Positions 1 through 64,000 of a stretch of DNA of 64,000 bases are shown piece by piece. The stretch comes from Sphingopyxis sp. USTB-05. Its GTDB lineage: Bacteria > Pseudomonadota > Alphaproteobacteria > Sphingomonadales > Sphingomonadaceae. The notes under the pieces were generated by a model that did not search any database, was not told the origin of the DNA, and saw nothing but the letters and a program-made list of their open reading frames with translations. Location: contig NZ_CP084712.1 of NCBI RefSeq assembly GCF_023822045.1, positions 2,728,001-2,792,000 on the forward strand, in the 5' to 3' direction. A program made the translations under genes and the position numbers. The first letter of the stretch is position 1. Every line of letters begins with the position of its first letter.

Positions 1-1
1 G

Positions 2-946
2 AATCGCGATGCGTTCGGCGCGATCGGCCGGCGCCTTCGCGCCTCCCCCCCGGCCGCCGTCGTGACCTGCGCACGCGGATCTTCGGACCATGCCGCGACC
101 TATGCCAAATATCTGATCGAGACGATGACGGGAACGCCGACCGCATCCGCAGCGCTGTCGATCGCATCGCTCTACGATGCGCCCGCGGTGGCCGGAAACC
201 GGCTGTGCCTTGCGATATCACAGTCGGGCAAGAGCCCCGACCTGCTCGCCGCAGTCGAACAGCAGCGCGATGCGGGGGCGTTTGTCGTCGCGCTCGTCAA
301 TGCGGAAGACTCGCCGCTCGCAGCCCTTGCCGACGTCGTGATCCCGCTGTCCGCCGGGGTCGAACGGTCGGTGGCGGCGACAAAATCCTATATCGCCTCG
401 CTTGCGGCGATCGCAGCGCTGGTGGCGGCATGGACCGAGGATGCCGCGCTCGAAAACGCGCTGACCGCCCTCCCCGGTCAGCTTGCAGAGGCGTTCGCGC
501 TCGACTGGTCGCCCGCGATCGGCGCCTTTAAGGGCGCGACAAATCTGTTCGTTCTCGGGCGCGGTTATGGCCTGGGCGCCGCGCAGGAGGCAGCGCTCAA
601 ATTCAAGGAAACGTCGGGACTGCATGCCGAAAGCTTCAGCGCCGCCGAAGTGCGCCACGGCCCGATGGCGATCGTCGGCGATAGCTTTCATGTCCTCGCG
701 CTGGGCGGCACCGACCGCGCCGCAGCCGGTGTTCGCAGTGTCGCCGACGAGTTCCGCGGGCGCGGTGCAACCGTCTTGCTGGCCGACCCCGCTGGCGGCG
801 ACCTCCCCGCGATCGCAGCGCACCCGGCGATCGAACCGATCCTGCTGATCCAGAGCTTTTACCGCATGGCGAGCGCGCTGGCGCTGACACGCGGGCGCAA
901 CCCCGACTCGCCTCCGCATCTCAACAAGGTTACCGAGACTTTATGA
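2..946 (+). CDS. nagB-II: SIS-domain glucosamine-6-phosphate deaminase (NagB-II type), 5' partial
   Basis: The reading frame is open from base 2, so the N-terminus lies outside the window; a GTG at 62 is internal. The product has two SIS sugar-isomerase domains. The first carries LAISQSGKSPD, a phosphosugar-binding Ser-rich loop. The second carries GRGYGLGAAQEAALKFKE and EVRHGPMA, as in the isomerase half of GlmS, but there is no sign here of a glutaminase domain. With nagA and the GlcNAc phosphotransferase genes directly downstream, the expected reaction is GlcN-6-P to fructose-6-P plus ammonia in the cytoplasm. Its stop overlaps nagA by ATGA. A GlmS-like synthase role is possible but less likely in this context. 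Confidence 0.88.
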   Translation, partial: NRDAFGAIGRRLRASPPAAVVTCARGSSDHAATYAKYLIETMTGTPTASAALSIASLYDAPAVAGNRLCLAISQSGKSPDLLAAVEQQRDAGAFVVALVNAEDSPLAALADVVIPLSAGVERSVAATKSYIASLAAIAALVAAWTEDAALENALTALPGQLAEAFALDWSPAIGAFKGATNLFVLGRGYGLGAAQEAALKFKETSGLHAESFSAAEVRHGPMAIVGDSFHVLALGGTDRAAAGVRSVADEFRGRGATVLLADPAGGDLPAIAAHPAIEPILLIQSFYRMASALALTRGRNPDSPPHLNKVTETL

Positions 947-2085
947 TCTTTCGTTTCCATAACGGCCAGGTCGTGTTGCCAGGCGATGCCGTCGGCGCCG
1001 TGGACATCGCCGTCACCGACGGCACCGTCACCGCGGTCACCCCCGCCGCCGACGCGCCCGCGGACCGCGAGATAGATTTGGGCGGCGGCTGGTTACTTCC
1101 CGGTTTCGTCGACACGCAGGTCAATGGCGGCGGCGGGGTGCTCTTCAACGACCAGGTCGATGTCGAGGCGATCGCAGCGATCGGCGCCGCGCATGCGCGT
1201 TTCGGCACGACTGCTTTTCTGCCGACGTTGATCAGCGACACACCCGCGCAGATCGCCGCGGCACTCGCGGCGGTCGACGCCTCGATTGAGCAAGGCGTTC
1301 CCGGTGTCGTCGGTATCCATATCGAAGGCCCTTTCATCAACGAGGTGAAGCGCGGCATTCACGAGGCGCACCGTATCCGCCGTCTCGACAACGATATTCT
1401 CGCGACGCTTACCGCGCCGCACCGCGGGCGCGTGATGCTGACGCTCGCGCCAGAGCTTTGCGACGAGGAGGACATCCGCACCCTCGTTCGTCATGGCGTG
1501 ATCGTCAGCGCGGGGCACAGCGACGCGACCTATGACGAGGCGCAGCGCGCGGTCGGCGCGGGCCTCTCGGGCTTCACCCATTTGTTCAATGCGATGTCGC
1601 CGTTGCACCACCGTCATCCGGGCGCGGTTGGCGCGGCGTTTGATTCCGATGTTTATTGCGGACTCATCGTCGATGATGTCCATCTCCATCCTGCGGTCGT
1701 GCGACTGGCGGTTCATGCGAAAGGCATGGACCGCATCATGCTGGTCACCGACGCGATGCCGAGCGTCGGCACCGACGTCAGCGAATTCACGCTGCAGGGT
1801 AAGCGCATCGCCGTGAAGGATGGTGTTTGCATTTTCGAGGATGGCACGCTGGCGGGGACACATCTCGACATGGCGTCGGCGCTGCGCAAGACAGTCGAGG
1901 TGACCGGCTTGTCGGTACCCGACGTGTCGGCGATGGCGAGCGCAACTCCGGCGACCTTCCTATCGCTGCGGGACCGCATTGGTTTGATCGCGGCCGGACA
2001 GCGGGCAGACTGGGTCTGGCTGGACGCGGACCTGGCTCCGCGCGCGACATGGATCGGTGGGCGGCCCGTTTCCGAAACCGCCTAG
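943..2085 (+). CDS. nagA: N-acetylglucosamine-6-phosphate deacetylase
   Basis: 380 residues, the usual NagA length. It removes the acetyl group from GlcNAc-6-P in the cytoplasm, feeding the deaminase encoded just upstream. The amidohydrolase signatures are all present: HIEGPF with the metal ligand Glu128, AGHSDATYDEA with His192, THLFNAM with His213, and VTDAMPS with the catalytic Asp270. The ATG at 943 overlaps the previous stop by ATGA, so the two genes are translationally coupled. The next gene starts 70 bp downstream behind its own Shine-Dalgarno sequence. Nothing unusual is seen. Confidence 0.95.
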   Translation: MIFRFHNGQVVLPGDAVGAVDIAVTDGTVTAVTPAADAPADREIDLGGGWLLPGFVDTQVNGGGGVLFNDQVDVEAIAAIGAAHARFGTTAFLPTLISDTPAQIAAALAAVDASIEQGVPGVVGIHIEGPFINEVKRGIHEAHRIRRLDNDILATLTAPHRGRVMLTLAPELCDEEDIRTLVRHGVIVSAGHSDATYDEAQRAVGAGLSGFTHLFNAMSPLHHRHPGAVGAAFDSDVYCGLIVDDVHLHPAVVRLAVHAKGMDRIMLVTDAMPSVGTDVSEFTLQGKRIAVKDGVCIFEDGTLAGTHLDMASALRKTVEVTGLSVPDVSAMASATPATFLSLRDRIGLIAAGQRADWVWLDADLAPRATWIGGRPVSETA

Positions 2086-2155
2086 ATTCCTGTTCAAATA
2101 CACAATGATAGAAGCCGTGCGACAACAAGCGGCGAAAGTTTTGGGGAATGAACCG

Positions 2156-4651
2156 ATGAGCCTGATCATCACCTCTCCGCTCAGAGGATGGGCGACGACG
2201 CTGGACAGCGTTCCGGACCCGGTCTTTGCGCAGCGCATGATGGGCGACGGCGTTGCGATCCAGCCGCTCGGCGACACCGTCGTCGCGCCGTTCGACGGCG
2301 AGGTGGTGACGCTTCACGACGCGGGCCACGCCATTTCATTGCGCAGCGCCGAGGGCGCCGAAGTGCTGATCCATATCGGGCTCGATACGGTGATGCTGAA
2401 GGGCGAAGGCTTTACCCCGCTCGTTGCAATCGGCGACAAGGTGTCGCGCGGCGATCCGTTGATCCGCTTCGATCTGGACGCCGTCGCTCTCGCGGCCACC
2501 AGCCTGATCACCCCGGTCATCGTGACCAACGCCGACGCCTTTGCAATCAGCCGCCGCACCGTCGATTGTTCGGTCGGCGCATGCGAGGCGCTGATGACGC
2601 TCGTTCCGGTGCAGGCCGAGGCGAGGCGCCGGTCGGATGACGGAACCGTGGTCGAGCAGGCGGTGACGCTGTCGCTGCCGCACGGCATCCATGCCCGCCC
2701 TGCCGCGCGGATCGGCGAAACCGCGCGTGGCTTTGAAGCCGACATACATCTGCTGAACGGCGACAAGCGCGGCGATGCGCGGAGCACCGTGGCGCTGCTC
2801 GCACTTGGCACCCGTCTGGGCGACGAAGTCCTCGTGCAGGCGCGCGGCGCCGATGCCGAAGCGGCGCTTGCCGCCATCGTCGCGTTGCTGGCAACCGATA
2901 TGGGTGAAAGCGCGCCTGCAGCCCTCGTCGCGACGGCCGGATCGGTTGAAGCATCGTTGCTGCGCGCAGGACAGATCGGCGGTGTGATCGCCTCGCCCGG
3001 CCTTGCCAAGGGGCCGGCGGCGCGGCTGCGGCAGGTCGCCATTGCCGTCGCGCGCGACGGCAATGGCGCCTCCGCGGAACGAAGCGCCCTGCGCGCCGCA
3101 CGCGACGATGTCCGCGGCCGGATCGCCGCGCGAGCCGACGACGCGGAGGGCAGCGTCGCGGCGGTCATGCACGCGCATGTCGCGCTGCTTGACGATCCTG
3201 AACTGCTCGCGGGCGCGGAAAAGCGCATAGCTGAGGGACGTAGCGCGGGCTTCGCATGGCGCGGCGCAATCCACGATCAGATCGACGCGATCCGCGCCAC
3301 GGGCAATGCGCATCTGATCGAACGCGCCGACGACCTTGTCGACATCGAGCGGCAATTGCTGGCGGCGCTGACCGGCACGTCGCTCGACGGTACTGCGGTT
3401 CCGGCCGGGGCGATCGTCGTTGCCGAGGATTTACTGCCGTCGCAGCTGCTCACTCTTGCCGCCGCGAAACCGGCGGGCCTGTGCCTCGTTCGCGGCGGCC
3501 CGACCTCGCATGTCGCAATCCTGTGCGCGGGGCTCGGCTTGCCCGCACTCGTCGCGATGGGCGATGCGCTGGACAATATCGAAGACGGCACGCCGTTGCT
3601 GCTCGATGCCGAACTCGGCCATCTGACCGCAAATCCGGGGACAGTGGACGACGAGGCCTTTACCTCACGGCTCGCAAAGCGCTATGCGAGGCGCGCGGCG
3701 GCGCAGGCGGCGGCAAGCGACGCCTGCCAGACTGCCGATGGCGCGCGCATCGAAATCTTCGCGAATATCGGCACGGTCGAGGACGCCGCGGTCGCCGCCG
3801 CGCAGGGCGCCGAGGGATCGGGGCTCGTCCGCAGCGAATTCCTGTTCCTGGACCGCGACACCGCGCCGTCGGAGGAGGAGCAATACGCCGCCTATCAGGG
3901 CATCGCGGACGCGCTCGCGGGCAAACCGGTGATCATCCGCCTGCTCGACATCGGCGGCGACAAGCCAGCCGGCTATATTCCGTTCGCCCACGAGGAGAAC
4001 CCCGCGCTCGGCCAGCGCGGCATCCGCGTTGCGCTTGCGCAGCCCATACTGTTGGAAACGCAGCTCCGCGCGATCCTGCGCGTGGCGCCCGTCGGTCAGT
4101 GCAGGATCATGATCCCGATGGTCGCAAGCGTCGATGAACTGCGGCAGGTCCGGGCAATCGTCGACCGCCTCCGCGGCGAAATGGGAATCGCGTCGCCGGT
4201 CGAAGTGGGCGTGATGGTCGAAACCCCGGCCGCTGCGATGACCGCCGACCTGCTCGCCACCGAGGCCGACTTTCTGTCGATCGGCACCAACGACCTCACC
4301 CAATATGTGCTCGCGATGGATCGCGGCAATCCTGCGGTCGCTGCCGGGGTCGACGCGATGCACCCGGCGGTGCTGCGCATGATCGGCGAGACCTGTCGCC
4401 TCGCGGCCCCGCGCGGGCGCTGGGTCGGGGTGTGCGGCGGGCTCGCTTCCGATCCCGCGGCACTGCCGATCCTGATCGGGCTCGGCGTCACCGAATTGTC
4501 GGCCGTCCCCGGTTTCGTCGCAGAGGCGAAGCAGATTGTGCGCGGGCTGACCCGGATCGAAGCGCGTGCGCATGCCGAGCTCGCGTTGCAATGCAAGTCG
4601 GCAGCCGAGGTTCGTGCGCTCGCCCGCGCTTTCGAGGAGACACGTCGATGA
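2156..4651 (+). CDS. nagF: Fused PTS phosphocarrier EIIA-HPr-EI (GlcNAc system)
   Basis: 831 residues joining three soluble phosphotransferase components. Residues 1-150 are a glucose-type EIIA, with phospho-His73 in LIHIGLDTVMLKGEGF. Residues about 168-255 are HPr, with GIHARPAA and His179. Residues about 276-831 are enzyme I, with His452 in GGPTSHVAIL, the PEP-site motifs IGTNDLTQY and VMVETPAA, and the active-site Cys760 in VGVCGGLASDP. It passes phosphate from PEP to the EIIB of NagE. I chose the ATG at 2156 because GGGGAA lies 7 bp upstream; in-frame ATGs at 2057 and 2105 lack such a site, and 2057 falls inside nagA. The stop overlaps nagE by ATGA. Confidence 0.93.
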   Translation: MSLIITSPLRGWATTLDSVPDPVFAQRMMGDGVAIQPLGDTVVAPFDGEVVTLHDAGHAISLRSAEGAEVLIHIGLDTVMLKGEGFTPLVAIGDKVSRGDPLIRFDLDAVALAATSLITPVIVTNADAFAISRRTVDCSVGACEALMTLVPVQAEARRRSDDGTVVEQAVTLSLPHGIHARPAARIGETARGFEADIHLLNGDKRGDARSTVALLALGTRLGDEVLVQARGADAEAALAAIVALLATDMGESAPAALVATAGSVEASLLRAGQIGGVIASPGLAKGPAARLRQVAIAVARDGNGASAERSALRAARDDVRGRIAARADDAEGSVAAVMHAHVALLDDPELLAGAEKRIAEGRSAGFAWRGAIHDQIDAIRATGNAHLIERADDLVDIERQLLAALTGTSLDGTAVPAGAIVVAEDLLPSQLLTLAAAKPAGLCLVRGGPTSHVAILCAGLGLPALVAMGDALDNIEDGTPLLLDAELGHLTANPGTVDDEAFTSRLAKRYARRAAAQAAASDACQTADGARIEIFANIGTVEDAAVAAAQGAEGSGLVRSEFLFLDRDTAPSEEEQYAAYQGIADALAGKPVIIRLLDIGGDKPAGYIPFAHEENPALGQRGIRVALAQPILLETQLRAILRVAPVGQCRIMIPMVASVDELRQVRAIVDRLRGEMGIASPVEVGVMVETPAAAMTADLLATEADFLSIGTNDLTQYVLAMDRGNPAVAAGVDAMHPAVLRMIGETCRLAAPRGRWVGVCGGLASDPAALPILIGLGVTELSAVPGFVAEAKQIVRGLTRIEARAHAELALQCKSAAEVRALARAFEETRR

Positions 4652-6330
4652 GAAAGATGCTCGAAACGCTCCAGCCGCTTGGCCGCGCGCTGATGCTGCC
4701 GATCGCGGTGCTGCCGATCGCGGGTCTGCTGCTGCGCATCGGTCAGCCCGACCTGCTCGACATTGCCTTCATCTCGGCTGCGGGCGCCGCGATCTTCGAG
4801 AATCTGGGCATCCTCTTCGCGATCGGCGTGGCGGTCGGTTTCGCGCGCGACGGCAATGGCGCCGCAGCGCTTGCGGGCGTCGTCTGCTATCTGGTCACCA
4901 CCACCGGCGCCCAAACCTTTCTGACCGCGCCGCTCGACGTGGGCGCAGGCTTGCCCGAGGCGGCAGCGGCCTTGGCCGCGAAAAATTGGGCGCTGACACA
5001 GATCGACAAGCTGGAGGTCCCGATCGGCATATTGTCGGGGCTGATCGGCGGCAATTTCTACAACCGCTTCGCGACCATTGCGCTGCCCGAATACCTCGCC
5101 TTCTTCGGCGGCCGGCGCTTCGTGCCGATCGCAAGCGGTGTCGCGGGGCTGCTGCTCGCGGCCGTGCTGGGCTATGGCTATGCGCATATCAGCGGCGCGA
5201 TCGATGCCGCGAGCCGTACGGTCGTCGAAAGCGGCGGCGCCGGCCTGTTCGTCTATGGCGTGCTGAACCGGCTGCTCATCGTCACCGGTCTCCACCACAT
5301 CATCAACAATGCCGCCTGGTTCGTCGTCGGCGATTTCCAGGGAGCGACTGGGGATTTGCGCCGCTTCTTCGCCGGCGACCCCAATGCCGGCGCGTTCATG
5401 TCGGGGTTTTTCCCGGTGATGATGTTTGGCCTGCCGGCCGCGTGCCTCGCGATGTATCATGAAGCGCGGCCCGAACGACGCAAGGCGGTTGGCGGCATGC
5501 TCTTCAGCCTTGCCTTTACCAGCTTTCTGACCGGCGTGACCGAACCGATCGAATTCACCTTCATGTTCGTCGCGCCGTTGCTCTACGCGATCCACGCGCT
5601 GCTGACCGGAGTCGCAATGGCGCTGATGAACGCGCTCGACGTAAAGCTCGGTTTCGGATTCTCGGCGGGGCTGTTCGACTATGTGCTGAACTTCAGCCTC
5701 GCGACGCGGCCGTGGATGCTGCTGCCGGTGGGGGCCGTATATGCAGTGCTTTATTACGGCCTGTTCCGCTTCTTCATCCGCCGTTTCGACCTCGCGACGC
5801 CCGGACGCGAAAAGGGCGTGGTCGCCGAAACCGCCACTGCATCGGCGGGCGGCGCGCGGGGCGAAGCCTTTGTCGCGGCGCTCGGCGGCGCGGCCAACCT
5901 GGTCAGCGTCGATGCCTGTACCACGCGCCTCCGCCTGATCGTCGCCGACCAACAAGCGATCGACGACGCCGCGCTGTCCTCGCTCGGCGCGCGCGGCATC
6001 ATCCGCCCGTCGAAAAAGGCGGCGCAGGTGGTGCTCGGACCGATTGCCGACCTGGTCGCCGAAGAGATCCGCGGCGCGCTGGCGTGGAGCGGCGCCGCGG
6101 TCGCTGCCACACATCGGCCGGTGATCGCCGGCAGCACCGATGCTTCCGGGCTGCCCGCCGAAGTCGTTGGCGCGCTCGGCGGCGACGCCAACCTCCGCAC
6201 CGTTCACGCGCTTCACGGCCGCTTCCGCGTCGAGCTCGCCGACCCCGCGCGCGTCGACGAGGGCGCTCTCGTACGGATCACGCACGGGATCGCCCGCCCG
6301 CAAACCGACGTCTGCCACATCCTGCTATGA
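4648..6330 (+). CDS. nagE: GlcNAc-specific PTS permease EIICB (with a second EIIB-like domain)
   Basis: 560 residues. The N-terminal ~385 residues are the EIIC membrane channel of the glucose/GlcNAc family (LMLPIAVLPIAGLLLRIG near the start, then GLHHIINNAAWF and TEPIEFTFMF). A linker leads to an EIIB domain whose phosphorylated Cys424 sits in VDACTTRLRL. A second EIIB-like domain follows at about 495-560; its aligned segment reads VHALHGRFRV, so the cysteine is replaced by Leu522 and the domain cannot carry phosphate there. It imports GlcNAc and phosphorylates it, using phosphate from the fused carrier upstream. The ATG at 4648 overlaps the preceding stop. An open extension upstream lies inside that gene and is not used. 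Confidence 0.93.
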   Translation: MRKMLETLQPLGRALMLPIAVLPIAGLLLRIGQPDLLDIAFISAAGAAIFENLGILFAIGVAVGFARDGNGAAALAGVVCYLVTTTGAQTFLTAPLDVGAGLPEAAAALAAKNWALTQIDKLEVPIGILSGLIGGNFYNRFATIALPEYLAFFGGRRFVPIASGVAGLLLAAVLGYGYAHISGAIDAASRTVVESGGAGLFVYGVLNRLLIVTGLHHIINNAAWFVVGDFQGATGDLRRFFAGDPNAGAFMSGFFPVMMFGLPAACLAMYHEARPERRKAVGGMLFSLAFTSFLTGVTEPIEFTFMFVAPLLYAIHALLTGVAMALMNALDVKLGFGFSAGLFDYVLNFSLATRPWMLLPVGAVYAVLYYGLFRFFIRRFDLATPGREKGVVAETATASAGGARGEAFVAALGGAANLVSVDACTTRLRLIVADQQAIDDAALSSLGARGIIRPSKKAAQVVLGPIADLVAEEIRGALAWSGAAVAATHRPVIAGSTDASGLPAEVVGALGGDANLRTVHALHGRFRVELADPARVDEGALVRITHGIARPQTDVCHILL

Positions 6331-6356
6331 CTTAGCGCGGTCGCCTTCGGCCCTGG

Positions 6357-6773
6357 CTAGTCCCAATCGAGCGCGCCCTTTTTCCATTCGTAGATGAAAC
6401 CTACCGTCAAGATGCCCAAAAAGACCATCATGGCGCCCCATGCTTCCCAGCCGAGATCGTCGACGACGATGGCCCAGGGAAAGAGGAAGGCAGCCTCAAG
6501 GTCGAAAATGATAAACAGGATCGCGACCAGATAGAAACGGACGTCGAACGGCTTGCGCGGTGCTTCGAAGGCGGGAAAGCCGCACTCATATTCGGAGAGT
6601 TTCTCACTGTCCGGCGCGTGAGCGCCGGTGACGCGCGACACCGCCATCGGCAAGAAGACGAACAGGAGCGACAGCGCCAGCGCGACGCCCATGAAGATCA
6701 GGATCGGAAGATAGTCGAGCAACAGCGTGGACGACGACGCCAGATTGGCGCCGGATACGGATTGGGACGGCAT
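6357..6773 (-). CDS. nuoA: NADH-quinone oxidoreductase subunit A, isolated copy
   Basis: 138 residues with three membrane helices (about 21-45, 78-102, 110-128) and the NuoA signatures [29 protein letters not shown] and [14 protein letters not shown]. The last is the usual alphaproteobacterial C-terminus, so the protein looks intact and functional as a membrane-arm subunit of complex I. The ATG at 6773 follows AAGGAGG at about 5 bp. Unusually, no nuoB follows: the next gene downstream is nagE on the opposite strand, converging 26 bp away. The other complex I genes must lie elsewhere. The leader resembles that of the neighbouring exporter gene. Confidence 0.92.
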
Positions 6774-6868
6774 GGCGGCCTCCTTCGAAGTCGCCGGGCC
6801 GTCCCGGACCTGATGCCGACGCACCCGCCCATGCCAGAGCCGAACGCGCCGGGGAGGACGTGGCCTCG
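6774..6868 (-). promoter_or_regulatory. nuoA leader with tandem hairpins, same motif as the gdx leader
   Basis: Read on the minus strand, a GAGG/CCUC hairpin (6854-6867, loop containing CCACGU) is followed after 46 nt by a CCGGG-ACGG-CCCGG hairpin (6794-6807), then GAAGGAGG and the nuoA ATG. The same two hairpins, identical in sequence, precede gdx. The ACGG loop on a GGG/CCC stem matches what is known of guanidine-II (mini-ykkC) riboswitches; the first hairpin fits less well (ACGU rather than ACGR). Function in front of nuoA is unknown. Confidence 0.6.
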
Positions 6869-6888
6869 CTGATTTTGGTCAACGCCGG

Positions 6889-7209
6889 TCAGACGGACGA
6901 TGAAAGCTTCATCATCACCAGTCCGCTGACGATCAGAAGCGCGGCGGCGATCCGCATCGCATTCGCCTGTTCACCGAGGACGAAGATGCCGACAAGAAAC
7001 GCCCCGACCGCGCCGATCCCGGTCCAGATCGTGTAAGCGGTGCCGAGTGGCAGCGACTTCATGGATAAGGAGAGCAATGCGAAGCTTATAATCATCGCGC
7101 CGATCGTGATGGCGGTCGCGCCAGGGCGCGTGAAACCCTCGGACTGCTTCATCGAATAGGCCCACACGATTTCGAAAATTCCGGCGATCGTCAGATAAAT
7201 CCAGGCCAT
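6889..7209 (-). CDS. gdx: SMR-family guanidinium exporter (Gdx/SugE)
   Basis: 106 residues, four predicted membrane helices, the standard small-multidrug-resistance size. The sequence follows the SugE/Gdx subgroup rather than EmrE: Glu13, the conserved coupling acid, lies in GIFEIVWAYSMK, and the third-helix segment MKSLPLGTAYTIWTGIGAVG is typical. Members exchange guanidinium for protons across the inner membrane as dimers. The ATG at 7209 is chosen because AAGGAGG lies about 5 bp upstream; a TTG five codons earlier is unlikely. The leader holds a candidate guanidine-II riboswitch, which supports the guanidinium assignment. The tRNA-Trp gene lies upstream on the same strand. Confidence 0.9.
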   Translation of the reverse strand: MAWIYLTIAGIFEIVWAYSMKQSEGFTRPGATAITIGAMIISFALLSLSMKSLPLGTAYTIWTGIGAVGAFLVGIFVLGEQANAMRIAAALLIVSGLVMMKLSSSV

Positions 7210-7287
7210 GACAGCCTCCTTCAAAGGCTGCCGGGCCGTCCCGGACTTGGGAAACCCGCATCATGTGCAGGCGAGGACGTGGCCTCT
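7210..7287 (-). promoter_or_regulatory. Candidate guanidine-II (mini-ykkC-like) riboswitch for gdx
   Basis: On the minus strand two hairpins lie between tRNA-Trp and gdx. P1 is GAGG/CCUC at 7273-7286 with ACGU in the loop. P2 is CCGGG-ACGG-CCCGG at 7231-7244. They are separated by 28 nt. A third short stem, CAGCC/GGCUG, would bury the AAGGAGG ribosome site. Known guanidine-II RNAs have two hairpins with ACGR loops, a variable linker, and control SugE-type exporters; P2 and the context fit, while P1 deviates at one loop base. Confidence 0.65.
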
Positions 7288-7298
7288 GGAAGGCGGCC

Positions 7299-7374
7299 TG
7301 GCAGGGGCAGCAGGACTCGAACCCGCGACCCTCGGTTTTGGAGACCGATGCTCTACCAACTGAGCTATACCCCT
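7299..7374 (-). tRNA. trnW: tRNA-Trp (anticodon CCA)
   Basis: 76 nt on the minus strand including an encoded CCA end (7299-7301). The acceptor stem AGGGGTA pairs with TGCCCCT with one G-U. The D-arm has AGCTCAGTTGGTAGAGC, the anticodon loop reads CTCCAAA, giving CCA for tryptophan, and the T-arm has GGGTTCGAGTCC. The discriminator is G. The gene is followed after 11 nt by the first hairpin of the gdx leader. Confidence 0.97.
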
Positions 7375-7387
7375 AGGCCGGAGTGCG

Positions 7388-7416
7388 CCACTAGCCGGAT
7401 TGCAGGGGCGGGGCAA
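7388..7416 (-). promoter_or_regulatory. Putative promoter of tRNA-Trp
   Basis: On the minus strand TTGCCC (7411-7416) and TAGTGG (7388-7393) are separated by 17 bp, which would place the transcript start about 7 bp before the mature tRNA 5' end. It lies in the 92-bp divergent gap shared with the DMT transporter gene. Only the spacing and the -35 hexamer support it. Confidence 0.4.
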
Positions 7417-7466
7417 GAGGGATGACGGGTTGCGCGTGCGGGCGGGGCTGATATGCGCAATTTTGC

Positions 7467-8435
7467 ATGAGCGCAGCGCCGTCCCCCGCCCGGTCCCCGT
7501 CCCCGGCCCCCGCCCCGCCCGACGGGCCTCCGCAAAATTATCTGGGCGGAATCGGATTGCGCCTGCTCGCGATGGTCAGCCTGTCGCTGATGTTCGTGCT
7601 CGTCAAAATGATCGACGCTGCCGATATCCATATCGTCGAGAGCCTGTTCTGGCGCCAGGCGCTCGTCCTGCCCTTCCTGCTGGTCTGGGTACAGGCGACC
7701 GGTGGCCTGTCGTCACTGAAGACGCAGCGCATCGGCGCGCATGCACGGCGGATGCTGATGGGCCTGACCGGCATGGCTTGCAATTTCGGCGCCATGATCC
7801 TGCTGCCGATGGCGGAAGCGACGACGATCAGCCTGTCGGTGCCGATTTTCGCGGTGATCTTTGCGGCGATCCTGCTGGGCGAGGCGACAGGGTGGCAGCG
7901 ATGGAGCGCGGTGATCATCGGCTTTGTCGGCGTCCTCGTCGTGCTCGACCCGATTTCGGGCTTTGCCGGCGGCTTCGGCGGAACGCATGGCGTCGGCACG
8001 CTGATTGCGCTCACCGGCGCGGTCATGACGGCGCTGATCACGATTGCGGTACGCGACCTTGGCCGAACAGAAAATGCGGGGACGATCGTTTTCTGGTTCA
8101 GCCTCTTGTCCATGATCCCGCTCGGGATCGCCCTGCCCTTTGTCTTCACGCCGCATGACGGCCGCGAATGGCTGCTCCTGGTCGGCCTCGGCTTTCTTGG
8201 CGCCGTCGTCCAGATGTCGCTGACCGGCGCGCTGCGCCTCGCCCCCGTGTCGGTCGTCATCCCCATGGATTATTCAAGCCTGCTATGGGCGATCGCCGCC
8301 GGCTGGTGGTTCTTTGGCACGCTGCCCGCCGACACGACCTGGGTCGGTGCCCCCTTGATCATCGCGTCGGGCCTGTTCATCGCCTGGCGCGAGCATCGCC
8401 GCCATATCGACCGGCCCAAGGAGGTTGCTGCATGA
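7467..8435 (+). CDS. EamA/DMT-family membrane transporter
   Basis: 322 residues with a Pro/Ala-rich cytoplasmic start (residues 1-22) and about ten membrane helices arranged as two EamA repeats, as in drug/metabolite transporters of the RhaT/YdcZ type. Recognisable segments are SLSLMFVLVKMID in helix 1, MAEATTISLSVPIFAVIFA in repeat 1 and VSVVIPMDYSSLLWAI in repeat 2. It acts in the inner membrane; the substrate cannot be read from the sequence. The ATG at 7467 is the first in frame, with no good ribosome site. The stop overlaps the following GST-like gene by ATGA, so the two are co-expressed. Confidence 0.85.
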   Translation: MSAAPSPARSPSPAPAPPDGPPQNYLGGIGLRLLAMVSLSLMFVLVKMIDAADIHIVESLFWRQALVLPFLLVWVQATGGLSSLKTQRIGAHARRMLMGLTGMACNFGAMILLPMAEATTISLSVPIFAVIFAAILLGEATGWQRWSAVIIGFVGVLVVLDPISGFAGGFGGTHGVGTLIALTGAVMTALITIAVRDLGRTENAGTIVFWFSLLSMIPLGIALPFVFTPHDGREWLLLVGLGFLGAVVQMSLTGALRLAPVSVVIPMDYSSLLWAIAAGWWFFGTLPADTTWVGAPLIIASGLFIAWREHRRHIDRPKEVAA

Positions 8436-9055
8436 CATTACCGATCCTCTATCACTGCCCCGACGCCCGCTCGCTGCGCTGCCTGTGGGCGGTCGAGGAA
8501 GCCGGGATCGACGTGGACCTGCGCCTGCTGAAATTCCCCCCGCGCGCGTTCGAGCCCGATTATCGCGCCGTCAATCCGTTGATGACGATCCCCGGCTGGG
8601 TCGAGAACGGCCAGTTGATGACCGAGTCCGCCGCGATCTGCGAACGCATCGCCGAAGGAACTCCGCTGGAGGTTCACCGCGACGAGAATGATTATTGGGC
8701 GTGGCGCAACTGGCTGCACCGCAGCGATGCGACGCTGACCTTCCCGCTCGCGATCATGATCCGCTACACGCGCGTCGAACCCGAGGAGCGCCGGCTTGCC
8801 CAGGCGGTCGAGGACTATAAGGCGTTCTTTGGCGGCCGCGCGAAGAGCATCGAGGCAGCGCTGGCCGACGGCCGCGAGTGGCTCGTCGCGGATCGCTTTA
8901 CCATTGCCGACATCGTGATCGGCTATGCAGCCTTCCTCGCGACGACATTGCGTGCTGACGATGTACTTGGCGATGCGACGAAGGCGTGGCTCGGCCGCTG
9001 TATGGCGCGCGAGGGGTTTCAGCGCGCGCGGCAGCGCCAGAAAGCAGCCGAATAA
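8432..9055 (+). CDS. Glutathione S-transferase family protein
   Basis: 207 residues with the thioredoxin-like N-terminal GST domain (about 1-75: LYHCPDARSLRCLWAVEEAG, then NPLMTIPGWVENGQLMTESAAI, the cis-Pro and glutathione-binding Glu-Ser pair) and an all-helical C-terminal domain ending in DRFTIADIVIGY, the GST N-capping box. It probably conjugates or reduces small electrophiles with glutathione in the cytosol; the substrate is unknown. The ATG at 8432 overlaps the transporter stop by 4 bp and AAGGAGG lies 5-6 bp upstream, which fixes this start although the frame is open further upstream. A perfect hairpin follows. Confidence 0.88.
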   Translation: MTLPILYHCPDARSLRCLWAVEEAGIDVDLRLLKFPPRAFEPDYRAVNPLMTIPGWVENGQLMTESAAICERIAEGTPLEVHRDENDYWAWRNWLHRSDATLTFPLAIMIRYTRVEPEERRLAQAVEDYKAFFGGRAKSIEAALADGREWLVADRFTIADIVIGYAAFLATTLRADDVLGDATKAWLGRCMAREGFQRARQRQKAAE

Positions 9056-9060
9056 CGAAA

Positions 9061-9088
9061 AAGGGCTCCACCATTTGGTGGAGCCCTT
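9061..9088 (+). terminator. Hairpin after the GST-like gene
   Basis: A perfect 12-bp stem, AAGGGCTCCACC / GGTGGAGCCCTT, with the 4-base loop ATTT, begins 5 bp after the GST-like stop codon. There is no long T-run after it (CGTGCC follows), so it may act as a terminator or as a 3' stability element. Confidence 0.7.
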
Positions 9089-9634
9089 CGTGCCCCCCGT
9101 GCATGGCAAAGCCAACGAGGAAAACGCATCGGCCTTTCGGGGTGTAGGTCGCGTGAAAGGCCGTATGTGGGGCCAATTTATGGTGCGCCGCAGAAGTTGG
9201 CTTTCACATTCTCCCGCGCTTAAAGCGACAAAAGATACGGACGTGCGCGTCGAAAATGTTTCCTTTGTCGCTTTAGGGGCGGATGGCGAAGGCCGACGAT
9301 GTCTAAGAGCGTGCTGGCGGCTGGCACGACGGGACGATGTAGGACAGCGGCTTCTGGTATCGGGGTGGCGGCGACTTTGGGGTACCCTCTTTGGACATCG
9401 CCCGGCTGGATCCGGATCGGATCGGCGCAACAGCCGCGCAATATTCCAAAGTTCAGGAAAGTTCAGCCCTGTGAGCGCCCCGATTTGCAAGTCGCGGAAT
9501 GCTGGATGTCCGCGGCACGTCCGATCATGGCTGCACTCGCAAGCGGGGCAGCGACCATCTTTTTGTTCACCGAATGAAAGAGCCGGATGAAGGCTGGCAC
9601 AGCCGAATAATGTAGGAAAGACCTATTTGAAGGC
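9089..9634. other. Intergenic stretch without a recognisable gene
   Basis: 546 bp between the GST-like terminator and the first palindromic repeat. Open frames here have no family motifs, no ribosome sites and no consistent codon bias, so I call no gene. The only structure I see is the inverted repeat at 9221-9275. Confidence 0.6.
9221..9275. repeat. 12-bp perfect inverted repeat
   Basis: TAAAGCGACAAA at 9221-9232 is repeated inverted as TTTGTCGCTTTA at 9264-9275, with 31 bp between. It is AT-richer than its surroundings. It could be a remnant of a small element or a protein-binding pair; no gene is associated. Confidence 0.6.
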
Positions 9635-9898
9635 GATGTCTGTTTTGGCGTGGGAGCAGGCGTTTGCTACTATGTTGTACCCCGGCGAAGGCCGGGGCCC
9701 AGGGCTTTCGAAAGCCGAGCTGTGCGGATTGCCGCCCTGGACCCCGGCCTTCGCCGGGGCACACATTACCGTCGTTAGTGTCCGGTCGTTTCTTCGCCTT
9801 GTCATCCCGGGCTTGACCCGGGATCCCGCTTTTTGACGCACTCACCGACTTCTAGCGGGACCCCGGATCAAGTCCGGGGTGACGAGGATGTGGAGGGC
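9635..9898. repeat. Composite extragenic palindromic repeat, copy 1
   Basis: About 264 bp that recurs in the same orientation at 53122-53390 with small differences. It begins GATGTCTGTTTTGGCG and contains two nested palindromes. One is built on CCCCGGCGAAGGCCGGGG and its inverse around 9678-9760. The other runs from GTCATCCCGGGCTTGACC to the inverse GGATCAAGTCCGGGGTGAC around 9799-9883. Both palindrome types are of the REP-like class common in sphingomonads. No coding potential is evident. Confidence 0.9.
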
Positions 9899-9920
9899 AG
9901 CTTAAGCCACTCTCTTTCTC

Positions 9921-10003
9921 CGTTCGTGTCGAGCGAAGTCGAGACATCCATCGACGTCGAGCCTGGCCCGAGGGGCATCTCGACTTCGCTCGATGCGAGC
10001 GGG
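9921..10003. repeat. Extragenic palindrome, GTGTCGAGCGAAGTCGAGACA family, copy 1
   Basis: The left arm CGTTCGTGTCGAGCGAAG and the right arm CTTCGCTCGATGCGAGCGGG form a long imperfect hairpin. The same unit, with the same arm order, occurs at 50116-50198. It directly follows the composite repeat and lies 30 bp from the next gene's 3' end, where it may end transcription. Confidence 0.85.
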
Positions 10004-10032
10004 CCGATAAGCCAGAGCGCAGCAATCGGTCG

Positions 10033-10386
10033 CTACCCGTCGCCTTGCTCCGATCCGCGTGCGCGTTGGAAACCGTCCGGGCGTGCCCGGCGCCAGCGTA
10101 GCCCGACCATCAGGACGAACGGCCAGAATATCGTATTGAGGACATCGAACGCGCTGTCGGGCATTCGCCAGGCACCATGTGCGATGCGATCGGCGACCTC
10201 CTTTGCGATGGCCGCAGCCAGGACGAACAGAAACGGCGTCCATGTCGCAAGCGAACGCCGTGTCACGATTCGCGCAAGAAACAGGACGACCATGCCGCCG
10301 TGGACGTGCAGCAGGCTGTCCGACGCACCGGTGCTCATGCCCAGCGCGGAGCTCAGCGGGCGGTAGAAATCGATGAGGTTTTCCAT
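10033..10386 (-). CDS. Small membrane protein of unknown function
   Basis: 117 residues. Three hydrophobic segments are visible: HVHGGMVVLFLARIV (about 27-41), WTPFLFVLAAAIAKEVAD (about 49-66) and FDVLNTIFWPFVLMVGL (about 79-95), then a basic, hydrophilic tail. The arrangement with an acidic pair after the second helix recalls VanZ-like proteins, but I cannot assign a family. It is likely an inner-membrane protein. The ATG at 10386 is first in frame; no clear ribosome site precedes it. It lies 74 bp downstream of the acyl-CoA ligase gene on the same strand and may share its transcript. Confidence 0.6.
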   Translation of the reverse strand: MENLIDFYRPLSSALGMSTGASDSLLHVHGGMVVLFLARIVTRRSLATWTPFLFVLAAAIAKEVADRIAHGAWRMPDSAFDVLNTIFWPFVLMVGLRWRRARPDGFQRARGSEQGDG

Positions 10387-10460
10387 CGCGACGCGCTAAA
10401 GCATCAGGCAAATGAACCTGCCGTTACCGACGACATGTGCGCCAAAGAAACGTCAGGCGT

Positions 10461-12020
10461 TCAATTCACCATCCGCTCATAGCCCTCCCAATAGGGAGCG
10501 CGCAGGTCTTTTCTCAAAATCTTGCCGCTGGCGTTCCGGGGCAGCGCATCGATCACGTCGATGCTGCGCGGGCATTTGAAGGGAGCAATGCGTTCGCGCG
10601 CCCAGGCGATGATGTCGGCTTCTTCGACGCTCGTTCCGGGTTTGGCGACGACGACCGCCTTCACCGTCTCCCCCCACTTCTGGTCGGGAATGCCGATCAC
10701 AGCGACTTCCTGCACCGCCGGATGGCCGAAGATCGCGCTTTCGACTTCGGCCGGATAGACATTCTCGCCGCCGGTGATGATCATGTCCTTCATCCGGTCG
10801 TGGATGAAGAGATAGCCGTCGGCGTCGAGATAGCCCGCATCGCCGGTACGGATCCAGCCCTCGTCCGTCATCGTATTTGCCGTCGCGTCGGGCAGATTCC
10901 AATATCCCAGCATATTGTTCGAAGAGCGGGTGACCACCTCACCCACTTCGCCCGTCGGAACGGATTGACCGTCGGGTCCGAGGATGACGATTTCGACGCC
11001 GGGAAGCGCCTTGCCCGCCGACCGCATCCGCACATTGCCTTCCGGGTCGTGATCCTCGGGCGGCAGCATCGAGATCGTGCCCGTCGTCTCGGTCATCCCA
11101 TAAGCTTGGATGAACTGCGCGCCGAAGACCGCGATGCACTGGCGCAGCAGTTCGAGCGGGATCGGCGCGGCGCCATAGAGGATATATTTGAGGCGGCTGT
11201 AATCGACGCTGGCGCAGCGCGGGTGCATCAGCAGCATCTGGAGCGCCGCGGGAACCATGAAGAAGCGGGTGACGCCGTGCTGCTCGACCGCGTCGAACAC
11301 CCCGTCGGGGTTGAACTCCGCGAGCACGACGCCCGGCAATCCAGCGGCAAGCGCCATGATGCCGAGCCCGGTGCCGCCGATATGCGCGCACGGCATCGCG
11401 ACCAGCACCGCCTCATCATCTTCCCATTTCGTGTACGGCAGATCGAGCGTGTTCGAATGTTTGCGCAGCGCGAAGAGATTGCGGTTCGACAGCACCGCAC
11501 CCTTGGGGTTGCCGGTGGTGCCCGAGGTATAGAGCTGAAGCACCGCGTCGTTGGTACCCGACGGATCGAAGGACAGGCGCTCGGCCCCGTCGATCATCGA
11601 CCATGCGTCGGCGGCGCCGACGATCTTGGGATCGTTCTGAAGCTTTCCCGCTAGCTGTTCGGCGAGCGCATCGAACCCCGGGCCAGCAAAGACCATTTTC
11701 GCCTTCGTATCATTGACGATGAAGGCCCATTCGGTCGGCGAGAGGCGCCAGCCGATCGGTGCCATCACGATCCCCGCGCGCGCCGCGCCGTAGAAAAGGG
11801 TGAAATAGAGGTCGCTATTCTTGCCGATCCACGCGATGCGGTCGCCCTTCCGGAGCCCCGCCGCGATCAGCGCCGACGCCGCCCGCGCAGTGCGGTCATC
11901 GAGTTCGGCATAGGTATAGACGCGGTCCTCTTCGCGCAGCGCCACCCGATCGGGGCGCTCGCTGGCCCAATGGGTCAAGAATTCGTCAAATGTGAAAAGG
12001 TCCGAAACGTCGCGGCCCAT
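10461..12020 (-). CDS. Acyl-CoA synthetase (AMP-forming, fatty-acid CoA ligase type)
   Basis: 519 residues of the ANL adenylating superfamily. It activates a carboxylic acid with ATP to the acyl-adenylate and then to the CoA thioester. Visible motifs are the ATP loop LYTSGTTGNPKG (about 163-174), YGMTETTG, the hinge region GWIRTGDAGYLDADGYLF with RMKDMIITGGENVYP, and the adenylation lysine Lys500 in PRNASGKILRKDLR. The ATG at 12020 is preferred over one eight codons earlier because GAGGAG lies upstream of it at suitable spacing. Chain-length preference cannot be read. It stands alone, 101 bp after the methyltransferase gene. Confidence 0.9.
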   Translation of the reverse strand: MGRDVSDLFTFDEFLTHWASERPDRVALREEDRVYTYAELDDRTARAASALIAAGLRKGDRIAWIGKNSDLYFTLFYGAARAGIVMAPIGWRLSPTEWAFIVNDTKAKMVFAGPGFDALAEQLAGKLQNDPKIVGAADAWSMIDGAERLSFDPSGTNDAVLQLYTSGTTGNPKGAVLSNRNLFALRKHSNTLDLPYTKWEDDEAVLVAMPCAHIGGTGLGIMALAAGLPGVVLAEFNPDGVFDAVEQHGVTRFFMVPAALQMLLMHPRCASVDYSRLKYILYGAAPIPLELLRQCIAVFGAQFIQAYGMTETTGTISMLPPEDHDPEGNVRMRSAGKALPGVEIVILGPDGQSVPTGEVGEVVTRSSNNMLGYWNLPDATANTMTDEGWIRTGDAGYLDADGYLFIHDRMKDMIITGGENVYPAEVESAIFGHPAVQEVAVIGIPDQKWGETVKAVVVAKPGTSVEEADIIAWARERIAPFKCPRSIDVIDALPRNASGKILRKDLRAPYWEGYERMVN

Positions 12021-12121
12021 CGCCTCTCTCTCCTCGAATCGCATCTCTTTCGTGCAATTGGTGAGAGGCTAGCGCCTGCGGGGGCCGCGTAAAGCGCCGA
12101 TCGCCCATACTGTCAGGTCCG

Positions 12122-12757
12122 TCAGGTGCGGCGGAACAACAGCATCAGGTTATTTGCAGGCATCGCGCGGCGTTCAGCGAAGGCGAGACCGGCATCGACG
12201 GCGGCTGCTTTTACGGCGTCGGTATCGCGAAGCCCCCACGCAGGATTACGGCTGCGCAGGCTGGCATCGAAGGCTAGATTGCTCTCCGCCGTCGGGGCAT
12301 CGGGCTCAAAATAGGGGCCGTAAAGGATCAACGGCGCGCCGCGGGCAAGCAGCCGGACTGCGCCAGCGAGCAGGCCCGTCGTCGCCTCCCACGGGCTGAT
12401 ATGCACCATATTGATGCAGAGGATCGCATCGGCGCGGTCCAACGGCCATACATCGGACGCCGCATCGAGGGCGATCGGCGGAGCAATATTCGCCAGCCCG
12501 GCGTCAACGCGATAGGCCGCGATCGACGTCAGCCCGGCGGGGTCGGGATCGGTTGGTTGCCAATCCAGATCCGGAAAAGCAGCGGCGAAATGCACCGCAT
12601 GTTCGCCCGATCCGCTCGCGACTTCCAGCACTGACCCGGTCGCAGGGAGCCAATCGCGCAGAACCGCAACGATCGCGTCGCGATTGCGCAGCGTTGCCGG
12701 TGCATGGCGCTTGTCACCCGGCGCGCCCTCCCCCGGCGTCCAGGGTTGCGGCGTCAC
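12122..12757 (-). CDS. DUF938 SAM-dependent methyltransferase-like protein
   Basis: 211 residues. The start (TPGEGAPGDKRHAPATLRNR) and the SAM-binding loop VLEVASGSGEHAVHFA are typical of the DUF938 family of class I methyltransferases; INMVHISPWEAT and LILYGPYFEPD continue the core. The substrate is unknown for the family. Its ATG overlaps the stop of the ABA4-like gene by 4 bp, and the chain of tight junctions continues up to gcvT, so it is probably the last gene of the glycine-riboswitch operon. Confidence 0.83.
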   Translation of the reverse strand: MTPQPWTPGEGAPGDKRHAPATLRNRDAIVAVLRDWLPATGSVLEVASGSGEHAVHFAAAFPDLDWQPTDPDPAGLTSIAAYRVDAGLANIAPPIALDAASDVWPLDRADAILCINMVHISPWEATTGLLAGAVRLLARGAPLILYGPYFEPDAPTAESNLAFDASLRSRNPAWGLRDTDAVKAAAVDAGLAFAERRAMPANNLMLLFRRT

Positions 12758-13200
12758 TTGGTCGCCTGTGCCCGCGCGCGGCGTTCACGCACGATCAGCC
12801 AGCCGAACAAGCCCACCGGGCCGGCCATCAGCGTCAGAAACAGGAAGGGAAATTGCACGATGCGGCTGAAGCCCTTCTGATCGGCGTCGCGCGCGATCCA
12901 CATGCCGGTAAAAAGGTCGAAGGCCAGGTAATGGATCCACCCCATCGTCGCGCCGCCCGGGCTGTCGAACAGCTTCATCACGCCCTTCAGCGTGGTGAAG
13001 TCCGCCCCGCTCGCTCCGCCGGGGTCGATGCCGCCGGTCAGGAAACCGACGATCAATATCGTATAGGCAAGGCAGAGCAGGAAGACGCCCGCATAGAGGA
13101 TCGCCGCGAGGATTTTCGGGCTGCGCGGCAGAAAGGCGAGTGCGATCCAGCCCGCGAAAGCCCAGTAATTGGCCAACAGAAAGATATTGTCCCAGCTCAT
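12754..13200 (-). CDS. ABA4-like (DUF4281) membrane protein
   Basis: 148 residues with four hydrophobic helices (about 5-24, 30-52, 85-103 and 112-136). The segment FTTLKGVMKLF followed by MGWIHYLAFDLFTGMWIARD matches the ABA4/DUF4281 family, named after a plant protein needed for neoxanthin synthesis. In bacteria the role is not established; a link to carotenoid or quinone-like membrane lipids would be speculation. It follows the next gene upstream by 19 bp and overlaps the methyltransferase start by 4 bp. Confidence 0.75.
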   Translation of the reverse strand: MSWDNIFLLANYWAFAGWIALAFLPRSPKILAAILYAGVFLLCLAYTILIVGFLTGGIDPGGASGADFTTLKGVMKLFDSPGGATMGWIHYLAFDLFTGMWIARDADQKGFSRIVQFPFLFLTLMAGPVGLFGWLIVRERRARAQATK

Positions 13201-13219
13201 CGCGCGCTCCCCCGCCCTG

Positions 13220-13567
13220 TCAGATCAGTCCGCCGAGCCCGAACAGCACGACGCCCGCCAGCAAAGCAATGGCGCCGGTGACGGTGATCAGCAAGGTCAT
13301 TCGCGCGGCCGACGCGCGGCGCGAGATGAAGAAGGCCGTCGCGAGGCCGAGCCCGATCGCGAAAAGCGGTGCGTAGACGAACGCCCAGTCATAGCTGAAC
13401 TCGCGGCGAACCCGGACCATCTCCCATTGCTCGACGACAAGACCATAGGCAGTGATCGCGATCAGCCAGCCGAGAAGCGCGACGATCGCGAACAACGCAC
13501 CGGCCGCGATGCAACCCGCGCCGGAGCGCGGCTGGGGACGTTCGGGGCCGGGCGCCGGTTCGGTCAT
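13220..13567 (-). CDS. Uncharacterised small membrane protein
   Basis: 115 residues. A Pro-rich cytoplasmic start (about 1-16) precedes three hydrophobic helices (about 18-44, 63-82, 88-113), separated by a charged loop VEQWEMVRVRREFSYD. No known family is recognised. Its ATG shares one base with the gcvPB stop (TGATG), which makes translational coupling with the glycine decarboxylase gene very likely. It is probably an inner-membrane protein carried in the glycine-cleavage operon. Confidence 0.68.
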   Translation of the reverse strand: MTEPAPGPERPQPRSGAGCIAAGALFAIVALLGWLIAITAYGLVVEQWEMVRVRREFSYDWAFVYAPLFAIGLGLATAFFISRRASAARMTLLITVTGAIALLAGVVLFGLGGLI

Positions 13568-15111
13568 CAGCCCTCCCAGGCGAGGACGGGCTTGCGTGCC
13601 GCGAGCGTCTCGTCGAGGCGCGCGCGCGGTGCGAAGTGCGGCGCGGTCTTCAGCGCCGGGTCGCCGTTCTTCGCGCGCATTGCGATGCTGCGGAGGGCGC
13701 CGATGAACTGGTCGAGCACGGCCTTGCTCTCGGTCTCGGTCGGCTCGACGAGCATCGCGCCATGGACGACGAGCGGGAAATAGACCGTCATCGGGTGATA
13801 GCCCTCGTCGATCAGCCCCTTGGCGATGTCGAGCGTCGAGAAACCCTCGGCGAGGCCTTTATCGCTGAACAGTGCTTCGTGCATGCACGGCCCCGAGCGG
13901 CCGAAGGGCGCGTCGAGCACATCCTCGAGGCTGCGCAGCACATAGTTCGCGTTGAGCACCGCATCTTCGGCAACCTGCTTGAGGCCGTCGGCTCCGTGGC
14001 TGAGGATATAGGTCAGCGCACGGGTGAACATGCCCATCTGACCGTGGAAGGCGGTCATGCGGCCGAAGGTCTGCGGATGATCCTCGCCCGCATTTTCCTC
14101 TTCGATCAGGCGGAAGCTGTCGCCTTGCCGGGTCACGAAAGGCAGGGGTGCGAAGGGCGCGAGCGCCTCGGACAGCACGACCGGACCCGAGCCAGGACCG
14201 CCGCCGCCGTGCGGGGTCGAGAAGGTCTTGTGCAGGTTGATATGCATAGCATCGACGCCAAGGTCGCCGGGGCGCACGCGCCCGACGATGGCGTTGAAGT
14301 TCGCGCCGTCGCAATAGACATAGCCGCCCGCAGCATGGACCGCATCCGAGATCGCCTTCATGTCGCGCTCGAACAGGCCGCAGGTGTTAGGGTTGGTGAT
14401 CATCACCCCGGCGACGTCGGGGCCAAGGCGTGCCTTCAACGCTTCAAGGTTGACGCGGCCGGCCTCGGTCGCCGGGATATCCTCGACGGTAAAGCCCGCA
14501 AAGGCCGCAGTCGCGGGGTTGGTGCCGTGCGCGCTTTCGGGGACGAGGATGACACGGCGGTCTTCGCCGCGCGCCTCGAGCGCCGCCTTGATGCAGAGGA
14601 TACCGCAGAGTTCGCCATGCGCGCCGGCCTTGGGCGACATCGCGACGCTGTGCATGCCGGTGAGCGTGATCAGCCATTCGGCGAGCTCGTGGATCACCGC
14701 ATAGGCACCCTGCACCGTTTCCTGCGGCTGCAGCGGGTGGACGTCGGCAAAGCCGGGCATCCGCGCCACCTTTTCGTTGAGGCGCGGGTTATGCTTCATC
14801 GTGCAGCTACCGAGCGGGAAGAGACCGAGATCGATCGCATAATTCTGGCGGCTGAGGCGCGTATAGTGACGCACCGTTTCGGACTCGCTGAGGCCCGGCA
14901 GGCCGATGGGCGCGGTGCGCGCAAGGCCGCCGAGGTCAAAGGCAGGTGCCGTTTCGTCGAAATCGACCCCGGTCGTCTCGCTGCCGCCAATCTCGAAGAT
15001 CAGCGGTTCTTCGAGCATCAGCGCGCGGTTTCCTGTAAAGGTGACATTGTCGTCGGCACCGCCGGCAACATTCATTTCGGGGCGCCAGCCGGCGCGGTTG
15101 AGCGCGGTCAT
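13567..15111 (-). CDS. gcvPB: Glycine decarboxylase P-protein subunit 2
   Basis: 514 residues, the C-terminal half of the P-protein in organisms where it is split. It binds PLP through Lys295 in [17 protein letters not shown]. Other landmarks are [17 protein letters not shown] sequence ([18 protein letters not shown]) and NPNTCGLFE. With GcvPA it decarboxylates glycine and loads the aminomethyl group on lipoyl-GcvH. The ATG overlaps the gcvPA stop by 4 bp, as expected for subunits made in equal amounts. The operon is headed by a tandem glycine riboswitch. Confidence 0.96.
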
Positions 15112-16466
15112 GCCAGCACCTCCTTCAGGGCAGCGGCGAAGGCGGCGATATCCGCCTCGGTCACGGTTTCGGTCACGGCGACGACGAGGCCGTTTTCAAG
15201 GCCTTCATTGTCGGGATAGAGGCGGCCGAGCGAGACGCCGCCGAGGATATCCCGCTCCGCAAGCTTGTGGATCACCGGGCGTGCCGCGGTGGGAAGCAGC
15301 AGCGTGAATTCGTTGAAGAAGCTGTTGTTCAGCACCGACACGCCCGGCAGCTTCGCGAGTTCGGCGGCAGCAGCCTGCGCGCGGCCGTGATTGATCGCGG
15401 CGAGTTGACGAAGGCCCGCTTCACCGAGCAACGTCATATGGATGCTGAAGGCCAGCGCACAGAGCCCTGAATTGGTGCAGATATTGCTCGTCGCCTTTTC
15501 GCGGCGAATATGCTGTTCGCGCGTCGAGAGCGTCAGCACGAAACCGCGCTTGCCATTGGCGTCGACGGTTTCGCCGCACAGGCGACCCGGCATCTGGCGG
15601 ACATATTTGGTCTTGCACGCGAACAAGCCGACATAGGGTCCGCCGAACTGCAGCCCGACACCAAGCGATTGGCCCTCACCCACGACGATATCCGCGCCCA
15701 TTTCGCCCGGCGACTTGATGAGACCGAGCGCGACGGGTTCGGTCACGACCGCGATCAACAGCGCACCCGCCGCCTGGCAGGCCTCGGCCAGCTTCGTCAT
15801 ATCATCGATGCGGCCAAGGATATCGGGATATTGGACGACGACGCAGCTTGTGTCCTTGTCGATCGCCGAGGCCAGCGCCGCCCAGTCGGTCCCAGCCTCG
15901 AGACTGGGGTCGCCGTCGACGAGCGTATCGCCGGTATATTTCGCCATCGTGCGCGCAACGCTGCGATAATGCGGGTGAAGCCCGGTCGAGAGCAAGGCCT
16001 TGGCGCGCTTGGTGATGCGGCGCGCCATGACGATTGCTTCCCAGCACGCGGTCGAGCCGTCGTACATCGACGCATTGGCAACGTCGGTGCCGAGCAGCCG
16101 CGCGACCTGCGACTGGAATTCGAACAGCATCTGCAGCGTGCCCTGCGCGATTTCGGGCTGATAGGGCGTGTAGGCGGTCAGGAACTCGCCGCGCTGGATC
16201 AGATGATCGACGCTTGCCGGCACATGATGGCGATAGGCGCCGGCGCCGAGGAAAAAGGGTCCCTCGCCCGCGGCGCGGCTGCGGCGTGCGAGCGCGCCCA
16301 TATGACGTTCGACCGCAAGCTCGCTCGCATGGTTCGGCAGGCCGGCGATCGGGCCGTCCAGTCGCGCTTCGGCGGGGACGTCGACGAACAGATCGTCGAT
16401 CGACGACGCGCCAACGCTGGCGAGCATCGCCGCGCGATCATCGGAAGTCAGAGGGAGATAACGCAT
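15108..16466 (-). CDS. gcvPA: Glycine decarboxylase P-protein subunit 1
   Basis: 452 residues, the N-terminal half of the split P-protein, starting [19 protein letters not shown] as usual for this subunit. Segments [32 protein letters not shown] and [10 protein letters not shown] are characteristic. It pairs with GcvPB to form the active heterodimer in the cytoplasm. It begins 3 bp after the stop of the glycosyltransferase-like gene and overlaps gcvPB at its end, so all are on one transcript. Nothing unusual in the protein itself. Confidence 0.96.
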
Positions 16467-16469
16467 GAA

Positions 16470-17285
16470 CTACTCCGGGGAAGAGGCTGGATTGACGGAA
16501 TAAAGCCGGGCGGTGTCGGCAAGTGTGCCGGTGAAAACGGTCGGTCCCGCATGGGTCGTATGGACCCATGGCGCGAGCCAGATACGAAAGCCGGCGTCGC
16601 GGACGCGGCGGCAGAAGGCATAGTCGTCCGAGAGCAAAGCCTGGCTTTCGGGGTCGATGAGCGGGCAGAAGAAAGCAGTCTCGGTTTCGCCAACGCGGTG
16701 CGCCTGCCGCTCCGCCGGGTCGGGACGGAAGACCAGGTCGGGAAGAGATGTGCGCAGCCCCTCCAGCACCTCGCGGCGGATGAGCATCATCGCGGTGCCG
16801 AGCCGCGACAGCTCGACCAGATCGGTCAGCTTGAAATTCTGCTCGGGATGCAGAAAGTGCAGCGCAAATTCGCCAGCATAACGTGCAAGCTCGGCCGGAT
16901 TCTCCTTCGCGAGGCCAAGCTCTGCCGCGCGCGCGACATTGCTCCAGTTGACCATTCGCCGCGGATAGGCCGCGCCGAGGACGCCGACTTCCGGGTTGGC
17001 GTCCATCGCGCGGACCATCGAGAATATGTCGTCGGGCGAAAAATCAATATCCGCATCGATGAACAACATATGCGTGCAGTCGCTGGCGAGGAACATCGCC
17101 GCCAGCATGTTTCGCGCGCGCGAGATCGACGGCTGATAGAGGATGAATTCGAACCGGACCGGCACGCCCATCGCCTGCGCGCGGAGCGCAAGATCGAGCG
17201 CCGCGCGGACATAAGTGCCCTGCGCGCCCTCATAGATGGGCGTCGCCACCATCAGGCGGCAATTGGCTGGCGCGGCGTCGGTCAT
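16470..17285 (-). CDS. Glycosyltransferase-like protein inside the gcv operon
   Basis: 271 residues with a GT-A-like (family 2-type) N-terminal fold. RLMVATPIYEGAQGTYV is the nucleotide-sugar strand-loop, SRARNMLAAMFLAS is the typical ARN helix, and MLFIDADIDF holds the DxD-type metal site. A late segment, SDDYAFCRRVRDAGFRIWLAPW, has the ED-like acidic position seen in these enzymes. No membrane anchor is seen. The donor and acceptor are unknown. It sits between gcvH (52 bp) and gcvPA (3 bp), an odd place for a sugar transferase. A degenerate, non-transferase role is possible. Confidence 0.75.
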   Translation of the reverse strand: MTDAAPANCRLMVATPIYEGAQGTYVRAALDLALRAQAMGVPVRFEFILYQPSISRARNMLAAMFLASDCTHMLFIDADIDFSPDDIFSMVRAMDANPEVGVLGAAYPRRMVNWSNVARAAELGLAKENPAELARYAGEFALHFLHPEQNFKLTDLVELSRLGTAMMLIRREVLEGLRTSLPDLVFRPDPAERQAHRVGETETAFFCPLIDPESQALLSDDYAFCRRVRDAGFRIWLAPWVHTTHAGPTVFTGTLADTARLYSVNPASSPE

Positions 17286-17337
17286 CTTGTCCCTCCCCCT
17301 CCCGCCCGCGGGAGGGGCTATCGGTTACAGGCCAGGT

Positions 17338-17709
17338 TTACAGGGCGTCGCAGAAGACCTTGTACGCAGCAGCGTCCATCAGGCCGTCGAGCTGGCTCTT
17401 GTCGCCGAGTGTCATGCGGAAGAACCAGCCTTCGCCTTCGGGATCCGAATTGACGAGCGAGGGATCTTCCTCGAGCTGGCCATTGCCTTCGGTCACGGTG
17501 CCGTCGACCGGCGCATAGACGTCGCTTGCCGCCTTCACCGACTCAACGACCGCGGCATCGCCGCCCTTGCTGAGTTCGGCGCCGGTGTCGGGAACTTCGA
17601 CGAACACGATGTCGCCAAGCTGGCCCTGCGCGAAGTCGGTAATGCCGACGGTCGCGACATCGCCGTCGACATCGATCCACTCATGCTCTTCGGTAAAATA
17701 ACGCGGCAT
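17338..17709 (-). CDS. gcvH: Glycine cleavage system H protein
   Basis: 123 residues. It carries the lipoyl arm that shuttles the aminomethyl intermediate between the P, T and L proteins. The lipoylated residue is Lys59 in [17 protein letters not shown]. The start [19 protein letters not shown] and the [12 protein letters not shown] strand are canonical. The ATG at 17709 is preferred to the adjacent upstream GTG because AGGAGG, lying at the end of gcvT, is then spaced 7 bp away. The gene follows gcvT by only a few bases. Confidence 0.97.
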
Positions 17710-17712
17710 CAC

Positions 17713-18837
17713 TCAACCTCCTGTTTTACGAACATATCGATGCGGAACGAACGGCATCGCCGCGACCGTGCAATGGACGAGCTTGCCGCGCACCTCGGCG
17801 GCAACCGCGGTTCCGGGCACGGCATGGTCGCGCGGGACATAGCCCATCGCGATGGGCGCGCCGACGCTGGGGGCAAAGCCGCCCGACGTCACGACGCCGA
17901 TCTCATCCTCGCCGTCGAAAAGCTTGGCACCCTCGCGCACCGGAAGCTTGCCGTCGACGAGCAGGCCGACGCGTTTGCGCGGTGGGCCATCCTCAAGATG
18001 ACCGAGAATGCGCGCGGCGCCGGGAAAATTCTCTTCTTCGCGGCGGCGTTTGCTCACCGCAAAGCCAAGGTCGGCTTCGGCGGGATCGGTCGCGGGAGTC
18101 AGGTCGTGGCCGTAGAGCGGCAGGCCGGCTTCGAGCCGCAGCGAGTCGCGGGCGCCGAGACCTATCGGCTTCACTTCCTCCATTGCGCAGAGCGCATCGG
18201 CGAAGGCTTCAAGCGCTTCGTTCGGGAGCGAAATCTCGAAGCCATCTTCACCGGTATAGCCCGAGCGGCTGAGCGCGATCGCATGGCCCTGCCAGATTGT
18301 ACGCGCCGCCTGCATGAAAACGAGATTTGCGGCCTCGGGGACCAACCGCGCGAGCGCATCGACTGCCTTTGGCCCTTGCAGCGCGAGGAGGCCATAATCC
18401 TCATTATGGTTGAGCGTGATGTCGTCGGGCAGATTTTCGCGGAGGTGGCCGATATCTTCCCATTTGACCGCGCCGTTGACGACGATGCCGAACTGGTCGC
18501 CTTCGTTGGTGATCATCAGATCGTCCAGAATGCCGCCATCTTCATCGAGCAGCAGCGAATAGCGCATCCGGCCGGGCTTGAGCCCCGAGATGTCGCCCGG
18601 AACAAGTGCCTCCAGCGCCTCGGCAACGCGATCGCCCGACAGCGATAGCTGGCCCATATGGCTTACGTCGAACAGGCCGGCGCTTTCGCGCGTCCAGAGA
18701 TGTTCGGCCATAATGCCTTCATATTGGATCGGCATCCAGTAGCCGGCGAATTCGACCATTCGGCCGCCCTTCGCCCGGTGCCAGCCGTCGAGCGGCAGGG
18801 TGGCTGTTTCGATCGGAACTTCTTCATCTTCGCGCAT
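17713..18837 (-). CDS. gcvT: Glycine cleavage system aminomethyltransferase (T protein)
   Basis: 374 residues. It transfers the methylene group from H-protein to tetrahydrofolate and releases ammonia. Landmarks are MVEFAGYWMPIQYEG, SAGLFDVSHMGQLSL with the folate-site Asp, RSGYTGEDGFEI, and GLGARDSLRLEAGLPLYGHDL. The ATG at 18837 follows GGGAG at about 6 bp. An upstream in-frame TTG would only add a basic, unsupported extension. It is the first gene of the operon, 58 bp after the riboswitch. Confidence 0.95.
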   Translation of the reverse strand: MREDEEVPIETATLPLDGWHRAKGGRMVEFAGYWMPIQYEGIMAEHLWTRESAGLFDVSHMGQLSLSGDRVAEALEALVPGDISGLKPGRMRYSLLLDEDGGILDDLMITNEGDQFGIVVNGAVKWEDIGHLRENLPDDITLNHNEDYGLLALQGPKAVDALARLVPEAANLVFMQAARTIWQGHAIALSRSGYTGEDGFEISLPNEALEAFADALCAMEEVKPIGLGARDSLRLEAGLPLYGHDLTPATDPAEADLGFAVSKRRREEENFPGAARILGHLEDGPPRKRVGLLVDGKLPVREGAKLFDGEDEIGVVTSGGFAPSVGAPIAMGYVPRDHAVPGTAVAAEVRGKLVHCTVAAMPFVPHRYVRKTGG

Positions 18838-18895
18838 GTCGCACTCCCGTCGTCGTTGACACGGCAAGGCGCGGCCCGGTGCCGCCCTGTTGCCA

Positions 18896-19085
18896 TGCCC
18901 CCTCTGTCACGGGAACCTGAGAGTTTTCCTCCATATATTATGGAGTTACCCCTTCGGTGGTTCCGGCAATGAACAGCCGGAACGCTTTCCAGAGTGTCCG
19001 TTCCAGCCTGCGCGGTCCTGCTGACCTGAGAGTTTCCGGGGCGGTTGCTCCTTCGGTGGTGGGGTTTCCCCCACGCTCTCCCGCG
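18896..19085 (-). promoter_or_regulatory. Tandem glycine riboswitch
   Basis: On the minus strand two glycine aptamers lie head to tail before gcvT. The first (about 19022-19085) has GGGAGAGCG, CCACCGAAGGAGCAA and AAACTCTCAGG. The second (about 18896-18995) has GGACACTCTGGAAAGCG, CCACCGAAGGGGTAA and AAACTCTCAGG. The conserved CGAAGG..GCAA/GTAA and ACTCTCAGG elements are hallmarks of this RNA. Tandem glycine riboswitches usually turn on glycine catabolism when glycine is plentiful, which fits the gcv genes downstream. Confidence 0.96.
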
Positions 19086-19151
19086 CGGCCGGTCGAATCT
19101 CTTGCGAGGCCCGACAGACGTTGCGAGCCTTGGCGCTGCCCCTTTAAGGAG

Positions 19152-19799
19152 TCAATCGGCGAGCGCGCGGATTTCGTCGTTTTCGTGGATATGCACGCCC
19201 GAACCATCCTGCGCGGCAAGCGCCACGATCGCGGCGGCGACGCAATTGCCCGAAATCGAACGGTAGCGGCGGAAGCTGCCGTGCAGCAATGCGTCGGTGA
19301 ACGGCGCGGCGATCGTCGCCAGCCCCTCGCCCAGACGCTGCGGCCCCGGCCGATCGCCGCGGAGCAGGCCCGGACGGATCAGGTCGAGCCGCGCGAAGCC
19401 GAGCGCTGCGAGATCATCCTCGGTCTCACCCTTGGTGCGGAGATAGAAGTTGGCGCTCTTCGCCGCGGCGCCGACCGAGCTGACCGCGATCATGTGCGGC
19501 GTGCCGCCCGCCCTTGCTCCGCGTGCGGCAACGAGGACAAGGTCGTGATCGACGGCACGGAATGCCTCTTGCGAGCCCGCGACCCGGATCGTCGTGCCGA
19601 GACAGGAAATGAGAAGCTTCGGTTTTTCGGCGGCGATGACATCGCCCCAGCGTTCTGATGGAGCAATAAGTGCCTTGTGCTGCAGTGCCAGCCCCTCCAC
19701 CTCGCGTCGGGCCAGGACAGTGAGGGGCGCCGATCCGAAGCGTTCGATCACCGCGCGTCCGACGAGCCCCGTCGCGCCGACGATCAGCGCGTCAGGCAT
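19152..19799 (-). CDS. NAD(P)-binding Rossmann-fold protein (atypical SDR, HTATIP2/YwnB-like)
   Basis: 215 residues starting directly with the dinucleotide loop ALIVGATGLVGRAVIERFG. SCLGTTIRVAGSQEAFRAVDHDL and MIAVSSVGAAAKSANFYLRTKGETED (Ser near a YxxxK-like position YLRTK) and RPGLLRGDR follow the pattern of small atypical short-chain dehydrogenases related to HTATIP2. The substrate is unknown. The ATG at 19799 overlaps the dGTPase-like stop by 8 bp, so it is coupled to that gene and to the dcw transcript beyond. Its 3' end lies 66 bp upstream of the glycine riboswitch. Confidence 0.8.
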   Translation of the reverse strand: MPDALIVGATGLVGRAVIERFGSAPLTVLARREVEGLALQHKALIAPSERWGDVIAAEKPKLLISCLGTTIRVAGSQEAFRAVDHDLVLVAARGARAGGTPHMIAVSSVGAAAKSANFYLRTKGETEDDLAALGFARLDLIRPGLLRGDRPGPQRLGEGLATIAAPFTDALLHGSFRRYRSISGNCVAAAIVALAAQDGSGVHIHENDEIRALAD

Positions 19800-20964
19800 G
19801 CGCGAGAGCCTGTGGCACGGCGTCGCGCCCAAAGATTTCGGCATAGCGGTCGATGGCGAAGCGGTCGGTCATGCCGGCGATATAATCACCGATATGCCGG
19901 TTTGTCGCGCATTCTTCGCAGGGCAGACGCCCGGACCAGTCCTCGCCCATCAGTCGCGGGTCGCCAGCATAAGCGATGAAGAGGTCGCCGACGACCTTGT
20001 TCGCGGCCTCGGCGGCGGCGAGTTGTTCGGGATGGTGATAGAGGTTCGTGTACATGAACCGCTTGAGTTCGCGTTCCTGCACCGCGAGTTCGGGCGAAAA
20101 GCCGCCGAGCATCTGGCCTGCGGCGCGCACCTCTTCGACGCTCGCGACCCCGGCTGCGGCGACATTGGCGGCCGTCGCGGCGATCACGTCGTTGACCATC
20201 ACGCCGATCTGGTCGCGGACGAGCTCGCGTAACAAACGGTCGCGCGGGGCGCCGGGGAAACGATCCTCCACTGCGCGGTAATTGGCGGCAACGAAGGGTT
20301 GCTCCATCAGCTGGTCGAGATCGAGCAGCCCGGCGCGCAGGCCATCGTCGATATCGTGATTGTCATAGGCGATATCGTCGGCGATCGCCGCAATCTGTGC
20401 CTCAAGGCTCGCGTGGCTTTCAAGTTCGAGCCCGAAATCGGCGTCAATCTCGGCAAGTGCCCAGCCGGGGTTCCTGACGGGGCCATTATGCTTGGCGAGC
20501 CCTTCGAGCGTTTCCCACGTCAGGTTGAGGCCGTCGAAGCGCGGATAAGGGCATTCGAGTCGCGCGAGCGTGCGCAGCGTATGGCCGTTATGGTCGAAAC
20601 CGCCATGGCCGGCCATCGCCGCCTTCAACGCATCCTCGCCCGCATGGCCGAAAGGCGGATGACCGATGTCGTGCGCAAGACACAGCGCCTCGGTCAGATC
20701 TTCGTTGAGCCCGAGCGCGCGGGCGATGCCGCGGCCGATCTGCGCAACCTCGATGCTGTGGGTCAGGCGGACGCGATAATGGTCGCCGTCGGGGGCGACG
20801 AACACCTGCGTCTTGTGACGCAGGCGCCGGAAGGCGATCGAATGGATGATGCGGTCGCGGTCGCGCTGAAAGTCGTCGCGCGGGCCGCGGACGACGCGGC
20901 CAAGCTCCGCATGACGGCGCCCGCGGCTGGATGCGGGGTCGCTGGCGCAGGCTGCTACGCTCAC
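19792..20964 (-). CDS. dgt: Deoxyguanosinetriphosphate triphosphohydrolase-like protein
   Basis: 390 residues of the HD-domain dNTPase family (short, about 390-residue class). RDRDRIIHSIAFRRLRHKTQVF is the conserved N-terminal nucleotide-site helix, and LAHDIGHPPFGHAGEDAL carries the metal-binding HD pair. ADDIAYDNHDIDDGLRAG supplies the later metal-site Asp. It would hydrolyse dGTP or other dNTPs to the nucleoside and triphosphate. Its ATG overlaps the stop of the SPOR-domain gene by 4 bp. Members of this subgroup often have undefined substrates, so the gene symbol marks family only. Confidence 0.88.
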   Translation of the reverse strand: MSVAACASDPASSRGRRHAELGRVVRGPRDDFQRDRDRIIHSIAFRRLRHKTQVFVAPDGDHYRVRLTHSIEVAQIGRGIARALGLNEDLTEALCLAHDIGHPPFGHAGEDALKAAMAGHGGFDHNGHTLRTLARLECPYPRFDGLNLTWETLEGLAKHNGPVRNPGWALAEIDADFGLELESHASLEAQIAAIADDIAYDNHDIDDGLRAGLLDLDQLMEQPFVAANYRAVEDRFPGAPRDRLLRELVRDQIGVMVNDVIAATAANVAAAGVASVEEVRAAGQMLGGFSPELAVQERELKRFMYTNLYHHPEQLAAAEAANKVVGDLFIAYAGDPRLMGEDWSGRLPCEECATNRHIGDYIAGMTDRFAIDRYAEIFGRDAVPQALAHA

Positions 20965-22823
20965 TTGACCGGATCGACGGACTGGCCCGCCTCGCTGTTG
21001 AAAAGGAAGCCGTCGCCGCCGGCCTTTTTATAGTCGGCCAGCCAGTCCTGCGCCGCCTTGCGGTCCTTGAACGGGCCGACGAGCAGGCGGCGGGTCTTGC
21101 CCCATTCGGTCGTGGCGCCCGACTTGCCCTTGAACACTGCCGGGCTCTTTTTGGCGAACTTGCCAAAGTCGGTTGCAAGAGCCTTGGCATTTGCGCCGGT
21201 CGCGACCTGGATCCAGATGCGCGCGGGATTGGCCTTTTTCTCTGCGGCTTCTTCCTTTGCCTTGGCATCGGCCTCGGCCTTGGCTTTCGCGGCGGCCGCG
21301 TCTTTTTCGCGCTTCACCGCCTCGGCGGCTTCGGCCTTGCGCTTGTCATCCATCAATTTGGCGAGCGTGTCGGCGCCAACCGCATTTCCCGATTGCGCGA
21401 GTTCCTCGGCCGGAATCTCGATCGACCCGACGATATCGGCGAGCGAGGCGAGCGGCGCGGCCGAAGCGGGTGCCGGTGTAACGGTTGCCGCGGGTGCAAT
21501 TGTGCTGGAAGGTGCCGACGCCGTAGCTTGGGGAACAGCGGCCGTCGAACGGCCCATTTCCGAGATTGAAAAGCCCGGACCGATCGGCCCCTTGTCGGCT
21601 TCGACGCTGGCGCCGATGGGCGCGGATGCCGCAGCCATCGCCGTGGGAACCGATGCTGGCGTTGCCGATTGCGACTGCGCCGCGACGGGTGCGGGCGATG
21701 ATTCGACGGGCTGGCGAATGGTCTGCCGAAACGGCGACTGCAGCACGGGCGCACCCGTCGCCGGAGCGGCGGCCGGAGCGGACGTCGCTGGTGCCGCGGC
21801 CGACGGTGTCGCCGAAGCGGGCGGCGTCGCCACAGACGCAGATGCAAGTTTCCGCGGGGCTGGCGCGGGCGTCGGGGTCGAAGCGACAGACGTGCTCGGC
21901 TGGCGCTTGTCGCTGATCGGAGTGCGCTTCGCGGCCGGAGCCGCAGCCGGAAGGACCGGAGCAGGCGCCGCCGCGGCGACCTGTACCGGCTTGCGCTTGG
22001 GCCCGAGCTGACCATTCGGGAAACGACCGAAATGCGCGGCAGCCGCCTGCTGCGCGGGATTGAGCCGGTCCATCTGCGTCAGATAGGGCTGAATATTCTG
22101 CGCCATCGCGGGCGGCATCGTTGCATTGAGAATCTCGGTCGCTTCCTTGTCGCGCCCGTTCATTGCGAGGATCATCGCGCGCAGGCGCCATGCCCCGCGG
22201 TCCTGCGCCCGCAATTGCGGCGTGAGCAGTTGGATCGCGCGGTCGGCATCGCCGCTGATCCCGAGCGAGAGCGCATAGCGCCGCGTCAGTTCATCGTTCG
22301 GCGCGATCGACAGCGCGAGTTGATAGTCGCGCTGCGCCGCGTCCTGCTGGCCGAGAAGATCGCGCGCCAGACCGCGGTCGGCAAGGAACAAGCGTTCGGG
22401 CGCACCGAGCAACTGCGCCTCGCCGAAATAGTCGAGTGCGCGCGTCGGATTTTCGGAATGAACCATCGCCGAACCGAGCGCCGCCTTGACCGCGCCGTCG
22501 CGCGGGCTGGCCTGTTCGGCGCGGACGAGGAAACCGAGCGCGGCGCGATAATCCTCCAGCTCTATCGACGCACGGCCGGCGTCGAGCAGCGCGGAAGTGT
22601 CGCTGTTGTTCGAACCGATGCGGGCAAGCGCCGACGACAGGAGCGCGCGCGCGGTACTGCGCTTTTCCATCGCGGCCTTCGTCGCCGCATCGGGCGGCGT
22701 CACCTGTGCATATGCGGACGACAAAGCCGCCGTCCCAAGCAACAGCGCACCGAGCGCGCGAACATAATGATGCGCGCGCACCGGCTTCGCCGTCAATTTC
22801 ACTTGCCGCATGGGCACAATCAT
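20961..22823 (-). CDS. Periplasmic TPR-like protein with C-terminal SPOR domain
   Basis: 620 residues. An N-terminal signal or anchor (about 22-38, GALLLGTAALSSAYAQ) is followed by a helical, TPR-like region (about 40-260; RASIELEDYRAALGFLVRAEQ). A long Ala/Pro/Ser-rich linker (about 280-470) leads to a Lys/Ala/Glu coiled segment and a SPOR domain (about 540-620: IWIQVATGANAKALATDF to LLVGPFKDRKAAQDWLADY). SPOR domains bind peptidoglycan stripped of stem peptides at the septum, so a division or cell-wall role is likely, and it follows ftsZ by 49 bp. The ATG at 22823 has GGAG 6 bp upstream; longer starts would overlap ftsZ. Confidence 0.82.
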   Translation of the reverse strand: MIVPMRQVKLTAKPVRAHHYVRALGALLLGTAALSSAYAQVTPPDAATKAAMEKRSTARALLSSALARIGSNNSDTSALLDAGRASIELEDYRAALGFLVRAEQASPRDGAVKAALGSAMVHSENPTRALDYFGEAQLLGAPERLFLADRGLARDLLGQQDAAQRDYQLALSIAPNDELTRRYALSLGISGDADRAIQLLTPQLRAQDRGAWRLRAMILAMNGRDKEATEILNATMPPAMAQNIQPYLTQMDRLNPAQQAAAAHFGRFPNGQLGPKRKPVQVAAAAPAPVLPAAAPAAKRTPISDKRQPSTSVASTPTPAPAPRKLASASVATPPASATPSAAAPATSAPAAAPATGAPVLQSPFRQTIRQPVESSPAPVAAQSQSATPASVPTAMAAASAPIGASVEADKGPIGPGFSISEMGRSTAAVPQATASAPSSTIAPAATVTPAPASAAPLASLADIVGSIEIPAEELAQSGNAVGADTLAKLMDDKRKAEAAEAVKREKDAAAAKAKAEADAKAKEEAAEKKANPARIWIQVATGANAKALATDFGKFAKKSPAVFKGKSGATTEWGKTRRLLVGPFKDRKAAQDWLADYKKAGGDGFLFNSEAGQSVDPVK

Positions 22824-22872
22824 CCCGATCTCCGGCCTGCCGTGCCCGGCGGGCGGCCGCGCGACAGCCCTG

Positions 22873-24318
22873 TTACTGGTTGTTCTGGCGTCCGAGGAAG
22901 CGCGGGATATCGACCCCGTCTTCCTTACCGCCATCTTCGCTTTCGGGGGCGGAAGCCCCGCGCGAGAGACGCGACATCCGTTCGAACAAGGTGCCGCCGC
23001 CAACGGAGCGAGCCGGCGATTCGGCGGGAGCTTCGGCAGCAGTCGACGGGCGATATTCGGCCGGCGCTTCGGGCGCTTCGAGTATCAGCTCGTCGGCGGT
23101 ATCGTCATAGGTCGCGGCGACCTGCGACAACTCCATCGGCTCTTCTTCGGCCGCTGCAGGCGCAGGTTCAGCGGTATCGCCGAGCGAGAAACCGGGCGCC
23201 GGGTCATTGTCCTGGCTGATTGGCGCTTCGACGACGGGCTCTTCCTGAACCACCGGCTCAACGACCTCTTCGGCAACCGGCGCAGGCGTCGCTGCGCGTG
23301 CCGGAGCGAAGGAGAAGCTGCGCGTCGCGGGTGCGGCCTGCGCCGCTTCGCCCGTGCCATCGATGCCGGTCGCGACGACCGAGACGCGGATCTTGCCGTC
23401 GAGGTTGTCGTTGAAGGCGCTGCCCCAGATGATGTTCGCGTCGGGATCGACCAGTTCGCGAATATGGTTCGCGGCCTCGTCGACTTCCATCAGGCGCATG
23501 TCTTCACCGCCGGTGATCGAGATGATGACGCCCTTCGCGCCCGCCATCGACACGCCGTCGAGCAGCGGATTGGCGATCGCTTTCTGAGCAGCTTCAAGCG
23601 CGCGGCCGTCGCCTTCGGCTTCGCCGGTGCCCATCATCGCCTTGCCCATCTCACGCATCACGCTGCGCACGTCGGCGAAGTCGAGGTTGATGAGGCCGGG
23701 CATGACCATCAGGTCGGTGATACCGCGCACGCCCTGTTGAAGCACTTCGTCGGCCATCGTGAACGCTTCCTTGAAGGTCGTGTTCGGATTGGCGACGAGG
23801 AAGAGATTCTGGTTCGGGATGACGATCAGGGTGTCGACATGATCCTGAAGCTCGGCAATGCCGGCCTCGGCCGAGCGCATGCGACGATTGCCTTCGAACG
23901 TGAAGGGCTTGGTCACGACGCCGACGGTCAGAATGCCACGGTCGCGCGCCGCCTTGGCGATCACCGGTGCCGCACCGGTGCCGGTGCCGCCGCCCATGCC
24001 CGCCGCAACGAAGCACATATGCGCACCGTTCAGCGCCTCTTCGACCTGCGCGATGCTTTCCTCGGCGGCTGCGCGTCCGACCTCGGGCCGCGAACCTGCG
24101 CCCAGCCCCTGGGTGATCTGCGTCCCCAGCTGGATGCGCCGTTCGGCCGGCGAAGCGTTCAGCGCCTGCGCATCGGTGTTGGCGACGACGAAATCGACAC
24201 CCTCGACGCGCGCTGCGATCATGTTTGCGATGGCATTGCCGCCCGCGCCGCCGACGCCGATCACCGCGATGCGCGGCTTCAGCTCATCGACCTGCGGCGG
24301 GCCAATATTGATGCTCAT
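22873..24318 (-). CDS. ftsZ: Cell division protein FtsZ
   Basis: 481 residues, longer than E. coli FtsZ owing to an extended linker, as in other alphaproteobacteria. The tubulin-like GTPase core has [13 protein letters not shown] (about 21-33), the signature GGGTGTG (109-115) and NTDAQAL. An acidic Pro/Ala/Glu-rich linker (about 330-465) ends in the conserved C-terminal peptide [12 protein letters not shown], which binds FtsA and other partners at the membrane. It polymerises into the Z ring. The ATG at 24318 follows GGGAG. It is the last division gene of the dcw cluster, separated from ftsA by 152 bp that may hold its own promoter. Confidence 0.98.
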
Positions 24319-24470
24319 CAAATAGTCTCCCTGCAGCGGCGGACAGGTGCCGCTTCCCCAACCTTGCGACCCGACCGGGCGGTAGTCCGACCGTCCGGTT
24401 TTCTGTTGCCGCATTGCACTATTGTGACGTGGGAATCACCCAAAAAATTAACCTTTTCGACGCGTATCAT

Positions 24471-25727
24471 TCAAAAACTGCTTTTCAGTGCCGCCATGAG
24501 GCGGTGGAGGATCGAAGTCCCCGCCGGCTTGTACACATCCTGTGCCATCATCGGCAGGTCGCGAAGATCGACGGGGTCCGATGCGGCATAGAGAACCAGA
24601 CCCGCGAGCGTCGCGAAAGCGGGGCCACTATGCGCATCGGGCAGGCCGTGCAAGCCGCGCGGCCGCCCGACGCGCGCCGCACGCCCGAGCGCACTTTGCG
24701 TGTAGTCGGCGATGCCTTTCAGGTCGGCGCCGCCGCCGACGAGAACCACCTGACGGCCGATCGGGCCGACGAAATGCAGGTCCTTCAGCGTCCGGCCGAT
24801 CTCGCCCATCATCGCATCGAGCCGCTGGCGGATCACCGTGACAAGCTGAGCGCGCGTGATGCGCGGGGAATCGCTGCCCGACGGGGCGCCGGGTTCGAGT
24901 TCGATGATCTCGTTATTATCGCGCGGACTGGCCGAAGCCGAACCGTAGAAGCTTTGCAGCCGCTGTGCCTGGCTGCGGCGAATGCCGAAGGCCGAGGCGA
25001 TATCATCGGTGATGTCGCTCGCGCCGAAGGGCAGCGACACCATCTCGACGAGCATGCCGCCCGCGTAGAGCGACACCGTCGTAACCGCGGCGCCGAGTTC
25101 GACCAGCGCAACGCCGAGGTCGCGTTCCTCGTCGGACAGGCAGGCGAGCCCTGCAGCGATCGGCGACGCCACGACCGCGTTGACGTCGAGATGCGCCTGC
25201 CGCACCGCGGCTTCGAGGTTTCGTACCGGCGCACCGTCGGCCATGATGATGTGAATATCGACGCCGAGGCGATCGGCGTGGAGACCGATCGGGTTCTTGA
25301 CCCCGGTGAGGCCGTCGAGCGTGTAGAGCGCGGGCTGCGCATGCAGGATCATGCGGCCCTCGGGATCGATGCCCGCGCGGCCTGCGGCGAGGAGGTCGTC
25401 GATATCTTCCTGCTCGATGCGGTGGCCGCCGAGTTCGCTTTCGATCGGCGCGACGTCGCTGAGCAGCCCGCCCGCCGAGAAACTGACCCAGACGTCGTCG
25501 ATATTGAGCCCAGCGATGCGTTCGGCCTGTTCGATCGCCTCACGCACGATATGCTCGGTCTGTTCCATGTCGGCGACATAGCCACGCTGGACGCCACGGC
25601 TTTCGCGCTGGCCGGTGCCGAGCACATGGAGTTGGCCGTCGGCGGTCTGTCCCGCGATCAGCGCGCAGACTTTCCACGACCCGACATCGAGCGCGGTGAT
25701 GATCTTTTCGATGCGCGGCGGCGCCAT
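24471..25727 (-). CDS. ftsA: Cell division protein FtsA
   Basis: 418 residues, actin-fold ATPase that ties the Z ring to the membrane and recruits late division proteins. ITALDVGSWKVCALIAG is the phosphate-1 motif, the 1C domain follows (HVLGTGQRESRGVQRGYV), and VVLVGGGADLKGI is a later nucleotide-site strand. The C-terminus HRLMAALKSSF forms the short amphipathic membrane-targeting helix. The ATG at 25727 has AAGGA 7 bp upstream and starts 4 bp after the ftsQ stop, which favours it over the longer open frame. Confidence 0.97.
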   Translation of the reverse strand: MAPPRIEKIITALDVGSWKVCALIAGQTADGQLHVLGTGQRESRGVQRGYVADMEQTEHIVREAIEQAERIAGLNIDDVWVSFSAGGLLSDVAPIESELGGHRIEQEDIDDLLAAGRAGIDPEGRMILHAQPALYTLDGLTGVKNPIGLHADRLGVDIHIIMADGAPVRNLEAAVRQAHLDVNAVVASPIAAGLACLSDEERDLGVALVELGAAVTTVSLYAGGMLVEMVSLPFGASDITDDIASAFGIRRSQAQRLQSFYGSASASPRDNNEIIELEPGAPSGSDSPRITRAQLVTVIRQRLDAMMGEIGRTLKDLHFVGPIGRQVVLVGGGADLKGIADYTQSALGRAARVGRPRGLHGLPDAHSGPAFATLAGLVLYAASDPVDLRDLPMMAQDVYKPAGTSILHRLMAALKSSF

Positions 25728-25731
25728 CGCC

Positions 25732-26670
25732 CTATCCTTCGTTCGACTGGGCGACGGCGACCGCGTCGACGGCTGCGCGCGCATCCTCTAGCTTCGCGGG
25801 AGCGACCTGCCCCTCGTGCGGCAGACGGAGCACGAAGCGCGCGGGGTCGCGCATGTCGAAACGCAATATGCCGCGACCGAGCAGACGGTTGGCGCCGTCC
25901 ATATGTGCGAATTTCGCAAGCGCGGCCTTGGCCTCGGCCTCGCCCTCGGGAAGCGAAAGCGTCTCGCCGCTGCGGAAGCGCAGGTCCCATCGGCGGTTGC
26001 CGACCCATGTCGCGCCCGCGAGCAATTCCTTGAGGCTGCTCGCCTCCGAAAGCAGACGATCGAGGTCCTGCGAGCGCTGGTTCGCCCGCGGCCCGATGAC
26101 CAGCGGCAGGTCAGGCATCGTCGCGACGGTGACGGGTTCGAGCACGACGCCCTTTTCGTCGATCAGCGACAGGCGATTATTATGCTGCCAGATCGCCGCG
26201 GGCGTACGCTCGACGATATCGACGACGAGCGTGTCCGGAAGGCGGCGGGATACGCGCGCATCCTTGATCCAGCCATATTTCATAAGGTCGCCGCGGACAT
26301 CTTCCAGATCGACCGCCGCCATCGAGCGGTCCTTCTGCGCAAGCGCGATGTCATAGACTTTGAGCCGGTCGATGCGATCGGCGCCGACGACCTCGACCTT
26401 CTTGACCTGAAATCCCGCGCGGCCGACCAACTGCGCATATTCCTCATGAACCTTTGCGGTCACGCCTGTGGCATGGGCGGCGATGGCGGCAACCGCGCAC
26501 AGGCTGAGCCCGACGGTCCAGTTGGCGATCTTCTGCAGCCGTTGCGGGCTGATCGGCAGCGCGTTGATAATCGCATTGAGGCGCGAGGTCTGTACCCTCC
26601 GCCGCTTTTTCGGCGCACGCGCCGGCCGGCGCGGCGGCGCCTTCCCCCGCTTGATCTGTGTCTTGCTCAT
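25732..26670 (-). CDS. ftsQ: Cell division protein FtsQ
   Basis: 312 residues. A very basic cytoplasmic tail (KRGKAPPRRPARAPKKRRR) precedes a single membrane helix (about 48-68) and a periplasmic POTRA domain (VKKVEVVGADRIDRLKVYDIA, about 90-160) with the beta domain behind it (YGWIKDARVSRRLPDTLVVDIVERTP). It links early and late divisome proteins, binding FtsB/FtsL. The ATG overlaps the ddl stop by 4 bp. Typical of alphaproteobacterial FtsQ in length and layout. Confidence 0.95.
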   Translation of the reverse strand: MSKTQIKRGKAPPRRPARAPKKRRRVQTSRLNAIINALPISPQRLQKIANWTVGLSLCAVAAIAAHATGVTAKVHEEYAQLVGRAGFQVKKVEVVGADRIDRLKVYDIALAQKDRSMAAVDLEDVRGDLMKYGWIKDARVSRRLPDTLVVDIVERTPAAIWQHNNRLSLIDEKGVVLEPVTVATMPDLPLVIGPRANQRSQDLDRLLSEASSLKELLAGATWVGNRRWDLRFRSGETLSLPEGEAEAKAALAKFAHMDGANRLLGRGILRFDMRDPARFVLRLPHEGQVAPAKLEDARAAVDAVAVAQSNEG

Positions 26671-27593
26671 GATAACGCTTCCCCCACGATGCGTTCGACG
26701 AGTTCGGCATAATCCATGCCGACGGCGCGCCCCTGTTCGGGCACAAGGCTGAGCGGCGTCATGCCGGGCTGGGTGTTGACCTCGAGCAGGAAAATCCCCG
26801 CAAGGCCATGTTCGTCGTCCCAGCGGAAATCCGAGCGGGATGCGCCCTTGCAGCCGAGCAGGCGGTGCGATTGCAACGCCAGATCTTTCATCCGCTGCGC
26901 GACGTCATCGGGGACGTCGGCGGGACAGACATGTTCGGTCAGGCCGTCGGTATATTTGGCGTCATAGTCGTAGAAGCCCGACTTGACGCGGAGTTCGGTG
27001 ACCGCAAGCGGCGTGTCGCCGAGCACGGCGACGGTCAGTTCGCGACCCTTGATGAAGGGCTCGGCCAGCAGCCGTTCAAATTCCTGCCAAGGGCCCACGG
27101 CTTCGCGCGCGATCGGGTTGCCGTAATTGCTGTCGTCCTTGACGATCGCGACGCCGACCGACGAGCCCTCATTCACGGGTTTCAGGACATAGGGGCGCGG
27201 CAAGGGGTCGACTGTGAAGAGGCTTTCGCTGTCAACCATCGTCCCCGTCGGCATGGGGATACCATGCGGCACCAGCGCCTGTTTCGTCAATTCCTTGTCG
27301 ATCGCGATGACCGAGGTGACGAGCCCGCTGTGGGTGTATTTGAGACCCATCAGGTCAAGCATGCCCTGCACCGTCCCGTCCTCGCCAGGGACGCCGTGGA
27401 GCGCGTTGAACACGACGTCGGGTTTTGCCTCGGCAAGCCGCTGCGCGACATTGCGGTCCATGTCGATGCGCGTGACCTTGTGCCCACGGCTTTCGAGCGC
27501 GTCGGCGACGCCATTGCCGCTCATCAGCGACACTTCGCGCTCGGCCGACCAGCCGCCCATCAGGACGGCGACATGCCACGGACCCCGGCTCAC
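26667..27593 (-). CDS. ddl: D-alanine--D-alanine ligase
   Basis: 308 residues, ATP-grasp ligase making the D-Ala-D-Ala dipeptide used by MurF. VAVLMGGWSAEREVSLMSG is the Ddl N-terminal signature, ALHGVPGEDGTVQGMLDLMG the second, and FLLEVNTQPGMTPLSLVPEQ the metal-binding C-terminal signature. I choose GTG at 27593, which overlaps the murB stop as GTGA and has GGGAG about 7 bp upstream. An ATG ten codons earlier would add residues not seen in the family. Confidence 0.95.
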   Translation of the reverse strand: MSRGPWHVAVLMGGWSAEREVSLMSGNGVADALESRGHKVTRIDMDRNVAQRLAEAKPDVVFNALHGVPGEDGTVQGMLDLMGLKYTHSGLVTSVIAIDKELTKQALVPHGIPMPTGTMVDSESLFTVDPLPRPYVLKPVNEGSSVGVAIVKDDSNYGNPIAREAVGPWQEFERLLAEPFIKGRELTVAVLGDTPLAVTELRVKSGFYDYDAKYTDGLTEHVCPADVPDDVAQRMKDLALQSHRLLGCKGASRSDFRWDDEHGLAGIFLLEVNTQPGMTPLSLVPEQGRAVGMDYAELVERIVGEALS

Positions 27594-28489
27594 TTCATGA
27601 CTCCCACGCGCTGTATTTCCCATTGCAATTCCACGCCGCTCTTCGCTTTCACGCGGCGGCGGACTTCCTCACCGAGCTCTTCGATATCGGCGCTGCTCGC
27701 CTCACCGGTGTTGATCAGGAAATTGGTGTGCTTTTCGCTGACCTGCGCCCCGCCGACCATGAAGCCACGGCAGCCGGCTTCGTCGACGAGCTGCCATGCC
27801 TTGTGTCCGTCGGGGTTCTTGAAGGTCGAACCGCCGGTTTTCGAACGCAGCGGCTGCGAGGCTTCGCGGCTTGCCGAGATGCGGTCCATTTCGGCCTGGA
27901 TCGCGCCGGGTTCGCCGGGTCGGCCGCGAAAGGTCGCGCCGATCACGACCGCGCCCTCGGGCAACTCACTGTGCCGATAGGTGTAGCCGAGTTCGGCGAG
28001 CGGCAGGGTCTTGCGCTCGCCCGAGCGCAGCACGACGTCGCAATCGATCAATATGTCCTTGACCTCGCCGCCGTAGGCGCCGCCGTTCATGCGCACGAAA
28101 CCTCCTACGGTGCCCGGGATCGAGCGCAGGAATTCCATGCCGGCGATGCCCGCGTCGCGCGCGGTCGAAGAAACAAGAATGCCCGACGCGCCGCCGCCGC
28201 AACGCAGCGTCGTCGCATCGACCGCTTCGACCTTCGCGAACGCCTTGCCAAGCCGGACGACGACGCCCGGGAAGCCGCCATCGCGGACGATGAGGTTCGA
28301 CCCGAGGCCGAGCGCCATCACCGACACGGCAGGATCGAGATCGCGGAGGAAATCGGCGAGGTCGTCGGCGTCCTTCGGCTCGAAAAGCCAGTCGGCGGGG
28401 CCGCCCGACTTGAACCAGACGAGCGGCGCGAGCGGCGCCTTTGCCGTCAGTTTGCCGCGTACGGCAGGAAGCGTGTCGGCACTGCTCAT
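27590..28489 (-). CDS. murB: UDP-N-acetylenolpyruvoylglucosamine reductase
   Basis: 299 residues, the short (type II) MurB form. This FAD enzyme reduces UDP-GlcNAc-enolpyruvate to UDP-MurNAc with [21 protein letters not shown] and [24 protein letters not shown] are the FAD-binding segments. [24 protein letters not shown] sequence ([18 protein letters not shown]) and [19 protein letters not shown], with the catalytic Ser, are present. Its position between murC and ddl is the usual alphaproteobacterial arrangement. The ATG overlaps the murC stop by 4 bp. Confidence 0.96.
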
Positions 28490-29919
28490 GCCGCTTCCAC
28501 CGCCGCGGCGAGGCCCGCAGCCATCTTGGTGATATCGCCCGCGCCGAGGCAGATGACCTTGTCGCCCGGCCCGAGATCGCCGGCAGCGATGCTGGCGGCG
28601 ATAGCAGTGGCCAGCGCGCCGGCGTCGGCCACGACATTGGCCTGACGGTGACCCCGGTCGCGCAGACCCGCGACCAGGACATCCGACGACACGCCGTCGA
28701 TCGGCGCTTCGCCCGCGGTATAGACGGGCAGCGCAAGCACGATGTCGGCGTCGTTAAACGCCTGCTGGAAATCGTCCATATGATCGCGCAGGCGCGTAAA
28801 GCGATGCGGCTGGACCACCGCGACAACGCGCCCCGCCCCCACGCCTTCGCGCGCAGCCGACAGCACGGCACGGATCTCGACGGGGTGATGGGCATAATCG
28901 TCGATCACAGTGACGACGCCCTCGCCCACCGCAATCTCGCCGACCTTGGTAAAGCGGCGCTTCACCCCGGCAAAACCGTTGAAGCCCGACACGATCTTGT
29001 CGTCCGAAACGCCCATGTGCAGCGCGACGGCAATCGCCGCGAGCGAATTCTGGACATTGTGGCGGCCCGACATTGGGAGGTGAATGCCCTCAATCGTCCG
29101 GCTGTTTCCGTCGCGGTCGCGCACGACGACGTCGAAGCGATTGCCGTCGGGGCCGGGCGTCACATTGGTGCCGCGAACGTCGGCTTGGGCAGAGAAGCCA
29201 TAGGTCACGATCCGGCGGTCGCGGATGCGCGGGATGATCGCCTGGACCTCCGGATGGTCGAGGCAGAGCATCGCCGCGCCGTAAAAGGGTACATTCTCGA
29301 TAAATTCGACGAAGGCGTCCTTGATCGCGTCAAAGCTGCCATAATGGTCGAGATGTTCGGGATCGATGTTGGTGACGACCGCGATCGTGCCGTCGAGGCG
29401 CAGGAAGCTGCCGTCGCTCTCGTCGGCCTCGACGACCATCCAGTCGCTGGCGCCGAGGCGCGCGTTCGAGCCATAGTTGTTGATGATTCCGCCGTTGATC
29501 ACCGTCGGGTCGATCCCGCCCGCGTCGAGCAGCGCGGCGACGAGGCTGGTCGTCGTCGTCTTGCCATGCGTGCCTGCAATCGCGACGGTCGATTTCAGCC
29601 GCATCAGTTCGGCAAGCATTTCGGCGCGGCGGACGAGCGGGATGCGGTTCGCGAGCGCGGCCTCGACTTCGGGATTGCCGCGCTTGACTGCGGTCGATGT
29701 GACGACGACCGCCACCCCGTCGACGTTCGAGGCTTCGTGCCCGATCGCGACCTTGATCCCGCGTTTGCGCAATCCCTCGACGACGTAAGAGTCGGCGATG
29801 TCGCTGCCCTGCACCTGATAGCCCAGATTGTGCATGACCTCGGCGATGCCCGACATGCCGATGCCGCCGATGCCGATGAAATGGATGGTGCCGATATCCG
29901 TCGCAACGCCGCGCATCAT
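28486..29919 (-). CDS. murC: UDP-N-acetylmuramate--L-alanine ligase
   Basis: 477 residues. It adds L-Ala to UDP-MurNAc with [23 protein letters not shown] is the UDP-binding start, [17 protein letters not shown] the ATP loop, and [11 protein letters not shown] the metal-site acid. [16 protein letters not shown] is the C-terminal domain signature. A 4-bp overlap couples it to murG upstream and to murB downstream. A separate MurC/Mpl-like paralogue is encoded at 50253-51641. Confidence 0.97.
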
Positions 29920-31100
29920 TTATCTCCCGCGCGGGTGGCGGCAATGCCGCCGGCTACCGCAGCCGAGCGCGACGCGGCGCCGACGCGGATGACATCCATC
30001 ATCGGCGGGGCTGCGAGCGATTCGACCAAATCGGCAAGATCGCGCGTCGCGTTCGGCAGGCCGCAGCTTGCCGCACGTTCGGCGGCTTCTTCGAGCGCGC
30101 CGGGTTCGAGCGCCATGCGCTGGATATGTTTGGCGACCTCGGCAGCGGTGAAGTCGGGCTGCTGGAACGAAATCGCACCGCCCGCCTGGACCAGGTCGAC
30201 GACATTATAGGTCTGATGGTCGTCCATCGCGCTGGGATAGGGAACGAAGATCGCCGGGCGCCCGGCACAGGCGAGTTCGGCGACCGTCGATGCGCCCGCG
30301 CGCGCGATGACCATATGCGCCCAACGCAGCCGCTCGGGAAAGTCCTTGATGTAGGATGCGCATTCTGCGGCGACGCCGAGTTCGGCATATTTGGCGCGGA
30401 CCGCTTCGATATCATCCTCGCGGCACTGCTGCACGACCTGCAAGCGGTCGAGCAGAGCACGCGGCAACATCGCAACAGCGGCAGGTACGACGTCGCTGAG
30501 CACCGTTGCACCCAAGCTTCCCCCAACCACGAGCAAGCGGAAAATGCCATCTTCGGGCAGCGGCGGGAAACCGTCGTCACGGATCGCGATGATCTCCTCG
30601 CGCACCGGATTGCCCGTGATATGGAGCTTCGCTTCCTGCCCCGCGGGATAGCGCTGGATATTATGATAGGCGACCGCCACCGCGTCGACGCGCGGCGCCA
30701 TCATGCGGTTGACGCGGCCGAGCACGGCATTTTGTTCGTGGAGCACGCGCGGCCGCTTCGTGGCGCCGGCAGCGAGCAGACTGGGGAGCGAGGGATAGCC
30801 GCCGAAACCGACGACGACGGCGGGGTCGAATTCATCGATCAGGTCGATCGCCATGCGGCGCCCCTTGCGGATCGCGAGAGCAGCCTTGACCCAGCCGGCG
30901 GGGCCTCCCGATACGCGGCCCGCGGGCAGCACATGCGTGTCCATCTCCGCCGGAGCACCGGGAATTCTGAGGCCGCGGTCGTCGCTGACAAGCGCGACGC
31001 GGTGTCCGCGCGCGATCAGTTCGCCGGCGAGGGCGTAGGCGGGCAGCATATGTCCTCCCGTCCCGCCGGCGGCGAGAAGGAAGTGGCGGGTGGCAGTCAT
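29916..31100 (-). CDS. murG: Lipid II-forming GlcNAc transferase MurG
   Basis: 394 residues, GT-B-fold enzyme that adds GlcNAc to lipid I on the inner leaflet of the cytoplasmic membrane. [19 protein letters not shown] is the first glycine-rich loop and [16 protein letters not shown] the second. [24 protein letters not shown], including the donor-binding Glu, matches the family signature. The C-terminal tail beyond about residue 365 is Ala-rich and variable. The start overlaps the ftsW stop by 4 bp. Confidence 0.96.
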
Positions 31101-32329
31101 TTCTTGTTCCAGTTCCGGGTCATCGATACCCGAGCCGCATAGGGGTTTCGCCGGGTCAGCGACAAGAGCAAACCCATGCCGATCGACAGAGCGATGAAGG
31201 ACGAGCCACCATAGGAGATGAAAGGCAAGGTCATCCCCTTCGACGGGAATATCTGCGTGTTCACGGCCATGTTGATCACTGCCTGCCCACCGAACTGCGC
31301 GATCAGGCCCGCGACGGCGAGAATCAGGAAGCTGTCTTCCTCATCGAGCAGGCGGACAAGAACACGCACGATGATCGCGAGATAGAGCACCGCGATCGCC
31401 ATGCACGCGATCATCCCGAACTCCTCGCCGATTACCGAGAAGATATAGTCGGTATGCGCTTCGGGTAGCTGGAACTTGGCGAGTCCCGCGCCGGGGCCGG
31501 TGCCGATGAGGCCGCCCGCGGTCAGCGTCGCATGCGCCTTATCGACCTGAAAACTGTCACCCTCGGCAAAGAGCCAGATGTTGATGCGCTGCTGCGCGAC
31601 CGGATAGAAGAAATAGGCGAGCACGATGCCCACGACACCCGCACCCGCGAGTGCGCCCATAATCCGCATCGACAGCCCCGCAACGAGGACGAGGACGAAC
31701 CAGGTCGCCGCAAAGATGATCGTCTGCCCAAGGTCGGGCTGGCCCATGAGCAGCAGCGCGATGACGCCGGTGAGCGCCGCCGCGAGCGGCACGACGGGCA
31801 GGCTCTGGTCGTGGAGGCGCAGCGACAGCACCCACGCGAGCGACACCGCGAAGAAGGGCTTCAGGAACTCCGACGGCTGCAGCCGGAACACACCGCTGCC
31901 GATCCAGCGCTGCGCGCCGTTCACCGAGGTGCCGATCAGCGGCACCATGAAGAGCAGGAAGAGAAAGGCGATGGTGCCATAGATGGCGAAGCGCCGCGCC
32001 TGCGGCTTTGGCAGCATCGACACCATCAGCATCACCGGCACGCCGACCATCACCCACATAAGCTGGCGATAGAAATAATAGAGCGGATCGAGCGACGCGG
32101 TCGAGGTCGAGAGTTTCTGTGCCGCAACAGGCGACGCCGCCGCAACTGCGACTAGCCCGACCGCGACGAGGATCGATACCAGCAGTAATAGAACCCGGTC
32201 GATTTCCCAAAACCAAAGGCCGAGCGGTGTGCGGTCGGCACGGCTGAGGCGCGGGCCGCGGCGTTTCGTCGTTCGCGTGGCGGCAATCACCGGGCGTTCG
32301 GTTGTGTCCAAATTATCCCCCCCGCTCAT
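31097..32329 (-). CDS. ftsW: Peptidoglycan glycosyltransferase FtsW
   Basis: 410 residues of the SEDS family with about ten membrane helices after a ~40-residue basic cytoplasmic tail. Landmarks are RWIGSGVFRLQPSEFLKPF, which holds the signature region around the essential loop, GLIGTGPGAGLAKFQLPEAHTDYIFSVIGEEFG, and the C-terminal PFISYGGSSFIALSIGMGLLLS. It polymerises septal glycan together with FtsI. The ATG overlaps the murD stop by 4 bp. Confidence 0.96.
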   Translation of the reverse strand: MSGGDNLDTTERPVIAATRTTKRRGPRLSRADRTPLGLWFWEIDRVLLLLVSILVAVGLVAVAAASPVAAQKLSTSTASLDPLYYFYRQLMWVMVGVPVMLMVSMLPKPQARRFAIYGTIAFLFLLFMVPLIGTSVNGAQRWIGSGVFRLQPSEFLKPFFAVSLAWVLSLRLHDQSLPVVPLAAALTGVIALLLMGQPDLGQTIIFAATWFVLVLVAGLSMRIMGALAGAGVVGIVLAYFFYPVAQQRINIWLFAEGDSFQVDKAHATLTAGGLIGTGPGAGLAKFQLPEAHTDYIFSVIGEEFGMIACMAIAVLYLAIIVRVLVRLLDEEDSFLILAVAGLIAQFGGQAVINMAVNTQIFPSKGMTLPFISYGGSSFIALSIGMGLLLSLTRRNPYAARVSMTRNWNKK

Positions 32330-33630
32330 GCCCCGAGCGCCTGTACCGCAGCGCGGAACACATCGCCGCGCTGCTCATAATCCTTGAACTGGTCGAACGA
32401 CGCGCAGGCGGGCGACAACAGCACGATATCGCCCGGCTTCGCCATGGCCGCCGCCTGCTTCACCGCCGCAGCCAGATCCCCCGACCGCTCGACCGGGATC
32501 GCGTCGCCAATCTCGTCCGCGAAGGGCTCCATCGCCTCGCCGATCAGATAGGCGCGTTGGACATGGCCGAACCAGGGACGGCACGCCGCCAGCCCGTCGC
32601 CCTTGGCCTTGCCGCCCGCAATCCAGTGCAAACGCTGGTCCGGCGCCGGCGGAAAAGCCGCCAGCGCCGGTGCAGCGGAAGCCGCGTTGGTAGCCTTGCT
32701 GTCATTGAACCAGCTGACCCCCCCGACTTCGCCGACCAATTCCATCCGGTGCGGCAGCGACTTGTAGGTCGCAAGGCCGCGTTCGATCTGTTCGTCGTTC
32801 AGCCCCAGCACGCGGCACACGGCGATCGCGCAGACGGCGTTCTGCGCGTTGTGCGGCCCCTGCAATGCGGGCCAGCGCGCCTGATCGACCGGATCGACAT
32901 CCTTTGCCGACACGCGGTGGAGGCGGTGGTTGATGCGGCTTGCGATCATCTTCGACGGATCGTCATCGACCGCGACGATCGCCACCTGATCGCGATGTTG
33001 CAGGCCGAACAGCCGCGCCTTCGACGCCGCATAGCCGGCGAAGCCGTCGTAGCGGTCGAGATGATCGGGGCTGAGGTTGGTCAGCACCGCAACGTCGCAG
33101 GCAAGGCTGTGCGAAAGGTCGATCTGGTAGCTTGAAAGTTCGAGCACATAGACGCCGCCTTCGGCAAGCGGATCGCGGCTGAGGATCGGCAGCCCGATGT
33201 TGCCGCCCATCAGCGTCGGCACGCCAGCACTTTCGAGCATATGCGTGATCAGCGCTGTAACGGTCGATTTGCCGTTGGTGCCGGTGATGCCGACGACTTT
33301 ATGCGCGGGCAGTTCGTCACGAGCCTCGGCAAAGAGTTCGATGTCGCCGATTACCGGCACATGCGCCTCGCGCGCGTGCGCCGCGATCGGATGGCGGTTA
33401 AGCGGGACGCCCGGCGACACGACGACGCCCGCGAAGCCGATGAGATCGATGTCGAGCGGATTGCCGATGTCGGCGCCAAGCGCCATCGCATCGTCGCGCG
33501 CTTCCTCGCGGTCGTCCCACGCGGTCACGCCCGCGCCACTGGCAACGAGCGCCTCAACCGTCGCGAGGCCCGAGCGCGCCAGTCCCAGCACCGCATAGCG
33601 GCGACCGGCAAAGACGCGCGAGGAGATCAA
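32326..33630 (-). CDS. murD: UDP-N-acetylmuramoylalanine--D-glutamate ligase
   Basis: 434 residues. It adds D-Glu to UDP-MurNAc-L-Ala. The N-terminal Rossmann strand [18 protein letters not shown], the ATP loop [15 protein letters not shown], the segment [24 protein letters not shown] and the C-terminal domain motif [16 protein letters not shown] are all standard. It overlaps mraY upstream and ftsW downstream by 4 bp each. Confidence 0.97.
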
Positions 33631-34700
33631 CGGAGTTTCAAGGTCGCGAGCCCTGCGAGCGCGAGGACGATCGAGACGATCCAGAAACGGATGACGACGG
33701 TGGATTCGGGCCAGCCGAGCTGCTCGAAATGATGGTGGATCGGCGCCATGCGGAAGACGCGCTTGCCGGTGCGCTTGTACCAGAAGACCTGGATGATCAC
33801 CGACAGCGCCTCGACCACGAACAGCCCGCCAACGAGGACGAGGACAAGCTCATGCTGCGCGGTTACAGCGATCGTCGCGAGCGCGCCACCAAGCGCGAGG
33901 CTGCCCGTGTCGCCCATGAACACTGCCGCGGGGGGCGCGTTGAACCACAGGAAAGCAAGGCAGGCGCCGATGATCCCCGCGGCAAAAACCGCGAGTTCGC
34001 CCGCACCGGGGACGTGCGGAATGCCGAGGTAGCCGGCGAACTTCACGTTGCCCGACAGATAGACGATGACGAGGAAAGTCAGGCTGGCGATGATCACCGG
34101 GAAGGTTGCGAGCCCGTCGAGACCGTCGGTGAGGTTCACAGCGTTGCCGAAACCGACAATCAGCACCATCGCAAAGACATAGTAGAGCGGGCCGAGTTCG
34201 AGCACGACGCCGCTGAAAAATGGCAGATACAGGTCGGTGCCGGTGCGCGACACGATCAGGAACACCGCAACGCCAGCGATCAAAAATTCGATCAACAGGC
34301 GCACGCGCCCCGGAATTCCGCGATGGCTGGCCTTGGTCACCTTGTCGAGATCATCGAGGAAGCCGACCGCTGCAAAGCCGCCGGTCACGAATATGCACGC
34401 CCAGACGAAGCGGTTGGAAAGGTCCATCCACAGGAGCGCCGAGATCATCAGCGAAATGAGTATCATCAGCCCGCCCATCGTCGGCGTGCCCTTTTTCGCC
34501 AGGTGGCTCTGCGGCCCGTCCTCGCGGATCGGCTGCCCCTTGCCCTGCCGCATCCGCAACATCAGGATGAAGCGAGGGCCGATCCACAGCCCGATGATCA
34601 GCGCGGTCGCGACCGCGGCCCCCGAACGAAAGCTCAGGTAGCGAATGAGGTTGAGAGCCCCCGGAAAGCCAAGCCATTCCGCCAGCCAATAAAGCATCAA
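33627..34700 (-). CDS. mraY: Phospho-N-acetylmuramoyl-pentapeptide transferase
   Basis: 357 residues and about ten membrane helices. It moves phospho-MurNAc-pentapeptide to undecaprenyl phosphate, forming lipid [22 protein letters not shown] and FLDDLDKVT hold the catalytic Asp cluster; [15 protein letters not shown] and [14 protein letters not shown] carry further active-site residues, and the C-terminal [17 protein letters not shown] has the HHH motif. The start overlaps the murF stop by 4 bp. Confidence 0.97.
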
Positions 34701-36073
34701 TAGTCCCCGTTGGTCAGAGCCGCCACGACATGCGACAACCCGACGCTGTTTGACCCCTTAACCAGCACGGCGTCGCCCGGACGGATCAGGTCCTTCAGCC
34801 GCCCTACCGCGGCCGAGTGGGCGGCCACATGCTCGAAATCGACGCGTCCCTCAAGCGCTTTGGCAAGCGGCGCCATCTCTTCGCCGACAAGCAGGGCGAA
34901 TTGCACCCCCGCCGCGACGAGCGGAGCCGCCAGACCCGCGTGATATGCCTCTCCGCCCGGTCCAAGCTCCTTCATCGCGCCGAGAATCGCGAGCTTGCGA
35001 TCGGCGGATTCGGTGCCGAACTGGTTGATCGTCGCGGCCATCGAGGCCGGATTGGCGTTATAGCTTTCGTCGATGACGAGGATGTGGCCGCCGGGCACCG
35101 CGACGCGGTGACGCGCGCCGCGTCCGACGAGACCGCCCATTTCGGCGAAGGCGAGGCCCGCGGCGGGCAGGTCGCCGCCGACGGCCTTGATCGCCGCCAG
35201 CACCGCAAGCGAATTGGCGACCCAATGTGCGCCAGCCTGCGCGATGTTGAAGCAGAGCAGCGAGTCCTGCACCTGCGCGGTGACGAGCGAACCGCCCTTC
35301 CCGTCCGACAGCCAGTCGACCGCGCGGACGTCGGCTCCTTCACCAAGCCCAAAGCTCACGACGTGCGCGGCGTGCTGCTCGGCTTTCGCACGAAGGCGCG
35401 CATAATGAGGGCTGTCGAACGGAACGATCGCCGTACCGCCGGGCTCCAGCCCCTCGAAAATCTCACCCTTTGCATCCGCAATCGCTTCCTCGCCGCTGAA
35501 GAATTCCATGTGGGCGGGGGCGATGGTGGTGACGATGGCGACATGCGGGCGGACCATCCGCGTCAGCTCGGCGAGTTCGCCCGCGTGGTTCATCCCCATT
35601 TCGAATACGCCGAAATCGGCGGTCGAGGGCATGCGCGCGAGGCTGAGTGGGACGCCTACGTGGTTGTTGTAGCTTTTAACCGAGCGATGTGCCCTTCCCG
35701 GGCGGAAACGGTCGAGTGCGGCGAACAATGCCTCTTTCGTCCCCGTCTTGCCCGCCGAGCCGGTGACGCCGATGATGCGGCCGTGGCTGCGCGCGCGCGA
35801 CGTGGTTCCGAGCGCGTTCAAAGCCGCCGCGCTGTCGGCGACGCGGACATGCGGATGATCGATCGCGGTTTCGCAGACGATACCGGCGGCGCCCGCGGCG
35901 ATCGCCTTGTCGATGAAGGCGTGGCCGTCGGCAAATTCGCCCTTCATGGCGACAAAGAGGTCGCCCGCCGTGACCTCACGCGAGTCGAAGGCCACGCCCT
36001 GCACGGTGAAATCGGCGCTGGCGGTACCGCCCGTAGCAGCGGCGATGGCGCGCGCGGTCCAGAGCGGATTCAT
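34697..36073 (-). CDS. murF: UDP-MurNAc-tripeptide--D-alanyl-D-alanine ligase
   Basis: 458 residues. It attaches the D-Ala-D-Ala made by Ddl to UDP-MurNAc-tripeptide. The N-terminal domain has [23 protein letters not shown], the ATP loop is [15 protein letters not shown], and [15 protein letters not shown] and [16 protein letters not shown] are family signatures. The C-terminal [15 protein letters not shown] is also typical. It overlaps murE and mraY by 4 bp. Confidence 0.96.
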
Positions 36074-37509
36074 GCCGCCACCTCGCGTGCGACGGTCACA
36101 TCGTCGAAGGGAATGACACGCATGTCGTCACCGCGACCGACAATCTGGCCCTGCTCGTGCCCCTTGCCCGCGATGCAGACGATATCGTCGGAGCGCGCTT
36201 CGGCGATGGCGGCGGCAATCGCGGCACGGCGGTCGCCGATGACCCGCGCGTCGGGTGCCGCGGCCGCGATCGCATCGCGGATGACGGCGGGATCTTCGCC
36301 GCGTGGATTGTCGTCGGTGATGATCAGCACGTCGGCCTTGGCTGCGGCAACTTTGCCCATTTCCGGGCGCTTCGCCTGGTCGCGGTCGCCGCCGGCCCCG
36401 AAAACGAGGATCAGGCGGCCGTTCGCATGCGGGCGCAGCGCGTCGAGCGCCGCTTCGATCGCGTCGGGCGTGTGGGCATAGTCGACATAGACCGGGGCAC
36501 CGGTTCGGGCGATCGCGGCGCGTTCGAGGCGGCCGCGCACCGGCTGGAGCCGGGCGAGATTGCCGAGCGTCTGCGCAGCGTCGCCGCCGGTCGCGATCAC
36601 GAGGGCCGCCGACACGAGCGCGTTCGCAACCTGATAGGCTCCAATCAGCGGCAGATCGACCTTTTGCGTCAGATCGCCCGCCGCGATGACGAGCGCCTGG
36701 CCGAGCTGCGTCGGCTCGCGCGAGACAAGGCGAAGTGTTTCGCCCTTTGTACCGACGGTCAGCAGACGGACGCCGCGCGCTTTCGCAGCCGCGATCACCG
36801 GCGCCGAATATTCGTCGTCGGCCCACACCACCGCCGCACCACCGGGCTCGACGACTTCGGAGAAGAGCCGCAACTTGGCCGCGAGATAGGCGTCCATCGT
36901 GCCGTGATAGTCGAGATGGTCGTGGCTGAGGTTGGTGAAAGCAGCCGCCTTCACCGGCAGACCCTCGGTGCGATACTGGTCGAGACCGTGACTCGACGCC
37001 TCGAACGCGGCGTGGGTGACCCCCTCGACCGCGAGACCCGACATGTTCGAGAGGAAAGTGACGATGTCTGGGGTCGTCAGCCCGGTGGATGCGCTGTCCT
37101 GTGACGTCGTGATGCCAAGCGTGCCAATCGACGCGGCGTTGAACCCCGCCATCCGCCAGAGCTGGCGCGTCATCTCGACGGTCGAGGTCTTTCCGTTCGT
37201 GCCCGTCACCGCGACGCAGGTCGCGGGAAAACGATGGAAGAAGCGCGCCGCGATATGCGCGAAGGCCCGGCGCGGGTTGGCATCGGCGATATGCACCGCA
37301 CCCTCGACCTGCGCCTCGGGACGACCAACGATTGCCACCGCCCCGGCGTCAACGGCGGCTGCAATAAAGTCCTCGCCATTGAATTTTTCGCCGACGAATG
37401 CGCCGAAGACCGTGCCCGGCGCGACCTTGCGATGGTCGATGGCGAGCCCCGTAACGACGGGATCGCTGCCCTCCAGCGACTGATCTTCGAGCAGCGCGGC
37501 GAGACGCAT
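36070..37509 (-). CDS. murE: UDP-MurNAc-L-Ala-D-Glu--meso-diaminopimelate ligase
   Basis: 479 residues. The ATP loop is AVTGTNGKTSTVEMTRQLW and the central segment NLSHDHLDYHGTMDAYLAAK is conserved. The motif DNPR in ITDDNPRGEDPAVI is the signature of enzymes that add meso-diaminopimelate rather than lysine, so the peptidoglycan is of the DAP type. The C-terminal AGKGHEQGQIVG fits as well. The ATG shares one base with the ftsI stop, and its own stop overlaps murF by 4 bp. Confidence 0.97.
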   Translation of the reverse strand: MRLAALLEDQSLEGSDPVVTGLAIDHRKVAPGTVFGAFVGEKFNGEDFIAAAVDAGAVAIVGRPEAQVEGAVHIADANPRRAFAHIAARFFHRFPATCVAVTGTNGKTSTVEMTRQLWRMAGFNAASIGTLGITTSQDSASTGLTTPDIVTFLSNMSGLAVEGVTHAAFEASSHGLDQYRTEGLPVKAAAFTNLSHDHLDYHGTMDAYLAAKLRLFSEVVEPGGAAVVWADDEYSAPVIAAAKARGVRLLTVGTKGETLRLVSREPTQLGQALVIAAGDLTQKVDLPLIGAYQVANALVSAALVIATGGDAAQTLGNLARLQPVRGRLERAAIARTGAPVYVDYAHTPDAIEAALDALRPHANGRLILVFGAGGDRDQAKRPEMGKVAAAKADVLIITDDNPRGEDPAVIRDAIAAAAPDARVIGDRRAAIAAAIAEARSDDIVCIAGKGHEQGQIVGRGDDMRVIPFDDVTVAREVAA

Positions 37510-39197
37510 CAGTGCGCTTCCTCGCCTCTCCGCAGCAGCGGGGTCAGTTCGGAAACATCGACATCGCGGCTTTCGTCAGGAAACACGCCGAGCATCGGGC
37601 CAGCGCGCGTCACGACCTTGCGCACCACCGGTGCCGCGGTCCAGCCGGCGGTCCGCTGGCCGGAACTGAAGGCATTGCCCTTGGGCTCGTCGATCATCAC
37701 CAGCACCACATAGCGCGGATTGTCCATCGGGAAAGCCGCCGCGAAGGTCGAGACGAGCGAATGCCGGCGATAGCCGCCTGCGCCAGGCTTTTCAGCCGAA
37801 CCGGTCTTGCCGCCGACGCGGAAGCCCGGCGCCTCCGCCTGTTTGCCGGTGCCGTCGGAGACGATGAGACGGAGCAACTGGCGCATCCGCGCACTGGTCG
37901 ACGCCTTGAACACGCGGCGCCCCTGCGGCGGCGCCTTGTCGCCGAGCTTGAGCATCGTCGCAGGGCGATAGATACCGCCGTTGACGAGCGCGGCATAGGC
38001 GCTGGCGAGATGGAGCGGGGTCACCGCGATGCCATGGCCATAGCTGGTCGTCATCGTCGTCAGGCGGCCCCAATCCTTGGGCCACAGCGGGAAAGCGCGC
38101 TCCTTGAGCTCGATCTGCGGTCGCTTGTCGAAATCGAGATTGCGGAACAATTTTTCCATATTCTCGCGGCCGAGTTCGTCGGCGATGCGCGCGGTTGCGA
38201 TGTTCGAGCTTTCGATCAGCGTTTCGGGCACATTGTACCAGCGGCCGGGATGGCTGTCGCGGATACGGAAACCCGCGATCGCGAGCGGTGCCGAGGCATC
38301 GTAGCGGCGCGCCATATTGGTCACCACGCCATCGTCGATGGCAGCGCCGATCGACAGCGGCTTGAAGGTCGACCCCAGCTCATAAAGATTATAGGTCACC
38401 GCGTTGCGGCGTGTCGCCGGATCGCTGCCGGTCAGCTTGTTCGGGTTAAAGGTCGGGAGCGAAGTCATCGCCGCGACTTCGCCGGTGTGGACGTCGAGAA
38501 TGATCCCCGCCCCGCCGATTGCCTCAAGGTTCGCGACCGCCGAACTCAGCTCGCTTTCGAGTACACCCTGTACGCGCGCGTCGATCGACAGCGCGAGCGG
38601 CTGCCCGCGCGTCGCCTTGTCGATTAGCCGCTGGTCGAAGGCACCTTCGACGCCGGTCACGCCATGCCCCTCGGCGTTGGTGAAGCCGAGGACGTGGGCA
38701 GCAAGCGTCAGCTGCGGATAAAGGCGTTCCTTTTCGCGCGGAAAGTCGAAGCCGACGTCGCCGATTGCGTTCACCGCCGCGACCTGATCGGGCAGCGCGC
38801 GGCGGCGAATGTAGGTCGGCCGCGACCCGCTGACCTTTGCCAGCAATTCCTCGCGCGGCGTGTCCGGGAATATCTTGTGGAGCTCGTCGGCGAGATATTG
38901 CCGGTTGTTGAGCAGCTTCGACGGAACGACGCGGATCGAATAGCCGTCGATGGTACGCGCCAACGGCACGCCGTTGCGGTCGACGATGTCGGCGCGCGCC
39001 GGAACAAAGGCCGTCGCCGCGCCGCGGTTCGACGCGGTATCGAACAGCGCGAAATAAAGGAGCCGCACCGATACAACCAAAAATGCCGCCATGAACAGCA
39101 GCATCAGGATCATCAAACGCTGTTGTGCGGTCAGCAATATCTGCTGCCGCACCCCAGCGGTTCGGACCCGGGTCGGACGGACGACCAGCGTGTTCAT
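37509..39197 (-). CDS. ftsI: Septal peptidoglycan transpeptidase FtsI (PBP3)
   Basis: 562 residues, class B penicillin-binding protein. A basic tail and one membrane helix (about 28-50) precede the pedestal domain (ARADIVDRNGVPLART) and the transpeptidase domain. The active-site motifs are Ser276-x-x-Lys279 in LGSTFKPLS, SSN in IESSNIATARIADELG, and KTGS in VGGKTGSAEKPG. It cross-links septal peptidoglycan with FtsW. The ATG overlaps the ftsL-like stop by 4 bp. Confidence 0.97.
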   Translation of the reverse strand: MNTLVVRPTRVRTAGVRQQILLTAQQRLMILMLLFMAAFLVVSVRLLYFALFDTASNRGAATAFVPARADIVDRNGVPLARTIDGYSIRVVPSKLLNNRQYLADELHKIFPDTPREELLAKVSGSRPTYIRRRALPDQVAAVNAIGDVGFDFPREKERLYPQLTLAAHVLGFTNAEGHGVTGVEGAFDQRLIDKATRGQPLALSIDARVQGVLESELSSAVANLEAIGGAGIILDVHTGEVAAMTSLPTFNPNKLTGSDPATRRNAVTYNLYELGSTFKPLSIGAAIDDGVVTNMARRYDASAPLAIAGFRIRDSHPGRWYNVPETLIESSNIATARIADELGRENMEKLFRNLDFDKRPQIELKERAFPLWPKDWGRLTTMTTSYGHGIAVTPLHLASAYAALVNGGIYRPATMLKLGDKAPPQGRRVFKASTSARMRQLLRLIVSDGTGKQAEAPGFRVGGKTGSAEKPGAGGYRRHSLVSTFAAAFPMDNPRYVVLVMIDEPKGNAFSSGQRTAGWTAAPVVRKVVTRAGPMLGVFPDESRDVDVSELTPLLRRGEEAH

Positions 39198-39802
39198 CGG
39201 CCGGACTTACCCCCTGCAGCCTCGACCGCCGCCGCACGCTTGAGGTCTGCGAGCGTCGATTCGGCGAGGAGTTGGTCCTCGATCATCTTAAGCTGTTCAC
39301 GGCGACGTGTCGGCGCCATCCGCGGCGTCACGTCGCTGCGGATGGCCGTTTCAGCCTGCGCGAGCACCACAGGCTTGATCGCCGCCGGCTTGGCTGCGAC
39401 CGGGCTTTCCTTTGTGGCCGTATTGGCCGAAGCGGGCGGCGTCCCGACGGGCGAAACCATCGCCATCAGCACAGGCGCGACTTCGTTGGCGCCGCGCGCG
39501 CGCGGCAAGCGGTCGAGCGAAGCGAGCTGGCGCTCACTTTCCAGATACTGACCCGCATCGGGCGCCGAATAGCCGAAGGTATCGGCGTTCCACTGTTCGA
39601 GCTGGCGCATCGAGGCCCGCACCGCGAGTTCGGATTCAAGGTAGCGGATATTGTCGCGCGTGCGGTCGATCTGCCGCTCTATCCGCGTCAATTCGCTGCG
39701 CGTCGCCGCAACCTTCAGCGACACGGGATAGAGCATCATCGCGAAGATGAGCACGAGCAGAACCAGGCCAATCCCCTGGACCTTGCGGGCCGCCATCAGC
39801 AT
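39194..39802 (-). CDS. ftsL: FtsL-like division protein, long form
   Basis: 202 residues at the invariant ftsL position between rsmH and ftsI. One membrane helix (about 11-27, [18 protein letters not shown]) is followed by a short coiled coil ([20 protein letters not shown]), the layout of FtsL, which forms the FtsQLB complex. The remaining ~120 residues are Ala/Pro-rich and low in predicted structure, making it longer than most FtsL proteins. The ATG at 39802 is chosen because GGAGG lies 7 bp upstream; a second ATG two codons later is possible. Identity rests mostly on position and topology. Confidence 0.78.
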
Positions 39803-40791
39803 GACATCGCCTCCTTCCCTGAATTTCCCTGGACCGAATGCGCCGGAGCGGCCGTCCGGATCGCGCTGCGCAATGTCGCCGAACGAGCACGCGGATTGCG
39901 TGCCTCTTCGGCCTTGCCCGGACGCACTTTGCGCGCCGGGGTTTCGAAAGTTGCGGCCCGCGCCAGAGGGATCGGCGCGGGCCGGTGGCGCGAACCCGCG
40001 GCATCGCCACCGCTGCGTTCGCGCAGGAAGTTCTTCACGATCCGGTCTTCGGTGCTGTGAAAGCTGACGACCGCGAGCCGGCCACCGGGGCGCAGCAGAC
40101 GCTCGGCCGCGTTGAGGCCGGCCATCAACTCGTCGAGCTCGCCGTTCACATGGATGCGGATCGCCTGAAAGCTCTTGGTCGACGGATCCTTGGGCGCGCC
40201 GGGCGGATGGCGCAGCGCTTTACGGATCACCGTCGCAAGCTCGCCGGTACGGGTCAGCGGGCGCGCCGCGACGATCGCGCGCGCTACGCGGCGCGACTGA
40301 CGTTCATCGCCATAATGGAAAAGCACGTCGGCGATTTCGCCCTCGTCGGCGCTGTTCAGCCAATCGGCCGCGCTTTCGCCTTCCTGCGCCATACGCATGT
40401 CGAGCGGCCCATCCTTCTGGAACGAAAACCCGCGCTCATCGCGGTCGAGCTGCATCGAGGAAACGCCGATATCGAAAGTGATGCCGTCGACCGCCTCGAT
40501 CCCGCGCTCGGCGAGCAATCGGTCGATCTCGCCGAAGCGGCCGTGGATCAGCGTCAGCTTGCCGCCGGCTTCCTCGACCAGCGCCTGCCCTTCGGCAATC
40601 GCATCGGGATCGCGGTCGCAAGCGATGACCTCGGCACCCGCGGCGAGCATCGCGCGGGTGTAGCCGCCGGCGCCGAAGGTCGCATCGACATGGCGCTCAC
40701 CGGGGGCGATGGCGAGTGCTGCGAGGACTTCTTCACGGAGGACCGGATCGTGGCGAGGATCCCTGGGGAGCTCGGGAAGGACGTCGGTCAC
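39796..40791 (-). CDS. rsmH: 16S rRNA m4C1402 methyltransferase RsmH (MraW)
   Basis: 331 residues. It methylates N4 of C1402 in 16S rRNA using [31 protein letters not shown] (SAM loop), [26 protein letters not shown] and [20 protein letters not shown] are the family hallmarks. I take GTG at 40791, which overlaps the mraZ stop as GTGA and has a purine-rich GGAAGGGG just upstream. A longer in-frame extension lies inside mraZ and is not family-like. Confidence 0.95.
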
Positions 40792-41288
40792 TTGCGCCCC
40801 TTCCCTTTGGTCGCATCCCACGACGCCGCGAGCCGCTGAAGCACCGGATCGGCCTCGGCACATTCGGCCAAGGTCGGCAGCCACCAGATTTCCAGACGGC
40901 GGCCCGAGCCCACAAAAGCCGTCGCGCCGGCATCGCCGACGCGGTCGCGGTGGATGAAGCTGGGAAGGAAGCGACCGCTGTCGTCGAGCGTATATGGCTC
41001 GGTATAGCTGAAGCGCTTCTTGAACTCGCTGTCTTCGTCGAAGTCGAGGTCGCGCAGCCGCGCTGTTTCGCGGTCGCGCTCGATCTCGCCGTTCAGTCGG
41101 TCATACTGGTCCTGGCCATAGGCGACGAGGCACGGCAGCTTTTCATGAAAGCCGACCCAGAGCACGCGCTGACCGTCCGCAGTGAGGGGCACATTGTTGC
41201 GGAACTGTGAGGGGACAGCGATGCGCCCCTTGCCATCGATCGCGGCGAAATTGGTGCCCGCATACTGGCCGGGCGTCACAATCGCCAT
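40788..41288 (-). CDS. mraZ: Transcriptional regulator MraZ
   Basis: 166 residues with two AbrB-like swapped-hairpin domains, each with a DGKGRI / DDSGRF-type core ([16 protein letters not shown] near 20-35 and [16 protein letters not shown] near 95-115). MraZ heads dcw clusters and binds direct G-rich repeats in its own promoter. The ATG at 41288 has GGGGGA about 8 bp upstream; a GTG 26 codons earlier gives a longer N-terminus that lacks family similarity. The likely operator lies about 125-160 bp upstream. Confidence 0.93.
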
Positions 41289-41410
41289 CGCTCTGTCCCC
41301 CGTATTCGCGCCACCGGGCAAAACTTCCCCGTCTCCGAAATCACGCGATTTCAGCTGGTTCGGCACGGGTGGAGAATGCCCCTCTCCGATTGCTTGAGTA
41401 CCAACTATAG

Positions 41411-41450
41411 ATCGGGGTGAAAAGGGGTAATTTAGGGTGAAATAGGGAAT
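41411..41450. promoter_or_regulatory. MraZ-box-like array: four G-rich repeats with 10-bp period
   Basis: On the + strand four units, GGGGTGA, GGGGTAA, AGGGTGA and AGGGAAT, start at 41414, 41424, 41434 and 41444, exactly 10 bp apart. In E. coli, MraZ is known to bind TGGGN repeats separated by 5 bp upstream of mraZ, which gives the same period. The array lies upstream of mraZ (minus strand), so its Gs are on the template strand. Assignment is by spacing, sequence and position. Confidence 0.75.
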
Positions 41451-41538
41451 CTAAGCCCTATTCGCCGCAAAAAGCGCTCCAAATTGGGTAAATACCGGTG
41501 CCACGGCGCGCGAAGGCACCGGGCATGTTGTTTCGATA

Positions 41539-41559
41539 CGGGTGAAAAGGGGCGAAAAC
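41539..41559. promoter_or_regulatory. Second pair of MraZ-like repeats
   Basis: GGGTGAAAA (41540) and GGGCGAAAA (41550) repeat with the same 10-bp period, about 100 bp further upstream from mraZ and just after the stop of the neighbouring gene. They could be an auxiliary operator or a decayed array; only the resemblance to the main array supports this. Confidence 0.4.
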
Positions 41560-41565
41560 CCCGAC

Positions 41566-42729
41566 TCAATCGGGGCGGCTGCGAATCCAGAGCGGATGCA
41601 ATGCGGCACGTCCGGCGCCCGGCCAAAGGCGGGCCGAAAGCCATTCCATCGTGTCGGCTTGCCGCAGATGGTCGGCGCCCGGCACAAGCGGCTGCCATAG
41701 CGGCGCAAACAGCAGGTCGGCATCGCCCACCAGCCATATCTCGCCCCGCCCTATCCGGCAGCGCGCGGCGCGGCGATCGGCAAAGGCGCGGCAAGTTCCG
41801 GGCAGACGCTCCAGCCGCCCCGCGCTGAACAAGCGAAGCCGAGCCCCCTCGACATCAGCAGCCAGCGCCCTGCCCCCGTGCTCGGGGGCAGCACCCAGAG
41901 TCACGCCCCAATGGTCCAGCAGCGGCGTGAGCAGGCTCGTTACCGGCGGATTGCGCGGATCGCCGAGCGGGTGGCGCGCCGGCCAGCCCGACAGCGCATC
42001 GGCGAGCACGACTGCGTGTCCGCCGCCGCGCACGAACGCATCGATCGCGACCAACTCCCGCGGTGCCAGTGCGCGCGTGTGGGCTATGAGAAGCGTTCCG
42101 CTTGGTGGCGGGACATGGTCGGCGATACTGTCGACCAGCAAGAGTGGTCCGGTCGCGGTCAGCCGTGCGAGCGCCGGATCGTCATTTGCGCCTTCGGCGA
42201 TCATCGCGGCGATGTCGCCGCCGCCTGACCATCGCAGCGGCAGGCCAGTGAGCATGGTGACGGCCGGCGCCCCCGCCGCTGCCGGTGTCGGGCGATAGAG
42301 CGCGGCCAGCAACATATGCCCTGCCCCGAACCAAGCGGCCGCGAGCAACAGTGCCGCAGCCCATGGCAAGAGCCGGAATCGCGGGCGCCAGCGAACGAGC
42401 GCGTCGGCGATCAGAGCCGCGAGTCCACCCGCCAGGATCACGAGAAGGAGCTGCCACGGGCCGGAAGACCCGGCGAGGGTCAAGCCAAGCAACGCTTGCC
42501 CGGCGACCAGAAACAACAGCGAGAGGAACAGCGTCTGCAGCCGGTCCCGGGTGGGCTTGCCGCGCTCGCTCCAGGCGAGAAGCATCATCGGCGGCGCAAG
42601 CAACGGAACGGCAAGCGCGGGGTCGATACGGCCGAGCGCCGACTGCCCGCCCGCAACCCACGTCAGCGCGGTGATCGCGATGGCGGCGACAAGGGCGCGC
42701 AGCATCGAGCCGCGCGAGACCGCCGTCAC
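41566..42729 (-). CDS. Membrane protein with C-terminal GATase-like/DUF4350-type domain
   Basis: 387 residues. Five or so hydrophobic helices occupy residues 8-145 (for example LFLSLLFLVAGQALLGLTLAG and LPWAAALLLAAAWFGAGHMLL). The remainder is a soluble alpha/beta domain with GPLLLVDSIADHVPPPSG, ELVAIDAFVRGGGHAVVLAD and GRGEIWLVGDADLLFAPLW. Such strands resemble the glutamine-amidotransferase-like fold of DUF4350/GldG-type proteins often encoded near uncharacterised ABC exporters, but no ABC gene is adjacent. Its ATG overlaps the stop of the next upstream gene by 4 bp. Function unknown. Confidence 0.65.
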   Translation of the reverse strand: MTAVSRGSMLRALVAAIAITALTWVAGGQSALGRIDPALAVPLLAPPMMLLAWSERGKPTRDRLQTLFLSLLFLVAGQALLGLTLAGSSGPWQLLLVILAGGLAALIADALVRWRPRFRLLPWAAALLLAAAWFGAGHMLLAALYRPTPAAAGAPAVTMLTGLPLRWSGGGDIAAMIAEGANDDPALARLTATGPLLLVDSIADHVPPPSGTLLIAHTRALAPRELVAIDAFVRGGGHAVVLADALSGWPARHPLGDPRNPPVTSLLTPLLDHWGVTLGAAPEHGGRALAADVEGARLRLFSAGRLERLPGTCRAFADRRAARCRIGRGEIWLVGDADLLFAPLWQPLVPGADHLRQADTMEWLSARLWPGAGRAALHPLWIRSRPD

Positions 42730-43121
42730 TGTTTCGACTGGCGCGCGCGCTGGAGGGCGGGGTCGGGTTCTAGGTCGGGGACGGTCGACGGCGGCGCCGC
42801 CTGCGGCACCTTTACCGGCGTAGCGGCATTTTCGTCCTTCGACGAAGGCTGAACCGCCTGAACCCCCAGTTCCTCGAGCGGAGCGCCGCTGGTCTTCTGT
42901 TCATCGCCAGGCATCTTAACTTCGGCGGTGGCGGTCACATCGTCCCCTGCGCGCTCGCGCGCTCGTTCGCCGATCAGCCCGGCCATTCCCACGAGCAGCA
43001 ATACCGTGAGCACGCCCGCTATGCCGATCTGCAAGCGGCGTACCGTATCGTTGATCGGCGCGGGCGGCGGCGGCACGGGTTGCGGCTTGGGCGTCGACGG
43101 GATTTCGATGCGGACGCTCAT
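42726..43121 (-). CDS. Single-pass membrane protein of unknown function
   Basis: 131 residues. A Pro-rich cytoplasmic start (STPKPQPVPPPPAP) is followed by one membrane helix (about 33-50, IGIAGVLTVLLLVGMAGLIG) and a hydrophilic, Glu/Pro/Lys-rich periplasmic tail without recognised domains. The ATG at 43121 overlaps the cysK stop by 4 bp, and its stop overlaps the following membrane-protein gene by 4 bp, so the three are one transcription unit. An alternative start 15 codons upstream lies within cysK. Family not recognised. Confidence 0.62.
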   Translation of the reverse strand: MSVRIEIPSTPKPQPVPPPPAPINDTVRRLQIGIAGVLTVLLLVGMAGLIGERARERAGDDVTATAEVKMPGDEQKTSGAPLEELGVQAVQPSSKDENAATPVKVPQAAPPSTVPDLEPDPALQRARQSKQ

Positions 43122-44107
43122 GCCGCAGCCTCCTGTGGTGTCTCCAGTCCTTTGCTCGCCAGCCATTCGGGGTTGTAGAGCGTCGAGAGATAGCGAAACC
43201 CGCTGTCACACAGCATGGTTGCAATGCGCTTCCCCGGCCCGAGGTGCCGCGCGAGCGCCATCGCCCCAGCGACGTTGATCCCCGATGAGAGGCCGAGGCA
43301 CAGCCCCTCTTCGTCGAGCAGTTGGCGGACCACCGCGAGCCCCTCGGCATCCGAGATGCGGAACTGCGTGTCGATCGGCGCACCGTCGAGGTTTGCGGTG
43401 ATGCGGTTCTGGCCGATCCCCTCGGCAACGCTGCTGCCTTCGGCCTTCAACTCGCCGCACTGGTAATAATTATAGAGCCCCGCACCATGCGGGTCGGTGA
43501 GTGCGATGACGATGTCGGCACTCTTCGCCTTTAGGCCCAGCCCGGTGCCCGCGATCGTGCCGCCGGTCCCCGCCGCGCAGGTAAAGCCGTCGATACGCCC
43601 GTCCATCTGCTCCCAGATTTCCTCGGCGGTACCGAAGATGTGCGATTTGCGGTTGGCGATATTGTCGAACTGGTTCGCCCAGATCGCATTGTCGGTCTCC
43701 TCGGCGATGCGGCGCGAGGTGTGGACGAAATGGCCGGGGTTGGCGAAAGGCGCGGGCGGGACAAGCACAAGTTCGGCGCCGAGTGCGCGAATCGTCGCCA
43801 TCTTCTCGGCACTCTGGTTATCAGGCATGACGATGATCGTCTTGTAGCCGAGCGCATTGCCCACCAGCGCGAGGCCGATACCGGTGTTGCCCGCCGTCCC
43901 CTCGACGATCGTGCCGCCGGGTTTCAGGCTGCCGTTCGCCTCTGCATCACGGACGATATAGAGCGCGGCGCGGTCCTTCACCGACCCGCCGGGATTGGCA
44001 TATTCGCACTTGCCCCAGATTTCGCAGCCGGTGGCTTCGCTCGGCCCTTTGAGCAGCACCAGCGGAGTGTTGCCGATGAGGTCGAGGCTGTTTGCAGCAA
44101 TAGTCAT
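43118..44107 (-). CDS. cysK: Cysteine synthase A
   Basis: 329 residues, PLP-dependent O-acetylserine sulfhydrylase that makes cysteine from O-acetylserine and sulfide. The PLP lysine is Lys44 in NPGGSVKDRAALYIV, GTAGNTGIGLALVGNALG is the substrate loop, and EGTAGNTG and CAAGTGGTIAGTGLGLK bind the PLP phosphate. The subtype (SLDLIGNTPLVLLKGPSEATG) is the longer alphaproteobacterial form. Two ATGs lie two codons apart (44113 and 44107) and neither has a good ribosome site; I give the second. Confidence 0.92.
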   Translation of the reverse strand: MTIAANSLDLIGNTPLVLLKGPSEATGCEIWGKCEYANPGGSVKDRAALYIVRDAEANGSLKPGGTIVEGTAGNTGIGLALVGNALGYKTIIVMPDNQSAEKMATIRALGAELVLVPPAPFANPGHFVHTSRRIAEETDNAIWANQFDNIANRKSHIFGTAEEIWEQMDGRIDGFTCAAGTGGTIAGTGLGLKAKSADIVIALTDPHGAGLYNYYQCGELKAEGSSVAEGIGQNRITANLDGAPIDTQFRISDAEGLAVVRQLLDEEGLCLGLSSGINVAGAMALARHLGPGKRIATMLCDSGFRYLSTLYNPEWLASKGLETPQEAAA

Positions 44108-44240
44108 GCACATGATCTAGGGCGCCGCCCGCGGCCTCGCAAGACAGCTTCGCTTGCCCCGCCAATCTTCGGGCTTTGTCGACCAACGGGCAATGAGGTC
44201 CGACGAACGACAGTCCCGGCGAACCTCAGGGGTTGCGATT

Positions 44241-44258
44241 GTAACAGTATATCATTAC
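44241..44258. promoter_or_regulatory. Zur-box-like palindrome upstream of the His-rich TonB receptor
   Basis: GTAACAGTATATCATTAC is an imperfect palindrome of the form GTAA-N3-TATA-N3-TTAC, ending 41 bp before the receptor start. AT-rich palindromes with a central TATA and ATTAC-like arms are characteristic of zinc-uptake regulator sites in proteobacteria. The link to zinc comes from the downstream receptor's histidine-rich loop. Confidence 0.5.
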
Positions 44259-44299
44259 TGCCGCGCCGACAGGTCGCCATAAAACAGGACTCTCCCCTT

Positions 44300-46426
44300 A
44301 TGCGTTTGCTTTGCTCTGCCGGTTTCACTTTTGCCATGTTCCTCGCCGCTCCGGCTTTTGCGCAGGACCGCGCCGCCACGGGCAGCGAGGACGATGTGCA
44401 CGCAGGCGGGCCGATCGTCGTCACCGCACCCTATGTCCGCAGCCTGGACATCCTTGGCAATGTATCGGTGCTTGAGGGCGACGAGCTGGCGCGCGACATT
44501 CGCGGGCAGATCGGCGACACGCTCACGCGCCAGCCGGGTGTATCGGCGACCAGCTTTTCCCCCGGCGCATCGCGTCCCGTCCTTCGCGGTTTTTCGGGCG
44601 AGCGCGTACGCGTGCTGACCGACGGCATCGGGTCGATCGACGCCTCGAACACATCCGCCGACCACGCGGTCACCATCGACCCGCTGACCGTCGAACGCAT
44701 CGAAATCCTGCGCGGCCCCGCGGTGCTGCTGTTCGGCAGCCAGGCGATCGGCGGCGCGGTGAATATGTTCGACCGCCGGATTCCCCGGAAAGTCCCCGCC
44801 GACCATGTCCATATCGACGCGATCGGTGGCTATGCGACCGCGGCGAACGACCGCAACATCGGCAGCTCGATCGACGTCGCGCTGAGCCCGCAGATCGTCG
44901 CGCACCTCGACGGTAGCTGGCGCAAGACGGGCGACACGCGCAGCGGCGGCTTTGTCTATGCACCCAACATCCGCGGCGACCTGCTCCATCTTGCCGAGCA
45001 TGAAACCGAAGAGGGGCACCTCGACGAAGCGGCCGAATTGACCGCGCAGGCGGGCAAGCGCGGCAAGATCGACAATACGCAAAGCGAGACCTGGACCGCA
45101 GGCGGCGGGATTTCGCTGATCAACGACGGCGGACAGCTCGGCATTTCGGTCGGCTATTTCGACACCAACTATGGCGTCCCCGACCGTCCCGACACCGCGC
45201 ACGACCATGGCGGCGAGGAAGGTGAAGGCGGTCATGATCATGGCGAAGGCCCCGTTACCATCGGCATGAAGCAATGGCGCGCGGACCTGCGCGGCGAGGT
45301 GGAACTGGGCGACGGCTTTTTCGACAAGCTGCGCATCCGTGCCGGCTTTGCCGATTACAAGCACACCGAGTTCGAGGGCGACGAGGTGGGCACCGTCTTT
45401 ACCAACCAGGGCGTCGAAGGCCGGATCGAACTGGCGCAGAACGACCGTGGCGGCTGGCGCGGCGCGAGCGGCGTGCAGTATAGCCACCGCGATTTCGACG
45501 CGATCGGTGCCGAGGCATTCGTACCGCGCAACCTGACCGATCAGTTCGCGCTTTTCACGCTGCAGGAATATACGATGGGCCCGCTCGGCCTGGAAGCCGC
45601 GGCGCGCTACGAAAAGACCAATGTGCGCGCGCAGACGCTTGGCTTTGACCGCAGCTTCGACAGCTTCTCGGGCGCGCTCGGCGCGACCTATGATCTGTTC
45701 GAGGGCGCGAAGTTCGGCATCTCCGTGTCGCGCGCGGTCCGTGCGCCGTCGGCCGAGGAATTGCTGTCGAACGGCCCGCATATCGCGACGCAGAGCTTCG
45801 AGCTGGGCGATCCGAATTTGAAGCGCGAATCCAACTGGGGTGCCGAGGCATCTTTCAAGATCAAGACCGACGCCTTCAACCTCAGCCTGACCGGCTATTC
45901 GAACTGGTTCGACAATTTCATCTATTCGGCGGCGACCGGCGCGGAAGAGGATGAGCTTCCCGTCTTCCAATATTTCCAGCGCGACGCGCGCGTCTATGGC
46001 TTCGAAGCCGAGGCGAGTGCCCGGCTGGCGCAAATCGGCGGGTTCAACATCGTCGGCGACGTCACCGCCGACATGACCCGAGCGAAGATCAAGAATGCCG
46101 GGCTCGACCGCAATGTGCCGCGCATCCCGCCGCTGCGCATCCTCAGCGGGCTCGAAGCGCAGGGCGAACGCGTCGATGCGCGCGTGGAAGTCGAATGGAC
46201 CGACGACCAGACGCGCACCGCGCAGTTCGAGACGCCGACCGACGGCTTCACGCTGGTCAACGCCTCGCTGAGCTGGCGCCCGCTGCCCGACACGAAAAAT
46301 CTGACGCTGAGCCTGTCGGCGAACAATATCTTCGACGTCGAAGCGCGCCGTCACGCCAGCTTTACCAAGGATTATGTGCCGCTGGCCGGACGCGATTTCC
46401 GTCTGACGGCGCGGGCGAGCTTCTAA
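44300..46426 (+). CDS. TonB-dependent outer-membrane receptor, ZnuD-like with His-rich loop
   Basis: 708 residues. A signal peptide (about 1-21, LLCSAGFTFAMFLAAPAFAQ) precedes the plug domain (IVVTAPYVRSLDILGNVSVL; VERIEILRGPAVLLFGSQAIGG) and the 22-strand barrel ending in Phe (DFRLTARASF). A loop at about 301-318 is rich in His and Glu (HDHGGEEGEGGHDHGEG), and the layout matches ZnuD-type zinc receptors. It would import zinc or a zinc complex with TonB energy. The ATG at 44300 begins the signal peptide; the frame is open further upstream but overlaps cysK. A Zur-like palindrome lies upstream and a strong hairpin follows. Confidence 0.87.
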   Translation: MRLLCSAGFTFAMFLAAPAFAQDRAATGSEDDVHAGGPIVVTAPYVRSLDILGNVSVLEGDELARDIRGQIGDTLTRQPGVSATSFSPGASRPVLRGFSGERVRVLTDGIGSIDASNTSADHAVTIDPLTVERIEILRGPAVLLFGSQAIGGAVNMFDRRIPRKVPADHVHIDAIGGYATAANDRNIGSSIDVALSPQIVAHLDGSWRKTGDTRSGGFVYAPNIRGDLLHLAEHETEEGHLDEAAELTAQAGKRGKIDNTQSETWTAGGGISLINDGGQLGISVGYFDTNYGVPDRPDTAHDHGGEEGEGGHDHGEGPVTIGMKQWRADLRGEVELGDGFFDKLRIRAGFADYKHTEFEGDEVGTVFTNQGVEGRIELAQNDRGGWRGASGVQYSHRDFDAIGAEAFVPRNLTDQFALFTLQEYTMGPLGLEAAARYEKTNVRAQTLGFDRSFDSFSGALGATYDLFEGAKFGISVSRAVRAPSAEELLSNGPHIATQSFELGDPNLKRESNWGAEASFKIKTDAFNLSLTGYSNWFDNFIYSAATGAEEDELPVFQYFQRDARVYGFEAEASARLAQIGGFNIVGDVTADMTRAKIKNAGLDRNVPRIPPLRILSGLEAQGERVDARVEVEWTDDQTRTAQFETPTDGFTLVNASLSWRPLPDTKNLTLSLSANNIFDVEARRHASFTKDYVPLAGRDFRLTARASF

Positions 46427-46432
46427 GAAATT

Positions 46433-46460
46433 CGTCGCCCCCGCCATTGCGGGGGCGACG
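46433..46460. terminator. Bidirectional hairpin between convergent genes
   Basis: A perfect 12-bp stem, CGTCGCCCCCGC / GCGGGGGCGACG, with loop CATT lies between the receptor stop and the stop of the convergent secreted-protein gene. T-runs are short on both sides, but the stem is very GC-rich and the position suits termination of both transcripts. Confidence 0.75.
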
Positions 46461-46468
46461 GATCTTAA

Positions 46469-47008
46469 TCAGAAGGCGAGCTGCTTGCGCTTGTTCCAGT
46501 AGATTGAGGTCGCAGCGGCATAGGCGCCCACCTTTTCCCAGACTGCACCGTCGATCTTTTCGATATCGACGCCCGCATCGATATAGGCCTGGACGATCTT
46601 CATGATCTGCTCCTCGGTCATATCGCCCGACAGATCGGGGTTCGCGCCATTGGGACCGAAATCGAGCGCCTTGTCGACGGTCACGTTCGACAGCCCCAGC
46701 GCCGCGATATCGCCGATCAGCCATTCGCGCGAAATGCGCGCAAGGCTGTAGTCGAAATAGGTCGGCTTTTGTTCATCCGTGATGCCGTGACGCGTCACGC
46801 AATCGTCGGTGACAGCGCCAAGCTGCTTGAACAACGCCTCGCGCGATGCCGCGTCGCCGCCGCCGGCCATTGCGGAACCGATCGAACTTTTGGTGCCGGC
46901 CGGAATCGACGTGACGACGCAATCGAACTTCTCGCCCTCCTGCGCCAGGGCCACGCCCGGCAACACGGCCAATGCAAGCATCGCGCTTGCCATCAAACCC
47001 TTCGACAT
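46469..47008 (-). CDS. Secreted protein of unknown function
   Basis: 179 residues. A clear signal peptide (about 1-22, KGLMASAMLALAVLPGVALAQ) precedes a mature domain of ~157 residues with two cysteines (FDCVVT and TDDCVTRHG) that could form a disulfide, and helical segments such as MTEEQIMKIVQAYIDAG. I recognise no family. It is exported to the periplasm or beyond. The ATG at 47008 has AAGGA 7 bp upstream, preferred over two earlier Met codons. It follows fabG by 34 bp on the same strand. Confidence 0.7.
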   Translation of the reverse strand: MSKGLMASAMLALAVLPGVALAQEGEKFDCVVTSIPAGTKSSIGSAMAGGGDAASREALFKQLGAVTDDCVTRHGITDEQKPTYFDYSLARISREWLIGDIAALGLSNVTVDKALDFGPNGANPDLSGDMTEEQIMKIVQAYIDAGVDIEKIDGAVWEKVGAYAAATSIYWNKRKQLAF

Positions 47009-47042
47009 CGGCGAATCCTTCATACGCAAGAGAGATCGACCC

Positions 47043-47783
47043 TCAGGACAGCATGGCCATCCCGCCGTTCACATGCAACGTCTGCCCGGTGACGTAGCCC
47101 GCCTCTTTCGACGCGAGATAGACGACCGCTGCGGCGATATCGCTCCCCTCGCCCATCCGGCCGGCGGGGATACGCTGGTTCAGCGCCTCCTTCTGCGCAT
47201 CGGGCAGATCGGCGGTCATCGCCGTGGCGATAAAGCCGGGCGCGACGCAATTCGCGGTGACGCCGCGGCTCGCGAGTTCCTGTGCCAGCGCCTTGGTCAT
47301 GCCGGTGACGCCTGCTTTCGAAGCGGCATAATTGGCCTGCCCCGGATTGCCGGTCGCGCCGACGACGCTGGTAATCGAAATGATGCGGCCGAAGCGCGCC
47401 TTCATCATCGGCTTCGCGGCAGCACGCGCCAGGCGGAAATTGGCCTCGAGATTGATGCGAATGACGTCCATCCACTCGTCGTCCTTCATGCGCATGATCA
47501 GGTTGTCGCGCGTCACACCGGCATTATTGACGAGGATGTCGAGCTGGCCGAGCGCATCGACCGCCGACGGGACGAGCGCGTCGACCGCAGCCGCATCGCC
47601 GAGATTGCAGGGCAATGCGATATGATCGCCGCCGAGCGTATCGCGAAAGGCATTGAGCTTGTCGGCGTTGGAACCCGACACCGCGAGCCGAGCCCCCTGC
47701 GCGGCAAGCGCCTGCGCGACGGCCGAACCGATGCCGCCCGAGGCGCCGGTGACAAGGGCGGTCATGCCGGTGAGATCGAACAT
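47043..47783 (-). CDS. fabG: 3-oxoacyl-[acyl-carrier-protein] reductase
   Basis: 246 residues, classical short-chain dehydrogenase that reduces 3-oxoacyl-ACP with NADPH in fatty-acid elongation. TGASGGIGSAVAQALAAQG binds the cofactor, NNAGVTRDNLIMRMKDDEW is the FabG-specific stretch, and the catalytic set is Ser139, Tyr152 and Lys156 (YAASK). The C-terminus ends GQTLHVNGGMAM as in FabG. The ATG has AGGAG 6 bp upstream. Normally fabD directly precedes fabG; here a small inverted-repeat cassette separates them. Confidence 0.96.
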   Translation of the reverse strand: MFDLTGMTALVTGASGGIGSAVAQALAAQGARLAVSGSNADKLNAFRDTLGGDHIALPCNLGDAAAVDALVPSAVDALGQLDILVNNAGVTRDNLIMRMKDDEWMDVIRINLEANFRLARAAAKPMMKARFGRIISITSVVGATGNPGQANYAASKAGVTGMTKALAQELASRGVTANCVAPGFIATAMTADLPDAQKEALNQRIPAGRMGEGSDIAAAVVYLASKEAGYVTGQTLHVNGGMAMLS

Positions 47784-47784
47784 T

Positions 47785-48216
47785 TTATTCTCCTGATGAT
47801 TGCCGGTTCACGCGGAGACGCGGAGACGCGGAGGGTTTATGATCGTTGACGATGCGACGCACACCTTCCTTGAGTGTAGCGCCGCCAAAATTGATAAGGA
47901 GACCAACAGACTGGCCAGTAAGACGAAGATAGGTCAGCAACTGTTTGCCATGCGCCGGGTTCAGCCGTTCAACCGATTTAATCTCCACCAGCAAACGGTT
48001 GTCGACGAGCAAATCAATACGAAAAGCAGCATCGAAGCGAGAGCCTTCGAAATATATATCGATCGGCATTTGCCGATCGACGCGATAGCCCAGCGCCACC
48101 AGTTTTCCGGCAAGAACGGTTTCATAGACGCTTTCCAATAGCCCCGGCCCCAGTTCCCGATGCAAGCGAAGGGACAAGTCGAGCACATCGCCGCTCACCA
48201 CGTCTATGTCCCGCAC
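47785..48216 (-). CDS. GxxExxY family protein
   Basis: 143 residues. The hallmark GPGLLESVYE gives the GxxExxY family name, and RIDLLVDNRLLVEIKSVERLNPAHGKQLLTYL-type sequence (FRIDLLVDN, then LLVEIKSVERL) carries the D...ExK pattern of a PDDEXK nuclease-like fold. Function is not established for the family. I place the start at GTG 48216, just inside the right inverted repeat, with GGAGG 4 bp upstream. The last ~17 residues are encoded within and beyond the left inverted repeat. The stop ends 1 bp before the fabG ATG. Confidence 0.75.
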   Translation of the reverse strand: MRDIDVVSGDVLDLSLRLHRELGPGLLESVYETVLAGKLVALGYRVDRQMPIDIYFEGSRFDAAFRIDLLVDNRLLVEIKSVERLNPAHGKQLLTYLRLTGQSVGLLINFGGATLKEGVRRIVNDHKPSASPRLRVNRQSSGE

Positions 48217-48249
48217 AATCCCTCCGCGCCTCCGCGTCTCCGCGTGAAC
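47806..48249. mobile_element. 444-bp cassette bounded by 33-bp inverted repeats, carrying the GxxExxY gene
   Basis: The ends are GTTCACGCGGAGACGCGGAG... at 47806-47838 and its inverse at 48217-48249; 31 of 33 bases match. Between them lies essentially only the GxxExxY gene. The unit sits between the fabD stop (38 bp away) and the fabG ribosome site (about 22 bp away from the fabG ATG). I see no transposase and no obvious target duplication, so mobility, perhaps in trans, is an inference. Confidence 0.6.
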
Positions 48250-48287
48250 TTCTTTCGTCGCTACCTCTGCGCCTCTGCGCGAATCTT

Positions 48288-49226
48288 CTAAAGCGTTTTC
48301 AACAGCGCTTCGATGTCGTCCATTGAAATCACGCTCATCGTCTCGACTTCGCCCGATGCGCTGCGCTTGACCATCGGTGAGAGGACTTTGCCGCCGAATT
48401 CGACGAAGTGCGTCACACCGATATCCTCCATCGACGCGACGCTTTCGCGCCAACGGACGCGGCCGGTCACCTGCTGGACGAGGAGGTCGCGGATCGTGTC
48501 AGGGTCGCTCACAGGGCTCGCGGTGACATTGGCGACGACCGGGATGAGCGGCGCGACGGGCGGGTTGGCGCCCAGGGCCTCGGCCATCGCGTCGGCAGCG
48601 GGCTGCATCAGCGGGCAGTGGAAGGGCGCCGAGACGGGCAGCAGCACGCCGCGCTTGATTCCATAATCCTTGACCAGCGCGACCGCGCGTTCGACGGCGC
48701 CCTTGTGGCCCGAGATCACGACTTGCGACGGGTCATTGTCGTTGGCGACGGTGCACACTTCGCCCTCTGCCGCTGCGTCGGCGAGCTTCTGTGCCGTCTC
48801 GATATCAGCCCCGAGCAGCGCCGCCATCGCGCCGACGCCGACGGGCACCGCTGCCTGCATCGCCTGCCCGCGCGTCTTCAAAAGCCGCGCAGTGGTCGCG
48901 AGGTCGAACGCGCCGGCGGCGCAAAGCGCGCTATATTCGCCGAGGCTGTGGCCCGCGACATAGTCGGCCTTGGCTGACAGCGTCACGCCACCTTCCTTTT
49001 CGAGCACGCGCAACGTGGCAATTGCGTTGGCCATGATCGCCGGCTGGGCGTTTTCGGTGAGGGTGAGCTGGTCCTCGGGACCTTCGCTCATCAACTGGAA
49101 CAGCTTCTGGCCGAGCGCGTCATCGACCTCCTGAAACACTTCGCGCGCGACTGGCGACGCTTCGGAAAGCGCCTTGCCCATGCCGACCGCCTGGCTGCCC
49201 TGACCCGGAAAAATAAATGCACGCAT
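48288..49226 (-). CDS. fabD: Malonyl CoA-ACP transacylase
   Basis: 312 residues. It loads malonate from CoA onto acyl carrier protein. IFPGQGSQAVGMGKAL is the N-terminal signature, and the nucleophile is Ser94 in YVAGHSLGEYSALCAAGA. LPVSAPFHCPLMQPAADAM supplies the catalytic His. Standard length. It is the first gene of the fab group; fabG follows after the inverted-repeat cassette. Confidence 0.97.
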   Translation of the reverse strand: MRAFIFPGQGSQAVGMGKALSEASPVAREVFQEVDDALGQKLFQLMSEGPEDQLTLTENAQPAIMANAIATLRVLEKEGGVTLSAKADYVAGHSLGEYSALCAAGAFDLATTARLLKTRGQAMQAAVPVGVGAMAALLGADIETAQKLADAAAEGEVCTVANDNDPSQVVISGHKGAVERAVALVKDYGIKRGVLLPVSAPFHCPLMQPAADAMAEALGANPPVAPLIPVVANVTASPVSDPDTIRDLLVQQVTGRVRWRESVASMEDIGVTHFVEFGGKVLSPMVKRSASGEVETMSVISMDDIEALLKTL

Positions 49227-49271
49227 GATGCGTCCCTTCGCATGTTCTTGAATGGGCTCGCGCCTATTCCT

Positions 49272-50099
49272 TCACCCCGCGCGATGCAAGCCGAAGGGCA
49301 CGACCTTGTTCGCCGCGTCGTGGCCGATGTCCGCCCGGCCGAGCCACGAGATCCCGGTGCGCGCGCACCAGCCCTGCGCGATCTCCTCGGCCTCCATGCC
49401 GAACGGGCGGTCGTTTTCAGGGACGTCGCTGACACGCCCCAACCGCAACCCGGCAAGCCCGCGCGGGCCCAGATAGCTCGCGATATGGAAGAAGGCGCGG
49501 TCGAAGGCGTAGAGATATTCGCTGACTTCTTCGACGAGCAGGACATGCCCGGAAAGGTCAGGTTCGAGCGGGGTGCCGAGCAGCATCGACAGCGTCATCA
49601 GGTTGAACGCCGCGTGCCGCGCGCCGTGCTGGAGGCCGGGCTCGCACGCAGCCGGGTCACGCGCAACGAGCCAATCGAGAGCGCGCAGCACCGCGGCATC
49701 GCCCCCGTCGCGGCGGATATCGGCGACCATAGGACCGTGCGCGACATGGTCGAAGCCGTCCCGATACAGCGCGCCGAGCAGATTGCCCTGATCCGAATAG
49801 CCGAGGAATGCCTTGCCGCGCGCGACATCGGTCATCGCCGCGACCGCATCCTCGGCGATGCGGCATGCGCCATAGCCCCCGCGCGCAAACCAGACCGCGT
49901 CGATATCGGGCCGGTTCGCCATCTCGACCAACGCGGCGAAGCGGTGGCCGTCCTCGCCCGCAAAATGGCCGTGGGTGGCAAAGCATTGCGGGTCGAAGAC
50001 GAGTTCGACGTCGGGGTAACCAAGGCTTGCCAGCGCGCGCACCGCCTCGGCATCGTCGGGCAGGATCGGGGTGGATGGGGCAACAATTCCGATGCGCAT
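49272..50099 (-). CDS. ldcA: Muramoyltetrapeptide LD-carboxypeptidase (S66 family)
   Basis: 275 residues. IGIVAPSTPILPDDAEAV opens the family fold, ARGGYGACRIAED is the conserved Gly-rich segment, and GYSDQGN near 100-106 is the nucleophile elbow with Ser102. VLLVEEVSEYLYAFDRA supplies the Glu and VPFGLHRAG the C-terminal His of the triad. It trims the terminal D-Ala from cytoplasmic murein tetrapeptides during recycling. The ATG at 50099 is preferred because the longer frame runs into an extragenic palindrome. It is divergent from the Mur-ligase-like gene, which would use the tripeptide product. Confidence 0.85.
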   Translation of the reverse strand: MRIGIVAPSTPILPDDAEAVRALASLGYPDVELVFDPQCFATHGHFAGEDGHRFAALVEMANRPDIDAVWFARGGYGACRIAEDAVAAMTDVARGKAFLGYSDQGNLLGALYRDGFDHVAHGPMVADIRRDGGDAAVLRALDWLVARDPAACEPGLQHGARHAAFNLMTLSMLLGTPLEPDLSGHVLLVEEVSEYLYAFDRAFFHIASYLGPRGLAGLRLGRVSDVPENDRPFGMEAEEIAQGWCARTGISWLGRADIGHDAANKVVPFGLHRAG

Positions 50100-50115
50100 G
50101 GAGCGACCTATAAAT

Positions 50116-50198
50116 CCGTTCGTGTCGAGCGAAGTCGAGACACCCATCGTCGACGCACAAGGTCGAGGGGTATCTCGACTTCGCTCGATGCGAACGGG
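50116..50198. repeat. Extragenic palindrome, GTGTCGAGCGAAGTCGAGACA family, copy 2
   Basis: Arms CCGTTCGTGTCGAGCGAAG and TTCGCTCGATGCGAACGGG match the unit at 9921-10003. It occupies most of the 153-bp gap between the divergent ldcA and Mur-ligase-like genes, so it sits in or near both promoters. Confidence 0.85.
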
Positions 50199-50252
50199 AA
50201 AGAGTATGCCGCTCTGGTTGCAAACCCTTCGTCAAAGCCATATCGCGCCGCG

Positions 50253-51641
50253 ATGGCCGAAAACAAATCCTATTTCTTCTGCGGCATCGGCGGGTCGGGA
50301 ATGCTGCCGCTGGCGATGATAGTCGCAGCGCGCGGCGCGGCGGTCTCGGGATCGGACCGCAGCCGCGATCAGGGCCGGACGCCCCAGAAATTCACTTGGC
50401 TCGAAAGCCAGGGCATCGCCTTTTATCCGCAGGACGGCAGCGGGCCACGCGCGGGACAAATTCTGGTCGCGTCGGCGGCGATCGAGGATAGCGTTCCCGA
50501 TATCGCCGCCGCCAATGCGCTCGGCCTTGCGCGGATGACGCGCGCCGACCTCAACGCCGCGCTGTTCAACGACGCCGACACCGCGATCGGTGTCGGCGGG
50601 ACGAGCGGCAAATCGACCGTCACCGGGATGATCGGCTGGATCCTCGAAAATACGGGTCGCAAGCCGACGGTCATGAACGGGGCCGTGATGCGCAATTTCT
50701 CGGGCGACGACCGCCCCTTTGCCAGCGCACTCGTGGGCGAAGCCGCCATTTACGTCAGCGAGGTCGATGAAAGCGACGGTTCGATCGCGCTCTATCGCCC
50801 CGACGTCGCGGTCGTCACCAACATCAGCCTCGATCACAAGAGCCTTGAAGAGTTGCACCGTTTGTTCGGCGATTTTGCCGCAAAGGCGCGCGTCGCGGTG
50901 GTCAATGCCGACGACCCCGAATCCGCGCCCCTCATCGGCGGCGACAATGTCCTGAGCTTTGGCTTCAGCGACGCTGCAACAGTGCGCGGCGGCGATTTCG
51001 AGGCATTGCCCGACGGGTGCCGCTTTTCGGCGAATGTCGACGGTTACCCGTATAAGGTCCATCTTCGCATGCCGGGGCGCCACAATGCCGCCAACGCCCT
51101 GGCCGCGATCGCCGCGGCACGCGCGGCCGATATCCCGGTTGCCGAGGCCGTCAACGCACTGGCGAGCTTCGCGGGCCTCGCGCGGCGATACGAGGTCCTC
51201 GGACAAGCAAGCGGCGTCACCGTCATCGACGATTTCGCGCACAATCCCGACAAGGTGGCCGCGACGCTGGCGGCGGTCGCCGAGCTGCCGGGCCGCGCCT
51301 TGCTCTTCTTCCAGCCGCATGGCTATGGCCCGCTGCGCCAGATGGGCAAGGAACTCGCCGCAAGTTTCGCCGCGGGAATGCGCCCCGACGACAGGCTGTT
51401 CGTGTGCGACCCCGTCTATTTCGGCGGCACCGTCGACCGCAGCATCGGCAGCGAGGCGCTGGTCGCGGACATCGTCGCGGGAGGGGCCGACGCGGTGCAT
51501 ATGACGACCCGTGCGGCTTGCGGGGCGGCGATGCTGGATGAAGCGAAGGCGGGCGACCGTATCCTGATCCTTGGCGCGCGCGATGATACGCTTACGGAAT
51601 TCGGCCGCGAACTGCTGGAAAAGCTGGCCATCCGCGCTTGA
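50253..51641 (+). CDS. Mur ligase family protein (Mpl/MurC-like)
   Basis: 462 residues. The UDP-binding start SYFFCGIGGSGMLPLAMIV, the ATP loop IGVGGTSGKSTVTGMIGWIL, the metal-site segment VSEVDESDGSIALY and the C-terminal VTVIDDFAHNPDKVAATL resemble MurC and Mpl. A true murC is present in the dcw cluster, so this paralogue is more likely the Mpl-type enzyme that joins recycled tripeptide to UDP-MurNAc; the divergent LD-carboxypeptidase supports this. The loop GGTSGKST differs from the GTHGKTT usual in both. The ATG at 50253 starts the family homology; the frame is open upstream through the palindrome. Confidence 0.8.
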   Translation: MAENKSYFFCGIGGSGMLPLAMIVAARGAAVSGSDRSRDQGRTPQKFTWLESQGIAFYPQDGSGPRAGQILVASAAIEDSVPDIAAANALGLARMTRADLNAALFNDADTAIGVGGTSGKSTVTGMIGWILENTGRKPTVMNGAVMRNFSGDDRPFASALVGEAAIYVSEVDESDGSIALYRPDVAVVTNISLDHKSLEELHRLFGDFAAKARVAVVNADDPESAPLIGGDNVLSFGFSDAATVRGGDFEALPDGCRFSANVDGYPYKVHLRMPGRHNAANALAAIAAARAADIPVAEAVNALASFAGLARRYEVLGQASGVTVIDDFAHNPDKVAATLAAVAELPGRALLFFQPHGYGPLRQMGKELAASFAAGMRPDDRLFVCDPVYFGGTVDRSIGSEALVADIVAGGADAVHMTTRAACGAAMLDEAKAGDRILILGARDDTLTEFGRELLEKLAIRA

Positions 51642-51675
51642 TTTCTCCCCGCGAATCTGTATAGGCGCGCTCATT

Positions 51676-51704
51676 CGGGGCGAGGCCACGTTGCCATCGC
51701 CCCG
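51676..51704 (+). promoter_or_regulatory. Stem-loop in the rpsF leader
   Basis: CGGGGCGA pairs with TCGCCCCG, and inside it GGC pairs with GCC around a CACGTT loop; TTTGCTTTG follows. It lies about 97-125 bp before rpsF. It could be a terminator-like attenuator or the S6:S18 autoregulatory site known from other bacteria; neither is provable here. Part of it (GCGAGGCCACGT) equals 12 bases of the nuoA leader. Confidence 0.45.
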
Positions 51705-51800
51705 TTTGCTTTGCACTTATTCGCAGAGCGAGACGACAGCCGGAGGGGTTTCGCGATTGGCGCGAAATCAGCGATCGGCCAAATCGAAGGAAGCGCGACC

Positions 51801-52166
51801 ATGCCGTTTTACGAGCATGTCTTTATCGCGCGTCAGGACCTGAGCCAGGCTCAGGTCGACGCGCTGGCGGAAACCGTCACCAACGTCATTGGCGAGTATA
51901 AGGGCACGGTCCACAAGACCGAGACCTGGGGCCTCAAGCAGCTCGCTTACAAGATCCAGAAGAACCGCAAGGGTCACTATGTGATGCTGTCGGCCGAAGT
52001 GTCGGGCGAAGCGATCGCAGAGATCGAGCGTCAGGCTGCGATCAACGAAGATATCATCCGCTGGCTCACCATCAAGGTCGACGAACTCGAAAAGGGTCCG
52101 TCGGTGATGATGCGCAAGCAGGAACGCCGCGGCGGCCGTGGCCGTGACCGCGACGGCGAAGAATAA
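51801..52166 (+). CDS. rpsF: 30S ribosomal protein S6
   Basis: 121 residues, small-subunit protein that forms a heterodimer with S18 in the platform. [42 protein letters not shown] and the basic tail [19 protein letters not shown] are typical. The ATG at 51801 follows AAGGAAG at about 7 bp; the longer open frame upstream has no S6 similarity. First gene of the rpsF-rpsR-rplI operon, preceded by a ~160-bp leader. Confidence 0.98.
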
Positions 52167-52177
52167 GGAACAGTAGC

Positions 52178-52402
52178 ATGGCACGACCCTTTTTCCGCCG
52201 CCGCAAGACCTGCCCCTTCAGCCAGAAGGACGCACCGGTCATCGATTATAAGGACGTCCGTCTGCTCCAGGGTTACCTGTCGGAGCGTGGCAAGATCGTC
52301 CCGTCGCGGATCACCGCGGTGTCCACCAAGAAGCAGCGTGAGCTGGCAAAAGCGATCAAGCGCTCGCGCCACATCGGCCTGCTCCCCTACATTGTGAAGT
52401 AA
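52178..52402 (+). CDS. rpsR: 30S ribosomal protein S18
   Basis: 74 residues. It binds the platform of the small subunit beside S6. The core [37 protein letters not shown] and [21 protein letters not shown] is fully conserved. The ATG lies 11 bp after the rpsF stop with AAGGA in between. A single cysteine in the N-terminal segment replaces the zinc-binding set seen in some bacteria. Confidence 0.98.
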
Positions 52403-52415
52403 GGAGGGCGGACCG

Positions 52416-53045
52416 ATGGAAATCATCCTGCTCGAACGCATCGAGAAACTGGGCGGTATCGGCGACGTCGTCACCGTCAAGAACGGCTTTGCCCGTAACT
52501 ACCTGTTGCCGAACAACAAGGCGCTTCGTGCAAACGACGCCAACCGCAAGCTGTTCGAAGCCAATCGTTCGAAGATCGAGGCCGACAACGCCGAGCGTCG
52601 CACCGACGCCGAAGGTCGCGCCAAGGACATCGACGGCAAGCAGATCGTCCTGATCCGTCAGGCATCGAACACCGGCCAGCTTTACGGTTCGGTTTCGGTT
52701 CGCGACATCGTCGACGCGCTGATCGAAGACGGCGTCGAGGGCGTTACCAAGTCGATGGTCGAACTCGAGCGTCCGATCAAGTCGCTCGGCTTGGTCGACG
52801 TCAAGGTCAAGCTGCACCCCGAAGTCGCCCTGACCGTCGGCGTCAACGTCGCGCGTTCGCCGGACGAAGCCGAAATGCAGAAGCAGGGCATCGACGTCAT
52901 CGCGGCGATGTTCGAGGAAGAACAGGCCGAAGCCGTCGCTTCGGCGCTGGAACCCGACAGCGAAGACGAATTCGAAGACGTGGGCGCCGCTCCTTCGGAA
53001 CTCGCTGCCGAAGCTCCGGCTGCAGACGAGGAAGAAGAGGCCTAA
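52416..53045 (+). CDS. rplI: 50S ribosomal protein L9
   Basis: 209 residues. MEIILLERIEKLGGIGDVVTVKNGFARNYLLP-type start (LLERIEKLGGIGDVV, then KNGFARNYLLP) and the connecting helix lead to a C-terminal RNA-binding domain. Compared with the ~150-residue E. coli protein it has an acidic, Ala/Glu-rich C-terminal extension of about 50 residues, as is common in sphingomonads. AAGGAGG lies 5-8 bp upstream of the ATG. Last gene of the operon; a strong terminator follows. Confidence 0.97.
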   Translation: MEIILLERIEKLGGIGDVVTVKNGFARNYLLPNNKALRANDANRKLFEANRSKIEADNAERRTDAEGRAKDIDGKQIVLIRQASNTGQLYGSVSVRDIVDALIEDGVEGVTKSMVELERPIKSLGLVDVKVKLHPEVALTVGVNVARSPDEAEMQKQGIDVIAAMFEEEQAEAVASALEPDSEDEFEDVGAAPSELAAEAPAADEEEEA

Positions 53046-53070
53046 GCCCCTTCGATCTCGCACGAGACAG

Positions 53071-53110
53071 AAAAGGCTCCGGAACCCAGCGTTCCGGAGC
53101 CTTTTTCTTT
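53071..53110 (+). terminator. Rho-independent terminator of the rpsF operon
   Basis: AAAAGGCTCCGGAAC pairs perfectly with GTTCCGGAGCCTTTT (15 bp) around the loop CCAGC, and the run TTTTTCTTT follows. It begins 25 bp after the rplI stop. Confidence 0.95.
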
Positions 53111-53121
53111 TGGTTTGATCC

Positions 53122-53390
53122 GACGTCTGTTTTGGGGTGGTGAGCGGGCGTTTGCTACTAGGTTGTACCCCGGCGAAGGCCGGGGCCCAGGGCTTTAGAA
53201 AGCCGAGTTATGCGGATTGCCGCCCTGGACCCCGGCCTTCGCCGGGGAACTCATTACCCGCGTTAGTGTCCGGTCGTTTCTTCGCTCTCGTCATCCCGGG
53301 TTTGACCCGGGATCCCGCTTTTTGACGGCACCGGCACGCTTCACGAAATAGCGGGACCCCGGATCAAGTCCGGGGTGACGATATGGAGAG
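53122..53390. repeat. Composite extragenic palindromic repeat, copy 2
   Basis: Same unit and orientation as 9635-9898. It starts GACGTCTGTTTTGGGG, with the palindrome pair CCCCGGCGAAGGCCGGGG / CCCCGGCCTTCGCCGGGG around 53167-53248 and the pair GTCATCCCGGGTTTGACC / GGATCAAGTCCGGGGTGAC around 53291-53381. The central bases (GGGCTTTAGAAAGCCGAG, then GGATTGCCGCCCTGGACC) are shared nearly unchanged. No gene is evident within it. Confidence 0.9.
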
Positions 53391-53416
53391 TCCGCACTCG
53401 GTCGTTAGCCGATGAC

Positions 53417-53492
53417 TTCGTCATTCCCGCGAAAGCGGGAACCCAGCGAGGCGGCGTTGTCATTGGGTTCCCGTTTTCGCGGGAATGACGAA
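53417..53492. repeat. Third-type extragenic palindrome
   Basis: TTCGTCATTCCCGCGAAAGC... at 53417-53445 is repeated inverted at 53464-53492 with 28 of 29 bases matching, around an 18-base loop. It lies 37 bp from the folE stop and could end folE transcription. Confidence 0.9.
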
Positions 53493-53528
53493 ATGTGGGG
53501 ATGGCAACTTCCGGCCGAAAGCCCCTTC

Positions 53529-54131
53529 TCAATAACCCATCAAACTCAGCACTTCCTTGCGGCTGCTCTGGTCGTTGAGGAAGCAGCCGAGCAGGCGGCT
53601 CGTTACCATGCCTACGCCCGGGGTGCGTACGCCGCGCCCCGTCATACAGCCGTGCTGCGCATCGATGACCACCGCGACGCCTTGCGGTTGGAGATTATCC
53701 CAAATGCACTTAGCGACCTCGGCCGTCAGACGTTCCTGCACCTGCAGCCGCCGCGCATAACCGTTGAGCACGCGCGCAAGCTTGGAAATGCCAACGACGC
53801 GGTCGCGCGGCAGATAGGCGATCGACGCCTTGCCGGTGATCGGCGCCATATGATGTTCGCAGTGCGACTGGAACGGGATGTCGCGCAGCAGCACGATCTC
53901 GTCATAGCCGCCCACTTCCTGGAACGTGCGCGACAGATGGGTCGACGGATCCTCGTTATAGCCCTGGCAATATTCCTTCCACGCGCGCGCAACGCGGCGC
54001 GGCGTATCGAGCAGCCCCTCGCGCTCCGGATCGTCGCCCGCCCACTCGATCAGCGTGCGCACGGCCTCTGCGACATGGTCGGGGACAACCACCTTGCCGT
54101 CGGGTCCCAATTCGGTCTTGCTGTCGCTCAT
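53529..54131 (-). CDS. folE: GTP cyclohydrolase I
   Basis: 200 residues. It converts GTP to dihydroneopterin triphosphate, the first step of tetrahydrofolate synthesis, in a toroidal cytoplasmic complex. Zinc ligands are Cys91 and His94 in SHCEHHMAPITGKASIAYLP and Cys162 in AQHGCMTGRGVRTPG. GISKLARVLNGYARRLQVQE is the family signature. The ATG at 54131 opens the usual short hydrophilic N-terminus; the frame remains open upstream without similarity. It stands alone between repeats and a divergent receptor gene. Confidence 0.96.
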   Translation of the reverse strand: MSDSKTELGPDGKVVVPDHVAEAVRTLIEWAGDDPEREGLLDTPRRVARAWKEYCQGYNEDPSTHLSRTFQEVGGYDEIVLLRDIPFQSHCEHHMAPITGKASIAYLPRDRVVGISKLARVLNGYARRLQVQERLTAEVAKCIWDNLQPQGVAVVIDAQHGCMTGRGVRTPGVGMVTSRLLGCFLNDQSSRKEVLSLMGY

Positions 54132-54566
54132 CGCCGCGCTTTCACTGTTGCCATCATGTCGCACATTTCGGCTCCCAAGAGCCGATAAGCAAGGCCCGGA
54201 CAAGAAGAATTTATGCCAGCCGTGCAAGTTTACGTTGCGGAATCTTGGCTTTTTACCTGTTCGAAGAGGCGCGGTTTCGCGTCCTTTTTTGGGCCAAACA
54301 AGTTACTTGACGCTTTCGTCAACTCGGCGCACCTTTGTGCCCATACAGAACTCGCTCAAGCGGGTCGTATTCCGGAGAGGCCGGCGTTTTCCCCGACGCC
54401 GGCGGGAGAGGACGATGACCAGCACAGCTGGCAGGTGGGATTTACAAGGGCACATGGCCGCTTTGGCCCGGTGCCCTTTGCCATGTCTGGTCGTTTCCCC
54501 TCCCCTTACAACAATTTGACGTTGGGCGGCCCCGCATCGCGCGGGATCGAAAAAGGGAGGCTATAG
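54132..54566. other. Divergent regulatory region between folE and a TonB receptor
   Basis: 435 bp without a gene. It contains a TTGAC-N6-GTCAA inverted repeat (54307-54322), a GCCGGCGT/ACGCCGGC hairpin (54380-54403), and a leader hairpin AAGGGCAC / GTGCCCTT with an inner GGCC/GGCC stem (54446-54478). The receptor's ribosome site AAAGGGAGG lies just before 54567. AGTTTACGTTGCGG at 54227-54240 recurs near the second receptor. Confidence 0.55.
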
Positions 54567-57500
54567 ATGAAGTTCAAGGCACTGATCGGAACCTCGATCC
54601 TTGCGATGTCGGTGGCGACACCCGCATTTGCGCAGGATGCGGCGGATGAAGTGGAACGCGATGCTTTCGGCGGCGAAATCGTCGTCACGGCGCAGCGCCA
54701 ATCGGAACGCCTGCAGGACGTGCCGATCGCGGTCAGCGCCTTCTCGACCGAGGCGCTGGAAGCACAGCAGATCAAGACACCGTCGGATCTTCAGCTAACC
54801 CTGCCCAACGTCACCTTTACCAAAACCAACTTTACCGGCGCGAGCTTCACGATCCGCGGCATCGGCGACCTTTGCGTCGGTACGACCTGCGACAGCGCGA
54901 CCGCGATCCACCTGAACGGCGACCCGCTGTTTTCGACGCGCCTGTTCGAAACCGAATTCTTCGACCTTGAGCGCATCGAAGTGCTGCGCGGGCCGCAGGG
55001 CACATTGTTCGGCCGCAACGCAACCTCCGGCGTGGTCAATGTGATCACCGCCAAGCCGAAGCTTGGAGCGTTCGAAGCAGCCGCCGAAGCCGAATATGGA
55101 AATTATGATTCCATGAAGGGCAAGGCGATGGTCAACATCCCGCTCGGTGACACCGCGGGCATCCGTGTCGCCGGCATTTACCTCAACCGCGACGGCTATA
55201 CGAAGAACGAGTTCCTCGACACGCGCATCGATGACCGCGACCTTTATTCGGTCCGCGGCTCGTTCCGCTGGGAACCGTCGCCCGACACGACGATCGACCT
55301 GCTCGCGTCCTATTTCCGTGAAAAGGATCAGCGTACGCGCATCCAAAAGCAGCTCTGCCAACGCGACCCGACCGGCATTCTCGGCTGCTTGAACAGCCGC
55401 CTCGACAATTCGCCTTTCAACGGCAATGCGACCTTCACCGCCGCGCTGACATCACGCGAATTCCTGGCGACGCAGGGAATTCCGACCGCCTTCGCCCTGG
55501 GCAGCCTCTATGGCCCCGACGTCTATGCCAATACGACCATTCCGTCGGACCCGCGCACGGTGAATACGGCTTATACGCCGAGCTATTTCACCAGCGAACT
55601 GACACTGCAGGGCCAGATCGAACATAATTTCGGCCCCGTGGCTTTGCAGGTTTCGGGCCAATATCAGAAGGTCAAGCTCGACGCGTCGCAGGACTATAAC
55701 AGCAATGTCGGCAACCGCGCGCTCTATGCCGGCGGTCTTGCCACGCTGGCGGCGGCAGCAGGCGGCGCGCTTGGTCCGGCACTCCAGGGTTATTTCGCGC
55801 CTGTTGCCGCGGCGCTGATCCCCAACGGCCCGACCGGCCAGCTCTGCACCTCGCTGGCCGAGGAAAGCGGCACCGGATCCTTTGGCGGCAACAAGATCTG
55901 TAGCGACCAGTCGCTGCAGTTCGACCGGTCGAACCAGTATAACAGCAGCTGGTCGGCGGAAGCGATCCTGACCAGCGACTTCGACGGTCCGTTCAACTTC
56001 CTCGTCGGCGGCATCTATGCCGACTATCATCTGACCGAGAACAGCTATTATGTGAACGCCTTCCCGATCGACTATCTGACGGGCGTTCTCGGGGCTTTTT
56101 CGTCCGTCGCGAACGTGAACAAGACTCCGGCGGGCGTGATCACAGGAGCAAATCCGCTGGCCCCGGGCTATCTCGGAACGCCCTTCTTCCGCAACAACAC
56201 GGCCGACCTCTCGATTAAATCCTATGGCCTGTTCGGCGAAGCCTATTTTGAAATCAGCGACCGGCTGAAACTGACCGCTGGCCTGCGCTACAACAACGAC
56301 AAGAAGAGCGTGGTCGCCCGTTCGACGCTGGCAAGCTTCCTTGTCCCGCACGGTTCGACCGACGCGTTCGCTTCGCCGACGGCGGCCGGCTTCGACGCCG
56401 ACCCGGGTACGCCCTGCCCCGTCCACAGCAGCGAGACGTCAAGCACGGTGGGGCCGATCGGATCGATCGCGGGCTGCGAAGCCTTTCAGGAGCGTTCGGT
56501 CAAGTTCAACAAGCTGACCGGCCGTTTCGTGATCGACTTCAAGGTCACCGACGACAACCTGATCTATGCCTCTTATTCGCGTGGCTATAAATCGGGCGGT
56601 ATCAATCCGCCGCTGCAGCCGATCTTCGAAGTGCCCGAAAGCTTCCGTCCCGAACAGGTCGATGCGTTCGAAATCGGTTCGAAGAACAGCTTTGACAATG
56701 GCGCGCTGCAGCTCAACCTCACGGCCTTCTATTACAAATATAAGGACCTGCAGCTCAGCAAGATCGTCGCCCGCACCGCGGTCAACGACAATGTCAGCGC
56801 CGACGTCTATGGGTTTGAGGCCGAAGCGATCGTCCGCCCCGACCCGGCTGTCGTCATCAACCTGGGCTTCAGCTACCTGCACAGCAAGGTCACCGATGAC
56901 AAGCTGACCAGCAACCCGCGCGACTTCGGCGGCGGCCGCAGCGATGCGGTGATCATCAAGGACATCACGAACGCCGCCAACTGCGCCGTTGCCTCGCGCT
57001 CGGGTAATGTCGCAGGGGTCAACGCCTTCGTGAACGGGGTCCAGCAGGTCATCAACGGGGGCTTCGTCCCCGGTGTGGCTGCCGGCGCCGGCCTGCGGCC
57101 GACAACGACGTTCCCGGCAGATGGCGGCATCGCTTCGACCGGCGCCTTTAGCATCTGCGCCGTCATGAGCGCGGCGGCATCCGGCGCTTTCGCAGCGGCG
57201 GGGCTGAATCCGACGGCGTTCGGCGGGATCGAATATTTCTCCGCCGGCGTTCCGGTCAACCTGAAGGGCAACCAACTGCCGCAGGCGCCGAATTACAAGT
57301 TCAGCGCAGGCGTGCAATATACGGCGCAGATGGGTGAAATGTCGCTCGTTCCGCGCGTTGACGTCGCTTATACCGGCGAAAGCTATGGCAGCATCTTCAA
57401 CGGCAATGTGAACCGCATCAAGGGCTATGCCCAGGTCAATGCCCAGCTGCAGCTGAACGGCCGCGACGACAAATGGTATGTGAAGGGGTTCATCCAGAAC

Positions 57501-57620
57501 GTCTTCGACGCCAACAGCGTCACCGGCCTGTACATTACCGACCAGTCGTCGGGGAACTACACCAACATCTTCACCCTCGAACCGCGCCGCTATGGCATCG
57601 CGGCTGGCGTGAAGTTCTAA
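54567..57620 (+). CDS. TonB-dependent outer-membrane receptor
   Basis: 1017 residues. Signal peptide (about 1-22, ALIGTSILAMSVATPAFAQ), a TonB-box-like stretch EIVVTAQRQSERLQDVPIAV, the plug domain (RIEVLRGPQGTLFGRNATSG) and a long barrel with family repeats such as LIYASYSRGYKSGGINPP. The C-terminus RRYGIAAGVKF ends in the assembly Phe. This is the sphingomonad type of receptor related to those for plant or aromatic compounds and siderophores; the substrate is not readable. The plug has an unusual DLCVGTTCDS cysteine pair. It is convergent with another receptor gene, each with its own terminator. Confidence 0.9.
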   Translation: MKFKALIGTSILAMSVATPAFAQDAADEVERDAFGGEIVVTAQRQSERLQDVPIAVSAFSTEALEAQQIKTPSDLQLTLPNVTFTKTNFTGASFTIRGIGDLCVGTTCDSATAIHLNGDPLFSTRLFETEFFDLERIEVLRGPQGTLFGRNATSGVVNVITAKPKLGAFEAAAEAEYGNYDSMKGKAMVNIPLGDTAGIRVAGIYLNRDGYTKNEFLDTRIDDRDLYSVRGSFRWEPSPDTTIDLLASYFREKDQRTRIQKQLCQRDPTGILGCLNSRLDNSPFNGNATFTAALTSREFLATQGIPTAFALGSLYGPDVYANTTIPSDPRTVNTAYTPSYFTSELTLQGQIEHNFGPVALQVSGQYQKVKLDASQDYNSNVGNRALYAGGLATLAAAAGGALGPALQGYFAPVAAALIPNGPTGQLCTSLAEESGTGSFGGNKICSDQSLQFDRSNQYNSSWSAEAILTSDFDGPFNFLVGGIYADYHLTENSYYVNAFPIDYLTGVLGAFSSVANVNKTPAGVITGANPLAPGYLGTPFFRNNTADLSIKSYGLFGEAYFEISDRLKLTAGLRYNNDKKSVVARSTLASFLVPHGSTDAFASPTAAGFDADPGTPCPVHSSETSSTVGPIGSIAGCEAFQERSVKFNKLTGRFVIDFKVTDDNLIYASYSRGYKSGGINPPLQPIFEVPESFRPEQVDAFEIGSKNSFDNGALQLNLTAFYYKYKDLQLSKIVARTAVNDNVSADVYGFEAEAIVRPDPAVVINLGFSYLHSKVTDDKLTSNPRDFGGGRSDAVIIKDITNAANCAVASRSGNVAGVNAFVNGVQQVINGGFVPGVAAGAGLRPTTTFPADGGIASTGAFSICAVMSAAASGAFAAAGLNPTAFGGIEYFSAGVPVNLKGNQLPQAPNYKFSAGVQYTAQMGEMSLVPRVDVAYTGESYGSIFNGNVNRIKGYAQVNAQLQLNGRDDKWYVKGFIQNVFDANSVTGLYITDQSSGNYTNIFTLEPRRYGIAAGVKF

Positions 57621-57640
57621 ACATAACGGCGGCAACGCCA

Positions 57641-57683
57641 AAAAAGCCCCGGCCTCTCAAACGAGAGGCCGGGGTTTCTTTTT
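57641..57683 (+). terminator. Terminator of the first receptor gene
   Basis: CCCCGGCCTCTC pairs perfectly with GAGAGGCCGGGG around the loop AAAC, flanked by an A-run on the left and TTTCTTTTT on the right. It starts 20 bp after the stop. Confidence 0.95.
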
Positions 57684-57695
57684 GACCGGGACGAA

Positions 57696-57733
57696 AGAAA
57701 AAGGCCGGACCATCATCGATGGCCCGGCCCTTT
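57696..57733 (-). terminator. Terminator of the convergent receptor gene
   Basis: Read on the minus strand, GGCCGG and CCATC pair with GATGG and CCGGCC around a 3-base loop with one mismatch, followed by TTTTTCTTTC. It ends transcription of the receptor encoded at 57762-60335. Confidence 0.88.
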
Positions 57734-57761
57734 CTATTGATCCGGCGGATCAGTGCCGAAA

Positions 57762-60335
57762 TCAGAATTTCGCGCGCAGCTTCACCCCATAGAGACGCGG
57801 CGGAGCGGGATAGACCGCAAAGCTCGCGCTCTGTTCGGGGATCGGGAACGAGGTGATGTTGTAATATTTGTTGAACAGGTTCTCGACGTAGAATTCGATG
57901 GCGTAATTCTGGTCGGGGCCGAAGTTGAGGCCGGCCCGGGCGTTGACGATCGAATGGCCGTCATTCGCCGTGAACGGCACCGCGACGGGGTCGTTGATCG
58001 TGTTGGCGTCGCTGTTCATCCGCCAATCGACATGCACGAGACCGCCGACATTGCTGCTGATCTGCGGGGTCCAGGTGACCGCGCCGGTGACGACATGCTT
58101 CGGCGAATTGGTGAGCGGCAGTCCGTTATCGTCGCCAGCCGCCACGTCCTTCACCTCGGTATCGATATAGGAATAGCCGAGCGTGAAGTTGAGGTTCGGG
58201 GCCGGACGGATGACCGATTCAAGCTCGACGCCCTGCGCCACGACCTTGTCGAAGTTCTGGACGACGAAGTTATTCCCCATGAACGCAAGGTTCTGATAGC
58301 CCTTGAGTTCGGTGTAGAAAACGTTCGCGTTGAACTGGAACGCCGAGCTGAAGTCGGTCTTCACGCCGACTTCAAACGAGTCGACGTCTTCGTTGCCGAA
58401 TTCGAGATCGGATGCCTGCGCGCCGTTGCCACCAAGGAAGGCGGTGTCGAACGAGCCACGATCGAGGTTGTAGCCGCCCGATTTGTAGCCGCGGTCATAA
58501 CCACCATAGACCATGATGCGGTCGTCGAGCTTGATCGACAGCTTGGCCGTGCCGGTCAGCTTGCTCTCACTGCGCTTGTCGCGATAAATCCCGTTGAATT
58601 CGGGATTGACCACGGGGTTGCAGACGAGGTTGAAGATCGCGTTGCCGAGGCCAGACGGCAGTCCCTGCAGAGCCTGGCGATAGAGCGCGTAGCGGGGACC
58701 CTGCAGCGTCGAGCAACCGGGCAGGTTCGACTGCAGGTTGGCGTTGAGCTTCTTCGATTCATGATTGTAGCGCAGACCGAGGGTCAGCGAGACATTGTCG
58801 TTGAAGTCGATGATGTTGTGCGTGAACAACGCAAAGGCTTCGGTGTTGACGCGGTACGCATCGCCGATCTGTCCCTGCCCTGCCTGCGGCGCCGGAAGCG
58901 GCGTCAGGAAGGTGTCGAGCACACCCGCCTGCGCGGCCGCAGCCGCGAGCTGCGGGTTCGATGCGAGCAGCACCTGGCCCACCAGCGGCGAATTCGGGAT
59001 CGACTGGAAAATCTGGAAGCCGGTCGGTCCGGGCACCGCGGCATCGGTCAGCGCGTTGATGAAGGCGTCGACATATTGCGCGCCCTGCGTGCCGAAACGG
59101 GTCCGTTCGGTATATTTCAGCTTCTCGTTCAAATAGAAGCCGCCGATCAGCCAGTCGACATGATCGTCGAAGGCCGTGCCCTTGAGCCGGATTTCCTGCG
59201 TGAAGTCGCGCATGCCGATCGGCATATTCTCACGATAGGCGCGGTCGATTCCGGAGAAATCGACGTCCATGCCACGCGTCGCTTTCCAGTCGCGCCATGC
59301 GGTGATCGAGGTCAGTTCGACGCCGCCCAGATCCCAGTCAAGCTGGCCCGAGACGCCCCATTCGCGCATCTTTTCGGTGAGGTCGCGATTGGGCGAATAG
59401 GCAACTTCGCGATCCTTGGGGTTATAGGGCCGCACGATGCCGGTCAGGCCATTGGCGGCGGCCAGCCCCTGAATCACCGAGCTTGCGGCAAAGGCAGGCG
59501 TGCCCGGCTGCGCAAAGCCCGAATTGGTATTGAGCGCGCCGCAGCATTGTTCATCGGTCTTGGCATAGTCCGCGATCAGGCGGAACGAGACGTCGTCCTT
59601 CTCGAACAAGGCCTGTCCGCGCACCGACCAGCGGTCGAGGTTGTTGAAGCGGCGGTCGCTGTTCACGTCTTTGATATAGCCGTCACGCTTGTGATATCCG
59701 CCGTCGAGGCGCAGCGCGATCGTTTCGGAAACCGGCCCCGTAATCCCTGCCTTCAGCTCGATTTCGTCGAGATTGCCATAGCTTGCCTCGGCATAGCCAC
59801 CAAGTTTGAAGCTCGGCTTTTGCGTGACGATGTTGAGCGCACCCGCCGACGTGTTGCGGCCGAACAGCGTACCTTGCGGCCCGCGCAGCACTTCGACGCG
59901 ATCGATCGGCGGCAGGTCGGCAAGGGCAAGGCCCGCACGCGCACGGAAAACGCCGTCGACGAACACGCCGACCGACGGTTCGAAACCGGGGTTGTCGCCC
60001 GCCGTGCCGATGCCGCGGATGCGAAGCACGACGCCGGTAGCCGACGACTGGCCGGTCGTTGCCTGAAAGCTCGGCGCAATCTGGCGAAGACCGCGGATAT
60101 CGCTGATGCCCGAATTTTCGAGCTGTTCACCGCCCACGACGTTGACCGCGATCGGAATATCCTGCGAACGCTGCGCACGGCCCGTCGCGGTGACGATGAT
60201 GTCATTGCCATAGTCGGTATCGTCGGCCGCGGTTGCCGCATCGCCGGCGGGCGCGGTGTCCTGGGCGAAGGCGATGGTGGGGGTGGTTGCGGCGCACAAC
60301 ATGGTGGCGCCCAACAAAATGTTGCGCAAAGTCAT
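57762..60335 (-). CDS. TonB-dependent outer-membrane receptor
   Basis: 857 residues. Signal peptide (about 1-24, NILLGATMLCAATTPTIAFA), TonB-box-like DIIVTATGRAQRSQDIPIAV, plug motifs (DRVEVLRGPQGTLFGRNTSAG) and a barrel with VYGGYDRGYKSGGYNLDRG and the terminal LYGVKLRAKF. It is the same receptor class as its convergent neighbour but clearly a different protein. The ATG at 60335 has GGAGAG about 8 bp upstream; the longer open frame has no signal peptide at its start. Substrate unknown. Together the pair suggests import of related large or scarce compounds. Confidence 0.9.
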   Translation of the reverse strand: MTLRNILLGATMLCAATTPTIAFAQDTAPAGDAATAADDTDYGNDIIVTATGRAQRSQDIPIAVNVVGGEQLENSGISDIRGLRQIAPSFQATTGQSSATGVVLRIRGIGTAGDNPGFEPSVGVFVDGVFRARAGLALADLPPIDRVEVLRGPQGTLFGRNTSAGALNIVTQKPSFKLGGYAEASYGNLDEIELKAGITGPVSETIALRLDGGYHKRDGYIKDVNSDRRFNNLDRWSVRGQALFEKDDVSFRLIADYAKTDEQCCGALNTNSGFAQPGTPAFAASSVIQGLAAANGLTGIVRPYNPKDREVAYSPNRDLTEKMREWGVSGQLDWDLGGVELTSITAWRDWKATRGMDVDFSGIDRAYRENMPIGMRDFTQEIRLKGTAFDDHVDWLIGGFYLNEKLKYTERTRFGTQGAQYVDAFINALTDAAVPGPTGFQIFQSIPNSPLVGQVLLASNPQLAAAAAQAGVLDTFLTPLPAPQAGQGQIGDAYRVNTEAFALFTHNIIDFNDNVSLTLGLRYNHESKKLNANLQSNLPGCSTLQGPRYALYRQALQGLPSGLGNAIFNLVCNPVVNPEFNGIYRDKRSESKLTGTAKLSIKLDDRIMVYGGYDRGYKSGGYNLDRGSFDTAFLGGNGAQASDLEFGNEDVDSFEVGVKTDFSSAFQFNANVFYTELKGYQNLAFMGNNFVVQNFDKVVAQGVELESVIRPAPNLNFTLGYSYIDTEVKDVAAGDDNGLPLTNSPKHVVTGAVTWTPQISSNVGGLVHVDWRMNSDANTINDPVAVPFTANDGHSIVNARAGLNFGPDQNYAIEFYVENLFNKYYNITSFPIPEQSASFAVYPAPPRLYGVKLRAKF

Positions 60336-60659
60336 GGTTCTCTCTCTCCAAACCCACCGAAGCGCAGCCAAAGGCTTATCGGGAGATGCCCGGTGGTAGG
60401 TTTCCGGTCTAACGCGCCGCCCGTCCGCGTCAACGCGCGCGCGATCCAAACGGCCGATTTTCCGCAAATTCGTGACTAAATAGCAACAGTTTACGTTACG
60501 GCAGACAGTTGCGTCCGTTGCAGAATAAAATTAGCACCGTTGTGGAGCAGACGCGGCGCCGATTTGCCAAAAATTCAGAAAGGCGCATTATCGGCGCTGG
60601 ATGCTCCGGTCCTTGCCTTATTGGCCCGGTGCCGAATTTCCGGTCGTGAAGGATGGTTG
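60336..60659. other. Divergent intergenic region
   Basis: 324 bp between the receptor gene and the membrane-transferase gene. AGTTTACGTTACGG at 60488-60501 matches 13 of 14 bases of a site in the other receptor's upstream region. An AT-richer patch (about 60520-60580) is a likely promoter area. I see no gene here. Confidence 0.5.
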
Positions 60660-62381
60660 ATGCGGGCGCAGAGTTTGCCGAGCCCAGGAACGTTGACCAA
60701 GACAATCCTGCTCGTCATCGGCCTGGCCTTCGAACTTCCCGACATTGCCGCTCGTGTGGCCACGCTGGGGCTCTCGTTCTCGCTCCTGCTCTACGCAAGC
60801 CTTTATTGCGGGCTTGCCGCCTGCCTATGGGGTGCGGCCTTTATCCGCCGACCGATATTGCGTTGGGGCTGGGCCCTGCTGTTCGCTCTCGCCGCTATTC
60901 TCATCGGCAGCTTTCAAGGCGCCATCGGCGATGCGATGAGCTATGATGCGTTCGTCACCATGATCTATTCGGCGGGCTTCGCCGATGATGCCGCAGCGCA
61001 ATACAGCGCGGCGATCGCCTGGTCTTCCGCTGCTGCATTCTTCCTGTTGCTTGGCGTCGGACTGAAGCCCCGCGGGCGGGCGCCCATACCGGGCATCGTC
61101 GCCATGCTTGCGCCCGTTCTGGGGCTGGCAATGCTGACCCTCCTGCTCTTCGTCCGGGGCGGCGAAGGCGGCCGCGGCCTGCCGAACGCATGGGTCGGGA
61201 TGGCCTATTCGGCGCTTGCGGCCTTCGAAGCCGCGACCCAGCCATCGGCGGCACGTCAGTCCGTGACGATCGCGCATGGGCCGAGCAAGCAGCAAGGCGA
61301 TATCGTCCTGATCATCGACGAGAGCATCGCCGGCCGCTACCTCGATATCAACGATCCCGCAGGCGTCCGGTCGGGCCTTTTGTCGCCGCCGACGGGCGTC
61401 ACCGTCAGCAATTTCGGTCTCGCGGCGTCGATCACCCATTGCAGCTTCGGAAGCAATCTGACGCTCCGGCACGGGGGCACACGAGACGCCTATCACCGGA
61501 TTAATGCGACGATGCCGTCGATCTTCGCTTATGCGAAGCAAGCGGGGTTCGCGACCACCTATATCGACGCGCAGCGGACCGGCGGCGCCTATCAGAACGG
61601 CATGGATGATAGCGAGCGGCGACAGATCGATCACTTCGTGCAGTTCGGCGACACGGCCGTCGTCGATCGCGATATGGCCGCGGCGGATGCGCTGATCGCG
61701 GCGCTGGGCAATGAACGGCGTGACTTCGTCCTGATAAACAAGATGGGCGCGCATTTTCCCGTCGCCGACAAATACCCCGACAGCGCCCGCATTTTCGCGC
61801 CGACGCTGCCACGCAACGAAGCCGCGGCCGTGACCGAAACACAGCTTCCGGAAAATCTGTACAGCGGCGCCGAAAGCTGGCGGCTTTATCGCAACAGCTA
61901 TCGCAACACGGTGGCGTGGACGGTGGGCGATTTCTTCGACCGCCTGTTCGCCCGCGCGCGGCTCGATGGAGCGCTGATCATCTACACGTCCGACCATGGA
62001 CAAAATCTGCACGAACGCGGCGATGCGGGAACGACCACGCATTGCAGCCCGTCGCCGGCCAGCGAAGAGGGATCGGTCCCGCTAGCGATCATCGACACAT
62101 CGGGACGCTGGGATGATGCCGCAAGGCGAAGCTTCGATGCGTCGAGCCACTATCGCATCTTCCCGACCCTGCTGAACGCGATGGGCTATGATCCAGCGGC
62201 GGTGCGCCGTCAGTATGGCGAAGCACTCGATTCCCCGCTGGCCGACCCGGCGACGTTCAACAGCCTTTTCAACGCGCGGCTGGGACGCAAGCCGATATGG
62301 ATCGAGGTGAAACGCAGTAAGGTTTCCCGACCTCCGGCCAGCGACTATGCGCCGCGCAAATATGGCATTGCACCACGATGA
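60660..62381 (+). CDS. Sulfatase/phosphoethanolamine-transferase-like membrane protein
   Basis: 573 residues. Five hydrophobic helices (about 14-190) precede a periplasmic alkaline-phosphatase-fold domain. QGDIVLIIDESIAGRYLDI carries the metal/nucleophile site, with Ser222 where phosphoethanolamine transferases usually have Thr after Glu. FVLINKMGAHFPVADKYP and ALIIYTSDHGQNLHE (Asp445-His446) supply other metal ligands. The family decorates lipid A, glycans or other envelope polymers with phosphoethanolamine or similar groups. The ATG at 60660 has AAGGA at about 7 bp. The flippase gene follows, so an envelope-polysaccharide role is plausible. Confidence 0.8.
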   Translation: MRAQSLPSPGTLTKTILLVIGLAFELPDIAARVATLGLSFSLLLYASLYCGLAACLWGAAFIRRPILRWGWALLFALAAILIGSFQGAIGDAMSYDAFVTMIYSAGFADDAAAQYSAAIAWSSAAAFFLLLGVGLKPRGRAPIPGIVAMLAPVLGLAMLTLLLFVRGGEGGRGLPNAWVGMAYSALAAFEAATQPSAARQSVTIAHGPSKQQGDIVLIIDESIAGRYLDINDPAGVRSGLLSPPTGVTVSNFGLAASITHCSFGSNLTLRHGGTRDAYHRINATMPSIFAYAKQAGFATTYIDAQRTGGAYQNGMDDSERRQIDHFVQFGDTAVVDRDMAAADALIAALGNERRDFVLINKMGAHFPVADKYPDSARIFAPTLPRNEAAAVTETQLPENLYSGAESWRLYRNSYRNTVAWTVGDFFDRLFARARLDGALIIYTSDHGQNLHERGDAGTTTHCSPSPASEEGSVPLAIIDTSGRWDDAARRSFDASSHYRIFPTLLNAMGYDPAAVRRQYGEALDSPLADPATFNSLFNARLGRKPIWIEVKRSKVSRPPASDYAPRKYGIAPR

Positions 62382-62429
62382 CGCGCGCGTGCAATGCTTT
62401 GCCAACGAATAGTTGCTAGGCTGCTCGCC

Positions 62430-63950
62430 ATGTCAGGTCGCGCACTGCCCCCGGAAACCACGCTTGGCCCCGACAGCCCGATTGCGCCCGATTTCGGCCA
62501 GCAAGTACGCCGTGCGGTCATCTGGCGTTCGGGGTCGCAAATCGCAGGGCAAATCGTCGCCTGGGCCTCCACTTTCCTCGTCATCCGCATCCTGACGCCC
62601 GAAGATTATGGCCTGTTCGCACTGACGCAGGTGATGCTGATGCTCTTCACCCTGCTCAATGGCTATGGTCTTGCGAGCGCGGCGATCCAGCGGGACGAGA
62701 TCGCCCCGCACGAGCTGCGACAGATTTTCGGATTGATGCTGCTGCTCAACGGCGCGCTCGCGATCGCGCAAATCCTCTGCGCCCCGCTTGCCGCCGCTTA
62801 TTATCGCCAGCCGATGGTTGCCGACCTGCTGCGGGTACAGTCGCTGATCTACCTTACCATCCCCTTCTCCGCGCTCGCCTATGCGCAATTGGCGCGTTCG
62901 ATGGAGTTCCAGCGTCAGGCGCAGGTCAATCTGGTCTCCGCACTGATCGGTGCAGGCGTCGCGCTCGGCGGCGCGCTGGCGGGATGGGGGGTGTGGGCAC
63001 TGGTCTGGGCGCCGATCGCCATGTTCGCGGCGCGCGCGCTTGGCCTAACGATCGCGGCGCGCAGCTGGATGTGGCCAAGCTTCGATTTCCGCGGCGCGGG
63101 TTCGATCGCACGTTACGGCGGGCTGATGGCGGTCGGGCAATTGTTCGGCTTTGTCCAAAGCCAGGCGGACATATTGGTCGCCGGTCGCTGGTTCGATGCG
63201 CATCTGGTCGGCATCTATACGACAGCGTTGCTGTTGACGCAGATCTTCAACAACAAGGTCGTCCCGCCGCTCAACGAAGTGGCCTTTGCCGCCTATGCCC
63301 GGATGCAGAACGACCGGCCCGCGCTGGCCGCCGGTTTCACTCGCTCCACGCGCGCGATCATGGTCGCTGCGATGCCTTTCTTCTTCGGGCTCGCCGCAGT
63401 CGCGGAACCCCTCGTTCTCACTTTGCTCGGCGAAAAATGGCGCGAGATTGTGCCGTTGCTCCTGCCGCTGGCGCTCGCCATGCCCTTCTGGACGCTGTTC
63501 ACGCTGCTTCGACCCGCGACCGATGCCCTCGGCCGCCCTGGCATTGCTTCGGGCAACGCCATCGCCGGCGCGCTGCTGATGCCCGTCGTGTTTCTTGTCG
63601 GCGCACAGTGGGGCATCATCGGCATCGCATGGGCATGGCTGATCGCCTATCCCTTGCTCCTCGCCTTTGCCGCTACCCGGTCGCTGCCCGTCATCGGAGT
63701 CGGGGCAAGCGAATTGCTCCGCGCGGTCGCGACGCCAGTGCTCGCCGCCGCTGCGATGGCGGCAGTGGTGCTATTGGTCGACCGCCTGCTGCCAGCAATG
63801 CCCGAACCGCTTCGGCTCGCGATACTCGTCGCGACCGGAGGACCGATTTATTGCCTGTGGCTGATATTGTTCGCGCGCGAGACGGTGCGCGACCTCATCG
63901 GGATGGTCCGAGGCCGGCGTATGCCGACAAGCCCCGACACTGCCGTCTAG
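62430..63950 (+). CDS. Oligosaccharide flippase (Wzx/MOP-like)
   Basis: 506 residues with about 12-14 membrane helices. RRAVIWRSGSQIAGQIVAWASTFLVIRILTPEDYG-type start (SGSQIAGQIVAWASTF, then RILTPEDYGLFALTQ) is the classic polysaccharide_synt signature, with ARYGGLMAVGQLFGFVQSQADILVAGR beginning the second half. It would flip undecaprenyl-linked sugar units across the inner membrane. Two starts are possible, ATG 62394 and ATG 62430, neither with a strong ribosome site; I give the shorter. Its stop overlaps the stop of a convergent gene that leaves the window. Confidence 0.86.
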   Translation: MSGRALPPETTLGPDSPIAPDFGQQVRRAVIWRSGSQIAGQIVAWASTFLVIRILTPEDYGLFALTQVMLMLFTLLNGYGLASAAIQRDEIAPHELRQIFGLMLLLNGALAIAQILCAPLAAAYYRQPMVADLLRVQSLIYLTIPFSALAYAQLARSMEFQRQAQVNLVSALIGAGVALGGALAGWGVWALVWAPIAMFAARALGLTIAARSWMWPSFDFRGAGSIARYGGLMAVGQLFGFVQSQADILVAGRWFDAHLVGIYTTALLLTQIFNNKVVPPLNEVAFAAYARMQNDRPALAAGFTRSTRAIMVAAMPFFFGLAAVAEPLVLTLLGEKWREIVPLLLPLALAMPFWTLFTLLRPATDALGRPGIASGNAIAGALLMPVVFLVGAQWGIIGIAWAWLIAYPLLLAFAATRSLPVIGVGASELLRAVATPVLAAAAMAAVVLLVDRLLPAMPEPLRLAILVATGGPIYCLWLILFARETVRDLIGMVRGRRMPTSPDTAV

Positions 63951-64000
63951 GCTTGGCCCAAAGCCGCTACGGCCGCGCGCGTGGCGTCGATATAGGCGGT
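63947..64000 (-). CDS. C-terminal end of an unidentified gene
   Basis: On the minus strand the frame reads TAYIDATRAAVAALGQA and then TAG, 17 residues of an Ala-rich helix at a protein C-terminus. The stop overlaps the flippase stop (convergent genes). The rest lies beyond the window and the product cannot be named. Confidence 0.4.
   Translation of the reverse strand, partial: TAYIDATRAAVAALGQA

Follow-up and report, generated by a model that had tools for sequence, protein, structure and literature searches.

Results

Two leaders, gdx and a second nuoA lie downstream of tRNA-Trp

The window analysed in this study is a 64,000-nt stretch of the genome of Sphingopyxis sp. USTB-05 (contig NZ_CP084712.1), and the locus described here lies on its minus strand. 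The locus starts with a tRNA-Trp gene with a CCA anticodon (7299..7374), which ends 12 nt before the first of two tandem-hairpin leader RNAs. Copy 1 consists of the P1 hairpin GAGG-CCACGU-CCUC with a hexaloop (7273..7286; GAGGCCACGTCCTC at 7286-7273), a 28-nt linker that contains a predicted hairpin (7245..7272), and the P2 hairpin CCGGG-ACGG-CCCGG with the canonical guanidine-II tetraloop (7231..7244; CCGGGACGGCCCGG at 7244-7231). A putative SD-masking hairpin, GGCAGCC...GGCUGUC (7210..7232), overlaps the last two bases of P2, and the SD sequence AGGAGG (7220-7215) is followed by the gdx ATG at 7209. The gdx/sugE gene (6889..7209) encodes an SMR transporter of 106 aa that matches PF00893 with 99.9 bits; its best NCBIfam model is SugE NF008512, at 116.6 bits against an equivalog cut-off of 126. 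Copy 2 follows gdx and is built from the same P1 hairpin, GAGG-CCACGU-CCUC (6854..6867; GAGGCCACGTCCTC at 6867-6854), a 46-nt linker, again with a predicted hairpin inside (6808..6853), the same P2 hairpin, CCGGG-ACGG-CCCGG (6794..6807; CCGGGACGGCCCGG at 6807-6794), a putative SD-masking hairpin, GGCG...CGCC, that is interrupted by an A-C mismatch (6774..6795), and the SD sequence AAGGAGG (6785-6779). It precedes nuoA2 (6357..6773, ATG at 6773), an orphan NuoA/ND3 paralogue of 138 aa with an Oxidored_q4 domain and without an adjoining nuoB.

The initial annotation had reported two minus-strand leaders with a common P1, P2 and SD sequence before the ATG, and this layout is present. Its linker lengths of 28 and 46 nt are right when counted to CCGGG and become 26 and 44 nt when counted to GTCCGGG. 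The gene behind the second leader is a nuoA, as had been claimed, but it is a second, orphan paralogue, and the other nuoA, followed by nuoB, lies elsewhere. The pattern GRGGCCACGNCCYC occurs 27 times in the 4.68-Mb genome with at most one mismatch, and its only exact matches are the two window copies. By eye, no such leader was seen at the genome's three further gdx-like genes.

From where is the leader transcribed? A search of 6300-7560 revealed no sigma-70-like promoter pattern. Because P1 begins so close to the CCA end of the tRNA and no promoter pattern was found, gdx may be read through from tRNA-Trp as a co-transcript, with the tRNA gene as a possible source of the leader RNA. The tRNA-Trp 3' end is also found upstream in 10 of 12 nuoA2 loci and is absent, by eye, at the other two (L039 and L280). 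The same interval contains three terminator-like patterns, one across the gdx start and two inside genes, against 1.2 expected.

Elsewhere in the window, a tandem glycine riboswitch with two aptamers (59.4 and 51.2 bits) is located at 18894-19093 on the minus strand. Long GC-rich hairpins occur at 9672-9766 and 53160-53254, where miRNA models match below threshold on both strands; these hairpins are probably a dispersed inverted-repeat element.

Leader architecture and predicted switching

In alignment A1, 99.6% of the P1 and P2 cells form pairs, and P1 alone pairs in 99.1%. At two of the four P1 pairs, both partners are exchanged (A-U to G-C in five sequences and G-C to A-U in one), and this covariation fixes the P1 register and the 6-nt loop. 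The first loop is atypical, as the initial annotation had noted, with CCACGU in place of ACGR. Covariation, which was to be checked in both stems, is present in P1 but not in P2, whose stem does not vary at all in A1. The P1 hexaloop CCACGU is invariant in 56 aligned leaders, and ACG is invariant in both loops and provides the complementary CG for loop-loop pairing; this invariance of the loops and of P2 is partly by construction because the leaders were selected with a pattern that required CCACG and the P2 core.

Together with the bases that follow it, the final GG of P2 can pair with the region around the ribosome site (GGCAGCC/GGCUGCC); GGCUCC/GGAGCC and GGCAGUC/GACUGCC are among the covariants. 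The mean contiguous helix of this SD hairpin is 7.25 bp, compared with 6.62 bp for shuffled partners (0 of 500 shuffles as high, in a shuffle that ignores the relatedness of the sequences). In the nine copy-2 leaders, the contiguous helix is 4 bp in seven and 6 bp in two. The SD hairpin excludes the base of P2, and the same P2-excluding logic is proposed for guanidine-II in the accessible text of PMC5486947. Excerpts of PMC12186494 and PMC5486947 present guanidine-II as a translational ON switch of guanidine genes, and an SD-masking hairpin that overlaps P2 fits such a switch.

P1 also has the potential to pair with P2, which is the fold preferred by RNAalifold, and the predicted minimum of copy 2 combines P1:P2 pairing with the SD hairpin. 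Copy 1 is more stable than its shuffles (z -2.74), whereas copy 2 is not (z 0.92). The P1:P2 duplex energy averages -15.2 kcal/mol in 55 of the 56 variants (one skipped) and -7.6 kcal/mol in 33 of 43 other leaders, a set that includes the Bosea CCACGA leaders and from which ten were skipped. A designed OFF state made of the P1:P2 duplex stays a suggestion, because CCACGU ranks sixth in duplex strength among the 64 NNACGN loops, 438 of 4096 hexaloops are stronger and P2 is invariant.

The leader as a guanidine-II homologue

Is the leader a guanidine-II RNA? The two window copies score 17.0 and 15.2 bits with RF01068, below the Rfam gathering threshold of 32, and in place of two ACGR tetraloops they carry ACGG in the 5-bp stem of P2 and the hexaloop CCACGU in P1. 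None of 14 variant loci passes the RF01068 threshold. The RF01068 scan is insensitive, with only 15 of 45 other gdx loci passing before gdx, and three of these 15 (L081, L086 and L113) show no such leader by eye. Failure in Rfam was rejected as proof of a new RNA class, because most of the canonical leaders scanned fail as well. An RF01068 search of the own genome gave ten matches, none above the cut-off; the best one (22.6 bits, L001) lies inside a coding sequence, probably accA judging by its protein, and was regarded as a chance match. The linker range quoted for guanidine-II in the portion of PMC7544219 at hand is 7-40 nt, which accommodates the 28 nt of copy 1 and is exceeded by the 46 nt of copy 2. 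Copy 1 is placed at the ribosome site of the putative guanidinium exporter gene gdx.

The loci of 80 gdx relatives were taken from GTDB genomes. The variant leader stands at the gdx start in most sphingomonads and in Roseicella and Siccirubricoccus. In the same place, a P1 whose loop is ACGR or AACGR is combined with a P2 of the same type in Cupriavidus, Acinetobacter, Stenotrophomonas, Janthinobacterium and others, and likewise in two sphingomonads (L063 and L071). The Bosea hairpin GAGG-CCACGA-CCUC (L062, L066 and L075) has a loop of intermediate sequence. Neither leader type was seen at a few gdx loci, such as L081, L086 and L113.

The covariance model R1 was built from the 56 variant leaders only, 47 before gdx and nine before nuoA2. 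Over 398 Pseudomonadota genomes, R1 gave 24 matches in 23 genomes (E <= 0.05). Of 17 new loci, 16 were read (L305 being the seventeenth): nine have a canonical P1, six have the variant loop and belong to other alphaproteobacterial families, and one (L304) is without such an RNA; gdx is in the locus in 15 of the 16. In 246 Sphingomonadales genomes, strict filters left 24 matches in 22 genomes, and the 23 that were read (all except L183) stand before gdx in its start-codon context (21) or before nuoA2 (two, G000 and G024). A second P1 shape, with a bulged stem such as GCGG-N-GA around the CCACGU loop, was observed by eye in other sphingomonads (L172, L174, L177, L181 and L182).

The covariance search proposed in the initial annotation thus had a split outcome, as RF01068 stays below threshold and R1 finds the RNA before gdx and nuoA2. 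The suggested fit to guanidine-II survives as homology, given the placement before gdx and the cross-finding by R1, but not as a member above the Rfam threshold with an unaltered P1 loop. Because the leader occupies the same place before gdx and a model of variants alone retrieves canonical leaders, its sequence identifies it as a guanidine-II (mini-ykkC) homologue with a changed P1 loop, and as a new sub-branch of guanidine-II defined by that loop. According to the available part of PMC7736828, initial assays detected no binding of guanidine by the sugE-linked motifs GGAM-2 to GGAM-6, and GGAM-5 is found in Alpha- and Betaproteobacteria; the leader might be one of these non-binding motifs, with which it was compared by description only.

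nuoA2 is a conserved second nuoA in Sphingopyxis

The genome contains two PF00507 genes. The other nuoA is located at G000:C1:2025606, is followed by nuoB and is 69% identical to nuoA2. NuoA2 has the Oxidored_q4 domain and the conserved ECG loop. No NuoB is encoded within the loci of gdx-linked NuoA, whereas NuoB is present in every housekeeping NuoA locus listed. R1 matches (E <= 0.01) occur in 58 of 80 genus genomes, and 12 of these contain at least two matches (G000, G001, G003, G005, G013, G024, G027, G748, G749, G761, G762 and G769). Exactly these 12 genomes have a second, separate PF00507 gene, and by coordinates one RNA lies directly before the second nuoA in all 12. In G764, the two PF00507 matches are neighbouring fragments of a single disrupted gene; G756, which is 77% complete, has no PF00507 gene.

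Conservation of the leader before nuoA, on which the initial annotation had staked its case, is evident from these 12 of 12 genomes, in which copy 2 precedes nuoA2. The outcome that was to speak against it, namely stems without covariation, no conservation before nuoA and a recent chance duplication of upstream sequence, did not occur. The two copies carry separate, diverged linkers. nuoA2 is under purifying selection, with a dN/dS of 0.074 over 55 pairs from 11 genomes (without G762); for the housekeeping nuoA, the value is 0.032 over 36 pairs from nine genomes. The nuoA2 copy of G762 (locus L043) may be damaged, since its reading frame departs from the NuoA sequence just before the end. In G748, the gdx-RNA-nuoA2 unit lies elsewhere (L280), and a decayed gdx with an RNA remnant is found beside a tRNA end at L281 (C1:3617500-3619500).

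A second origin of the gdx-nuoA linkage

The linkage of gdx and nuoA is found outside Sphingopyxis. At two Janthinobacterium loci (L084 and L118), gdx is followed by nuoA after an 11-nt gap, behind a leader with two ACGG hairpins that is below the Rfam threshold at both. Among 116 Burkholderiaceae genomes, five (G060, G283, G326, G369 and G386) have a second NuoA that is 92-100% like that of L084, and gdx adjoins it in all five; G303 and G372 show a second, weaker NuoA match. The Janthinobacterium-type gdx-linked nuoA has a dN/dS of 0.073 (six genomes, 15 pairs). In a NuoA tree of 84 rows (80 different) and only 118 columns, the Sphingopyxis NuoA2 falls in a sphingomonad clade and the Janthinobacterium type in a betaproteobacterial clade, each with a support of 100/100. 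Because the two types fall in separate clades, the gdx-nuoA linkage arose twice independently according to this tree. When 203 genomes from the class of G060 were scanned with PF00507, the matches listed included genomes with two or three NuoA genes. The best plasmid NuoA match was rejected as a gdx-linked case because it sits in a nuo operon. In six plasmid regions with gdx, whose annotation is incomplete, neither nuoA nor atpB is annotated next to it. In five plasmid loci (L311-L315), gdx lies beside genes for PLP enzymes, homoserine dehydrogenase, aldehyde dehydrogenase, a B3/4 protein or ArgP; presumably these neighbourhoods serve canavanine/hydroxyguanidine catabolism.

The gdx-linked NuoA proteins of both families have a common residue change. 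In the middle of helix 3, housekeeping NuoA has a Glu (AEL/AEF) and gdx-linked NuoA has I or V; in the Y-E-W motif, gdx-linked NuoA has E and housekeeping NuoA has A or I; and position 94 is A versus T (11 and 6 gdx-linked sequences, 9 and 2 housekeeping sequences). The AE-type housekeeping NuoA occurs in 12 of 12 Sphingopyxis carriers and was seen in two of six carriers of the other lineage. The Glu shift may mark ancestry rather than adaptation, because Y-E-W is the ordinary housekeeping form in nearly all other Alphaproteobacteria examined. Within the genus, three genomes (G746, G766 and G771) have a Y-E-W housekeeping NuoA and no nuoA2, and many genomes with the same housekeeping NuoA type as the nuoA2 carriers live without nuoA2.

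atpB lies behind guanidine-II RNAs

A second proton-machine gene, atpB, is found behind guanidine-II RNAs. In two of four Bosea loci (L062 and L066), gdx is followed by a guanidine-II RNA (42.3 and 41.7 bits) and atpB; the gene after atpB in L066 encodes DUF4139 and is not atpE. No atpB lies within reach in the other two Bosea loci (L075 and L077). The gene order is the opposite at each of the three Afipia loci (L065, L079 and L090), where a guanidine-II RNA (37.4, 33.2 and 36.4 bits, respectively) precedes atpB and a leader and gdx follow; L065 is flanked by genes for a tRNA_edit protein and an acyl-CoA dehydrogenase. On a Phyllobacterium plasmid (L307), atpB lies behind a guanidine-II RNA of 34.0 bits; within 4 kb the annotation shows neither gdx nor another atp gene, and a reading frame of 24-25 aa between the RNA and atpB overlaps the atpB start. 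The RNAs before atpB in all three genera are above the Rfam threshold, and these atpB genes are outside the atp operon. The Afipia and Phyllobacterium form of AtpB has a distinct motif, RPxSHSVRLFAV, which is present in this or a near form in 120 of the 120 best listed relatives of the Afipia type. Microvirga sp. TS319 has two AtpB proteins by source names (P0138 and P0226). The AtpB of Sphingomonas parapaucimobilis (L308) was rejected as an orphan because it belongs to a normal atp operon, and the SMR gene downstream has no guanidine-II match.

The 80 gdx loci contain at least nine second guanidine-II-like RNAs, all of which lie before nuoA (four) or atpB (five). This count combines our own scan of all 80 loci with Rfam on 62 of them and is a minimum because the scan misses some leaders. 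In the open-licence literature, nothing was found that joins guanidine, riboswitch and nuoA; sugE and nuoA occurred together only in papers unrelated by title, and guanidine, riboswitch and atpB only in papers seemingly unrelated by title.

Discussion

We propose that an ON switch of the guanidine-II branch controls both gdx and nuoA2 and that NuoA2 replaces NuoA in complex I with benefit to the cell, a reading that we consider somewhat probable. Without ligand, the 3' end of P2 would pair with the ribosome-binding site, P1 could pair with P2, and gdx and nuoA2 would be silent. Guanidinium would stabilize the P1-P2 loop-loop complex, free the ribosome site and turn on both genes. Gdx would export guanidinium, and NuoA2, with its different glutamate layout in the third membrane helix, would replace the housekeeping NuoA in complex I. 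The resulting enzyme may be less disturbed by guanidinium or better at sustaining the proton-motive force that is spent by Gdx. The sequences show the homology and architecture of the leader, its covariation, the linkage of the genes, the selection on nuoA2 and the independent recurrence with nuoA and atpB; that guanidine is the ligand of the variant, that NuoA2 enters complex I and that the cell benefits is what we infer. The initial annotation had offered a choice between guanidine control of a complex I subunit and a distinct leader RNA. The comparisons favour the former, with the amendment that the putative target is a spare NuoA outside the nuo operon.

The recurrence of two proton-machine subunits beside gdx or behind its RNA suggests a response that would protect or retune proton translocation when guanidinium accumulates. 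As judged from this gene arrangement, guanidine most likely switches on, along with the exporter, substitute subunits for complexes that translocate protons, and we infer target replacement. More tentatively, and with somewhat less than even confidence, the riboswitch-controlled swap of NuoA or AtpB may form a second arm of the guanidine response, next to export and breakdown, in which the spare subunits would be target-protecting variants and guanidinium would poison proton paths. The accessible portion of PMC7614227 describes a biguanide that acts in the quinone channel as an inhibitor of complex I and favours the deactive state, a state with a disordered ND3 TMH1-2 loop. Inhibition of oxidative phosphorylation and complex I by compounds derived from guanidine was reported long ago, as excerpts of PMC6514102 and PMC7614227 mention.

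Does the variant still sense guanidine? A changed ligand, for example some other cation, guanidine-like or quaternary, that this SMR transporter exports, would account for a hexaloop that is invariant in 56 leaders (albeit rows picked for CCACG), as expected of an altered pocket, for the score of Gdx below the SugE equivalog cut-off and for the GGAM-2 to GGAM-6 results excerpted from PMC7736828. We nevertheless regard such a change as unlikely, given that P2 retains the full canonical loop and P1 keeps the CG for loop-loop pairing. Moreover, RF01068 matches above threshold precede atpB in Bosea, Afipia and Phyllobacterium, so the proton-machine link itself points to guanidine. The one weak terminator-like pattern across the gdx start would suit a leader that acts as a protein-binding or antitermination element instead of a riboswitch, but the guanidine-II homology and the SD-masking hairpin make such an element extremely improbable.

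The spare subunits could also serve another end or none. NuoA2 and its AtpB counterpart might retune energy coupling, raising or rebalancing the proton-motive force while Gdx runs, and confer no resistance to guanidinium. We know of no precedent for a one-subunit swap as coupling control, and this explanation does not tell why the lineages chose different complexes. Both putative spare subunits do belong to proton-translocating machines, and the NuoA change moves a membrane glutamate in a subunit that forms the E-channel with other subunits, as described in the available text of PMC10212512; we hold retuning to be unlikely. Alternatively, the second leader may have been copied downstream of gdx by chance, before a hitch-hiking gene without any link to guanidine. 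The long identical stretches common to the two copies, the restriction of the unit to 12 of 80 genus genomes and the altered nuoA2 end in G762 would be expected in that case. Such a chance duplication is unlikely, and we give it very little weight, because copy 2 is kept with a diverged linker in all 12 nuoA2 genomes, nuoA2 is under purifying selection, Janthinobacterium has gdx-nuoA independently and the second RNAs near the 80 gdx loci, at least nine, all precede nuoA or atpB.

If guanidine-induced subunit replacement is true, it suggests that the guanidine response may swap membrane parts of proton machines as well as export the compound, and the spare NuoA and spare AtpB would name proton-translocating membrane complexes as the target of guanidine. 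This bears on the cause of guanidine toxicity in bacteria and on the abundance of guanidine riboswitches among them. It would also tie bacterial guanidine biology to the guanidine-derived inhibitors of oxidative phosphorylation and complex I covered in parts of PMC6514102 and PMC7614227. The natural NuoA/NuoA2 pairs are offered for probing how guanidine-derived cations act on complex I.

Compared with the guanidine-II family RF01068, the leader has the same two tandem GC-rich hairpins with ACG in both loops, ACGG in P2 and a linker, the same position at the gdx/sugE ribosome site and an alternative hairpin that overlaps P2 and the ribosome site, as PMC5486947 proposes in the text available to us. 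It differs in its 6-nt P1 loop, with an extra CC before the A and a U in place of a purine after ACG, in its long P1:P2 complementarity, in its second copy before nuoA2 and in its score below the Rfam gathering threshold. Like the GGAM motifs, as described in part of PMC7736828, it is a conserved leader upstream of sugE; the other genes downstream of GGAM-5 are said there to be without a precise predicted function, unlike nuoA. NuoA2 resembles NuoA/ND3 (PF00507) in scoring 126 bits over the family model, in its YECGF loop motif and in its Y-E-W end, which matches PDB 8qby chain A and the Nad3 chains 8e73_3M and 7a23_J. In contrast to that family, it is encoded alone beside gdx, behind a copy of the putative riboswitch and outside the nuo operon. 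The AtpB proteins, in turn, match ATP synthase subunit a (PF00119) over its full length and retain its RLF motif, and they differ from that family in that atpB is located outside an atp operon behind a guanidine-II RNA.
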